The notes under the pieces: model-generated
The model's input: the letters and a program-made list of their open reading frames with translations, nothing else
Database searches by the model: none
Told to the model about the DNA's origin: nothing
Origin: Bifidobacterium breve
Lineage (GTDB): Bacteria > Actinomycetota > Thermoleophilia > Miltoncostaeales > Miltoncostaeaceae
DNA: 52,471 bases
Assembly: GCA_945861935.1 (NCBI GenBank)
Contig: CAMAVU010000005.1
Location: 1-52,471, forward strand
Direction of reading: 5' to 3'
In this document: positions 1-52,471 of the stretch, in pieces
How positions within the stretch are numbered: position 1 is the first letter of the stretch
How the letters are laid out: each line of letters starts with the position of its first letter
Position numbers and translations under genes: made by a program

Positions 1-76
1 CCGACATGTCTTGACGGAATCGTTGCCGATGTACAGCGGAATCACCTGCTCAGGAGGGAATCGGCGCACCGGGTGC

Positions 77-82
77 TACGGT
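77..82 (+). promoter_or_regulatory. -10 hexamer of metF
   Basis: TACGGT lies 9 bases before the metF ATG. The short gap leaves no room for a Shine-Dalgarno leader, so I infer a leaderless or nearly leaderless transcript. The same TAnnnT arrangement recurs before many genes in this window. Confidence 0.45.
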
Positions 83-91
83 GGCGCGCCT

Positions 92-1015
92 ATGACCTCA
101 CCCACCCGCCTCGAGCGCGCCCTCCGGGAGAACCGCTTCGCCGTCACCAGCGAGATCGGCCCGCCGAAGAGCGCAGACCCGTCCGTGATCGCCGGAAAGG
201 CCCGCATGCTGGGCCCCGTGACCGACGCGGTGAACATCACCGACAATCAGACGGCGCAGTCGCGCATGTGCCCGCTTGCGTCCGGCCGTATCGCCCTCGA
301 CAACGGCGCCGAGCCGGTGATGCAGATGACCGTGCGCGACCGCAACCGCATGGCGCTGACCAGCGACATCCTGGGGGCCGCGGCACTCGGCATCCACAAC
401 ACCCTCGGCATGACCGGTGACCCCATTCATATCGGCAACCACCCCGACGCCACAGCAGTCAACGACATCGACACCATGGGCCTCCTGCGGCTGCAGGCCT
501 CGCTCCGGGACGGACGGTTCATGAACGACGCGGGGGAGGATCTCGCAGGGGAGGCGCCGCACCTCGTGATCGGCGCCACGGCCCATCCCGCAGCGGATGA
601 TCCGGACGTGGAGATCTCGAAGATCCGCGCGAAGATGGAGGCTGGCGCCGACTTCTTCCAGACGCAGTTGGTCTACGAGCCGGAGCGCGTGGCCGCATTC
701 ATGAGCCGCCTCGAGGCCGCCGATCTGCCTGCGTTCCCGAAGTTGCTCATCGGCGTCGGGCCGTTCAAGCACCTGCGCATGGCCGAGCACATGCGCGACA
801 AGGTGTGGGGCGTCACCGTGCCCGATGCGCTGATCACCCGCATGCAGCAGGCCCCGGACGACGGCGAGGCCGGAATGCAGATCTGCGTCGAAGTCATCCA
901 GGCGCTACGCGGGATCCCCGGCGTAGCCGGCGTGCATGTGATGGCGATTGCGTGGGAGGAATCCGTGCCCGAGATCCTCTCCCGTGCCGGGGTCGTCCCC
1001 GCGCGCACCGCCTGA
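92..1015 (+). CDS. metF: Methylenetetrahydrofolate reductase family protein
   Basis: A 307-residue protein resembling the catalytic TIM barrel of 5,10-methylenetetrahydrofolate reductase, which uses FAD and NAD(P)H to make 5-methyl-THF for methionine synthesis. Visible family signatures are the early strand with SEIGPPK (about residues 19-25), the ITDNQ segment (about 48-52), VRDRNR (about 76-81) and the LGMTGDP loop (about 103-109). The frame is open upstream to position 11, but ATG 92 fits the family N-terminus and sits just after a -10 hexamer. No methionine-pathway partner lies next to it. The reductase assignment is good; whether it serves methionine synthesis or a C1 pathway cannot be told from sequence. 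Confidence 0.85.
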   Translation: MTSPTRLERALRENRFAVTSEIGPPKSADPSVIAGKARMLGPVTDAVNITDNQTAQSRMCPLASGRIALDNGAEPVMQMTVRDRNRMALTSDILGAAALGIHNTLGMTGDPIHIGNHPDATAVNDIDTMGLLRLQASLRDGRFMNDAGEDLAGEAPHLVIGATAHPAADDPDVEISKIRAKMEAGADFFQTQLVYEPERVAAFMSRLEAADLPAFPKLLIGVGPFKHLRMAEHMRDKVWGVTVPDALITRMQQAPDDGEAGMQICVEVIQALRGIPGVAGVHVMAIAWEESVPEILSRAGVVPARTA

Positions 1016-1019
1016 GACC

Positions 1020-1735
1020 ATGGCGCGGCGCCTCCCACGGCGTGAGGCCATCCTGACCGCGGGCAAACGGGTGCTGGCGATCGGACTCCCATGGCTCACG
1101 ACACCGCGTGCATCCGCCAAGGGCACGCGGGTCGACGTCGTGGACGCCGGACTCGCGGGGCTCGCATGCGCGCCCGCGCTGGTGCGGGCCGGTGTGGACG
1201 TGCGTGGATGGGAGGCCCGCACCCGTCTGGGGCGGTCGCACGCTCACCGACCCCACGCTCCTCCCCGGACGCTGGGTGGAATGCGGCAGCGAGTTCATCG
1301 ACGCCGACCACGCGGCGATGCGTCGCCTGTGCACGGACTCGGGCGTGCCCCTGCAGGATCTCGAGGATGTCGAGGTGCCGGGGACCGAGCGTCATCTGGT
1401 GGGTGGACGGGTGGAACGCCCGTCTGGGTACCCGTGCGGCCGGTGACGTACGCCTCCTGGGTAGGGATCGCCTGAATACCATGACGGTGGCTGCGGGGCG
1501 TCGACCTCAGCCGATCCGGCCTTCCGTCGGCCCCCCGGCACGTCATCCGCACCAATGGGATGGGCACCAATGCAACGGTGATCATCCCGTTCAGCGACGT
1601 CGCCTGGCAGAACCGCGGCTGGAGTGGCGACGGGGTGAGCGACACGGCGCTCGGACAGACGTGGAACGCCACCATGGGCGGGGGAGAGGGAGCCGCGGCA
1701 GTCACATCGCTCGTGGGGAGTCGCGCCGGGAGGGA
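1020..1735 (+). pseudogene. Flavin monoamine oxidase pseudogene (frameshifted, internally deleted)
   Basis: Three pieces of one flavin amine oxidase are visible. From ATG 1020 a twin-arginine-like signal (RRLPRREAIL) leads into a Rossmann FAD motif, VDAGLAGLACA, whose first glycine is changed to aspartate. At about 1233 one extra base moves the frame: EARTRLG is followed in the next frame by GRTLTDPTLLPGRW and continues to a TGA at 1444-1446. From about 1500, in the first frame, the late family block VDLSRSGL...GMGTNATV...WSGDG appears. Roughly the central half of a normal 450-residue enzyme is missing, and the C-terminal FAD block is not seen. It starts 5 bases after metF, which suggests former co-transcription. 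I am confident it is a broken gene; the exact 3' limit is unclear. Confidence 0.75.
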
Positions 1736-1908
1736 CATTCCGGACCCGGACCACGGGCCGCCACCTCACGACCGCGAGATGATCGGCGTGGCGCTGTGCG
1801 GGGCCCACCGCCATTCCGGGGCGGCTGCCACCAGACGGCGGCTGGCCGCCGGGCAGGCGCTGGCCCTGCAACTGGCTACCCATCGGGCGTCGCCGCTGAC
1901 GGCCGGTG

Positions 1909-1914
1909 TATCGT
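1909..1914 (+). promoter_or_regulatory. -10 hexamer of the lipoprotein gene
   Basis: TATCGT ends 5 bases before ATG 1920, consistent with a leaderless transcript start. It lies in the decayed 3' part of the amine oxidase locus. Confidence 0.35.
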
Positions 1915-1919
1915 GCCCC

Positions 1920-3632
1920 ATGCGCCCCCACCCCCGCGCACCCCGCCGGATGGCCACGCTTGCCGTCGTCGGTGGCCTCGCCGTCGCCGCAATCACGTTC
2001 AGCGGCTGCGACTACCCCGCGGGGCCGGGTAGCAGCGCCACAGCGGGGTTTGACGGGTGTGGGGACACACGCAGCCTCGTCCGTGGCTGTTCGGCGGGGA
2101 TCGTGGTACACGACGTGCACATCTACGACGAGGGCGGGGGGCTGCACCCCGTGGCGAGCGGCGCCCTTCTCACCCGAAAGGTGGACGGCAAGACGGTCTC
2201 GCTGACGTTGCCGGGGAATGCCCAACCCTCCTCGTGGATGGCATCCCTCCAATGGCCCACCGGCGATAACAAGGTCGTCGACCCGACCTCGCCCGTGAGG
2301 CTGCACATCGTGTCGGAGCCTCATGGGCCCTTCCGGGACCGCTGGGTGCTCGACACGGAGGTGCCCACGCGCGCGGCCGCGGACCTGCCGCCGGCACCTG
2401 TGGCGTCGCTGTTCCCGCATGACTCCCCGGCGGCACGGTGGTCCAACCCGGCCATCGTGGATGCCCGGCAGTCCGCCGGCACCGGCCTCACCTACTCGTG
2501 GGATACCAACGGTGACGGCACATACGGCGACGACCCGCAGGGCGGCTGGACAGACGCGGCCCGCCCTCCAACCGGCACCGCGTACCTGCCGCAGAGCGCA
2601 GTGGCGGCACCGCTGGCATTGCCCGTGGTCAAGGTGACCGACTCGAGCGGACAGTCCGACACCGAGACGGTGAGCCTGCCCACGTGGAATCGCGGGGCGG
2701 GCGGCCTGGTGGTTACCGCGGCAGGCGGGCAGGTCTCCCTGACCCCCGACCTCGGCACGCTGCCGACGGCTCCTCTCCATGACGTGCACTACGCCTGCAT
2801 TGACGTCGGCGACGACGGCACGTTCGACACCGAGCTGCCGATGGGCTATTCCGCGCCCTCGGGGGGCTTCTCCCCGTACCTGGCGCCCGCGTGGTCGGGG
2901 ATCACGCGCGTGCGCGTGGCGTTCTTCGCCGACGACCCCACGCCGGGGGCTGACCGGGGCTCCTGCACAACCCGGGCGCCACTCGCCCTCGTGCTCTCCA
3001 CGCACACCGAACTGGTGAACGGCAGTACCAAGGCGGCGCTGGAGCGCGAGGCGCACCTCACCGCCAGGGTCAAGCGCTACACCGGCACCGCGCGCGTGCG
3101 GGTGACGGGCGGTGCGGTGCTGAGCCCCGGCACGCAGAGCGGCACTTCGGTGCGCGGCGTGATCAACCGGGGCCGGTACTCGCTGCGCGCACCGGCCCGC
3201 GGCGGCGGGGTCGCGCGCCCGGCGGCGATTGCGACGTTCGCGTCGGGCGACTTCGCCAGCAGGTCGAACGCCACGCTCGGGTTCACCAAGGGCGGCCGCA
3301 TGACCATCGTCGGCACCACCACGATGGTCATCAGGGGCACCGGCGGGGCACTTGCCTGCATCACGGTGGCCCAGACCGACTCATCCACCATCTGGACGGT
3401 GATGGGCGGCACCGGCGCGGCCCGCACCCTTCGCATGGTGATGAACGGCGGGGCGACGCTGAACAGCCTCATCACCACCGCGGTGCCAGTGACCGCCGAG
3501 GTGACGGGCACGGGCACGTCAGCCACCCGGGCACTTTCGCCGGTGACCGCCAAATACCGGATCACCGCGTCACGCGGCGCGGGGCGCGGCATCAGCTCGC
3601 CCTGCCGGGCACTGGTGACGCGCCTGCCCTGA
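1920..3632 (+). CDS. Large secreted lipoprotein of unknown function
   Basis: A 570-residue protein. The N-terminus has a basic stretch, a hydrophobic core and a lipobox-like FSGC at about residues 26-29, so the mature protein should be lipid-anchored outside the membrane. About residues 180-260 look like a PKD-type beta-sandwich: SWDTNGDGTY with conserved W, D and G, then VKVTDSSGQSDTETV. The C-terminal 200 residues are Thr/Gly/Val-rich, repetitive and strand-like, without cysteine pairs I can assign. The frame is open upstream because it is shared with the dead amine oxidase; ATG 1920 is chosen for the lipobox and the -10 hexamer before it. No enzymatic motif was found; an adhesive or cell-surface role is only a guess. 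Confidence 0.7.
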   Translation: MRPHPRAPRRMATLAVVGGLAVAAITFSGCDYPAGPGSSATAGFDGCGDTRSLVRGCSAGIVVHDVHIYDEGGGLHPVASGALLTRKVDGKTVSLTLPGNAQPSSWMASLQWPTGDNKVVDPTSPVRLHIVSEPHGPFRDRWVLDTEVPTRAAADLPPAPVASLFPHDSPAARWSNPAIVDARQSAGTGLTYSWDTNGDGTYGDDPQGGWTDAARPPTGTAYLPQSAVAAPLALPVVKVTDSSGQSDTETVSLPTWNRGAGGLVVTAAGGQVSLTPDLGTLPTAPLHDVHYACIDVGDDGTFDTELPMGYSAPSGGFSPYLAPAWSGITRVRVAFFADDPTPGADRGSCTTRAPLALVLSTHTELVNGSTKAALEREAHLTARVKRYTGTARVRVTGGAVLSPGTQSGTSVRGVINRGRYSLRAPARGGGVARPAAIATFASGDFASRSNATLGFTKGGRMTIVGTTTMVIRGTGGALACITVAQTDSSTIWTVMGGTGAARTLRMVMNGGATLNSLITTAVPVTAEVTGTGTSATRALSPVTAKYRITASRGAGRGISSPCRALVTRLP

Positions 3633-3949
3633 CCGGTGACGGGCACGTGCCGGTCGCCATGGACACCGTCTGGACCTGCTGATGCGGTCCGTGTGGGGTG
3701 TGCCTGGTGGACACGCATGTCAATCTGCGGGCGTCACACTGCGACCTCGCCGGGATCGGCGAGGCGGCATGAGAGCGCTGCAGGGCCGGAGCCGACGAAC
3801 AGGGGTGGCGACCCGGCACCCGGGCGGGCGTTCGCGGCGGGGCCGCTCGGGGGGAGTGCGCAGCAGGTGGCGTCTGCGGCGGGGGTCGTGCGACTGATCG
3901 GGGCGCTCCGCCCCGATACCCCGACGGAGCCATTCCGTACGACGTCGAC
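3633..3949 (+). other. 317-base stretch without a convincing gene
   Basis: Short frames exist in all phases but none has a family signature. A frame ending near 3953 (residues like QQVASAAGVVRLIGALRP) looks more protein-like than its surroundings and could be a frameshifted 5' part of the hypothetical fragment that follows. No hairpin terminator, tRNA or repeat was recognised. Confidence 0.4.
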
Positions 3950-4285
3950 GTGATCGAGATCAGCCCGACGCGGAGCAACACGATCTGGCACGGCAACACG
4001 CTGCGCCGACTCGATCACCTCTCGTACGTGGGCTCCACCGGCACGAGCCCGATGACGCGTGACGCGCAGCACGTCACGGGGATGCACCCCGGGGCGAGTG
4101 GTGCGGCAACCCCGTTCATCGCGATTCGCCGACACCGCGACGAGGCCGGCCTGCCGGGACCCGTGGTGGACGGCGAGGATGTGTGGCTGGGCCCCGAGAT
4201 GACCGAGATCCTGACGTCGCGAGCCGACGCAGCGACACGCGAAGGGCCGCTGGCGGATCTGCTGATCCGGCAGGACACGGTCTGA
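3950..4285 (+). CDS. Hypothetical protein, possibly a gene remnant
   Basis: GTG-started frame of 111 residues that I do not recognise. Segments such as SNTIWHGNTLRRLDHL, YVGSTGTSP and GLPGPVVDGEDVWLGP are not low-complexity and look like real protein. Protein-like sequence continues upstream of the GTG in the same frame (PRYPDGAIPYDVD), so this may be the C-terminal part of a longer, broken gene. It lies between the lipoprotein gene and the convergent DUF4091 gene, in a segment already containing one clear pseudogene. There is no clear ribosome-binding site. Confidence 0.35.
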   Translation: MIEISPTRSNTIWHGNTLRRLDHLSYVGSTGTSPMTRDAQHVTGMHPGASGAATPFIAIRRHRDEAGLPGPVVDGEDVWLGPEMTEILTSRADAATREGPLADLLIRQDTV

Positions 4286-4521
4286 GCGCTCTCCGATCAG
4301 GGTTCCTTCGCGGACTGACGCCGGGCACGTTGCGGAGGCTGCCTCAGGGGCCCGTGCCCAGCGCTGGCACGATCGCCTCGATCTGCGGGTACGGCCCCTG
4401 CGAACGGGACGCCCCGTTCATCCACGCAGACCTCGTGCGCACTCGGGTGCCGCCACCGCACGGCAGCGCGGGGACCCGACCGGCGGTCGCGGCCGATACA
4501 CGTACCCGCCCGCGGCGTCGG

Positions 4522-6966
4522 TCAGCGCACCAGCGTGAAGTCGCGGATCCGCATTATGCCCCTGGGCTCGTGCGACCCCCGGCGCGACACCGGCAACGCC
4601 GACTCCAGGCCGATCCGCAGGTAGCGCGTGCCGCGCAGATTGCGAAGGTGCGCGAGGGATAACTCGACCTGCTGAACGCCGGGGGCCAGCACCAGATACC
4701 GCGCGTTCAGGTAGTGGCCGCCGGGGGTCACCACCAGACGCCAGGGCTGGTCCCGGGGCCCGGCACTCCTGAGGTCCACGGTCATCCGGAGCGCCCGCCA
4801 CCCGGCCCAGTTCGCCTTCGGCCCGTCGGCACCCACGAAGTCACGCATGACCTCCGGCGCGATGATGTTGCCGTTGTTGATCTCACGACCGCTGGCCTAA
4901 TACCTCCGGCTGATCGTGGCCACGATGTCGTCCCCGACCACGCGCACTGTGGCTGGTCTCGCCCGCGCACGCCAGCCCCTGAGTTCAGCGGCCGATGCGA
5001 ACAGCGGCCGCTCGGTGCGCCGGCGCAGAGCGAACGACGCCAGCTGGAGCGTGCGACCGGCGGAGGCCCGCATTCGCGACCGGCTGATGACGCGGCTGCG
5101 GCGGTCAATCCGCCCCTCGCGGTCACGGCTCACCACCACCTCGGTGCGCTGGGCCGTTATCCCGCGGAGGCGGTATCGCCCGTGGGCGTCGGTGACGACC
5201 TGCAGGCCGCCCGCCCGCACCGTTGCCCCGCGCACCGCCACGCCGCGGTGCGTCACCCGGCCGACCACGGTGACACCCGGGCGCGCGAGCAGGCGATCGA
5301 CGAGCCACCGGCGGAGCGCACCGAACTCCTCCGCACCGGTGGCCAGCACGGGCAGGTATGGCGGCCGGTTGTACTCCCCGCATGGGGTGAATCCGGTGTT
5401 CGGACCGGAGTACTCACGCGCGGTCGCATCGGCCAGGTGAGCGGCGGCAGCCGGGTCACGTGCCGTGAGAGCAGCGATGAGCGACGCGTCCTCCAGCCCG
5501 TCGCGCACCGCAACCATGCGCAGCGACCTCTGCAGGGGCCGCGTCAGATCCCCGGTCGGGTAGAGCAGGCTCGCCTCGCCGTTGCCCCCCACCTCGCGGC
5601 CGCCGCCCCCGCACCTGTCGGGCTGCGTCACATGGCTCAGACCCCACGGCTCGGACCGGGGGTCCCGCACAGCGCCCTTCTTCCGCCACGCGGTGAGCGC
5701 CCAGTAGAAGGTGCCCTGCACGTCCATCTGCTCGGCCAGCCAGCCGATGAGGCGGGGCTCGGCCAGTGACTTGTCGATGAGCAGGTTGGGCGTGTAGCGC
5801 TGCGTGTCCGAGCCATAGAGGTACCACCACGTGCCCTTGCCCTCCGCGCGCAACTGGTCCATACGCGAGCGGTGAAGGAAGTAACTCCAGAGGGTCGGCG
5901 CCCAGATGTCCACCACGGAGCCCATACCGGCCCGCGCGGCGTCCGTGGGCGCCTCGGTCACCATCACCCGCGCCACCGAACCGGCATCGCGCAACTGCTG
6001 GGCCGCGCGTGCCACCACCGGGTATTCGTCCTCGGTGGGCTCATCCACCGGCAGGGCAAACAGCGGACGCCCCAGTGACCGGTAGGTGGCCGACATGCTC
6101 GACGCCCAGGTGGCGCGCCGGGGATCGGAGTAGTCCCGATCGGTGATCGTCGCGTAGAGCGGGAGGTAGGGCATCTCAAGCATCGGAAAGCCCAGCGCGG
6201 CCCCGCCCGCGAGGCGCTGCCCGGGGAGGCCGGTCCAGTCGCCCACCCACGTGGCCTCCGCGATGGACGGTGCGCTGCCCGGAATCTGGCTCGGGCTGAT
6301 GCCGTGTGCCCGCAGCATCGGGAGCGAGTGGACGTGCAGGCCGTTCTGGAGGCGCTCATCGGTGTCGGGTACCCCGTAGAAGCGGGCGATCGAGTTCACG
6401 TCCAGGCGACCCACGAAGGGTCGGCGATCGCGGTCCACCGCGATCGGAAGGACGTCGAGGGTGATACCCACCGTTCCCAGCGACCCGAAGTTCACGGTGC
6501 CCCGGTACCGGCCCGCGGGCTGCCCTGCAGGCACGGCCACCTCCACCAGCACCCCCCGGGTCTCGCCGCCTGCGAGCGTCGCCGGGTCCCCGGGCGCCAG
6601 GTCGGTGAGCGGATCCGGGTAGCGGTCGGATGCCAGCCGGTCCACGCCCGTGGACGGGCGCGTGATCGGCACGTAGTCCACCACGCTCACGCTCACGCGC
6701 GATGCGGCGATCACCGCGGGCCCGGACAGCAGGGACGGCTGCGGGGTGATGGTCACCGGCCCGTCCGGCCGGAACACGACGATCTGGCCCTCGACCTCGC
6801 CCTGCCCGGCCACAAGTTCGATCGCCGTTCGCGGCTCGGAGGGCGGGACGGACGACGGGAAGACGGTCTCGTTCGGGTCGAGCACCCACGGGGCGGGTGC
6901 CGCGCCTGCCATCGCCGGGACGCACAGGGTCAGTGCGATGGCGATGGTCGTGAGGGCGCGGGACAT
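4522..6966 (-). pseudogene. Secreted DUF4091-type glycoside-hydrolase-like protein with an in-frame amber codon
   Basis: The frame runs 815 codons from ATG 6966 to a stop at 4522, but a TAG at 4899-4897 splits it into 689 residues plus 124 residues in the same frame. A signal peptide (about residues 1-23) is followed by a DUF4091-like region. This has VDEPTEDEYP (about 315), GKGTWWYLYG (about 375) and an FYWALTAW strand (about 420), typical of this hydrolase-like family. A carboxypeptidase-regulatory-like beta domain lies near 555-605. The last domain starts near residue 655 and continues past the TAG (GREINNGNIIAPEVMRDF, then WRLVVTPGGHYLNARY), resembling a carbohydrate-binding sandwich. A nonsense mutation, readthrough or base error could each explain it. 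A short product of 4897-6966 would lack most of the final domain. Confidence 0.65.
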
Positions 6967-6973
6967 CCGGTGG

Positions 6974-6979
6974 AGGCTA
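6974..6979 (-). promoter_or_regulatory. -10 hexamer of the DUF4091 gene
   Basis: On the minus strand TAGCCT ends 7 bases before the ATG at 6966, again the leaderless-type arrangement. Confidence 0.4.
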
Positions 6980-7014
6980 CGGCTATCTGACCTCGCACAT
7001 GTCGGCCCCGGTTC

Positions 7015-7797
7015 CTACAGGGCATCCCCGGGGCGTTGGTCGCCCGCCGTGGCCGTGTCGATCGCGTCCTCGGCCAGCACCAGAACGGCCGCGGTCCACA
7101 GCACATCGGCGGCGGGGTCCTCCGGCAGGGGGCCCTCGGCCATGCTCCTGACCGCGGCCAGGGCGGCCGACGGCGCCGGCACGTCGAGGGCCATGATCGC
7201 CTCGCGGGCCCACCGGCGTATCCCGTCGTCACCGGTGGCGCGGGCCAGGCGGGGAGATGCGGTGCCGTCCGGGGTGCCCTGGTCGGCGTACTCGGCGATC
7301 TCCGGACCGAAGTCGTCCGGGTCGAGGTCCAGCAGGTCCACCACCGTGCGGCCGGCTGCGGCCGCGAGGGCCATCAGCGCCCCGGGATGTCCCGGGTCGG
7401 CCCCCTGTGCATCCGCCAGCACCTCGAGACGATCAAGCGCCCGCGCCCGCACCGCGGCGAGATCGAGCCCGGCCCGCTCGGCGAGCGCCAGCGCCAGGGG
7501 GTTCCCGGGGTCCGTATCGGCCGCAAACTCCTCCGCCAGCGTGAGGGCGTGCTCGTCCGCGGGGTCGTCGGGGCGATCGGCGCGTGCGAGAGCCGCAGCC
7601 ATCGGTGCCTGGAGCACAGGCCACTCCGCGGCAGCCACCTGACGGACGAGTACATCAACCTCCGCGCGCTCCGGCGCACCGGAGCCAATCGCGACAGCCA
7701 GGTCCATGGCCCCCGGCCCCAGCACGCCCCGGGGGAACGACAGGCCCGTCATCGCGATGACCCTGCGCATGGAAGCCATGTCCCGGTCGGCACTCAC
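7015..7797 (-). CDS. Hypothetical Ala/Asp-rich protein
   Basis: A 260-residue, mostly helical, Ala-rich acidic protein I cannot place in a family. There is no signal peptide or membrane segment. The most distinctive part is DLLDLDPDDFGPEIAEYAD near residues 155-173. The start GTG overlaps the stop of the upstream fumarylacetoacetate-hydrolase-family gene (GTGA), so the two are probably translationally coupled and transcribed from the promoter at 8609-8614. The pairing does not reveal its function. Confidence 0.6.
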   Translation of the reverse strand: MSADRDMASMRRVIAMTGLSFPRGVLGPGAMDLAVAIGSGAPERAEVDVLVRQVAAAEWPVLQAPMAAALARADRPDDPADEHALTLAEEFAADTDPGNPLALALAERAGLDLAAVRARALDRLEVLADAQGADPGHPGALMALAAAAGRTVVDLLDLDPDDFGPEIAEYADQGTPDGTASPRLARATGDDGIRRWAREAIMALDVPAPSAALAAVRSMAEGPLPEDPAADVLWTAAVLVLAEDAIDTATAGDQRPGDAL

Positions 7798-8600
7798 GGC
7801 AGCACGACCTCATGCTCGATCACGCCCAGCCGGTCGATCTCGATGCGCACGATGTCACCGGGCTGGAGGAAGCGCATGGGGTCCATTCCCACCCCGACGC
7901 CTGACGGCGTGCCCGTGGCGATGAGGTCCCCCGGCTCGAGGGGGAATACATGCGACGCGAACGAGACGAGCTCGGCCACCGGGAAGATCATGTCGGCGGT
8001 CCTGGTGTCCTGACGCAGTTCCCCGTTGACCCATGTGCGGATACGCAGATCCTGCGGGTCGCCCGCCTCGTCGGCCGAGGTGATCCATGGACCCATCGGC
8101 ATGAACCCCCACCCGCTCTTGGCACGGATCCACTGCGGCTCGGACCGCTGCCGGTCACGCGCACTGACGTCGTTCACCGCCAGATACCCGAACACGTGGT
8201 CAAGGGCATCCACCGGGGACACGCGGTGCGCCGTCCGTCCGATCACCACACCGAGTTCGCCCTCGTAGTCGAGGCGCCGTGTCCAGTCGGGGTGGACGAC
8301 GGGGCCGGACGGGCGGTTGACCGTGCCGCGCATCTTGGCAAAGAGCACCGGCTCAGCGGGGGGCTCCTGACCGGTCTCGGCGGCGTGCGCCCGGTAGTTC
8401 AATCCGATGCCGAAGGCATTTCCCGGGATGACCGGGGCCTCAAGCAGCACGGACGACAGGGGAACCGGGTCGCCCACGACCTCGGGGGCCCTGCCACGGA
8501 TGACATCGAGGGTGGACCCGGCGGCCAGCGGGACGATGGTGTCGCCCTCCACCAAACCGGGGCGGGGGCCATCGGCCTCACGGTACGAGCACAGGCGCAT
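7794..8600 (-). CDS. Fumarylacetoacetate hydrolase family protein
   Basis: A 268-residue protein with the single FAH fold. Metal-binding motifs are visible: the RLDYEGELGVVIG segment (about residues 110-122) supplies the paired glutamates, and VNDVSARDRQ (about 144-153) is the next conserved block. LEPGDLIATGTPSGVG (about 222-237) is the typical late signature. The family includes 2-hydroxyhepta-2,4-diene-1,7-dioate isomerases, acylpyruvases and oxaloacetate decarboxylases. No aromatic degradation genes are nearby, so the substrate is unknown. Start ATG 8600 follows a TAGGAT -10 by 8 bases. Confidence 0.85.
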   Translation of the reverse strand: MRLCSYREADGPRPGLVEGDTIVPLAAGSTLDVIRGRAPEVVGDPVPLSSVLLEAPVIPGNAFGIGLNYRAHAAETGQEPPAEPVLFAKMRGTVNRPSGPVVHPDWTRRLDYEGELGVVIGRTAHRVSPVDALDHVFGYLAVNDVSARDRQRSEPQWIRAKSGWGFMPMGPWITSADEAGDPQDLRIRTWVNGELRQDTRTADMIFPVAELVSFASHVFPLEPGDLIATGTPSGVGVGMDPMRFLQPGDIVRIEIDRLGVIEHEVVLP

Positions 8601-8607
8601 CAGCGGC

Positions 8608-8614
8608 TATCCTA
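8608..8614. promoter_or_regulatory. Overlapping divergent -10 elements
   Basis: The seven bases TATCCTA read as TATCCT on the plus strand (8608-8613), toward the phosphatidyltransferase, and as TAGGAT on the minus strand (8614-8609), 8 bases before the FAH-family ATG. One short site may therefore serve two divergent transcripts, which could not easily fire together. Confidence 0.4.
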
Positions 8615-8642
8615 CGGCGCCCAGCAATCAGGAAGGCTGCAG

Positions 8643-9302
8643 ATCTCCACGAGGACCGACGACGCCCCGGGCGACGGCACCCCCGACGCCCGGAAGACGT
8701 TCTCAGATATCGCCAGGTTCCTCGCCGCCCCGCTGGTGCGGGCCTTGGTGCGCGCGGGCGTCACCCCGAACACCATCACGGTGTTCGGCTTCGTGCTCAC
8801 CGCAGGCACGGCGGTGCTCGCGGGCTTCGGGTACTGGATTGCGGCCGGCGCGCTGTTCGTGATCGGCTCCGGGAGCGACATGTTCGACGGCTCCGTCGCA
8901 CGGATGAGCGGCCGGGCCACGCGCTTCGGCGCGTTCCTCGATTCGAACCTCGATCGCCTGGGCGAGGCCCTGGTGCTCGGCGGCATCGGGATTGCCATGA
9001 CGCTCGAGGCACGCACCTGGGCGGTGGCGATGACCTTCCTCGCGCTGGCCGGATCCTTCCTCGTGTCGTACACACGCGCCCGGGCCGAGGGGCTGGGCGT
9101 TGACTCGAACAGGGGCGGTCTGCTCAGCCGGACCGAGCGCCTGATGCTGGTGGCCATCGCCCTGCTCCTGGGGGGCTGGGGAATCGCCATCGAGGTCGTC
9201 ATGACCATCCTCGCGGCGGGGACACTGGTCACCTTCGCGCAGCGCCTGTTCTACGTACACTCCGTACTTCGGGACGCCGACGGGCCCCCGGACGCCACGT
9301 AA
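8643..9302 (+). CDS. CDP-alcohol phosphatidyltransferase (probable phosphatidylinositol-phosphate synthase type)
   Basis: About 219 residues of a multi-pass membrane enzyme. The catalytic motif D-x2-D-G-x2-A-R-x8-G-x3-D-x3-D is complete: DMFDGSVAR followed by [10 protein letters not shown]. Several hydrophobic helices flank it. Because ino1 follows 22 bases downstream, I infer an inositol-phosphate acceptor, as in actinobacterial PIP synthases; phosphatidylglycerol-phosphate synthase is the alternative. No ATG, GTG or TTG precedes the N-terminus. A GGAAGG Shine-Dalgarno at 8631-8636 points to ATC 8643 (spacing 6) as the initiator; CTG 8637 lies too close. The start is therefore uncertain. Confidence 0.75.
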
Positions 9303-9324
9303 TCAACCGGGGAGACCCTGTCTC

Positions 9325-10419
9325 GTGAGCACGACCGTCAACGTCGCCATCATCGGCGTCGGCAACTGCGCCTCGTCCCTTGTGCAAGGTGTGCAGTACT
9401 ACAAGGACGCCGGTGTGGACGACTTCGTCCCAGGCCTCATGCACTCGGTTCTGGGTGGCTACCACGTGAGGGACATCAACTTCACGGCGGCGATCGACAT
9501 CGACGCGCGCAAGGTCGGCACCGACCTGTCCGAGGCCATCTTCAGCGAGCCCAACAACACGCTGAAGTTCTCGGACGTGCCGAAGGCCAACGTCACCGTG
9601 GCACGTGGGATGACCCATGACGGGCTGGGCAAGTACCTCTCCGAGATCATCGAGAAGGCCCCCGGCGAGACCGCCGACATCACCGGCCTCCTCAGGGACA
9701 CGAAGACCGACGTGGTGGTGTCGTACCTGCCGGTGGGCTCGGAGCAGGCCACCAAGTGGTACGTGGAGCACATTCTGGCCGCGGGATGCGGCTTCGTGAA
9801 CTGCGTCCCGGTGTTCATCGGCCGGGAGCACTACTGGCAGGAGCGCTTCCGCGAGGCCGGCGTGCCCATCGTCGGTGACGACATCAAGAGCCAGGTGGGT
9901 GCCACGATCGTGCACCGGCAGCTCGCCCGCCTCATGCGCGAGCGCGGCGTGCGCCTGAAGCACACCACGCAGCTGAACTTCGGAGGCAATACCGACTTCC
10001 TCAACATGCTCGAGCGCGAGCGGCTGGAGTCGAAGAAGATCAGCAAGACCAACGCGGTCACCTCCGTCCTCGACTATGAGATGGACCCCAAGGACATCCA
10101 CATCGGGCCGAGCGACTACGTGCCGTGGCTCACCGACCGCAAGTGGGCACACATCCGCCTGGAGGGTCAGGCATTCGGCGACGTGCCGCTGAACATCGAA
10201 CTGAAGCTCGAAGTCTGGGATTCGCCCAACTCGGCCGGGGTGGTCATCGACGCGGTGAGGTGTTGCAAGCTCGCCATGGACCGGGGCGTCTCGGGGACCC
10301 TCGAGGGGCCGGCGGCCTACTTGATGAAGAGCCCGCCCATCCAGCATCCGGACGACGTCGCCCGCGAGATGACCGAGGCGTTCATCCGCGGCGAGAGCAA
10401 CGCCGCCCTCCCCGTGTAG
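9325..10419 (+). CDS. ino1: Inositol-3-phosphate synthase
   Basis: A 364-residue myo-inositol-1-phosphate synthase of the short prokaryotic type, converting glucose 6-phosphate to inositol 3-phosphate with bound NAD. The N-terminal NAD motif [11 protein letters not shown] is clear at about residues 8-18. Family blocks include DIDARKVG (about 56-63), [13 protein letters not shown] (about 133-145), [12 protein letters not shown] (about 190-201) and [12 protein letters not shown] (about 218-229). The GTG start follows GGGGAG. It sits between the phosphatidyltransferase and a glycosyltransferase, so it probably supplies inositol for phosphatidylinositol-type lipids. Confidence 0.92.
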
Positions 10420-10432
10420 GGATGGACTCGCG

Positions 10433-12250
10433 GTGAGCACCTCACCGCTCCGGATCGCGCTGGTGTCGCCCCACGCGTTCCCGCCGGGCGACGATGTGGG
10501 ACACGCCGTCGCCGCGGAGGCTGACGGCCTGGCCCGCCGGGGCCATGCCGTCACGATCCTGGCGCCGGGGCGGGGCCGCCCGGCGGCAGACGCCGGGCGC
10601 AGGCGCATCGAGGACCTGGAGGCGGGCGACCCCGGCGCGGTGGCCGCAGAGCCCGGTGGGCCGCCGCTGGTCGTGGCCACGTCCCGGGCGCTCCGGACCG
10701 GCACGCGGGGCACGGGCCGCCGCCTAGGGGGACCCATCGAGTCGGCATCCGGACTCGAGATCGCCCTCGGGATGGGTGGCTTCGACGTGGTTCATCTCCA
10801 TGAGCCCCTGGCCCCGTCTCCCGCGCTCGCGGCGCTTCGCCACGCCACCGGTGTGCGTGCGGTCACGTTCCATCGCACCGCACCACTCGCCGGCGTGGCA
10901 TTCGTCCGCCCGCTGGTGGACCGTGCGCTGGCTCAGGCCGACGTGAGGATCGCGCTCTCCGGGGCCGCGCGGCATGTCCTGGCGGGGGTGCTGCCCGGCG
11001 AATACGAGGTGGTGCCGGCAGGCATCGACCCCGCCCTGTTCGGGCCGCCCCCGACCGCACCGGGCCTCGTCGTGGTCGCCCGCGACCGTGACCGGACGGG
11101 GCTGAGGTTTGTGCTCCGTTCCCTCGTCGGCACCGACCCCACCCGGACCGGGCCCATCACAATCATCGGGCCGCCCGATGCCCCGCAGCGCACGCGTCTC
11201 GCCGTGCCGAAGGCCCTGCGCGATCGCACAACCGTGATACCGGATACCGGCGCGGCAGTGCGTGGGGAGGCACTGCGCCGCGGGCGGATCGCCCTTTTCC
11301 CGACGGCTGAGGAGGCCGCGAGCCCCGTGCTGCAGGAAGCCATGGCCAGCGGTCTCTGCGTGCTGTCCGCCCGGTGCCCCGGGGCCGACGAGGCCCTGGG
11401 GCCCGACGGAGGCGTGACCCTGCCGCCGTTCAATGCCGATGCCTGGGCGGATGCCGTGGCCAGTTGCCTGGGCAACCCCGCGCGCGTCGCCCTGTTCGGG
11501 GCGAATGCCGAGACCCGTGGACGGGAGCGCACCTGGGATCACGTGGCCGCGGACCTCGAGGGTCTCTACCGCGGCGTCGCATCGCGACCGGCGCGGACGG
11601 TGACAGACGGCGCCGGGGCACTGGTCCTCGCCGACCTGCGTGTGTGCGCCGGGCCGGGATTGAGCGCCCGCGAGATCGTGCAGGCGGCAGAAGAGCGCGG
11701 CGTCCGCATCGTGGCCGTGGTCGCGCCCGGTGGGATCGAGCCGGCACTTGAGGTGCACCGGGTCGCCCCCGACGGGCTTCATGTGATCGTGGGGCAGGAG
11801 ATCGAGACGCGGGAAGGCGTGATCGCCGGGCTGTTCCTCACACACCCTGTGCCCGACGGCCTCTCGCTCGACGATTCGCTGCGCCGTGTGCGCGATCAGG
11901 GCGGCATCACCGTCATCCCGCACCCCGAGGTGACGATGGCGCCCCCCGCCGCGGCCCTCCGCGCCGTCAGCCATCTGATCGACTGCCACGAGGGCCTCAC
12001 GCCAGCCCGGCCGGCCGCCCAGGCCACCGAGGGCGCCCTGCTGCTGCAACGCGCGGGCCTTGTGGTGACAGCCGGCAGCGGTGCCACCACCCCCGCCGAA
12101 ATCGGTACAGCGGGCGTCATGATGCGCCCGTTCGCGGGACCCGACGGTTTTCTGGCCTCTCTCGGCGAGGCCCGTCCCGTGCGACGGCGGCGCAGCCTTC
12201 GGAGTCTCTCGGCCCGTTCCTCGCGCCGCACGTCGCAGGGGGAGACCTAG
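10433..12250 (+). CDS. GT4-family glycosyltransferase fused to a degenerate PHP domain
   Basis: A 605-residue fusion. Residues 1 to about 380 form a GT-B glycosyltransferase: RIALVSPHAFPPGDDVGHAV at the N-terminus, a DVVHLHEP strand, YEVVPAGIDP at the linker, and the EEAASPVLQE (E-x7-E) nucleotide-sugar motif. Residues about 400-580 resemble a PHP phosphoesterase (VIVGQEIETREG, then GGITVIPHPEV). However the DLHxH and TDHN-type metal motifs are replaced by DLRVCAG and VAPGG, so the domain is probably not catalytic. The C-terminus is Arg/Ser-rich. Lying 13 bases after ino1 it may glycosylate an inositol lipid, in the manner of PimA, but the acceptor is an inference. Confidence 0.75.
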   Translation: MSTSPLRIALVSPHAFPPGDDVGHAVAAEADGLARRGHAVTILAPGRGRPAADAGRRRIEDLEAGDPGAVAAEPGGPPLVVATSRALRTGTRGTGRRLGGPIESASGLEIALGMGGFDVVHLHEPLAPSPALAALRHATGVRAVTFHRTAPLAGVAFVRPLVDRALAQADVRIALSGAARHVLAGVLPGEYEVVPAGIDPALFGPPPTAPGLVVVARDRDRTGLRFVLRSLVGTDPTRTGPITIIGPPDAPQRTRLAVPKALRDRTTVIPDTGAAVRGEALRRGRIALFPTAEEAASPVLQEAMASGLCVLSARCPGADEALGPDGGVTLPPFNADAWADAVASCLGNPARVALFGANAETRGRERTWDHVAADLEGLYRGVASRPARTVTDGAGALVLADLRVCAGPGLSAREIVQAAEERGVRIVAVVAPGGIEPALEVHRVAPDGLHVIVGQEIETREGVIAGLFLTHPVPDGLSLDDSLRRVRDQGGITVIPHPEVTMAPPAAALRAVSHLIDCHEGLTPARPAAQATEGALLLQRAGLVVTAGSGATTPAEIGTAGVMMRPFAGPDGFLASLGEARPVRRRRSLRSLSARSSRRTSQGET

Positions 12251-12316
12251 GTTGCAACGTTCGCTGCGCGCTCCGGGCAGGAAGGCCCGGCGGGCAGGAC
12301 GAAACGTGATGCGCTG

Positions 12317-12964
12317 ATGAGCGCCGAGTCACCTGCCACTCCCGAGCCCGGACCCCGTGAGGGGCGGGACGTGCCCCGCATCGAGGACGCGTACCTCGAC
12401 CGCGCGATCCGCGAGATGCACCTGCTCGAGGAGCGCATGGACGCCTGCCCGGGATGCCGGGCCGCGGGCACGTTCCCCGTGAAGGCATCGGGATCGCCTA
12501 CCGCCGATGTGATGCTGGTGAAGTGGCAGTCGTCGCTCTCAGAGCGGCAGGAGGGCGTCTCGTTCTACGGGCGCTCGGGCGAGGCCATCCGCCGGAGCGT
12601 GGAGCGCCTCCACGTGGACCCGGCCACGCTGTACGGCACCCTGGTGATCAAGTGCCCGCACACCGACCCAACAGCCCCGATGGGCGACGGACTCGAATGG
12701 CTCGCGGAGGAGATCCGGATCGTGCGCCCGCGCATCATGGTGGTGATGGGCGACCGCACCATCGCCGCCATCGATGCCCTGGCTTTCCCCATGTCGGAAC
12801 CGCTGCCCGTGGAGCACGGGGTGGTCACCCGCTGGACCCCGGCCAGCGAGGTGCTGGTGACGCCCGACATCGACGACTCGCTCGATGAGCAGGATGCCAA
12901 GCGACGCTTCTGGGCAGCGCTGCGGGCGCTCGGTGACTGGCACGCGAACGAACCCCCATGGTGA
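12317..12964 (+). CDS. Divergent uracil-DNA glycosylase superfamily protein
   Basis: A 215-residue protein with the outline of family 4 UDGs: an N-terminal CPGC (about residues 43-46), a VMLV strand, a GVSFYGRSGEAIRRS block where UDGs have PFVGRAG, LVIKCPHTDP (about 111-120), and RPRIMVVMGDRTIAA (about 135-149) matching the usual P-x-(V/I)-x-(V/L)-G-x-x-A strand. The catalytic GEAPG-type loop is replaced by KWQSSLSERQEG, and only three plausible Fe-S cysteines are seen. It may have lost glycosylase activity or act on another substrate. It follows the glycosyltransferase by 66 bases on the same strand. Confidence 0.65.
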   Translation: MSAESPATPEPGPREGRDVPRIEDAYLDRAIREMHLLEERMDACPGCRAAGTFPVKASGSPTADVMLVKWQSSLSERQEGVSFYGRSGEAIRRSVERLHVDPATLYGTLVIKCPHTDPTAPMGDGLEWLAEEIRIVRPRIMVVMGDRTIAAIDALAFPMSEPLPVEHGVVTRWTPASEVLVTPDIDDSLDEQDAKRRFWAALRALGDWHANEPPW

Positions 12965-12973
12965 CCTGCCCCG

Positions 12974-12979
12974 TATAGT
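12974..12979 (+). promoter_or_regulatory. -10 hexamer of the zinc peptidase gene
   Basis: TATAGT, close to the ideal TATAAT, ends 6 bases before ATG 12986. No ribosome-binding site fits in between, so a leaderless mRNA is likely. Confidence 0.5.
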
Positions 12980-12985
12980 TCCGCC

Positions 12986-13789
12986 ATGCGCGGGAAGACG
13001 CCCCTCGGAATCGTCGGTATGGTCGCCGCTGCGGCCATCGCCCTCACGGGGTGCGGAGATGGGGGCAGCGCGGAACCGCCGGGTACGACGGACTACGGAA
13101 GTCTGGCCGGGCTCCTGAAGGACGTGGGCGCCGAGCTCAACGACTACTGGGGCACCCAGTGGGGCACGGGCTGGCGCAATGCGGTCGTGAAGGTGCCGGA
13201 GAACGCCGCATCCACCGCGTGCGGGACCATCGACGCCGTCGAGGCGGGGCCCGCCTACTGCGATGCGGATTTGACGATGGTGCTGCCACTGGCCTTCTTC
13301 CGCGACCAGTTGGTAGGGGCCGATGATGCGGGCACCAACGATGCCGCCGTCGCCGCGATCGTGGGCCATGAGTTCGGACATCACCTGCAGGCCCTCTCGG
13401 GCCTCTCGGAGGAGATCACCGCCTGGCAGGAGGAGGATCCCGACAACGCCAACCTCCTCTCGGTCGCAAACGAACTGAACGCCGACTGCACGATGGGCAT
13501 CTGGATGTCATCGGTGGACGACGAACGGCGGCTGGAACCCGGTGACCTCGCCGAGGTGCTCATCATCCTCGGCAAGATCGGCGACGACCAGTTGAGTGCG
13601 GATGCCGGGGAGGAGGCCGATGCGACGACATTCGACCACGGCACATCGGAGCAGCGCCGGGTCTGGTTCGGGGTCGGGTACGTCGAGCAGGACATCGAGG
13701 CGTGCGGCCGCGTCTTCGACGACCTTGCGGACGGGACGCTGGCCGAGGAGTTGCAGGCGGGTGCCGATGCCGCGAATGCCAGGGGGTAA
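12986..13789 (+). CDS. Lipoprotein zinc metallopeptidase (YpfJ-like)
   Basis: A 267-residue lipoprotein with a signal ending in the lipobox LTGC (about residues 20-23). The catalytic motif HEFGHH (about 128-133) and the third ligand in NELNADCTMGIW (about 157-168) match the neutral zinc metallopeptidase family of E. coli YpfJ. The conserved TACGTIDAVEAGPAYCDAD segment (about 76-94) precedes the catalytic helix. It should act outside the membrane; its substrate is unknown. It is monocistronic, with its own promoter, and ends about 110 bases from the convergent methyltransferase gene. Confidence 0.8.
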   Translation: MRGKTPLGIVGMVAAAAIALTGCGDGGSAEPPGTTDYGSLAGLLKDVGAELNDYWGTQWGTGWRNAVVKVPENAASTACGTIDAVEAGPAYCDADLTMVLPLAFFRDQLVGADDAGTNDAAVAAIVGHEFGHHLQALSGLSEEITAWQEEDPDNANLLSVANELNADCTMGIWMSSVDDERRLEPGDLAEVLIILGKIGDDQLSADAGEEADATTFDHGTSEQRRVWFGVGYVEQDIEACGRVFDDLADGTLAEELQAGADAANARG

Positions 13790-13897
13790 GCGGGGACGCG
13801 CCGCGATCGTGGGTGGAGCGTGGCGTCGGGGTGATCCCGGCCATCCCCGTCATGGCGATTCCCTTCCCCGACCCCGCCGCGCCGCCCGGACCCGGTC

Positions 13898-15292
13898 CTA
13901 CACGCGCGTGAAGCGCGCCACCGCCTCGATGTGCGGCGTCTGCGGGAACATGTCCACCGGGCGCACCCACTCCAGACGGTAGCCGCCGTCCACGAACCGC
14001 CGGGCATTGTCGGCGAAGGTGGCGGGCTGGCAGGAGACGTACACGAGCGTCTTCGGGGCGAGTTCCAGAATGCGTCGGCAGGCCCCGCCGGACAGTCCGG
14101 CGCGCGGCGGGTCCACGATCGCCACATCGGGCACGGGTAGGCGGCCGCGGTGCTCCCGCAGCACCACGCGCACATCCCCCGCCAGGGCCGTGTGGTTGCT
14201 GATCCCGTTCCGCTCGGCGTTACCCCGGGCGTCGTCGGCGGCCTCGGGCACCAGTTCGATCGCCACCACCTCCCGCGCCAGCGACCCCAGGGCGACACCG
14301 ATGCTGCCCACCCCCGCGAACAGGTCGTACAGGACCTCGCCACCGGTCAGGCCCGCGGCCTCGGCCGCACGGCGGTAGAGGTGGCCCGTCATGCGCGAGT
14401 TGGTCTGGAAGAACGATGCGGCCGAGAGCCTGAGCGTGACCGGCCTCCCCTGCTCCACCTCCACGGTCTCCTCAATCCAGTCGCGGCCCCACACCGTGCG
14501 GCTGGGCAGCCCGGCCGTCACCTCAGAGGGCCCGTCGTTCACCGCGTGGACGATGCCCACCAGCCCGGGGACGGCGGCGGGCAGCCGCGCCGCGAGAGCG
14601 TCCACCACCTCGTCGGGCCCGTGCGCGGTGACGATCGTGACCAGGACCTGCCCGGTGAGTACGCCCTCGCGCACCACCACGTGCCGCAGGAATCCCTGCT
14701 GCGCACGCTGGTCGTATGGCTCGACCCCCTCCGCCGCCGCCCACGCCCGCACCGCCTCGCGCGCCACGTTGCCGACCGCGGAGGCCAGCAGGCACGGGTT
14801 GATGTCCACCACCTCGTCCCAACGACCCCGGCGATGGAATCCGAGGCGCAGGCTGCCGTCCGGCGCCGGCGCCGCCGAGTACTCCATCTTGTTCCGGTAG
14901 CCGAAGTGCTCCAGAGCCGGGTCGGCGTCGCGTACCTCAACGCCCTCCAGCCCACCGATCCGCACGAGGTGCTCGGCCACCTGGCGGCGCTTGGCGTCGA
15001 GCGCCTCGGCGTAGTCCACGTGCTGGAGGCGGCACCCACCACAGTCCGGTACGAACGCGCAGGGTGGTGCGATGCGCCCCGGCCCGGGCTCGAGCACCTC
15101 GATCAGGTCGGCCTCACCGAACCGCCTCCGGACCCTCTGCATACGCACGCGTGCACGGTCGCCGGGCGCTGTGTCCGCGGTGAACACCACGAACCCGTCG
15201 GCGCGGGAGACGCCACGGCCCCCGAAGGCCAGGTCGTCCACGCGCACCTCCATCTCGTCCCCGCGGGTCGGTCGCTGCACGCCGCGGGACAC
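13898..15292 (-). CDS. TrmA/RlmD-type RNA (uracil-5-)-methyltransferase
   Basis: A 464-residue S-adenosylmethionine-dependent enzyme. It has an N-terminal TRAM domain (about residues 14-70) and Fe-S cysteines in CAFVPDCGGC (about 77-86). The cofactor-binding LYDLFAGVGSIGVAL lies near 320, the VDPPRAGL motif near 395, the catalytic cysteine in YVSCQPATF (about 419-427), and the final PHIEAVA carries the general-base glutamate. Targets in the family are uridines of 23S rRNA or tRNA. GTG 15292 overlaps the upstream stop by one base (TAGTG); an internal ATG at 15253 would start just before the TRAM domain. It appears co-transcribed with the nitrilase-type gene. Confidence 0.88.
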   Translation of the reverse strand: MSRGVQRPTRGDEMEVRVDDLAFGGRGVSRADGFVVFTADTAPGDRARVRMQRVRRRFGEADLIEVLEPGPGRIAPPCAFVPDCGGCRLQHVDYAEALDAKRRQVAEHLVRIGGLEGVEVRDADPALEHFGYRNKMEYSAAPAPDGSLRLGFHRRGRWDEVVDINPCLLASAVGNVAREAVRAWAAAEGVEPYDQRAQQGFLRHVVVREGVLTGQVLVTIVTAHGPDEVVDALAARLPAAVPGLVGIVHAVNDGPSEVTAGLPSRTVWGRDWIEETVEVEQGRPVTLRLSAASFFQTNSRMTGHLYRRAAEAAGLTGGEVLYDLFAGVGSIGVALGSLAREVVAIELVPEAADDARGNAERNGISNHTALAGDVRVVLREHRGRLPVPDVAIVDPPRAGLSGGACRRILELAPKTLVYVSCQPATFADNARRFVDGGYRLEWVRPVDMFPQTPHIEAVARFTRV

Positions 15293-16104
15293 TAGGGCAG
15301 GCGCCGGTGCCGGAGCACGGGCAACATGTCACGGATCCCCCGCTGCGCGGCGAGGTCGAGGTCGGCAGCGGCGAAGCCCTCGCCCTCCGGTACGTCGGAC
15401 AGCACGACGCCCCACGGGTCCACGATCATCGAGTGGCCCCACGCACCCTCACCGGTGGCATGGATGCCGCACTGCCCGGCGGCCAGGACGAAGCACTGGT
15501 TCTCGATGGCGCGGGCGCGGAGCAGCGCCTCCCAATGGGCCGCCCCCGTGGGCCGCGTGAAGTTGGCGGGCACCGCCAGTGCCGTGGCCCCCGTCGCCAC
15601 GAGTGCCCGGTACATCTCGGGGAACCGAAGGTCGTAACACACGCTGAGTCCCACGTAGAGCCCTGCGACCTCGGCAGTGGCCAGCCCGGCGCCCGCCTGC
15701 ACGGTGTCGGACTCGCGGTATGCCTGTCCATCCACCACCGCGTCGAACAGGTGCACCTTCCGGTAGTGGGCCCGGTCGCGACCATCCGGGCCGATGAGCA
15801 CGCTGGCGTTGAACGGCCGCGTCGCGTCGCCCGTGGCCTCGAGCACGCTGCCCGCCACGATGGCGATGCCGAGGTCGCGCGCCCATCCGCGCGCAGCCGT
15901 GAGCGAGGGGCCATCAAGCGCCTCGGCCCCCTCGTGGATCCGGCTGGCGGAACCCCACCAGTTCCACCTCTCCGGGAGCACCACGAGTGCGGCCCCTGCC
16001 GCAGCCGCCGCTTGTACCAGTTCGCCGGCGTGCGCGATGTTGCGCCCGGTGTCCTCGTCCGCCAGAACCTGCACCACGGCAGCACGGACGATGTCACCCG
16101 CCAC
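15292..16104 (-). CDS. Carbon-nitrogen hydrolase (nitrilase/omega-amidase type)
   Basis: A 270-residue CN-hydrolase with the complete catalytic triad: Glu in LPERWN (about residues 43-48), Lys in YRKVHLFD (about 113-120) and Cys in SVCYDLRFPEMYR (about 153-165). The sequence around the cysteine is that of the Nit1/Nit2 branch, which hydrolyses deaminated glutathione or omega-amides rather than nitriles. Start GTG 16104. It leads a probable two-gene operon with the RNA methyltransferase. The exact substrate is inferred from similarity only. Confidence 0.85.
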   Translation of the reverse strand: MAGDIVRAAVVQVLADEDTGRNIAHAGELVQAAAAAGAALVVLPERWNWWGSASRIHEGAEALDGPSLTAARGWARDLGIAIVAGSVLEATGDATRPFNASVLIGPDGRDRAHYRKVHLFDAVVDGQAYRESDTVQAGAGLATAEVAGLYVGLSVCYDLRFPEMYRALVATGATALAVPANFTRPTGAAHWEALLRARAIENQCFVLAAGQCGIHATGEGAWGHSMIVDPWGVVLSDVPEGEGFAAADLDLAAQRGIRDMLPVLRHRRLP

Positions 16105-16157
16105 AGGGCACCCCCCGCGCTACCATGGCGGCCGACGCCACGCGAACCGGAGGAACC

Positions 16158-16394
16158 ATGGCGGACGTCGGGACACTCACGCGCATCGAGGACGTACTGG
16201 AGCGCATCCGCCCGGCGTTGCACGCCGACGGCGGGGACGTGGAGCTTGTGGACTTCGACGACGAGGGGTTCGTCCATCTCCACATGCTGGGTGCCTGCGG
16301 TGGCTGCCCCATGAGCACCGCCACGCTGACCCTGGGCATCGAGGCCGAGCTGCGCCGTGAGGTGCCCGAGGTCGAGGGCGTCATCACGGTCTAG
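16158..16394 (+). CDS. NifU C-terminal-domain Fe-S scaffold protein
   Basis: A 78-residue protein made of the NifU C-terminal domain only. The CxxC cluster site is present in MLGACGGCPMST, and the family N-terminus is seen in IRPALHADGGDVELVD. Such proteins assemble and hand over Fe-S clusters. ATG 16158 has a strong GGAGGAACC ribosome-binding site; an in-frame ATG at 16125 is an alternative but has none. A TACCAT -10 at 16121-16126 fits a leadered transcript. Its stop TAG shares the palindrome CTAG with the convergent CoA-binding gene. Confidence 0.88.
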   Translation: MADVGTLTRIEDVLERIRPALHADGGDVELVDFDDEGFVHLHMLGACGGCPMSTATLTLGIEAELRREVPEVEGVITV

Positions 16395-16822
16395 GGCACG
16401 CACGGGGGGCCGACGGCCCCGACGTCCTCGTCCCGGTGCACCTGCCCTGCACACAGGTTCTGGGCGAAGGCCAGGCCCGCCCCCACGGCGATCTCACGGG
16501 CCGCGTCGCTGACGCACCCGGGCTGTAACCACAGCGCGGTGGCTCCCACCGCGACGGCCTGCCGTGCCACCTCGGGGGCCGCATCCGACGACCGGAACAC
16601 GACCACCATGTGGATGGGCTCGTCGATCCCGGCGAGGGAGTCGCTGATGGGCATGCCGAGGATCTCGCCCGCGCCCGGACGCACCGGGATCACCCGGTAG
16701 CCCTGCGCCAGCAGGTACTCCATCACGCCGTACGACGGCCGGGTCGGGTCGGGCGACGCACCGACCACCGCGATGGTGCAGATGCCCGAGAGGATCTCCC
16801 GGGGAGTGGACTCGGGTCCCAA
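16391..16822 (-). CDS. CoA-binding (YccU-like) domain protein
   Basis: A 143-residue Rossmann protein of the CoA-binding family: IAVVGASPDPTRPSYGVMEY at the N-terminus, YRVIPVRPG, then a VVVFRSSDAAPEV strand-helix and ALWLQPGC with a late conserved cysteine. Its cellular role is not established in the family. The frame is open up to 16924, but that part lies across the tRNA-Pro gene. TTG 16822, preceded by GGGGGGAG, is the likely start. Its stop overlaps the NifU-protein stop on the other strand. Confidence 0.8.
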   Translation of the reverse strand: MGPESTPREILSGICTIAVVGASPDPTRPSYGVMEYLLAQGYRVIPVRPGAGEILGMPISDSLAGIDEPIHMVVVFRSSDAAPEVARQAVAVGATALWLQPGCVSDAAREIAVGAGLAFAQNLCAGQVHRDEDVGAVGPPCVP

Positions 16823-16856
16823 CGCATCTCCCCCCTTGACCGCGGATGGCGCCTCA

Positions 16857-16930
16857 TCGGGGTGCCCGGATTTGAACCGGGGGCCTCTCCGTCCCGAACG
16901 GAGCGCGCTACCAAGCTGCGCCACACCCCG
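16857..16930 (-). tRNA. tRNA-Pro (CGG)
   Basis: A 74-base cloverleaf on the minus strand. The acceptor stem CGGGGTG pairs with CACCCCG and the discriminator is A. The anticodon stem CTCCG/CGGAG encloses loop TTCGGGA with anticodon CGG, and the T arm CCCGG-TTCAAAT-CCGGG is intact. CCA is not encoded. It reads CCG proline codons, common in this GC-rich DNA. Confidence 0.93.
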
Positions 16931-16945
16931 CGATGAAGCCCGGGC

Positions 16946-16951
16946 ATCCTA
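16946..16951 (-). promoter_or_regulatory. -10 hexamer of tRNA-Pro
   Basis: TAGGAT on the minus strand ends 15 bases before the mature tRNA 5' end, a normal distance for a short precursor leader. Confidence 0.4.
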
Positions 16952-17054
16952 GCCCATGACTCCCTGTATTCCGCGCTGTTTGCGACACCGTCCCGCACCA
17001 CCATCCGGGACGCGCAGTAGGGTGATTACCGACACGTCAGAGAGGGAGGATGAG

Positions 17055-17252
17055 ATGCCAAATCACCTGACCCCGGACGACATGGCCGAGGCCATCGGCA
17101 TGCGTAAAGCACGCCTCATGCGCTATTGCCTCGATCAGGCCATCCCCATCTACAACGGTCGGGTGGACAAGACGCTGGTGATCACCAGCCTTCTGGCGAC
17201 CGGGCACCGATTCCCCGACGACACCGTCGCGGAGCACATGCTGGCCGCCTGA
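17055..17252 (+). CDS. Small helical protein, possible DNA-binding fold
   Basis: A 65-residue protein starting at ATG 17055 after a good GGGAGGA site; TAGGGT at 17018-17023 is a plausible -10. The pattern LTPDDMAEAIGMRKARLMRYCLDQ looks like a helix-turn-helix start, followed by a short strand (IPIYNGRVDKTLV) and a last helix. I do not recognise the family, and DNA binding is only a structural guess. Its TGA overlaps an ATG (17252) in the frame of the downstream carboxypeptidase, so coupling is possible if that start is used. Confidence 0.65.
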   Translation: MPNHLTPDDMAEAIGMRKARLMRYCLDQAIPIYNGRVDKTLVITSLLATGHRFPDDTVAEHMLAA

Positions 17253-17297
17253 TGTTGCGCCGACCCCGGCGTGCCTCATTGGCGCCGGGGTCGGCGC

Positions 17298-17303
17298 TAG
17301 CCT
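17298..17303 (+). promoter_or_regulatory. -10 hexamer of the PBP4-type gene
   Basis: TAGCCT ends 8 bases before GTG 17312 and supports that start over the upstream in-frame ATG 17252. Confidence 0.35.
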
Positions 17304-17311
17304 GCCCCGGC

Positions 17312-21371
<4,060 letters not shown>

Positions 21372-21375
21372 CGGG

Positions 21376-22182
21376 CTACGACACCCCGGCCACCGACTGC
21401 AGCAGGACGTCAAGTTCCCACCGGGCCATGCGATCCATGCCCTCCAGGTCGGTGAGGTCGAAGTGCAGCGGGGTGACCGACAGCAGGTTGTCATCGAGAG
21501 CGGACAGATCGGTGCCGGGCTGCATGTCGTGGCTCATGGGCTCGCCGTAGATGCGGAAGTGGCGAGACGACCCCTGCGTGTCCTCAAGCACGAGCGAGTC
21601 GTCGTACACCCGACGACCGAGGCGCGTGACCCTGGCGCCGGCGAGATCCGAGGGGGGCACACCCGGCCCATTGACGTTGAAGATGACGTGGCGTGGAAAG
21701 TTGGCCTCGCAGGCCAGGGGAACCAGCCGTGCTGCGAACGCCGTGACCGCCGAGAAGTCGTAGGTGGCTCCGGGTCCGCTGCCCCCACCCATGGCGTCCT
21801 GACTGACGGCGATGGCAGGGATGCCGAGCATCACGCCCTCAAGGGCGGCTGCGACGGTCCCCGAGTAGGTGACATCGTCGCCCAGATTCAGGCCCAGGTT
21901 GGCACCGCTCACCACGACGTCGGGCCGATCGCCGATCAGGCCGAGGGCCCCGAGCCGCACGCAATCGACGGGCGTCCCGCTGATCGCGTACGCGGGATAA
22001 CCATCCTCCATCGTCACCTCATCCACCACCAGGGGGTCATGGATCGTGATGCCACGCGCGATCGCGCTGCGGTTGGTGTCGGGTGCAATGACGAACACCT
22101 CGCCGAGGTGCTCCACGGCCTGCCGGAGCGCGAGGATGCCGGGCGCGTGCACGCCGTCGTCATTGGTCACCAGGATCCTCAC
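21376..22182 (-). CDS. surE: 5'/3'-nucleotidase SurE
   Basis: A 268-residue SurE phosphatase acting on nucleoside monophosphates. The family N-terminus RILVTNDDGVHAPGI carries the metal-binding Asp-Asp, NRSAIARGITI supplies the conserved serine/arginine region, and VVSGANLGLNLGDDVTYSGTV contains the asparagine ligand and the SGT motif. GTG 22182 overlaps the truA stop (GTGA), so the two are coupled. The C-terminal LHFDLTDLEGMDRM region is usual for the family. Confidence 0.93.
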   Translation of the reverse strand: MRILVTNDDGVHAPGILALRQAVEHLGEVFVIAPDTNRSAIARGITIHDPLVVDEVTMEDGYPAYAISGTPVDCVRLGALGLIGDRPDVVVSGANLGLNLGDDVTYSGTVAAALEGVMLGIPAIAVSQDAMGGGSGPGATYDFSAVTAFAARLVPLACEANFPRHVIFNVNGPGVPPSDLAGARVTRLGRRVYDDSLVLEDTQGSSRHFRIYGEPMSHDMQPGTDLSALDDNLLSVTPLHFDLTDLEGMDRMARWELDVLLQSVAGVS

Positions 22183-23006
22183 CGGACGCCAAATGGTAGC
22201 CGTGGCCGCGGGGCCACCCGTGTCCGCGTGCGGCCGTCCTCTCCCGGGTCATCCGGGTAGCGAACGGCCACGAGCGTCAGGGCGTGCGGGGGGGCGGTGG
22301 GCCCGGCCTCCGACCGCGCGGCACCGTCCAGGAGGGCCATGTACTGGTCCACCGTCCGGACGCCACGGCCGACGGCGAGCATGGTGCCGACCAGCACGCG
22401 CACCATGTGGCGCAGGAAGGCGTCGGCCTCCACCCGCAGGACCAACTCATCGCCGACGTCGCGCCAGACACACTCCAGGACGGTCCGGTTGAAGAACACG
22501 TGCTGTGTCCCCGTCGGGGTGAAAGCCGTGAAGTCGTGCCTGCCAACCGTGGCGGTGGCGCACCGGTCGAGCGCGGGACGGTCGAGCGCGGGCCCGACGT
22601 GCCGCAGGGTGCGATGTCGGCGGAGCGGCGACGGCGGGCCCGTGAGGACGCGGTAGTCGTATGCCCGGCTCAGGGCGTCCGCGCGGGCATCGAAGCCGTC
22701 CGGTGCCCGGGCCACTGACCGTATCGCGACGTCATCGGGCAGGAGACTGTTGAGCGAACGGGCCAGACGCCTGGGCTCCGGCACATCCCTGCCCCCGGGC
22801 ACGGCCAGGCTCGCCACCTGACCGGTGGCGTGCACGCCGGCGTCGGTGCGCCCGGCCACCCGGACCTCCGCCCGATATCCCAGAGAGATCGCGAGGGCAT
22901 CGTGCAGCACGCCCTCGATGGTCCTCTGGCCGGGCTGCTCCGCCCACCCTGCAAAACCCGCGCCGTCGTACTCGATGGCGAGCCGGAGCGCGGGCCTGCG
23001 GGTCAC
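22179..23006 (-). CDS. truA: tRNA pseudouridine(38-40) synthase
   Basis: A 275-residue TruA that isomerises uridines 38-40 of the tRNA anticodon arm. The catalytic aspartate is in VAGRTDAGVHATGQV; LNSLLPDDVAI, ALSRAYDYRV and FLRHMVRVLVGTML are conserved blocks. GTG 23006 fits the family N-terminus (RLAIEYDGAGFAGW follows within ten residues) and leaves 58 bases after rplQ. A longer frame from 23081 overlaps rplQ and reads as low-quality sequence. truA following rplQ is a common actinobacterial arrangement. Confidence 0.92.
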   Translation of the reverse strand: MTRRPALRLAIEYDGAGFAGWAEQPGQRTIEGVLHDALAISLGYRAEVRVAGRTDAGVHATGQVASLAVPGGRDVPEPRRLARSLNSLLPDDVAIRSVARAPDGFDARADALSRAYDYRVLTGPPSPLRRHRTLRHVGPALDRPALDRCATATVGRHDFTAFTPTGTQHVFFNRTVLECVWRDVGDELVLRVEADAFLRHMVRVLVGTMLAVGRGVRTVDQYMALLDGAARSEAGPTAPPHALTLVAVRYPDDPGEDGRTRTRVAPRPRLPFGVR

Positions 23007-23064
23007 GTCGAGTTCAGGATGACGGGGATGACCGCACCGACGGGGGTCGTGCGGGTGACGGACC

Positions 23065-23448
23065 TCACGCGGTGACGTCACTCCTCGAGGGGACCGGGCG
23101 CGACAACTCGAGCAGCACCATCGGCGCGGCGTCGCCCTGACGCGGGCCGATCTTCGTCACACGCGTGTAGCCGCCCGGGATGCCATCGAACACCGGGGCG
23201 ATGTCGTCGAAGAGCCGGTACGTGATGGGCTTGTTGCGGAGCAGCGCGATCGCCTGACGGCGGGCGTGCAGGGTGCCCTGCTTGCCGAGCGTGATGGCAC
23301 GCTCGGCCGTCTGACGGGCGATCCGGGCCTTCTGCTCGGTGGTCTGGATGCGCCCGTGCTCGAGCAGCGCCACGGCCAGATTGGCCGCCATCGCGTTGCG
23401 ATGGGCGCTGTCACGGTTGAGCTTGGGACCACTTCTGCGGTGTCGCAT
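23065..23448 (-). CDS. rplQ: 50S ribosomal protein L17
   Basis: A 127-residue L17 of usual bacterial length. MRHRRSGPKLNRDSAHRNAM is the family start, LLEHGRIQTTEQKARIARQT the central block, and YTRVTKIGPRQGDAAPM the final strand region. It follows rpoA by 30 bases, as in the alpha operon, and precedes truA. Confidence 0.97.
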   Translation of the reverse strand: MRHRRSGPKLNRDSAHRNAMAANLAVALLEHGRIQTTEQKARIARQTAERAITLGKQGTLHARRQAIALLRNKPITYRLFDDIAPVFDGIPGGYTRVTKIGPRQGDAAPMVLLELSRPVPSRSDVTA

Positions 23449-23478
23449 GACGTCTCCGGTTCCCGGTTCTGGTGCAGA

Positions 23479-24414
23479 TCAGTCGTCGCGGAGCGCCAGG
23501 CCGTGACGGGCCAGGTTCTCCTTGACTTCTTCGATGCTCTTCTTGCCGAAGTTCGGGATGGCGGAGAGATCGTCCTCGGACTTCGAGATCAGGTCACCGA
23601 TGGTCTCGACACCGACGCGCTTCAGGCAGTTGTACGAACGCACCCCCAGCTCGAGCTCCTCGATGAGGATGTTGGCCATCTCACCGCCGGGCGGCGGGAG
23701 CTCGGGCTCCACCTCGCCGAGCAGTCGGAGGTCCTTCGGGTCGGCGAAGATCGCGAGACGCTCGATGAGGATGGCCGAGGCCTGGGCCACCGCCGTGCGC
23801 GCGTCAACCGAGCCGTCGGTCTCCACCTCGAGGATGAGCTTGTCGTAGTCGGTGCGCTGACCCACGCGGGCGGCACCCACCTCGTAGCGCACGCGGCGCA
23901 CGGGCGAGAAGTTGCTGTCCACGGGGATCACGCCGATGCTCGTACCCGGACCCTTGTTGCCTTCGGCCACCACGTACCCGCGACCGCGGGCGATGGTGAG
24001 CACCATGTCGAGCGAGGCACCGGCCTCCAGATTGGCGATCTCGAGGTCGGGGTTGAGGATCTCGAGATCGGACGGGCAGGCGATGTCGCCAGCCGTCACG
24101 ACGCCCGGACCCTGACGGCTGATCTCGACCTCGATCTCGTCGGCCTCGCCGACCAGACGGCACACGAGGCCACGCAGGTTCAGGATGATGTCGGTGACGT
24201 CCTCGCGGACGCCCTTCACCGTGGTGAACTCGTGCTGGACGCCGGCGATCTTCACCGACGTCACCGCGGAACCCTCCAGCGACGAAAGCAACACACGCCT
24301 CAGCGAGTTGCCGAATGTGTGGGCGAAGCCGCGATCGAGAGGCTCCACCTCGATCTTCCCGAGCGTCTCTGACTCGGGCTCATAGGACATGCGCGGGGTG
24401 TGGATGTCGAGCAC
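23479..24414 (-). CDS. rpoA: RNA polymerase alpha subunit
   Basis: A 311-residue alpha subunit. The N-terminal dimerisation domain (to about residue 225) has EPLDRGFAHTFGNSLRRVLLSS, and its insert domain carries the EFTTVKGVREDVTDIILNL strand pair. A linker leads to the C-terminal domain (about 245-311) with the helix-hairpin-helix VRSYNCLKRVGVETIGDL and IPNFGKKSIEEVKENL. The start is GTG 24414. The 126 bases between rpsD and rpoA are the longest gap in the alpha cluster apart from that before rpmJ; I see no clear terminator in it. Confidence 0.97.
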   Translation of the reverse strand: MLDIHTPRMSYEPESETLGKIEVEPLDRGFAHTFGNSLRRVLLSSLEGSAVTSVKIAGVQHEFTTVKGVREDVTDIILNLRGLVCRLVGEADEIEVEISRQGPGVVTAGDIACPSDLEILNPDLEIANLEAGASLDMVLTIARGRGYVVAEGNKGPGTSIGVIPVDSNFSPVRRVRYEVGAARVGQRTDYDKLILEVETDGSVDARTAVAQASAILIERLAIFADPKDLRLLGEVEPELPPPGGEMANILIEELELGVRSYNCLKRVGVETIGDLISKSEDDLSAIPNFGKKSIEEVKENLARHGLALRDD

Positions 24415-24540
24415 TCTCGCTGCTCCTCCCGGCCAAGCGACCGGATCTGTGATGAACGCGGACCCGGGTCCGACGGCCTCGGCCGGAGCCCCCGCGTCAG
24501 GGGCGCCCCGCCATCGCCCGTGCCGGGCCCGGGGTGATGC

Positions 24541-25161
24541 CTACTTCGAGTAGAGCTCCACGATGAGCTGTTCGCGCACCGGGGTGTCGATCTCCGTGCG
24601 GTCCGGCGCCTTCAGCACCTTCCCGGACAGGGACTCATGGTCAGCCTGCAGCCACGGCGCCACGGAGGCGCCGATCTCGGTGGCACCGCGCACGGTCTGC
24701 TCGGCGCCGGAGTCCGGCTTGATCGTGATGATGTCGTCGGGACGGCACTGGTACGACGGGATGTCCACACGCCGGCCGTTGACGAAGATGTGGCCGTGGC
24801 CCACCAACTGGCGGCCCTGACGGCGCGAGGCCGCAAATCCCAGACGGGTCACCACGTTGTCGAGGCGCAGTTCCAGAAGGCGCAGCAGGTTCTCGCCCGT
24901 GATACCGGGCTGGCGGCTGGCCTTCTCGTAGTAGAGACGGAACTGCTTCTCGAGCACACCGTAGAACCGGCGGGCCCGCTGCTTCTCGCGCAGCTGGGTC
25001 AGGTACTCCGACTGGCGGATGCGCCCGCGGCCATTGTGGCCCGGCGGGTAGTTCCGGCGCTCGATGGCGCACTTCTCGGTGAGGCAGCGCGAGCCCTTCA
25101 GGAAGAGCTTGTCGCCCTCCCGGCGGCACTGCTTGCACTGCGGATCACGATCACGGGCCAC
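24541..25161 (-). CDS. rpsD: 30S ribosomal protein S4 (zinc-binding type)
   Basis: A 206-residue primary rRNA-binding protein. The N-terminus keeps cysteines in CKQC and CLTEKC (about residues 9-31), so this is the C+ zinc-binding form. The S4 RNA-binding domain follows (RLDNVVTRLGFAASRRQGRQLVGHGHIFVNGRRVDIPSY, about 94-132). Ribosome assembly and, in many bacteria, repression of the alpha operon are known roles. It lies 9 bases after rpsK. Confidence 0.96.
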   Translation of the reverse strand: MARDRDPQCKQCRREGDKLFLKGSRCLTEKCAIERRNYPPGHNGRGRIRQSEYLTQLREKQRARRFYGVLEKQFRLYYEKASRQPGITGENLLRLLELRLDNVVTRLGFAASRRQGRQLVGHGHIFVNGRRVDIPSYQCRPDDIITIKPDSGAEQTVRGATEIGASVAPWLQADHESLSGKVLKAPDRTEIDTPVREQLIVELYSK

Positions 25162-25170
25162 GTCGGCCTC

Positions 25171-25569
25171 CTAGACGCGGCGCCGCTTGCGCGGGCGGCA
25201 ACCGTTGTGGGGAACAGGGCTCACGTCGGTGACCGAGGTCACCTCCAGGCCAGCGGCCTGGAGCGAGCGGATAGCGGTCTCACGGCCGGAGCCGGGACCC
25301 TTCACGAAGACGTCCACCTTCTGCAGACCGTGCTCCATGCCCTTCCGGGCGGCGGCATCAGCCGTGACCTGCGCGGCGAAGGGGGTGCTCTTGCGAGATC
25401 CCTTGAATCCCGCCGAGCCGGCGGTCTCCCAGGCGATCACGTTGCCCGAGCGATCCGTGAGTGTGACGATCGTGTTGTTGAACGAGGTCTTGATGTGTGC
25501 ATGCCCGACCGCAACGCTCTTGCGGACCTTGCGACGGGTGCGACCTCGGGTGACCTTCTGGCGTGCCAT
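25171..25569 (-). CDS. rpsK: 30S ribosomal protein S11
   Basis: A 132-residue S11 of the platform region. Conserved blocks are [37 protein letters not shown], and the C-terminal [20 protein letters not shown]. Length and order (rpsM-rpsK-rpsD) are standard. Confidence 0.97.
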
Positions 25570-25587
25570 GGGCTCCTTAGAATCCGG

Positions 25588-25959
25588 CTACGACTTGCGC
25601 TGCTTGCCGACAGTGCGCTTGGGGCCCTTCCGGGTCCGCGCGTTGGTCTTGGTCCGCTGGCCGTGGACCGGCAGGCCGCGCCGGTGCCTGAGGCCCCGGT
25701 AGCAGCCGATGTCCATCAGGCGCTTGATGTTGTTCGCGCGCTCCCGCCGGAGGTCTCCCTCGACGGTGTAGTCACGGTCAATCACCTCACGGAGCTGGCC
25801 GACTTCATCTTCGGTCAGGTCGCGAACGTAGGTGTCCCTGCCGATCCCGACCTTCTGCAGGATCTCGTTGGCAGTGGTGCGACCGATCCCGTAGACGTAG
25901 GTGAGGCCGATCTCCACCCGCTTCTCGCGGGGGATATTGACTCCGGCGATTCGTGCCAC
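25588..25959 (-). CDS. rpsM: 30S ribosomal protein S13
   Basis: A 123-residue S13 of the small-subunit head, contacting tRNA and the large subunit. [20 protein letters not shown] is the family start, followed by [12 protein letters not shown] and the basic end [20 protein letters not shown]. It follows rpmJ by 3 bases. Confidence 0.97.
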
Positions 25960-25962
25960 TGG

Positions 25963-26076
25963 CTACCCCTGGGTCTGCTTGTGACGCGGATTGACGCAGA
26001 TCACGAGGATCTTGCCGTGCCGCTTGATGACGCGGCACTTCTCGCACATCGGCTTCACGGACGGACGGACCTTCAC
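25963..26076 (-). CDS. rpmJ: 50S ribosomal protein L36 (zinc type)
   Basis: A 37-residue L36: [18 protein letters not shown], then a third cysteine in [11 protein letters not shown], giving the C-C-C-H zinc site of the C+ form. The start is GTG 26076; an upstream in-frame ATG at 26148 would add unrelated residues. infA, which usually precedes rpmJ, is not present. Confidence 0.95.
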
Positions 26077-26265
26077 GGCTTGCTCCTCGCTGGGTGACCG
26101 GGGACGACGCGGGCCGACGCGAGGCCGGCTGGGCCGTGATGTCCCCATTGCACGAGGTGACGACGGGAGGTCACCGCACCCGGAGGGCAGAGGACGACCA
26201 TCGCGATCTGTTCCACGCGCGGCCGCGCAAGATAGCAGGAAGCGGACGTCATCGGTACGAGTGCG
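26077..26265. other. 189-base gap where infA would be expected
   Basis: Between map and rpmJ many actinobacteria carry infA. All frames here were read and no IF-1 OB-fold sequence is found, only GC-driven short frames. There is no convincing terminator; the bases may act as a leader for the rpmJ-rpsM-rpsK-rpsD-rpoA-rplQ transcript. Confidence 0.45.
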
Positions 26266-27081
26266 TCATGCGCCACGGCGGGTAAGGATGCGCGGGCCGG
26301 AAGCGGTCACGGCCACGGTGTGCTCGAAGTGCGCGGCCAGGCCCTGATCGCGGGTTGCGACCACCCAGCCATCGCCCCCCATCACCACCTCGGGGTCATT
26401 TTGGGTAACCATCGGCTCGATGGCGATGACCACTCCCTCCTCCAACAGCACGCCGGTGCCCGCCGTTCCGAAGTTCGGCACCTGGGGCTCCTCATGCATG
26501 CTGCGTCCCACGCCGTGGCCGACCAGCGTGCGCACCACGTTGAACCCGGCACGCTCGACCACGTCCTGCACGGCGGCGCCGATGTCGCCGGTCCGGCCGC
26601 CCACCCGGGCCTGGCTGATGCCGGCGGCCAGAGCGCGCCGTGTGGCATCCATCAGATCGGTCGCCGCCCGGCTCACCGCTCCCACCGGCAGCGTGCGGGC
26701 CGAGTCGCTCACCCAGCCGTCGAGGGTCACGCCGCAGTCAATGCTGATGATGTCCCCCTCAGTGAGGACGTACGGACCGGGGATCGCGTGGACGACCTCC
26801 TCATTGACCGACGGGCAGATGGTGCCGGGGAAGCCGTGGTACCCCTTGAACGACGGCACGCCCCCGCGCCCGCGGATGAACTCCTCGGCCATCTCGTCCA
26901 GCGCGAGCGTGGTGATTCCCGGTACCACTGCGGCCTCGAGGATGTCCAGGCACTCGGCCAGAACCGCGCCGCTGGCCGCCATGGCGTCGATCTCGCCCGG
27001 CGTCTTCGGGATCGGCCCGCGGCGGGGCGGCGTGACCTCGCCGGCGTCCGCGCCGCGCCTCTTACGCGAGCGCTTCGGCAA
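26266..27081 (-). CDS. map: Methionine aminopeptidase, type I
   Basis: A 271-residue MetAP that removes N-terminal methionine from new proteins. The metal ligands are the two aspartates in SIDCGVTLDGWVSDSA, the histidine in LVGHGVGRSMHEEPQVPN, and glutamates in VIAIEPM and HFEHTVAV. The N-terminal 22 residues are a basic extension (SRKRRGADAGEVTPPRRG). The predicted start overlaps the adk 3' end by 20 bases; a later start would lose only the extension. It sits in the classical secY-adk-map order. Confidence 0.94.
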   Translation of the reverse strand: MPKRSRKRRGADAGEVTPPRRGPIPKTPGEIDAMAASGAVLAECLDILEAAVVPGITTLALDEMAEEFIRGRGGVPSFKGYHGFPGTICPSVNEEVVHAIPGPYVLTEGDIISIDCGVTLDGWVSDSARTLPVGAVSRAATDLMDATRRALAAGISQARVGGRTGDIGAAVQDVVERAGFNVVRTLVGHGVGRSMHEEPQVPNFGTAGTGVLLEEGVVIAIEPMVTQNDPEVVMGGDGWVVATRDQGLAAHFEHTVAVTASGPRILTRRGA

Positions 27082-27700
27082 CCTGCGCCCGTACCTCGTC
27101 GGGAGGGAGGGCGCCGTTCACCCGGCGCAGGAGCCCGCGTGATGCGTAGTACCCGATCAGAGGGGAGGTCTGCTGGTCATACACGTCGAGGCGGTTGGCC
27201 ACGGCGGCGGGCTGGTCATCGTCGCGCTGATACAGATCGCACCCGGTCCCGGAGACCTCGCACGGGGATCCGTCGTACGGGCTTGCGACCTTGTGGAAGG
27301 ACCGGCCGCATGACCGGCAGATCCAGCGACCGCCCAGGCGGCGCAGAAGATCGTCCCGTGGCACCTCGAGGGAGATCACGGCGTCGAGCGGGGCACCGAC
27401 CTCCGAGAGCATTGCGTCCAGGGCCTCGGCCTGGGCGATCGTGCGGGGGAAGCCATCGAGCATGAAGTCGTCCGGGCGATCCGCGAGCGCGTCGCGGATC
27501 ATGCCGACGACCACCTCGTCGGGAACGAGATCGCCGGCGTCCATGAACCGCTTGGCCTCGATGCCCAGAGGCGTGCCTGCCCGCACCGCCGCCCGCAGGA
27601 GGTCACCGGTGGACAGGTGCAGAAGGCCGCGCTCCCTGAGGGAGTCCGCCTGCGTGCCCTTGCCAGCGCCGGGCGGACCGAAGAGAACGAGCCGGGCTAC
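27062..27700 (-). CDS. adk: Adenylate kinase with an apparent GTA start
   Basis: A 212-residue Adk. The P-loop FGPPGAGKGTQ lies at the very N-terminus, DGFPRTIAQAEALD follows, and the LID domain has zinc-type cysteines (WICRSCGRSFH, then C and C before DLYQRDDD). There is no ATG, GTG or TTG upstream of the P-loop in this frame. The family N-terminus aligns if GTA 27700 initiates, giving M-A-R-L-V-L-F; this GTA overlaps the secY TAG stop (GTAG). The first usable standard codon is ATG 27586, which would delete the P-loop and kill the enzyme. A sequence error or a rare initiator are the options. Confidence 0.85.
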   Translation of the reverse strand, partial: VARLVLFGPPGAGKGTQADSLRERGLLHLSTGDLLRAAVRAGTPLGIEAKRFMDAGDLVPDEVVVGMIRDALADRPDDFMLDGFPRTIAQAEALDAMLSEVGAPLDAVISLEVPRDDLLRRLGGRWICRSCGRSFHKVASPYDGSPCEVSGTGCDLYQRDDDQPAAVANRLDVYDQQTSPLIGYYASRGLLRRVNGALPPDEVRAQVAEALA

Positions 27701-28962
27701 TGGAGGAACCCCTCGTACGAGCGCATCATCAACTGGGCCTCCATCTGCCGCATGGTGTCGAGTGCGACGCCCACGACGATCAGCATGGACGTGCCGCCGA
27801 AGAGGCCGAAAAAGACATTCGACTCGGGGAGGTACCGGAAGATGAGGTTCGGGAACTCGGCGATGAGTGCCAGATAGATGGCACCGGGCAGCGTGAGGCG
27901 CGACACCACGCGGTCCAGGTAGATGGCCGTCGGGCGTCCCGGGCGCACGCCCGGGATGAACCCGCCGTACTTCTTCAGGTTGTCGGCCTGGTCAGTCGGG
28001 TTGAACTGGACGGCCGTATAGAAGTACGTGAACAGCACGATCAGCAGGCCCTCGAAGGCGATGAACCACCAGGAGCCCGGCGACAGGAAGTCGGCGATGC
28101 CCTGAGCCCACCCGGTACCGCCCGCGAGTTCGGCCACGGTCGGTGGAAGGATCGTGATGGACGCCGCAAAGATAACCGGGATGACACCCGCCATGTTCAC
28201 GCGAATCGGCATATAGGTGGAGCCGCCCGAGGTCATGCGGCGCCCGACCTGGCGTTTGGCGTATTGGATGGGGATGCGACGGATGCCCTCGTTCACGAAG
28301 ACCACGCCGATCACGATGCCCACGGCGATGACACCGATGATCACGGCCGTCACCGGTGGCAACCCCAGCCAGCCCTGAATGGCGTCGGGCAGAGCCGACA
28401 CGATCGACACGAGGATGAGCAGCGAGATGCCGTTGCCCACGCCGCGGTGGGTGATGAGTTCGCCCAGCCACATCACCATCGTGGTGCCCGCGGTGAGCGA
28501 GATGACGATGAGGAATGTGCGCGACCACCCCACCCCGGGAAGGGCGTCCTGCGAACGGAAGTACAGGACGTAGGCCAGTGACTGCAGCAGCGCCAGGCCC
28601 ACCGTCATGTACCGGGTGTACTGCGTGATCTTGGCGTACCCCGACTCGCCCTCCTTCTGGAGGCGTTCGAGCGAGGGGACGACCACGGTGAGCAGCTGCA
28701 GGATGATGCTCGCCGTGATGTACGGCATGATCCCCAACGCGAAGACGGCGAAGCGCGTGAGCGCGCCTCCCGCGAACAGGTTGAGGAAGTTCAAGATGTT
28801 CGTGGTGCCCTGGTTCTGCAGGGCTGCGGCCAGACGCTCGGGCTCCACGCCCGGAACGGGCACGTACGAGCCGAAGCGGAACACCAGCAGGATGCCCGCC
28901 GTGAACAGCAGCTTCTTCCGCAGCTCCGGGGACCGGAGCGAGTTGAGCATGGCCTGGAGCAT
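27697..28962 (-). CDS. secY: Protein translocase subunit SecY
   Basis: A 421-residue SecY, the channel of the Sec translocon, with ten hydrophobic segments. Recognisable parts are the N-terminal RKKLLFTAGILLVFRFGSYV, the plug-region IMPYITASIILQLL, EGIRRIPIQYAKRQVGRR (cytoplasmic loop), and the late GFIPGVRPGRPTAIYLD loop. Its stop codon overlaps the inferred adk start. The position after rplO is standard for the spc operon. Confidence 0.96.
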   Translation of the reverse strand: MLQAMLNSLRSPELRKKLLFTAGILLVFRFGSYVPVPGVEPERLAAALQNQGTTNILNFLNLFAGGALTRFAVFALGIMPYITASIILQLLTVVVPSLERLQKEGESGYAKITQYTRYMTVGLALLQSLAYVLYFRSQDALPGVGWSRTFLIVISLTAGTTMVMWLGELITHRGVGNGISLLILVSIVSALPDAIQGWLGLPPVTAVIIGVIAVGIVIGVVFVNEGIRRIPIQYAKRQVGRRMTSGGSTYMPIRVNMAGVIPVIFAASITILPPTVAELAGGTGWAQGIADFLSPGSWWFIAFEGLLIVLFTYFYTAVQFNPTDQADNLKKYGGFIPGVRPGRPTAIYLDRVVSRLTLPGAIYLALIAEFPNLIFRYLPESNVFFGLFGGTSMLIVVGVALDTMRQMEAQLMMRSYEGFLQ

Positions 28963-28987
28963 CAGCGGCGCCTAGCCCGGAGAACCT

Positions 28988-29503
28988 CTACGCGGTGCCG
29001 ACGAGTTCGACGCGACCGCCGGCCGCCTCGATCTTGGCCACGGCAGCGGCCGATGCCTGATCCACGCGCACCGTCAACGCATACGCGATCTCGCCCCCGG
29101 CGAGCAACTTGACCGGGTAGCCACGGTTCGCGTTGTTCTTCACCAGACCCAGCGCCGTGAGGGCCGCGGCATCCACCACATCGCCGGCGGCGAAGGCGTC
29201 GGCCAGCACACCCACGTTGATCGGCACGGCGTTCGTCCGGAACGGGCCGATCGGCATGGACTTCTTGTGGTTGGGGCCGCGCAACTTGCCCTTCTGCATG
29301 TGCAGGGGGATCGAACCGCCCTGGTAGCCGGGGCGCGGACCGGGGCCCGAGCGGGCACCGGCACCCTTCATGCCGCGCCCGCACGTCTTGCCCTTACCCG
29401 ATCCCGGGCCGCGCCCGACGCGCTTGCGGCGGTGCTTCGCGCCCGGGTTGGGACCCAGACTCTCAAGACGCACGTCCTCGGGGTTCACCCCGTTGCCGCT
29501 CAC
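28988..29503 (-). CDS. rplO: 50S ribosomal protein L15
   Basis: About 171 residues. GAKHRRKRVGRGPGSGKGKT and GYQGGSIPLHMQKGKLRGPN are the typical basic N-terminal region, and the C-terminal half has VDQASAAAVAKIEAAGGRVEL. The start is ambiguous: GTG 29503 is chosen, 10 bases after rpmD, but GTG 29488 would give the shortest family-like N-terminus, and GTG 29524 would overlap rpmD. Confidence 0.94.
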   Translation of the reverse strand: MSGNGVNPEDVRLESLGPNPGAKHRRKRVGRGPGSGKGKTCGRGMKGAGARSGPGPRPGYQGGSIPLHMQKGKLRGPNHKKSMPIGPFRTNAVPINVGVLADAFAAGDVVDAAALTALGLVKNNANRGYPVKLLAGGEIAYALTVRVDQASAAAVAKIEAAGGRVELVGTA

Positions 29504-29513
29504 CGCAGGCTCA

Positions 29514-29705
29514 TCAGATGGCACTTTCGACCTCCTCCACCTGCACGAGGTTCGCGACCTTGCGGAGCGCACCCCGCACGGACGGCGAGTCCTCATGCAC
29601 CGCTGTCTTACCGATACGCCCGAGCCCCAGCGCACGCAGCGTGCCACGGTGGCGCTGGCTGCTGCCGATCTTGGACCGGGTCTGTGTGATTTTCAGCGTG
29701 GTCAC
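29514..29705 (-). CDS. rpmD: 50S ribosomal protein L30
   Basis: A 63-residue L30: [25 protein letters not shown] is the family signature, followed by a single helix region. Its start overlaps the rpsE stop by four bases (GTGA). Confidence 0.95.
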
Positions 29706-30283
29706 GCGGTGACCTCGTCTGCCACCTCGGCGGTGACCACATCCACGGGCTTCGACGAGCCACCGGAGACGCCGAGCACCTCGGCGATGGTCTTGCCGCG
29801 GAGCGCTGCGATCTCCTCCGGGGTGCGAAGGCCCTTGAGGCCCTTCACCGTCGCGGTGAGGAGGTTGACCGGGTTGGTCGTGCCGAGGGACTTGGTCAGG
29901 ATGTCGCGCACGCCGGCCAGCTCGAGCACTGCGCGAACACCGCCGCCGGCGATGACGCCGGTACCCGGTGCGGCGGGCTTCAGCAGCACACGACCGGCAC
30001 CGTGGTGGCCGATGGTCTCATGGGTGATGGTCGAGCCGTAGCGGGGAACGCGGAACATGTTCTTCTTGGCGTCGTCCACGGCCTTCTGGATGGCCAGCGG
30101 GACCTCTTTGGCCTTGCCGTGCCCCACGCCCACGGCGTCCACCTCGTTGCCCACGACCACCAGGGCCGAGAACGAGAAGCGACGGCCGCCCTTGACGACC
30201 TTCGCCACGCGGTTCACCTGCACCACACGCTCGGACAGCTCAACGCCCTCCGTCGTGACCCTCTCGCGTCTGCGCTCTGCCAT
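29702..30283 (-). CDS. rpsE: 30S ribosomal protein S5
   Basis: A 193-residue S5 involved in decoding accuracy. [23 protein letters not shown] is the N-terminal double-stranded RNA-binding part. [25 protein letters not shown] and [22 protein letters not shown] are the conserved C-terminal blocks. The last 25 residues are a Val/Ala/Ser tail. Confidence 0.97.
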
Positions 30284-30300
30284 CGTCCTCTTCCCCGGTC

Positions 30301-30654
30301 CTAGAAGTCGAGCCCGCCCTCGCGGGCACCGTCGGCCAGGGACTTCACCCTGCCGTGGTACAGGTAGCCACCGCGGTCGAACACGACCCGGCTCACGCCC
30401 GCGGCCATGCCGCGCTCGGCGATGAGCTTGCCGACCTCGGTCGCCGCGTTGCCCTTTGCCATTCCCTTGAGCGGTGCCTCATGGGATCCGGCTGCCGCAA
30501 CGGTGTGGCCCCGGTCATCATCAATGAGCTGCGCATAGATGCGCAGGTTCGACCGCGCCACCGACAGGCGGGGGCGTTCAGCCGTGCCATGGACCTTGCC
30601 GCGAACGCGGCGGTGACGACGCGCAAGGGCGTCGCGTGTGCTGATCTTTCCCAT
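30301..30654 (-). CDS. rplR: 50S ribosomal protein L18
   Basis: A 117-residue 5S rRNA-binding protein. [41 protein letters not shown] and [26 protein letters not shown] are all family blocks. It starts 5 bases after rplF ends. Confidence 0.96.
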
Positions 30655-30659
30655 CGGCC

Positions 30660-31193
30660 TTATGCCCTCTTCCCGACCTTGCGACGCACGGCCTCGCCCT
30701 GATAGCGGATGCCCTTGCCCTTGTACGGCTCCGGCGGGCGCACTCGGCGGATGTCCGACGCGACCTGACCGACCTTCTGCTTGTCGATTCCCGACACCAC
30801 GATCTGCGTGGGCTCCGGAACCTCGAACACGATGCCGTCCGGCGGCACGAGCGTGACGGGGTGTGAGAAGCCAACCGCCAACTCGAGGCTCGTGCCCCTG
30901 AGCTGGGCACGATAGCCCACGCCCACCAACTCCAGGCGCCGTTCGAATCCGGTCGTCACACCAGCCACCATGTTGGCCACGAGACTGCGCGACAGGCCGT
31001 GGAGCGCGCGGTGCGGACCCCGGTCGGTCGGGCGCGTCACGACCAGCGCACCGTCCGCCTCGGCCACGCGAATGGGCTCGGCGACAACGTGCTGCAGCTC
31101 GCCCTTCGGCCCCGTGACCAGGACCTTCTGTCCGGTGATGTCAACCGTGACCCCGTCGGGCACCGGGATGGGAGCGCGTCCGATTCTGCTCAT
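30660..31193 (-). CDS. rplF: 50S ribosomal protein L6
   Basis: A 177-residue two-domain protein. [15 protein letters not shown] is the family start, [22 protein letters not shown] lies in the first domain, and the end [20 protein letters not shown] carries the RNA-binding loop. ATG 31193 is clear; upstream codons in frame belong to rpsH sequence. Confidence 0.96.
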
Positions 31194-31206
31194 GCTCGCT
31201 CCTCCC

Positions 31207-31602
31207 CTACCAGACCGTGCACAGGACCTCGCCACCGACGCCGCGGCGGCGGGCCTCATGGCCCGTGAGGAGACCCTGGGAGGTCGAGATGATGGAGACG
31301 CCCATGCCACCCAAAACCTTGGGCAGGGAATCCTTGTCGGCATAGACCCGGCGACCCGGCGTCGAGATGCGACGGATACCGGTGATGACCCGGCGGCGGT
31401 TCCCGTCGTACTTGAGCCGTACGGAGAGCGTCGAGTGCGGCCCGTCGGTCACGGTCTCGGAGCCCACGATGTAGCCCTGCTCCTCGAGGACGCGGGCGAT
31501 GTCGGACTTGAGCCGGCTGCCGGGCATGTCAACGGTGTCGTGCAGCGCCATATTGGCGTTGCGGATACGGGTGAGCATGTCGGCGATGGGATCGGTGAGC
31601 AT
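31207..31602 (-). CDS. rpsH: 30S ribosomal protein S8
   Basis: A 131-residue S8. [26 protein letters not shown] is the N-terminal signature; the C-terminal half has [20 protein letters not shown] and [15 protein letters not shown], with the conserved STSxG. In many bacteria S8 represses the spc operon. Confidence 0.96.
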
Positions 31603-31606
31603 CGGG

Positions 31607-31792
31607 CTACCAGCTCGCCTTCGTCATGCCGGGGATGTGGCCGGCGTGGGCCTCGTCACGCAGGCAGATACGGCACAGGCCGAACCTGCGGAACACCGCG
31701 CGCGAGCGACCGCACCGGTGGCACCGGGAGTACGCCTGCGTGGGGTACTTGGTAGGCCGGGAGGCCTTCGCCTTAAGGGACGTCTTTGCCAC
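31607..31792 (-). CDS. rpsN: 30S ribosomal protein S14 type Z
   Basis: A 61-residue zinc-binding S14 with both CxxC pairs: SRCHRCGR and [11 protein letters not shown]. This short C+ form, rather than the 101-residue form, is normal for the spc operon of many Gram-positives and actinobacteria. Confidence 0.96.
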
Positions 31793-31810
31793 TGGCTCGC
31801 GAACCTTCCT

Positions 31811-32452
31811 CTATCGCCTGCGGCCACGGCCGCTGTACTTGCGCATCTTCTTGCGACGCCGGGCGGCCCGCTCCTCGGCGCTGTAGCCCTCCTCGCGGAA
31901 GGGCATCCCGAGAGCCTTGAGCAACGCGCGGCCCTCCTCGTCGGTGTTCGCCGACGTGGTGATCGTGACGTTCAGGCCACGGATCGTGTCGATCTTGTCG
32001 TAGTCGATCTCAGGGAAGATGATCTGCTCGCGCAGCCCGAGGTTGTAGTTGCCGCGGCCGTCGAAACCGTCGGGGTTGATGCCGCGGAAGTCACGGATGC
32101 GCGGCAGCGCGATGGTGTTCAGGCGGTCCAGGAACTCCCACATACGCACGCCGCGGAGAGTGACCTTGGCGCCGATCGGCATTCCCTCACGCAACTTGAA
32201 CTGGGCGATGGACTTACGGGCCCGCGTGATGGCCGGGCGCTGGCCCGCGATGATGGACAGCTGCTCCACCGCCTCATCGAGCGTCTTCGAATTCTGCTTG
32301 GCCTCGCCCACGCCCATGTTGAGGGTGATCTTCTCGATGCGCGGGTGCTGCATTGAGGACGCGTAGCCGAACTGCTCCTGCAGCCCCGGGCGCACCTCGG
32401 ACTCGTAGCGCACCTTGAGGCGCGCGGGCGGGATGACGGTATCGGTGCTCAA
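31811..32452 (-). CDS. rplE: 50S ribosomal protein L5 with basic C-terminal tail
   Basis: A 213-residue 5S rRNA-binding protein. Family blocks are [36 protein letters not shown] and [21 protein letters not shown]. Canonical L5 ends near the LLKALGMPF helix; here about 25 more residues follow, strongly basic ([20 protein letters not shown]). The start TTG 32452 overlaps the rplX stop (TTGA). Confidence 0.95.
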
Positions 32453-32766
32453 TCCAGGGCCTTCCCGGTACGCGCCGACACGCGGATGCGCGCGCCGTCC
32501 TTCTCCTCGATCCGCACCCGGCACGGCTTCTTGTCCGACGGGTCAATCGGCATGACGTTGGAGAGGTGCATGGTGGCGGGCTTCTCGATGATGCCGCCCG
32601 GGTCGTCCGGCGGACGTGCCTTGGTGTGGCGCTTCACCATGTTCAGGCCCTCCACGAGCACGCGCTGATCGGCCGGGGTGACCTCGAGCACCGTGCCGGT
32701 GCGGCCCTTGTCCTTGCCCGCGATGCACATGACCTGATCGCCCTTCCTCACACGGGCCGGCATCAC
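32449..32766 (-). CDS. rplX: 50S ribosomal protein L24
   Basis: A 105-residue assembly-initiating protein. The KOW motif is [21 protein letters not shown] near the N-terminus, followed by [12 protein letters not shown]. Its start overlaps the rplN stop by four bases. Confidence 0.96.
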
Positions 32767-33131
32767 AGCACCTCCGGTGCAAGGGAAACGATCTTCATGA
32801 ACTGCTTCTCGCGCAACTCGCGGGCCACCGGTCCGAAGATGCGGGTGCCACGCGGGTTCTTGGCATTGTCGATGAGGACGGCAGCGTTCTCATCGAACGC
32901 GATGAAGGTACCGTCATCACGCGGATGCGCCTTCTTCGTGCGCACCACAACGGCTTTCACCACGTCGCCCTTCTTGACCGCGCCGTTCGGCGTGGCCTGC
33001 TTGACGGTGGCGACGATGGTGTCGCCCACATAGGCGTACCGGCGACGGCTTCCACCGAGGACGCGGATGCACAGGATCTCCCGGGCACCGGTGTTGTCCG
33101 CAACGCGGAGGCGTGATTCGTTCTGGATCAT
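32763..33131 (-). CDS. rplN: 50S ribosomal protein L14
   Basis: A 122-residue L14 of standard length: [32 protein letters not shown], and [20 protein letters not shown] followed by GPVARELRE. It lies at the subunit interface. Confidence 0.97.
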
Positions 33132-33140
33132 CGGGCGCTC

Positions 33141-33413
33141 CTAACGGGCCTTCTCGACAATCTCGACCAGACGCCACCGCTTCTGCTTCGAGAGGGGGCG
33201 GCACTCCACCACGCGCACTACATCGCCAACCCCGGCTTCATTGCTCTCGTCGTGCGCGTGCAGGTTCGACGACGCACGGACGATCTTGCCGTACCTCGGG
33301 TGGCGGTGGGACGTGTCCACCCGCACGGTGATGGTGCGATCACGGGCGTCACTCGTGACGATGCCCTGACGCGTCTTGCGCCGGGCCACACTCTCCTGGG
33401 GCGTCTCAGCCAT
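33141..33413 (-). CDS. rpsQ: 30S ribosomal protein S17
   Basis: A 90-residue S17 with an OB fold: RKTRQGIVTSDARDRTITV, then HPRYGKIVRASSNLHAHDE and the conserved GDVVRVVECRPLSKQKRW. ATG 33413 overlaps the rpmC end by eight bases (ATGGCTGA). Confidence 0.96.
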   Translation of the reverse strand: MAETPQESVARRKTRQGIVTSDARDRTITVRVDTSHRHPRYGKIVRASSNLHAHDESNEAGVGDVVRVVECRPLSKQKRWRLVEIVEKAR

Positions 33414-33627
33414 TTGCGGCCTCCTCGGCGACGATCTCGCGCTCACGCGCAATCGTCAGGATCTGGGCGATCTGGCGCTTACGGATGCCGATCTCGGTGG
33501 TGCGCTCGAGCGCGCCGGTCGGCAACTGGAAACGCAGGTTGAACAGTGCCTGGCGGGACTCCTCGAGCCTGAGCGCGAGCGCGTCCCCGGACAGTTCGCG
33601 CAGTTCACTGGCCTTCTGTGTGGGCAT
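33406..33627 (-). CDS. rpmC: 50S ribosomal protein L29
   Basis: A 73-residue two-helix protein: SELRELSGDALALRLEESRQ, then ALFNLRFQLPTGALE and IRKRQIAQILTIARE. It sits 3 bases after rplP. Confidence 0.96.
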   Translation of the reverse strand: MPTQKASELRELSGDALALRLEESRQALFNLRFQLPTGALERTTEIGIRKRQIAQILTIAREREIVAEEAANG

Positions 33628-33630
33628 GGG

Positions 33631-34044
33631 CTAGGCGTCCTCGCGCATCACGAACCGGCACTTGATCGGCAACTTCATCGCAGCAAGGCGCATGGCCTCG
33701 CGCGCGTTCTCCTCGGGCACCCCGGAGAGCTCGAACATCACCATTCCGGGCTTGACCACGGCCACCCATGACTCGGGCGAACCCTTCCCCGACCCCATGC
33801 GGGTCTCGGCCGGCTTCTTCGTGACCGGCATGTGCGGGAACATGTTGATCCACACCTTGCCCTGGCGCTTGATGGAGCGGGTCATCGCCACGCGGGCGCT
33901 CTCGATCTGCCGGTTGGTGATCCAGGCGTTCTCGAGTGCCTTCAGGCCGTACTGCCCGAAGTGGACCTCCTGATGGCCCTTGGTCAGACCCTGACGACGG
34001 CCGCGGTGCGACTTGCGGAACTTGGTGCGCTTCGGCATCAGCAT
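33631..34044 (-). CDS. rplP: 50S ribosomal protein L16
   Basis: A 137-residue L16 near the A-site t[19 protein letters not shown] is the usual start (ATG 34044), then [39 protein letters not shown] and the C-terminal [13 protein letters not shown] longer upstream frame lies antisense-like within rpsC and is not used. Confidence 0.97.
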
Positions 34045-34048
34045 GGCG

Positions 34049-34837
34049 TTACCTCGCCCCCGGACCATGCGAACCGCCGCGGCCACCCCGGCCACCGCCG
34101 CCGCCGCCTTCACGACCACCACCACCGCCGCCGCCGCCTTCACGACGCGGGCGGCGGGGAGGCTGCTGTGCGTCGAGCTCGTTGATGCGGCCACGGGAGT
34201 CCACGACGCCCTCGGGCATGACTTCGCCCTTGTTGATCCACACCTTCACGCCGATGCGGCCGAACGTGGTCTTTGCCTCGGCGAAGCCGTAGTCAATGTC
34301 CGCGCGAAGAGTGTGCAGCGGGACGCGGCCGTCGGAGTAGTGCTCCGACCGTGACATCTCGGACCCGCCGAGGCGGCCGCCGCACTGGACCTTGACACCC
34401 TGGGCGCCGGAGCGCATGGCCGAGGTGAGCGCACGCTTCATGGCGCGACGGAACGAGACGCGGTTCTCGAGTTGCTCCGCGATGGACTGGGCCACCAGCG
34501 TCGCGTCGAGTTCGGGTCGCTTGATCTCGTTGATGTTGATCTGGATCTGCTTGCCGGTGATCTCGTGCAGGTCACGGCGGAGCGCGTCAACCTCGGCGCC
34601 GCTCTTACCGATGACGATGCCCGGGCGGGCCGTGAAGATGTCCACGGTCAGCTTGGTCGCGTCCTTGCGGATCTTGATGTCCGACAGGCCGGCGTGGCTC
34701 AACTTGCGCGTGATGTGACCACGTACCGCGCGGTCCTCGTCGAGGTATGCCGCGTAGTCACGCTCGGTGAACCAGTTGCTCTTCCATCCCTGGAGGATGC
34801 CGATGCGGAATCCGGTGGGGTTGACCTTCTGTCCCAT
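34049..34837 (-). CDS. rpsC: 30S ribosomal protein S3 with glycine-rich C-terminal repeats
   Basis: A 262-residue S3. [20 protein letters not shown] is the family start, the KH domain has [18 protein letters not shown], and the second domain [20 protein letters not shown] and [16 protein letters not shown]. From about residue 230 the tail turns into Arg/Gly repeats, with two units of REGGGGGG. These are encoded by a perfect 25-base direct repeat. The core is normal; the RGG-like tail is unusual in length and composition. ATG 34837 overlaps the rplV stop by one base. Confidence 0.96.
34092..34146 (-). repeat. 25-base direct repeat in the rpsC 3' end
   Basis: Two identical 25-base copies, 34092-34116 and 34122-34146, with a 30-base period. 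They encode the repeated Arg-Glu-Gly-tract at the S3 C-terminus. The period is a multiple of three, so copy-number change would keep the frame. Confidence 0.85.
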
Positions 34838-35304
34838 CAGGCAGGTCCCTCCGCCCCGGAGCCCGGAAGGCCGAGGCCGATCGTGATGTGGCAGGTGCGC
34901 TTGTTGATGCGGCTGGACCGGCCCTGGGCACGCGGACGGAAGCGCCGCATGGTGGGGCCCTCGTCCACGGTGGCGCGGACGATGTGCAGGTCGCGCACCT
35001 CGAGGCCCGCGTTGTGATCCGCGTTGGCCATGGCCGACTCCAGCACCTTTCGGATGGGCTCGGACACGTCGCGGGTGGAGAACGCGAGGATGGCCTGGGC
35101 CTCGGGAACCGCCTTGCCGCGGATGAGGTCCGCCACGAGGCGGGCCTTCCGCGCCGACACGCGCACGTACTTGGCCGTGGCCTCCGGGCGTGCAGGCGCG
35201 CGATGCCTCAGGCGGTCGGAGCGGGCGGGCGCAGTGGCGGTGGCCTCGGCGTCCGTCCCGGTCTCGTCAGTGGCCTCCGTGGCCTCGATGGTCTCGGTGC
35301 TCAC
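34837..35304 (-). CDS. rplV: 50S ribosomal protein L22 with N-terminal extension
   Basis: A 155-residue L22. The canonical fold starts near residue 43: [21 protein letters not shown], then [14 protein letters not shown] and [20 protein letters not shown], the tunnel-lining hairpin. It is preceded by about 40 extra residues, rich in Glu/Thr/Ala and then Arg/Pro. The frame and spacing to rpsS (1 base) give no alternative shorter start that I favour. Confidence 0.94.
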
Positions 35305-35305
35305 G

Positions 35306-35584
35306 TCAGCGCCTCGAGGTCTGCCGGTCGTCGCCGTGCCCGCGGTAGGTGCGCGTGGGGGCGAACTCGCCCAGCTTGTGGCCGACCATGCTCTCCGAGA
35401 TGAACACGGGCACGTGCTTACGTCCGTCGTGCACGGCGATGGTGTGCCCCACCATCTCGGGGAAGATCGTTGAGGCGCGCGACCACGTACGCAGCATGCG
35501 CTTCTCGCTCGCGACGTTCATCGCGTCGATCCTCTTCATCAGCGTGGGGTCGACGAACGGCCCCTTTTTCAGGCTTCGGCTCAT
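35306..35584 (-). CDS. rpsS: 30S ribosomal protein S19
   Basis: A 92-residue S19: [40 protein letters not shown] and [22 protein letters not shown] 35584 overlaps the rplB stop by four bases. Confidence 0.97.
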
Positions 35585-36429
35585 CGGCCTTCCGTGTGCT
35601 TGCCGCGCTTGCGTCCGCGGACGATCATCTTCTGGCTGGCCTTCTTCGGATCACGCGTGCGGTGACCGTTGGTCGGCTGGCCCCAAGGGGTCACCGGATG
35701 GCGACCGGAGTTGCTCTTGCCCTCGCCACCACCGTGCGGGTGGTCAACCGGGTTCATCGCGGAACCGCGGACAGTCGGGCGGACGCCCCGCCAGCGACTG
35801 CGACCGGCCTTGCCGCCCACCTCGTTGGCGTGGGACGGATTGCCGAGTTGCCCGACGGTGGCCCGGCAGTTCGCGTGCACCATGCGCATCTCGGAGCTGG
35901 GGAGACGCAGGGTGGCGTAGTCGCCCTCCTTCGCCATCAACTGGGCGCCCGTGCCCGCCGACCGGCACAGCTGACCGCCGCGCCCGATCTGCAGCTCGAT
36001 GTTGTGCACGATTGTGCCGGTGGGGATGTCCCGCAGCGCCAGGGCGTTGCCGGGGCGGATGTCGGCGCCGGGGCCGCTGGTCACGGTGTCGCCCACCTCC
36101 AGACGCAGCGGCGCCAGGATGTAGCGCTTCTCGCCGTCGGCGTAGTGCAGCAACGCGATGCGGGCCGTGCGGTTGGGGTCGTACTCGATGCTGGCAACGC
36201 GCGCGGGCACGCCGTCCTTCATGCGCTTGAAGTCGATCACCCGGTAGCGGCGCTTGTGACCGCCGCCCTTGTGGCGCGTGGTGATACGCCCGTTGTTGTT
36301 ACGCCCGCCCGTCTTGTGCAGGGGCTCGAGAAGCGTCTTCTCGGGCGTGGTCTTCGTGACCTCGACGAAGTCGGAACTCGCGACGAATCGGCGGCCCGGC
36401 GAGGTGGGCTTGTGCTTACGGATTCCCAT
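35581..36429 (-). CDS. rplB: 50S ribosomal protein L2
   Basis: A 282-residue L2 near the peptidyl transferase centre. [20 protein letters not shown] and [21 protein letters not shown] lie in the OB-fold half. The C-terminal [16 protein letters not shown] carries the conserved histidine. It follows rplW with a one-base overlap. Confidence 0.97.
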
Positions 36430-36740
36430 CAGGCACCCTCGAAGATGTCGATGGAGTCGCCGGGCTGCAGCTCGACGATGGCCTTCTTCCAGCCGGGGCG
36501 GGTGCCCATGCTGCGCCCGCGCCGCTTGGGCTTGGGCTGCACCTTGACGATGCGGACGTCCGTGACGGTCACGTTGAAGAGCTCCTCGACGGCCTGGCGG
36601 ATCTCGATCTTGTGCGCGTCATCCAGCACCCGGAACGAGTACTGGTTGTGCGCATGCACCAGCCGGTAGCTCTTCTCCGATACGACGGGGCTGACAATCG
36701 CGCGGCGGACATCCCCGCGCAGGTGGCTGCTGGTGCTCAC
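36429..36740 (-). CDS. rplW: 50S ribosomal protein L23
   Basis: A 103-residue L23 at the exit tunnel. [20 protein letters not shown] and the [20 protein letters not shown]-like loop (here [16 protein letters not shown]) are typical. The start overlaps the rplD stop by four bases. Confidence 0.96.
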
Positions 36741-37390
36741 TCGGCATCCTCCCCGGCCACCGCGGCAGCGGCACCGTTCCAGCGGTCCCAGACCTCGTGC
36801 TCCACCAGCACGGATCGGCCGGCCATGAGGTCGACGGTTTCGGTGTCACGGGCCTCAAGCACGCGGATGCCGCGCAGGTTGCGGAACGACAGCGCCACGG
36901 GCGACGAGTACTCACTGACCACCACGAGCAGCGGGCGGGCTGCCAGCGCATCGGGCGCCTTGGAGAGGTACTCGGCAGCGGTCCGCGTGGACGGCTCGTC
37001 CCAGCCCGTGGGCTTCATCACGGCGATGGTGCCGCGCTCCACATGGGCACGAAGGGCCGAGCGGAACGCCTGCCGGAGCGCCTTGCGGTTGACCTTGCCA
37101 CCGTAACTGCGCGGGTGCGGACCGAACACGACACCACCACCGGTCCAGATCGGCGAGCGGTTGGAACCCGCGCGGGCCCGGCCCGTGCCCTTCTGGCGCC
37201 AGGGCTTCGCGCCACCGCCGCTCACGTTGCTGCGGGTCTTGGTGCTGTGCGTGCCTGCGCGGCGCCATGCCATCTCGGCCGTCACGGCCTCGTGGATGAG
37301 ATGGGGCTTGATGGCCTGGGCCTCGAGATCGGCGCCCATGGCGGCCGTACCCGACGCCTTCCCGGTCTTGGAGAGCAGGTGCGCCGCCAT
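36737..37390 (-). CDS. rplD: 50S ribosomal protein L4
   Basis: A 217-residue L4. The long RNA-binding loop reads RAGTHSTKTRSNVSGGGAKP, then WRQKGTGRARAGSNRSPIWT and GVVFGPHPRSYGGKVNRK. In E. coli L4 regulates the S10 operon; no leader hairpin for this is assessed here. The start overlaps the rplC stop by one base. Confidence 0.96.
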   Translation of the reverse strand: MAAHLLSKTGKASGTAAMGADLEAQAIKPHLIHEAVTAEMAWRRAGTHSTKTRSNVSGGGAKPWRQKGTGRARAGSNRSPIWTGGGVVFGPHPRSYGGKVNRKALRQAFRSALRAHVERGTIAVMKPTGWDEPSTRTAAEYLSKAPDALAARPLLVVVSEYSSPVALSFRNLRGIRVLEARDTETVDLMAGRSVLVEHEVWDRWNGAAAAVAGEDAE

Positions 37391-38013
37391 CAGTCGGGCC
37401 TCACGAACACGATCGAGCCCACGGAGCCGGGAACGGCGCCTTTCACCAGCAGCAGGTTGCGGCCGGGGTCGCAGTCGACCACCTGCAACCCGCGCTGGGT
37501 GACCTGGCGGGCACCCATGTGCCCCGCCATGCGAATGCCCTTGAAGACGCGGGCGGGATAGGCCGCCGCGCCGATGGAGCCGGGCTGGCGGATGTTGTGC
37601 GAGCCGTGGCTCTTGGGTCCGCGCTTGAAGTTGTGGCGCTTGATGGTGCCGGCGTAGCCCTTGCCCTTCGAGGTGCCGGTGACCTTCACATACGAGCCCG
37701 GGATGAACGAGTCCACCGTGATCATCTGCCCCTCGGCGACCTCCCCGGCCCCGAGATCGTCGGCAGAGAACTCGTGGAGGTGGCGCATCAGCGGGACGCC
37801 GGCCTTGTTCAGGTGGCCCTGCTCGGGCTTGTTCACGTGCTTGGGCTTGGCCGCACCGAAGCCGAGTTGGACAGCCGAATAGCCGTCGCGCTCAGCGGTC
37901 TTCACCTGCACGACCGGGCAGGGGCCCGCCTCGATAACGGTCAGCGACACGCGCTGGCCGTCCTCGGCGAAGATCTGGGTCATACCGACCTTGCGTCCGA
38001 TGATCGCGGCCAT
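37390..38013 (-). CDS. rplC: 50S ribosomal protein L3
   Basis: A 207-residue L3: IIGRKVGMTQIFAEDGQRVS at the start, GTSKGKGYAGTIKRHNFKRG in the central extension that reaches the peptidyl transferase centre, and RMAGHMGARQVTQRGLQVVD. ATG 38013 lies 2 bases after rpsJ. Confidence 0.97.
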   Translation of the reverse strand: MAAIIGRKVGMTQIFAEDGQRVSLTVIEAGPCPVVQVKTAERDGYSAVQLGFGAAKPKHVNKPEQGHLNKAGVPLMRHLHEFSADDLGAGEVAEGQMITVDSFIPGSYVKVTGTSKGKGYAGTIKRHNFKRGPKSHGSHNIRQPGSIGAAAYPARVFKGIRMAGHMGARQVTQRGLQVVDCDPGRNLLLVKGAVPGSVGSIVFVRPD

Positions 38014-38015
38014 CG

Positions 38016-38327
38016 TCAGACCTTGATCTCGATGTCGACACCCGCGGGAAGGTCGAGCCGCATAAGGGAGTCGACCGTCTTGGGCGTGGGCGAGAAGATG
38101 TCGATGAGGCGCTTGTGCGTGCGCACCTCGAAGTGCTCGCGCGAGTCCTTGTCCTTGAACGGACCCTTGATCACGCAGTAACGGTGGCACTCGGTCGGAA
38201 GGGGAACGGGCCCGGAGATGGTCGCACCACTCCGCTGGGCCGTCTCCACGATGGAGGCCGCGCTCTTGTCGATCAGCTCGTGGTCATAGGCCTTGAGCCT
38301 GATTCGGATTTTGTTCTGCGTAATCAA
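38016..38327 (-). CDS. rpsJ: 30S ribosomal protein S10
   Basis: A 103-residue S10 with start TTG 38327. [37 protein letters not shown] and [18 protein letters not shown] are conserved. First gene of the S10 operon; 90 bases separate it from tuf, including a strong hairpin. Confidence 0.97.
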
Positions 38328-38370
38328 GGTTCAGTCGTCTCGTTCGTCTCGTACTACCCGGGGAAAGCGA

Positions 38371-38402
38371 GGGCCCCGTCCCCCTCCGGGGTGACGGGGC
38401 CC
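38371..38402 (-). terminator. Hairpin after tuf
   Basis: GGGCCCCGTC pairs with GACGGGGCCC, extended by CCCC/GGGG with one bulged base and a four-base loop. It lies 16 bases after the tuf stop. The downstream minus-strand sequence (TCGCTTTCC) is only weakly T-rich, so termination may be partial and let transcription continue into rpsJ. Confidence 0.5.
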
Positions 38403-38417
38403 GTCCGTCATGTGCCG

Positions 38418-39605
38418 CTACTCCAGGATCTGCTCCACGACACCGGCGCCGACGGTGCGTCCACCCTCGCGGATGGCGAAGCGCAGGCCGTCCTCCATGG
38501 CGATCGGCACGATCAGCTCGACCTCCAGCACCGCGTTGTCGCCCGGCATGATCATCTCCGTGCCGTCGAGCAACTGGATGACGCCGGTGACGTCGGTGGT
38601 GCGGAAGTAGAACTGGGGCCGGTAGCCATTGATAAACGGCGTGTGGCGACCGCCCTCCTCCTTGGAGAGCACGTACACCTGCGCCTTGAACTTGGTGTGC
38701 GGGGTGATGCTGCCGGGAGCGGCGAGCACCTGACCGCGCTGGATGTCCTCGCGCTTCACGCCGCGCAGCAGGGCACCGATGTTGTCGCCGGCCTGACCGC
38801 GGTCGAGCAGCTTGCGGAACATCTCGACGCCCGTGACGACGCTCTTCTCGACGTGCGGCTGCATGCCGACAATTGCGATCTCGTCGCCGACGTTGACGAC
38901 GCCGCGCTCCACGCGACCAGTGGCCACGGTGCCGCGACCGGTGATGGTAAAGACGTCCTCGACCGGCATCAGGAAGGGCTTGTCCACGTCGCGCTCGGGG
39001 AGCGGTACGTAGTCATCCACGGCCTGCATGAGCGCCAGAACCTGCTCCTGAGCATCGGCGTCGCCGTTCAGGGCGTTCAGCGCCGACACCTGGACCACCG
39101 GGAGGTCGTCACCCGGGAAGTCGTACATCGACAGGAGCTCACGGACCTCGAGCTCGACGAGCTCAAGCAGCTCCTCGTCGTCCACCATGTCGGCCTTGTT
39201 CAGGGCCACCACGATGTACGGCACGCCCACCTGACGGGCAAGCAGGATGTGCTCGCGGGTCTGCGGCATGGGGCCATCAGCGGCCGAGACCACGAGGATC
39301 GCGCCGTCCATCTGCGCGGCACCCGTGATCATGTTCTTGATGTAGTCCGCGTGCCCAGGGCAGTCAACGTGGGCGTAGTGGCGGGCCCCCGTCGAATACT
39401 CGACGTGCGAGGTGGCGATGGTGATGCCGCGCTCACGCTCCTCGGGGGCGTTGTCGATCTCATCGAAGCTGCGCACCTCGCCGCCGTACTTCTGGCTGAG
39501 CGTCTGGGTGATGGCAGCAGTGAGCGTCGTCTTGCCGTGGTCAACGTGGCCAATGGTGCCCACGTTCACGTGGGGCTTCGAACGGTCGAACTTCTCCTTC
39601 GCCAT
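38418..39605 (-). CDS. tuf: Translation elongation factor Tu
   Basis: A 395-residue EF-Tu GTPase delivering aminoacyl-tRNA. G1 is [15 protein letters not shown]3 [12 protein letters not shown]4 [10 protein letters not shown]; domains 2 and 3 follow with [12 protein letters not shown] and the C-terminal [19 protein letters not shown] 39605 has a GAGGAG site upstream. It normally follows fusA; here about 6 kb of other genes intervene, and it has its own promoter. Confidence 0.98.
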
Positions 39606-39746
39606 CACACGCTCCTCATGCGCGTCCGAGCGGATGTACGACCATCAGGGTCGCAACCCGCCACGTGCTTCCGAATCGGCCCCTAAATGAGACGCGCAGC
39701 TCTGACGGCCGCGCGTAGAGAGGACCTTGCTCCTGCGAGCCGGGGG

Positions 39747-39774
39747 AACATAGCACGCGAGCGGCGGCTCGCAA
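39747..39774 (-). promoter_or_regulatory. Promoter of tuf
   Basis: On the minus strand TTGCGA and TATGTT are separated by 16 bases, a good housekeeping-type promoter. The predicted transcript would have a leader of about 130 bases before tuf. It explains tuf expression despite separation from fusA. Confidence 0.5.
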
Positions 39775-39917
39775 GCGCCACCCCGGTGAACGGTCGCAGA
39801 GAGCATCAGGGGGCGGCCTCGGACCCCATCGGGTGCCGTGTGCACCGGCCTGCGGGGCCCGGGGCGAGGCATGCCGGAGTGCCGTCACGGGGGGCGACGT
39901 CGGTGGGCGGCGGCGCA

Positions 39918-39923
39918 TAGGAT
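39918..39923 (+). promoter_or_regulatory. -10 hexamer of the FAD/Fe-S oxidoreductase gene
   Basis: TAGGAT ends 6 bases before GTG 39930, the leaderless-type spacing seen elsewhere in the window. Confidence 0.45.
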
Positions 39924-39929
39924 CGGGGA

Positions 39930-42632
39930 GTGGACGAGCCCCGGAAGGCGCTGCGTGACTTGGCCCGCGAGGCCCGGGGCGAGGTGCGCGGTGATGCCGC
40001 CACGCGGGAGCTGTACGCCGTGGATGCCAGCCTCTACCGGCGCATGCCCATCGGCGCACTGCTCGCGGACTCGGAAGACGACCTGTCGCTCGCCGTCGGG
40101 ACCTGCAGGACGCACGACATCCCCCTCACGATGCGCGGCGCGGGCACGAGTCTCGCCGGTCAGGCAGTGGGAACCGGTCTCGTGGTGGACTGCTCGCGCC
40201 TGCGCGACATCGAGGTGGACTCAGGCTCGATGACCGCCCGGGTGGGCCCAGGGGTGGTGCTGGACGACCTCAACCGGGCGGCGGCCGCGCACGGTCTGGC
40301 CTTCGGTCCCGATGTGGCGACCGCGAACCGCGCCACCCTGGGCGGGATGATCGGAAACAACTCGGCGGGTGCCCGGTCGCTCGTGCACGGCATGACCGCC
40401 GACCATCTGGTGGAACTCGACGTGGTACTGGCCGACGGCACCCGTGCGGCCCTCCGGAGAGGGGGAGCCGCGCCGCCGTCACTCGAGGCCGTGCGGGCCC
40501 TCGCCACCACCGACGGCTTCCCCGCGCTCATGCGCCGGGTGTCCGGGTACGCCCTCGATCGCCTCACCGGGCCGGAGCCCGACTGGCCGGCCTTCCTCTC
40601 GGGCAGCGAGGGGACCCTGGCCGTCGTGCGGAGCGCAGTGGTGCGCCTCGTACGACCGCCCGCCGAGCGCGCCCTCGCCATCCTCCCGTTCCGCGACACC
40701 GATACCGCACTCGCCGCCGTGCCCGACCTGCTCTCGACCTCGCCCTCGGCCATCGAACTGATGGACGCGCAACTGGTGGACCCGGCCAATCGCCGACCCG
40801 CCGAGCGGGCCCTTCTCGGAATCGTCGGCCGTGCGCCCGCGATGCTCCTCATCGAATATTCGGGTGAGCCCGGTGAGGCCGTTGCGCGGGCCCGGGCGGT
40901 GCGCGGTGCAACGGTGATCGCTGCCACTGCCGATCAGGCCGCCGTGTGGGCCATCCGCCGCACCGGCATCGCCCGGGCGCTGCGCGTGGAGGGCGACGGG
41001 AAGCCCATCCCCTTCATCGAGGACCCGGCCGTGCCGCCGGAGCGGCTCGCGTCGTTCGCGGGCGAGGTCAGGCGCCTGCTCGCCGGTGAGGGCATGGCAG
41101 ATGCCATCTGGTACGGCCATGCGAGCGTGGGCTGCCTGCATATCCGCCCGCTCGTGGACCTGCGCGCACCGGGGGCCGTGGCACGGATGCGCCGCGTGGC
41201 GGAGGGAGTGGCCGACCTCGTCGCCGCCCACGGCGGGTCGCTGTCGGGCGAGCACGGCGACGGCCGGCTGCGCGGCGAACTCCTCCCCCGGATGTACGAC
41301 CCGGCCATGATCGCGCGATTCGCCCAGGTGAAGGCGGCGCTCGATCCGCAGGGGATCCTCAACCCGGGCATCATCACCGCTCCCGAACCCCTCGACTCCG
41401 GCCTGCGCATCCATGCGTCCCCGCCGGTCCACGCCATTCCCACCTCGGTGTCGTTCGCGGGTGCGGGCGGGCTGCAACGTGCGGTGGAGGCCTGCAACGG
41501 CAACGGCCAGTGCCGGGCCTCCGATGCGGTCATGTGCCCCTCCTACGAGGCTCTTCGCGACGAGCGGCACTCCACGCGCGGGCGCGCCGTGCTGCTGCGG
41601 GCGGCCATCGAGGGACGCCTCGACTTGGGTCTGGCCGACCCGGGCCTCGCCGAGGCGCTCGATTTGTGCCTGTCCTGCCGCGCGTGCGCCACCGAGTGCC
41701 CCGCCGGCGTGGACATGTCGCGCCTCAAGGTGGAGGTGCTGGTGCACCGCCATGCCGAGCACCGCCCCTCCCTCACCGTGCTGGCAGCCGCGCACGCGCA
41801 CGACCTGATGCGGGCGGGGTCGGCAGCGCCGCGCCTGACCCGCCTCGTCACCCGCCCCGGACACCGGCGCCACGGACCCCGGCCACCCGCCCCCGTGCGT
41901 GAATGGCGGCCGCCCCCGCCGTCCGGGAGCGGCACCCCGATGGGCCTCTTCGCCGATACGTGGACGCGCTTCCTGGAGCCCGGCACCGGCGACGATGCCG
42001 CGTACGTCCTCACAGCAGGCGGTGCCCGGGTGCAGGTGCTTTCAGGGGGGTGCTGCGGCCGTCCGGCGCTGTCGCAGGGCATGCCCGACCTCGCCCGCAC
42101 GCAGGCCCGGAAGGTGCTGCGCGCCCTCGCGCCCTACGCCATGGGGGGCCACCCCATCGTGGTGCTCGAGCCCTCGTGTCTCTCGATGCTGGCGTCCGAC
42201 CTGCCGTGGCTGCTGCCGGACGATGCCCGGGCCCAGTGGGTGGCGGACGCGGTGGTGTCGTTTGAGCGCGCGGTACTCGACCTCGGGCTGGAGGTCCCGA
42301 CCGGTGGCGAGGCCCCCCTGGTGCACCGCCACTGCCATGCACGGGCCGATGGGGACGAGGCCGCCGTCGCCGCGATGGGCCCCGACGCCACCGCCACCGA
42401 GGCGGGCTGCTGCGGCATGGCCGGTGCCTTCGGCTACCTGCACCCCGACGAATCGCGGGCGATCTTCGCCCACCGCCTCGGCCCCGCCCTCGCGGCTGCC
42501 GACGCCACCGCCCCGGTGGTGGCCGCCGGGATCTCGTGCCGCCACCAGATCACCGCGCTGGGTAGGCGGGAAGCCGTGCATCCCGCATCACACCTCGCAC
42601 GGCTGCTGCACCCGGTGACCGGCGCAGCCTAG
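39930..42632 (+). CDS. FAD-linked oxidase/Fe-S oxidoreductase fusion (YdiJ-like)
   Basis: A 900-residue enzyme. An FAD-binding-4 domain comes first: PLTMRGAGTSLAGQAVG near residues 65-81 and GMIGNNSAGARSLVHG near 138-153. An FAD-oxidase C-terminal domain follows, with HASVGCLHIRPLVDL and SGEHGDGRLRGEL. Then come two ferredoxin-like cysteine groups (ACNGNGQCRASDAVMCPSY; CLSCRACATECPAGVDM) and a CCG-type Fe-S domain with GCCGMAGAFGYL. This is the layout of E. coli YdiJ, a D-2-hydroxyglutarate dehydrogenase; glycolate or D-lactate are other family substrates. It stands alone between fusA and tuf. Confidence 0.88.
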   Translation: MDEPRKALRDLAREARGEVRGDAATRELYAVDASLYRRMPIGALLADSEDDLSLAVGTCRTHDIPLTMRGAGTSLAGQAVGTGLVVDCSRLRDIEVDSGSMTARVGPGVVLDDLNRAAAAHGLAFGPDVATANRATLGGMIGNNSAGARSLVHGMTADHLVELDVVLADGTRAALRRGGAAPPSLEAVRALATTDGFPALMRRVSGYALDRLTGPEPDWPAFLSGSEGTLAVVRSAVVRLVRPPAERALAILPFRDTDTALAAVPDLLSTSPSAIELMDAQLVDPANRRPAERALLGIVGRAPAMLLIEYSGEPGEAVARARAVRGATVIAATADQAAVWAIRRTGIARALRVEGDGKPIPFIEDPAVPPERLASFAGEVRRLLAGEGMADAIWYGHASVGCLHIRPLVDLRAPGAVARMRRVAEGVADLVAAHGGSLSGEHGDGRLRGELLPRMYDPAMIARFAQVKAALDPQGILNPGIITAPEPLDSGLRIHASPPVHAIPTSVSFAGAGGLQRAVEACNGNGQCRASDAVMCPSYEALRDERHSTRGRAVLLRAAIEGRLDLGLADPGLAEALDLCLSCRACATECPAGVDMSRLKVEVLVHRHAEHRPSLTVLAAAHAHDLMRAGSAAPRLTRLVTRPGHRRHGPRPPAPVREWRPPPPSGSGTPMGLFADTWTRFLEPGTGDDAAYVLTAGGARVQVLSGGCCGRPALSQGMPDLARTQARKVLRALAPYAMGGHPIVVLEPSCLSMLASDLPWLLPDDARAQWVADAVVSFERAVLDLGLEVPTGGEAPLVHRHCHARADGDEAAVAAMGPDATATEAGCCGMAGAFGYLHPDESRAIFAHRLGPALAAADATAPVVAAGISCRHQITALGRREAVHPASHLARLLHPVTGAA

Positions 42633-42635
42633 GCC

Positions 42636-43478
42636 TCAGAACGCGTCCGAGGTGGACGACATCGCGGCGAACGTGTACCGCATCGCGGAACTGTGCTTGT
42701 CGGTCGTGATCTTCGACAGCGGCCCCGATGTGTTGTCCAGACCCAGCCAGTCCTGCCCCGCGTACTGCTCGTAGAGATTGCAGCCCAGAAGCCCGAACTG
42801 GCCCTGCGTGCCGAAGCCGTTCGTGAAGTAGCGCCACACCCACCCGGGGCCGATCGGGGGGCGCCCGTCGGTCGTCATCGCCGTATCGGGCCCGGCGCAG
42901 AAGGTGACCTGCACGCCCGGCGAGCCCGGTGGCAGCGGCGCCTTGATGGTGACGGTCTGGCGAGCGGGCGACATACATGTGAAGGGCACCGACGTGACGG
43001 TGGCGGGGCACGGGGGCGCAGGGGCGTCATCGATGAATATCGCGCTGCGCCCGTACCGCCCGACCGCAAGGGGATCGACATGGTGCACGCCCGCAACGGG
43101 ATCGCCGGACACCGCGCGCACGCGGAACACGACGCGCTTCCCGGCGACCCGCGGCATCCCCAGACTCACCACGTGGGTGGTGTCCTCGCCGACGCTGCGC
43201 AGGATGAGGGCGGCGTTCGGCGGATCGGCCACGAAGCCGAACGACTGCCACAGGCCCGCGAGGCTACGCAGGCTCGTACGGCCCGCACGGCGTGCCGGGC
43301 GGTCGCTGAACCATGTGACCGGCGAGGTGGCTGGGACCGATAACACGAGCGCACCGGGCTTCCCCGTGATTCTGACCGAGGGCGGATCCACGCTGAACAG
43401 CACCGACGGGGCAGCCGACCCTGCAGCCGGGAGGGCGACGGCGAGCGCAAGGGGAACCGCGACGGAGAGGAATCGCAT
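42636..43478 (-). CDS. Secreted protein of unknown function
   Basis: A 280-residue exported protein. The signal peptide covers about residues 1-21 (RFLSVAVPLALAVALPAAGS). The mature part begins with beta-rich sequence and has the block TWFSDRPARRAG, followed by LAGLWQSFGFVADPPNAALIL. I have the impression this FSDRP/PPNAAL pattern recurs in uncharacterised secreted actinobacterial proteins, but I cannot name a family. Four late cysteines could form disulfides. ATG 43478 follows a TACGGT -10 by 6 bases. It ends 3 bases from the convergent oxidoreductase stop. Confidence 0.65.
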   Translation of the reverse strand: MRFLSVAVPLALAVALPAAGSAAPSVLFSVDPPSVRITGKPGALVLSVPATSPVTWFSDRPARRAGRTSLRSLAGLWQSFGFVADPPNAALILRSVGEDTTHVVSLGMPRVAGKRVVFRVRAVSGDPVAGVHHVDPLAVGRYGRSAIFIDDAPAPPCPATVTSVPFTCMSPARQTVTIKAPLPPGSPGVQVTFCAGPDTAMTTDGRPPIGPGWVWRYFTNGFGTQGQFGLLGCNLYEQYAGQDWLGLDNTSGPLSKITTDKHSSAMRYTFAAMSSTSDAF

Positions 43479-43484
43479 GTCAGG

Positions 43485-43490
43485 ACCGTA
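43485..43490 (-). promoter_or_regulatory. -10 hexamer of the secreted-protein gene
   Basis: On the minus strand TACGGT lies 6 bases before ATG 43478, supporting that start over the longer open frame reaching 43712. Confidence 0.45.
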
Positions 43491-43753
43491 CACATTCCGG
43501 GCATCCGTCCGCAACCCCGGCGCAACCGTGGGACGTTCCGGTGGCCGATGGCAGCCCGATTGAGGCACGGGCCGGATCTGGACGCCTCGACGACGATTCG
43601 TGGAGGTGATGCCATGCTCCGTCAGCAGATCCCCCAGCGAGTGGTTGTTGGCATGCGCCTCGGTGTCGTGCCTAAAGAGGTTCCGGACGTACACTGCTCG
43701 CAGGTTGCGCACACCGTTCGATCAGCCCGTGCCGTCGTCGTATGGAGGACCCC

Positions 43754-45667
43754 ATGAGAACCACCCCCGTCGTGCTCGGAGCCGCGGCAGCCATCGCGAT
43801 GTGCGCGATCGCTACCGGCGCATTGACCACTCCATCCACGGTGATCTCCGAGGCGGACCGGGGCTCGATCCTCCCCTAAATCGCCGTGGACAGCCGGGGT
43901 GGGGCAGTGGCGGTGTGGCAGCAGGCACCCGTCGGGGGAGGGATGCTGGGCGTCACCATCTGGTCAGCACGGCTGTCAGGCAGCACATGGAGCACCCCCG
44001 TCACCATCGCCGACGCCACGCGCGGGGGCGAGGCGCCTCAGGTCGTTGTGGACAGCACCGGTGTCGCAACCGCCGTCTGGGCGAACGTCATGCAGCGAGA
44101 GGTCGAGACCGCTCGCTTCGTTGAGGGATCGTGGACCGCAACGGTCATGCTCTCCGCTACCGGGGTCCAAACACAGACGCCACAGTTGGCAGTTGACGCC
44201 GACCGGCGGGTCACCGCCCTCTGGCTGAGCCGAGGCGGGAACTCGAATCACCGGGTCCAGACACGCCGGCTCCATGGGGCAGTGTGGAATGACACGACGA
44301 CCATCTCGACAGACTCTCTCGCGAATGCTTTCGAGGCCCGGCTCGCGGTGAACCGCGCCGGGGCGGCCGTGTCCCTCTGGGCCACCTTTGACGGGATGAC
44401 TGCGAAGATCGTTGCCGCGAGGGCCGGGTCGGATGCCGCGTGGGGCCAACCCGTGACGTTCCCGACGACGGGATGGGACGTGTCCGCACCCCGGATCGCC
44501 GTGGATGACAGCGGGATGGCGACGGCGGTGTGGCGCGGAACGAACATGGGGGCACCCGCAGTCATCCGGGCGGCGCGTGCCGCGGGTGGGACCTGGTCGG
44601 ACCCGGTGACGCTGTCGACCGCCGGTGCGAATGCCGACAGTCCGGAGATCGCCGTTGATCCGACCGGTGTCGTCACAGCCGTCTGGGTCCGGCCGAAGCC
44701 CGGCGGGACCAACCTCGTCGTGCAGTCATCGCGGTTCGTGGGTCAGACCTGGACCACCCCCATCAACCTGTCCGCGGACGGCCGGGACGCGGGGGCACCC
44801 ATGGTCACCGTGGATCCGGCAGGTGTCGTGACGGCGACCTGGATCCGCTCCAACGGTCAAAACACCATCGTGCAGGCGGCACGGTTCGAGGACGGCGCAT
44901 GGGGCGAACCGGTGAATCTGTCGCCCGTTGGACGGAACGCAGGGACTTCTCCGGACTACCCATGGACCCTTGGCTCTCGGGTGCTCGCCGGGACCAGTGG
45001 CGCCGTCATCGCCATTTGGTCGAGGCATTCCGATACCGCTGCGGTCATCGAGGCTCTGACCCTCCGTGGACCGCCCCACCCTCCGACGTCCGTTGCCGCG
45101 CAGACGGGAACCCACTCCGCGACCATCTCGTGGACGCCGCCGGCAATGGACGGTGGCGCGCAGATCACCTCGTACACCGCGACGGCTACGCCCGACGGTG
45201 CGACGTGCAGCGCCACCGCACCCGACCGCACGTGCACGCTCACCGGCCTCGCAGAGACGGTCCCCTATTCCGTCACCGTCACGGCACGCAACGCCGTGGG
45301 AACGAGCACACCATCCGCTCCGGTGGCGGTGCTCCTCACGAGATCGCCGAGCCCCGCCCCGGCCCCAACGGGGGCCCCGATCCAGACGCCGCTCCCGGTC
45401 CGTGCCCTTGCCGTGCGGGTTACCACCTCGCCCGCCGGCACTGTCCGTACCACGGGGGCCGTGCCGCGAACAGCCAGCCGGGTCACCCAGACCGCAACCG
45501 CCGGACGGCGCACCGTAAACGGACGCTGCACGATCGCACCACGCACCGGCGCACGGAAGTTCACCTGCACCCTGCGCCTCACCAAGGGTCGCTGGGCGGT
45601 CCGCACCCGGGCGATGGCCGGGACCACCGTTGTCGCACAGACGACTCGGACCATCACCCGCCGGTAG
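43754..45667 (+). pseudogene. Secreted beta-propeller/Fn3 protein with an in-frame TAA
   Basis: ATG 43754, 5 bases after GGAGG, opens a signal peptide (VVLGAAAAIAMCAIATGALT). After 41 codons the frame meets TAA at 43877-43879, then continues in the same frame to 45667. Directly after the stop begins a series of eight repeats with the core VDxxGxxxAVW, about 51-58 residues apart, typical of a propeller. An Fn3 domain follows (ATISWTPPAMDGGAQITSYT), then a Pro-rich linker and a basic beta-rich end. The first repeat lacks only the residue at the stop; neighbouring repeats have PQ or PR at this place, so CAA to TAA is likely. If translated from GTG 43886 it would lack a signal. Confidence 0.7.
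43880..45064 (+). repeat. Eight propeller-type protein repeats
   Basis: Units near 43886, 44048, 44192, 44348, 44501, 44654, 44810 and 44984 each contain an (I/V/L)-A-V-D-x-x-G-x-x-x-A-x-W core followed by a W-containing strand (TWS, TWT or AWG). The DNA is diverged, so this is old duplication. Confidence 0.75.
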
Positions 45668-45774
45668 AGGCCTCCCGTCCAACCCGACGAACCGGGGGGC
45701 CGAGCACCGACATGAGTGGGACCGCCACAAAACGGCTGCACCCACCTCGAGGCCTGACCAGACCAGCGGCAGGG

Positions 45775-47868
<2,094 letters not shown>

Positions 47869-47973
47869 TGAACCCCACCTGTCCGTAACGGTATGGCACA
47901 GGGAGCATGGCCCCGCGCGTCGTCTCTCATGAATGCGAAGCCGGGCCCGGCGCGATGCGTCGGGCGGCGGCGG

Positions 47974-48444
47974 CTACCAGCGGTAGTGCGCGAAGGCCTT
48001 GTTGGCCTGGGCCATGCGGTAGATGTCGTCCTTGCGCTTGAACGCGCCGCCCTGCGACCCGAGCGCGTCCAGCAGCTCGTTGGCGAGGCGCTCGCTCATC
48101 TGCTTCTCACGCCGTTGGCGTGAGAACAGAACGATCCAGCGGATGGCAAGGGTGCGGCCGCGGCGCGGCGGCACCTCGATCGGCACCTGGTAGGTGGCTC
48201 CACCCACGCGGCGGCTCTTCACCTCGAGCACCGGCGTGACGTTACGGATCGCCTCCTCCATGACCTGCACGGGGTCACGCCCGGTGCGGTCGCGGATGCG
48301 CTCGAGCGCGTCGTACACGGTGCGCTCTGCGACCGACTTCTTGCCCTCCTTGAGGACCTTGTTGATGATCTGCGTGACGAGGACGTTCTCGTACGCGGGG
48401 TCCGGCGTGAGCCGGCGACGGGTGATTACTGCTCGGCGGGGCAT
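47974..48444 (-). CDS. rpsG: 30S ribosomal protein S7
   Basis: A 156-residue S7: [23 protein letters not shown], then [22 protein letters not shown] and [23 protein letters not shown] 48444 lies 4 bases after rpsL. Confidence 0.97.
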
Positions 48445-48448
48445 GAGC

Positions 48449-48820
48449 CTACTTCGGAGTCTTGGCGCCGTACTTCGAGCGCGCCTGCTTGCGGTTCGAC
48501 ACGCCGGCGGTATCAAGCGCGGCGCGGATGACCTTGTACCGGACGCCCGGGAGATCCTTCACGCGGCCCCCACGCACGAGCACCACCGAGTGCTCCTGGA
48601 GGTTGTGGCCCTCACCCGGGATGTAACTCGTGACCTCCATCCCGTTGGTCAGCCTGACACGCGCAACCTTGCGCAGCGCCGAGTTCGGCTTCTTCGGGGT
48701 GGTGGTGTAGACGCGCGTGCATACGCCGCGCTTCTGCGGGGCCCCACGAAGGGCCGGCGTCGACGTCTTGGTCGCCTTGGGCTTGCGGCCCTTGCGGACC
48801 ATCTGGTTGATCGTTGGCAC
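48449..48820 (-). CDS. rpsL: 30S ribosomal protein S12
   Basis: A 123-residue S12 of the decoding centre, starting at GTG 48820 ([12 protein letters not shown]). [18 protein letters not shown] contains the lysine equivalent to E. coli K42, and [13 protein letters not shown] that equivalent to K87; both are the ordinary streptomycin-sensitive residues. First gene of the truncated str operon. Confidence 0.97.
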
Positions 48821-48881
48821 GAGCCTCTTCCGGGTGATGGGCGTCACGAATCGGATCACCCTCGCGGGCGAGCGGTCCGGG

Positions 48882-48910
48882 ACCGTATCACGGCGCATCG
48901 GGCGGGCCAA
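48882..48910 (-). promoter_or_regulatory. Promoter of rpsL-rpsG-fusA
   Basis: On the minus strand TTGGCC, 17 bases, then TACGGT, with TGA just before the hexamer forming an extended -10. It overlaps the end of the upstream EcfT-like gene, with a leader of about 55 bases before rpsL. Confidence 0.5.
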
Positions 48911-49793
48911 CAGGGGCCGGGGGCCGCTTCGTGACGGCCAGCACCCCGGCGGCGATGACCAGCGCACCCAGCGCCGCGAGCGACAGGCCAACGGACTGCC
49001 CGGTCACAATCGGTCCGAGCACGGGATAGAACGTGAAGCCGGTCGCGCCGGTGACGATGGCCCAGCCGACAGCCGCCGCGAGCACCACTGCGATGGCCAG
49101 CACCGCGCGCTCGCCGGGGTCGGAGCGGCGCTCGGGCAGGCGTGTCCGACGGCCCTCCCCGTAGCCGCGCGCGGCCATGGCCTCGGCCACATCGAGGCCG
49201 CGCTCCAGCGCTGAGCCCACCAGCGGAAGGGCGAGCGGCACGGCGGCCCGCGCGCGCCTGAGGCGCGGGCCGGTGGTGAGCGCCACCCCGCGCAGACGCG
49301 CGGTCTCGGCGATGGCCCGGGCATCACGGCGCATCGTGGGCACCATCCGCGCGGCGAGTGCCGATACCAGTGCCGACCGGGGCGCGACACGGCCGAGGCC
49401 GGCCAGCATGCGATCCGGGTCGGCCCAGGCGAAGATGGCGGCGGCGAGGGCGATGGTCGCCAGCACCCGCGCGGCGGCGGCAACGCCAGCCGCGAGCGCC
49501 TCGGCGGTGACCTCACCGTGGAGCGGCGGGGGGACGGGCAGGGTGAACAGCACCAGATCGCCCTGGCCGCTCACGAGCGGCGTCAGTACCAGCACCATGG
49601 CGCCCGAAACCAGCGCCCCGATGAGGACCCACCGGCCGGGATGCCCGGGGGCAGCCCGCAGGAGAACGATGGCCCCGACCGCCAGTGCCGTGAGCACGAG
49701 GGGCTGATCGGTGGTGAAGGCCAGCACCCCCGCGATCACGGCAAGCAGCACGATGGGAGCCGGGGCACGATCCCCGGCGACGGGTCCGCTCAT
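48888..49793 (-). CDS. EcfT/CbiQ-like transporter membrane subunit
   Basis: A 301-residue membrane protein with five or six hydrophobic helices. The cytoplasmic coupling motif is visible as [18 protein letters not shown], where ARG precedes GYG as in energy-coupling-factor T components. T subunits work with EcfA ATPases and a substrate-binding S subunit; none is encoded in this window. ATG 49793 is chosen; upstream frame sequence is Arg/Pro-rich and not protein-like. Confidence 0.75.
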
Positions 49794-49914
49794 GCCGACG
49801 GCGCCGGGCGGGTCATGAGGGCGTGCACGTGACCGCGCACGGACGCGGGCCCGGCCCGTCGGAGACGAAAGCACGGGAGACCGGCGGGGTGCGGACGAAC
49901 CATCTGGGGATCCC

Positions 49915-50493
49915 TCAGCCGGTAGGTGCTGGCGCCCAGGCCGGACGCGGGCCCTCGAAGTGCGCATCGCCTGCGATCCTGTCGGCCTCGAGGGCGCGGA
50001 CGTCGTCGAAGGGGAGCAGGAGGCGGAACCGGAAGTAGAGCCACCGCCTGATGAAGGTCACGCGGCAGTCGTGGGTGAGGGTCGCGACGCGGGTCGCGGT
50101 ACTCACGCCCTCTTTGGGGATGAGCGTGATCTCGCGGAAATCGGCGAAGGCGGCGTCAGCGCCGCGCCGCCAGGGCCAGAGGAAGAACGTGTGAGCCATG
50201 GCGATGGTCCAGGCACCCCCCTGCTCCCTGAGGCCTGCCGTCACCAGCGCCCGTTGGACGTCATCCTTCAGGTCCCCCAGCGAGTGGACCCCGACGACCT
50301 GCAGGGACGCGACCCCCGGCCGGGCGACCTCACACGTGGGATGGACGAGTTGAGCGGCCGTCCACCCGGCTGGCATGCCGTCGAAGATGAAGACGTCGCC
50401 CTGCCCCACCGGGTACCGGGCGGAGTCGCGGCGCGGGACGTAGTACCCGTCGCGGGTGCCCACGTACCACGTCGGGGCGTCAGGCGTACTCAA
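49915..50493 (-). CDS. Unknown protein paired with a Phd-like gene (toxin candidate)
   Basis: A 192-residue cytosolic protein that I do not recognise. Features: GTRDGYYVPRR at the start, GQGDVFIFDGMPAGWTAAQL, then an LVHPTCEVA motif, LQVVGVHSL, a TFFLWPWRRGADAAFADF segment, VATLTHDCRVTFIRRWLYFR, and an Asp/Glu-rich end. Start TTG 50493 lies inside the upstream gene (14-base overlap); GTG 50463 is an alternative. The overlap indicates co-translation with the Phd/YefM-like protein, so a toxin or regulated effector role is inferred. It shows no PIN, RelE, MazF or Fic motif. Confidence 0.6.
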   Translation of the reverse strand: MSTPDAPTWYVGTRDGYYVPRRDSARYPVGQGDVFIFDGMPAGWTAAQLVHPTCEVARPGVASLQVVGVHSLGDLKDDVQRALVTAGLREQGGAWTIAMAHTFFLWPWRRGADAAFADFREITLIPKEGVSTATRVATLTHDCRVTFIRRWLYFRFRLLLPFDDVRALEADRIAGDAHFEGPRPAWAPAPTG

Positions 50494-50905
50494 GCCCGGT
50501 GTCGTCCTCGTCCATGTGCTGGTGCGTGAGCGGACGCGAGTGGTGGATCAGCGACTCTCCGTCCTCGCCACACTCCATCTCGATGGGGGCTGCGTTGACG
50601 AAGCGGATCAGTTTCTCCCAGTCGAACACCGACTCCACCCCATATTCGGCAAGCGTGTCGGAGGGGAGAGCCACACCGGCCCGCGCCGCGGCGAGGAGGA
50701 TCGGAAGGCTCTTGCGGAGATGTTCTGCCTCGTCGATCAGACCCTTGACGCCCGGCGGGATGAGGAAGGCATCGAGGACGCCGTGCCGGGTGACGGGGAC
50801 GCTGATCCCCTCCTCGATCTGATCCTCGATCACCCTGGGCAGCGCGTTCTGGAGTTCGCGTCGGCCCACCGACTGCGTACTCAGGATGAAGCGTGTGGTG
50901 CTCAT
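50480..50905 (-). CDS. Phd/YefM-like antitoxin-type protein
   Basis: A 141-residue protein. The first half, STQSVGRRELQNALPRVI followed by ISVPVTRHGVLDAFLIPP, follows the Phd/YefM pattern (S-x-x-x-x-R-x-x-L...V-x-V-T-R-H-G-x-x-x-A-x-L-x-P), a DNA-binding and dimerising domain of type II antitoxins. The second half is helical and ends acidic (CGEDGESLIHHSR, then MDEDDTGLEYA). ATG 50905 is 6 bases after a TACACT -10 embedded in a palindrome, which fits autoregulation. Antitoxin function is inferred from fold pattern and gene pairing. Confidence 0.6.
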   Translation of the reverse strand: MSTTRFILSTQSVGRRELQNALPRVIEDQIEEGISVPVTRHGVLDAFLIPPGVKGLIDEAEHLRKSLPILLAAARAGVALPSDTLAEYGVESVFDWEKLIRFVNAAPIEMECGEDGESLIHHSRPLTHQHMDEDDTGLEYA

Positions 50906-51252
50906 GGCTGGAGTGTACCAACACTTGTATGTACATCCGTCCCGTTCAGATGGCTCACATCGCGTCCTCTCGCTCGTGGCCAACCACGGCGCCGGATCGG
51001 CTGCGGGGCAATGGCCGGGGGCGCAGGGATCACCGGGTGCGGCGGTCGCGAGGTCACGGCGCGATCGTACGACAGCACCCGCCACGGGGCAGGAGACCGG
51101 TTGCACGCATCGCCGGACCGAGTCCGAAACGGCCATGTGCCACAACTGCCCCCGACGTGCCGAGCATGGCCCACCCATGATCCGACGGCTCCTCAACGCG
51201 CCCTGCCCGTGCATCGCGTGCCACCGGTACCGGGAGGTCCGCCAGAACCCGC
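50906..51252. other. Gene-free stretch upstream of the Phd-like gene
   Basis: Apart from the promoter and palindrome near 50912-50935 I see no gene or RNA. Short frames in several phases are GC-driven. The 3' part may hold eroded upstream sequence of the endopeptidase-like remnant, since that frame starts abruptly. Confidence 0.4.
50912..50935 (-). promoter_or_regulatory. Promoter and putative operator of the Phd-like module
   Basis: TGTAC, 12 bases, GTACA forms a perfect 5-base dyad (50914-50935); an inner CAAcacTTG adds symmetry. On the minus strand TACACT (50917-50912) is the -10. A dyad spanning the -10 and the region upstream suits repression by the first gene's product. Confidence 0.45.
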
Positions 51253-51663
51253 GTGGCCGCGCACCCGGCGTGCGCCCGGGAGCCTCGGCACCCGTTGGGC
51301 AGTGCGCACCTGGTGCGGGAGATGGTGGCTCTCGTGACCTGGTGGGGCGATACGCACCCCGGAGCAGGGTCCATGGACATCGATGATCTCTCGTGCCGGA
51401 CCGGGGACCCGATTGACGGCCCTTCCTCGCACCAGAACGGCCTCGACGTGGACATCCGCCTTCCCCGGCGCGACCGGTCACGTGACGCGGCTGGCCCGGG
51501 GGATTCCGACCGGACGTTCACTCAGGCCCCGATCAACCGTCCCATGCGGCGCGCGGGGTTGCTGATCCCCATCGGTCCGTCACCCGGCGCGCGGGGGTCA
51601 TCGGGCGTGGTGGGGCGCTGGCCGGCGCGCAACGACCACCTGCACCTCCGCATCCCGGGGTGA
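51253..51663 (+). pseudogene. Murein-endopeptidase-like (MepA/M74-type) remnant
   Basis: A 136-residue frame resembling the middle and end of a penicillin-insensitive murein endopeptidase. LVREMVALVTWWGDTHPGA precedes a region where the family has a metal site, SSHQNGLDVDIRLPRRD carries its His and Asp, and the last block is NDHLHLRI with the paired histidines. The APINRPM region is shorter than expected, the front third is missing, and the GTG start has no support. I read it as a decayed gene; a short divergent functional protein is less likely. Confidence 0.45.
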
Positions 51664-51683
51664 CCCGGGGCCGACCGCGGCGC

Positions 51684-51689
51684 TAGGGT
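51684..51689 (+). promoter_or_regulatory. -10 hexamer of the terminal membrane protein gene
   Basis: TAGGGT ends 9 bases before ATG 51699 and supports this start; no ribosome-binding site is visible. Confidence 0.35.
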
Positions 51690-51698
51690 GCGCCCACG

Positions 51699-52471
51699 AT
51701 GGTCGCCCTTCCCCTCCTGCCGGTATCGAACTTCTGGGCCGAGGCCTTCCCCGTCGCAGACGCGTTTCAGGAGCGCATCCGCGACACCGGGGTCGGCACC
51801 ATCCAGATGACCCTCATCGCCTTCATCGTGACATTCCTGATCACCCGGGCCATCACCTACACGATCAAGTCCGGGCGCGGGCCATTCGGCGACATGTCGG
51901 TAGGCGGCACCCACATCCACCATCTGGTGCCGGGCATCTTCCTGCTGCTCATCAGCGGGGTTATCGGCATCGGCATCGACTGGCAGCCCGGGGGCCTGGC
52001 AGGGCTCATCATGCCGACCGTGTTCGGCATCGGGGCCGCGCTCACACTGGACGAGTTCGCACTCTGGCTGACCCTGCGCGATGTGTACTGGTCGGACGAG
52101 GGCCGGCGCTCGGTGGACGCCGTCATCGTGCTGGCCGCGCTCCTGCTTCTCTTCGCTCTGGGGATCGCGTTCTGGGTTGACATCTGGGCGGATGCAAACG
52201 TCCACGGGGTGGGGATCCTGCTGGCGTGGCATGTCCTCTGCGGCGTGTTCTCCCTGATCACGTTCCTCAAGGGGAAGTGGACCTTCGCGGCCGTCGGACT
52301 GCTCGTATGGCCGCTCGCCCTGATCGGCGCCGTGCGCATCGCCCGGCCCACGTCGCTGTGGGCGCGGCGGCGCTACGGCACGGAACAGATGACCGCGTCG
52401 GTGGCCCGGTACCCCGAGGACCGGCGTATTCCCATGTGGTTCTGGCAGCGCCCGAAGACGGACGCGCCCAC
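51699..52471 (+). CDS. Integral membrane protein (3' end outside the window)
   Basis: At least 257 residues, open to the window edge. Hydrophobic segments near residues 35-50, 75-95, 100-115, 145-165, 180-200 and 205-220 alternate with charged loops. The loop GDMSVGGTHIHHLVPGIF with three histidines is striking and could bind metal, and RRSVDAVIV begins a further helix. The C-terminal part (ARRRYGTEQMTASVARYPED) looks cytoplasmic. I do not recognise a named family. Confidence 0.7.
   Translation, partial: MVALPLLPVSNFWAEAFPVADAFQERIRDTGVGTIQMTLIAFIVTFLITRAITYTIKSGRGPFGDMSVGGTHIHHLVPGIFLLLISGVIGIGIDWQPGGLAGLIMPTVFGIGAALTLDEFALWLTLRDVYWSDEGRRSVDAVIVLAALLLLFALGIAFWVDIWADANVHGVGILLAWHVLCGVFSLITFLKGKWTFAAVGLLVWPLALIGAVRIARPTSLWARRRYGTEQMTASVARYPEDRRIPMWFWQRPKTDAP

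Follow-up and report, generated by a model that had tools for sequence, protein, structure and literature searches.

The window, a 52,471-nucleotide stretch of DNA, encodes in one open frame with a GTG start (positions 10433–12250, + strand; 605 aa) a PimA-like glycosyltransferase (GT) of the GT-B type (GT4) fused to a degenerate PHP domain. The GT-B domain spans residues ~5–383 (10445–11581, +); Pfam places GT4 domains within residues 26–360, and the top PDB match is PimA (2gej, E = 1.5e-14). The degenerate PHP domain occupies residues ~398–584 (11624–12184, +) and has 2 of 9 metal ligands left (E456 and H497), the former H-x-H metal motif now reading R403-V404-C405 (11639–11647, +). The protein ends in an Arg-rich tail of residues 585–605 (12185–12247, +). 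A sequence-only reading of the window had described a GT–PHP fusion that keeps an E-x7-E motif in its GT part and carries DLRVCAG, VAPGG, VIVGQEIET, and IPHP in its C-terminal part. All of these motifs are present in the protein, as E294-x7-E302, DLRVCAG at residues 401–407, VVAPGG at 429–434, VIVGQEIET at 451–459, and IPHP at 495–498.

The gene for Ino1, inositol-3-phosphate synthase (9325–10419, +), ends 13 nt 5′ of the fusion gene and is preceded by a CDP-alcohol phosphatidyltransferase gene of the PIP-synthase type (8673–9302, +), with a provisional start codon. The latter product has both Arg residues of the inositol-phosphate site and scores below both NCBIfam cut-offs (133 versus 170 and 139 versus 180). 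The downstream neighbor belongs to the uracil-DNA glycosylase (UDG) superfamily (12317–12964, +). Elsewhere in the window, an open reading frame on the opposite strand (4897–6966, −) matches the glycoside hydrolase 123 catalytic domain with 38.8 bits (cut-off 23.1).

Families of the class were numbered f1 to f11, and the window falls in f1. Of 199 class genomes searched, 173 had a match, 39 of them in f1 and the remaining 134 spread over ten other families; 3 f1 genomes among those listed had no match. The alignment comprised 88 sequences: 34 belong to f1, and the other 54, representing the ten other families, were picked by hand from the listing for family coverage and not at random. The f1 set excludes four genomes that yielded only fragments (G061, G131, G158, and G122) and one fetched later (G152); duplicate records (L035–L050) and a distant GT hit (L051) were likewise excluded from the alignment. 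Three records whose proteins are 69% to 81% identical to that of the window bear titles that look mislabeled: L043 and L046 are titled Bifidobacterium breve and L037 Acidobacteria. In 396 genomes of the phylum, the matches outside the class, among those listed, end by residue 434 of the 637-residue query and are without the PHP part, and the PHP hits in 41 genomes from other classes lie in frames of 159 to 451 aa; the fusion was thus seen only in this class. The viral contigs searched contained no relatives. Among the titles listed in a literature search, which left subscription papers mostly uncovered, we found no description of a GT–PHP fusion or of an actinobacterial PIP phosphatase. In one f3 genome (G192; C21 and C60), the intact PHP domain matches two frames about as long as a fusion (711 and 680 aa), and four f4 genomes (G004, G010, G016, and G022) possess a stand-alone PHP frame of 242 to 288 aa in addition to the fusion.

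The PHP identity of the C-terminal part is barely visible in the window protein by itself. Pfam reported PHP_C below threshold (cut-off 21.3; 12.6 bits with the whole protein, 14.8 with its C-terminal part) and did not report PHP (PF02811), the NCBIfam model of CehA/McbA (NF038032) matched the domain weakly (E = 0.0013, 18.2 bits; cut-off 80), and a phmmer search of the PDB with the C-terminal part alone returned no match. Five intact homologues that were scanned all exceed both Pfam cut-offs and likewise miss that of CehA/McbA (57.8 to 76.7 bits). In a profile comparison, by contrast, a profile of 19 f1 sequences aligned with one of 18 intact homologous domains over 193 columns (hhalign; probability 100, E = 2.8e-40). 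Against solved PHP proteins, the f1 profile matched 9etk (E = 1.3e-4) and 7ug9 (E = 2.3e-4), with unrelated proteins appearing from E = 0.029, and the profile of the intact homologues matched 3e0f, 7ug9, and 9etk (E = 8.5e-13, 2.7e-10, and 3.6e-10, respectively). By these profile comparisons, residues ~398–584 are homologous to intact PHP domains over their full length, and the fusion proposed from the sequence is real. Structure prediction, suggested in the sequence-only reading as a check of the fold, gave pLDDT values below 50 across nearly the whole domain: AlphaFold2 returned a mean pLDDT of 54 for the full protein, with the PHP domain mostly below 50, from an alignment of 15 sequences in which the others are 69% to 80% identical to the window protein, and a mean of 40 for the domain alone.

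Ligand conservation, which the same reading had proposed to map, separates f1 sharply from its relatives. The nine ligand columns correspond to window residues 403, 405, 409, 431, 432, 456, 497, 550, and 552. Outside f1, all nine ligands are present in 54/54 aligned rows from ten families (Glu for Asp at position 431 in two), whereas all 34 f1 rows have only zero to three: two in 28 rows, three in 3, one in 2, and none in 1 (L057, from which the domain is absent). The claimed loss of the PHP metal motifs therefore holds for the window, which keeps only E456 and H497, and for its family. The change extends beyond the ligands, since K458, N523, R525, and N531, invariant polar residues of the intact homologues, are also lost in f1. 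Across the 48 columns that are at least 95% invariant outside f1, the family keeps 2/9 ligand versus 22/39 other columns (p = 0.14, not significant); when the columns are divided by residue type, a grouping made after they had been seen and with Ser and Thr placed among the non-polar residues, it keeps 6/22 polar versus 18/26 others (Fisher p = 0.008). Near invariant in f1 are D401, G454, G462, Q489, G491, P496, D517, S549, and G558. Judged by this pattern of conservation, f1 has lost the active site as a whole and kept the core. The C terminus differs too: a hydrophobic SL.Y..Q.LK.L segment is shared by the other families, f1 has the Arg-rich tail in its place, and the hydrophobic moment of the tail does not distinguish f1 (0.38) from the others (0.32).

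The 33 f1 rows with a PHP domain form one clade (FastTree support 1.0), and a single loss of the metal site is the simplest account. The best explanation overall, which we consider probable, is that the PHP domain of f1 descends from an active PHP enzyme and is now a pseudophosphatase: the ancestor of the fusion would have had the full nine-ligand site, which would most simply have been lost once, at the base of f1. That the f1 domain has lost phosphate hydrolysis by the PHP mechanism is highly likely. Its present role is a more evenly balanced matter; we give an even chance to a mainly structural one, in which the domain would pack onto the PimA-like GT-B portion and might or might not have an anion pocket.

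Rates of change and deletions bear on whether the domain retains any role. In the eight closest f1 pairs, all from the window's genus, dN/dS is 0.09 to 0.17 for the PHP domain and 0.06 to 0.12 for the GT part; the corresponding medians across 506 f1 pairs, in which synonymous sites approach saturation, are 0.51 and 0.46. Amino-acid differences in the PHP domain relative to those in the GT part give a ratio of 1.06 in f1 versus 0.16 to 0.67 in nine other families, three of which rest on a single pair. By this measure, constraint on the PHP domain of f1 is relaxed relative to the other families, the domain changing as fast as the GT part. Furthermore, in two genomes (G007, locus L057, and G152, locus L180) the PHP domain has been deleted and UDG directly follows the GT gene. 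Because three other genomes of the genus of G007 (L024–L026) keep the domain, the two deletions were probably separate events. At L180, one stop codon stands between the end of the GT frame and the start of the UDG frame, in the same reading frame.

These deletions, the raised PHP/GT ratio, and the disappearance of 7/9 ligands together with the majority of the invariant polar residues are what would be expected of a vestigial domain on its way out, with no role beyond fold stability and tolerated until deleted. Against this stands its presence in 33/34 aligned f1 rows, from ten genera, with nine near-invariant residues, and we regard a purely vestigial domain as unlikely, if a serious contender.

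A somewhat more doubtful alternative is that the domain has been remodeled for binding, with a metal-free Arg-x-Arg pocket that would bind an anion, for example inositol phosphate or PIP, and tune the GT or the PIP synthase. Of the 33 domain-bearing f1 rows, 31 have R403, 32 have R405, and 30 have both, and the departures from Arg-x-Arg are His-x-Arg in two rows and Arg-x-Cys in the window; R510 (97%) and C518 (91%) are also specific to f1. The retention of E456 and H497 and the low dN/dS of the closest pairs point the same way. However, Cys405 breaks the Arg pair in the window itself, the domain has been deleted in G007 and G152, its constraint is relaxed relative to other families, and K458, N523, R525, and N531 have gone along with the ligands. 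The sequence-only reading had suggested a binding or regulatory role for a retained but non-catalytic fold; its fusion and site loss are borne out, and the role it suggested is possible, with dN/dS and the Arg residues in its favor and the rate of change and deletions against it. A structural or vestigial role is at least as likely as a regulatory one.

The GT half is itself unevenly preserved. Its best PDB match is PimA also in two homologues (L058, E = 1.5e-55; L078, E = 1.8e-15), and for the L058 GT domain the next different protein follows at E = 1.2e-20. The window protein keeps H147, R217, E294, and E302, and the Lys of the RKG motif is replaced by Thr222, with R221 beside it. In PimA, an Arg/Lys pair lies at the donor phosphates, the window equivalents being R217 and T222; R221, adjoining T222, may replace the RKG Lys. 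The GT of the window is a PimA-like GT4 protein and a probable membrane-lipid sugar transferase. The sequence-only reading had taken it as working, which is favored by its E-x7-E and made less secure by the Thr in the RKG motif and by the 17/34 f1 rows without E-x7-E.

Across the alignment, E-x7-E is kept in 17/34 rows of f1, 4/4 of f2, 2/2 of f4, 4/8 of f3 (where the stretch is gapped and uncertain), and 0/40 of f5 to f11, and only f2 and f6 retain the RKG Lys, which is missing from 34/34 f1 rows. A further possibility is that, in part of f1, neither half of the fusion is catalytic and the protein, a double pseudoenzyme, serves PIP synthase and Ino1 as a scaffold or membrane adaptor. G007, where a PimA-like gene with both RKG and E-x7-E exists apart from the domain-less GT gene, fits this proposal, as do the f1 motif counts. 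The window's genus, by contrast, keeps E-x7-E in 13/17 aligned rows, R221 may stand in for the Lys, and the remaining G000 hits of the L058 GT domain (127, 64, and 61 bits) are of other types and weaker than separate PimA-like genes elsewhere (n = 15; 161 to 230 bits), so that the fused GT may be the working one here. We consider the double pseudoenzyme improbable. Of 20 loci chosen for having a second hit, and hence no measure of prevalence, 15 contain a PimA-like gene that stands apart from the fusion and has both RKG and E-x7-E.

The surroundings of the fusion suggest what the intact domain may have done. Neighbors were counted by BLAST on the same strand within set distances, and the common locus in the class consists of PIP synthase, often Ino1, the GT–PHP fusion, and usually UDG. 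In f1 (n = 33 loci, window excluded), 32 loci have UDG, 23 PIP synthase, and 17 Ino1, counts in which 27/33 loci had less than 1.8 kb of upstream sequence; in 12 f1 loci the immediate upstream neighbor is PIP synthase, Ino1 being absent from that position. Among loci with at least 1.8 kb upstream, PIP synthase and Ino1 were found, respectively, in 6/6 and 6/6 of f5, 10/10 and 10/10 of f6, 10/12 and 10/12 of f7, 5/8 and 7/8 of f3, and 2/2 and 2/2 of f4, and neither lies within the distance limits in f8 (1 locus) or f10 (2 loci). UDG follows the fusion in most loci of other families as well, but in 0/11 f6 loci.

Passages of three papers, from 2015 (PMC4634129), 2019 (PMC6506517), and 2022 (PMC9385802), call the phosphatase that converts PIP to PI unidentified in mycobacteria or in archaea and bacteria, and in Bacteroides, as passages of PMC9246714 state, the PIP phosphatase is BT_1525, of the PgpA family. 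PgpA (PF04608) was found in 0/179 class genomes (controls positive, 4/14). Given this absence and the vacancy noted in the literature, the fused intact PHP domain is a candidate by context. It is conceivable, though we put it somewhat short of an even chance, that the intact ancestral domain dephosphorylated PIP from the neighboring PIP synthase to PI, a proposal drawn from gene context; PI so formed would serve PimA-type enzymes as acceptor. PatA, which acts in mannoside synthesis, was detected in 6/119 class genomes, a scarcity that weakens the case for a canonical mannoside pathway in the class.

Two further searches bear on this candidacy. Stand-alone PHP relatives do not support PIP-phosphatase ancestry: in the fetched flanks of 20 loci picked from the listed PHP matches (L160–L179; 37% to 46% identical to the intact fused domain, 19 outside the class and 1 in f4), no PIP synthase, PimA-like gene, Ino1, or UDG was found, and 9/20 sit immediately downstream of an apparent run of purine-synthesis genes, which we take to be purD, purE, purB, purS, and purQ. 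The aligned f1 PIP synthases have the Arg pair that, according to passages of PMC4634129, binds inositol phosphate; f1 should therefore still make PIP and still need a PIP phosphatase. Searching 42 f1 genomes with the intact PHP domain gave one match, possibly the fusion itself, in 33, two matches in four (G000, G105, G125, and G155), and none in five. Neither this search nor that for PgpA found a replacement PIP phosphatase in f1.

Seven of the ten other families combine an intact PHP site with no row having E-x7-E, the mirror image of f1, and many of their genes are thus probably not working glycosyltransferases. Reciprocal decay could account for both patterns, if a bifunctional PIP phosphatase–PimA fusion had lost its GT activity in most families and its phosphatase in f1, leaving there an Arg-lined, metal-free inositol-phosphate pocket; most families would then keep the phosphatase on a lipid-binding pseudo-GT and pass PIP on as PI. 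Such a history, taken as a whole, strikes us as quite improbable.

It is more improbable still that the PHP domain of f1 remains a metal enzyme with an alternative site. D401, E456, H497, D517, and E520 are conserved in f1, and C518 in 91%, but the same five are conserved in the intact homologues and no His, Asp, or Glu is newly conserved in f1 (at least 85% in f1 and less than 30% outside); by conservation, then, no alternative site stands against the dead site described in the sequence-only reading. A mycothiol reading, with the GT as MshA and the PHP domain as the MshA2 phosphatase named in passages of PMC4360819, would accommodate the score of the neighboring Ino1 to the mycothiol INO1 model (538 bits; cut-off 638) and the weak MshA match of the GT (23.5 bits; cut-off 462.5), but PimA is the stronger PDB match (57 bits versus 34 for MshA), and the reading is ruled out by MshC, above cut-off in 0/199 class genomes (controls, 1/14); sub-cut-off MshC matches in 196/199 are probably cysteinyl-tRNA synthetase.

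The intact GT–PHP fusion beside PIP synthase and Ino1, widespread in one class, offers a concrete candidate for a PIP phosphatase, for which f1 provides a natural loss-of-site control and G007 and G152 a natural deletion of the domain. The glycosyltransferase label is doubtful wherever the GT site is gone. In comparison with known systems, the window GT resembles PimA in its GT-B fold with a TFH motif and E-x7-E, and differs in its fusion to a PHP domain and in the Thr in place of the RKG Lys. At the profile level, the intact PHP homologues resemble the solved phosphoesterases 3e0f, 7ug9, and 9etk and the f1 domain resembles the latter two, the window domain differing in keeping 2/9 ligand columns. 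A precedent for the pseudophosphatase is the PHP domain of Escherichia coli DNA polymerase III alpha, which, according to PMC3666897, has lost metal ligands and is kept for the stability and activity of a larger enzyme; there the host enzyme is another one, whereas the window protein has lost 7/9 ligands and the domain is deleted in two relatives. For the intact domain, the closest parallel is BT_1525 of Bacteroides thetaiotaomicron, the only PIP phosphatase assignment found in the literature search, which, in passages of PMC9246714, is clustered with PIP synthase and inositol phosphate synthase but belongs to the PgpA family, not to PHP.
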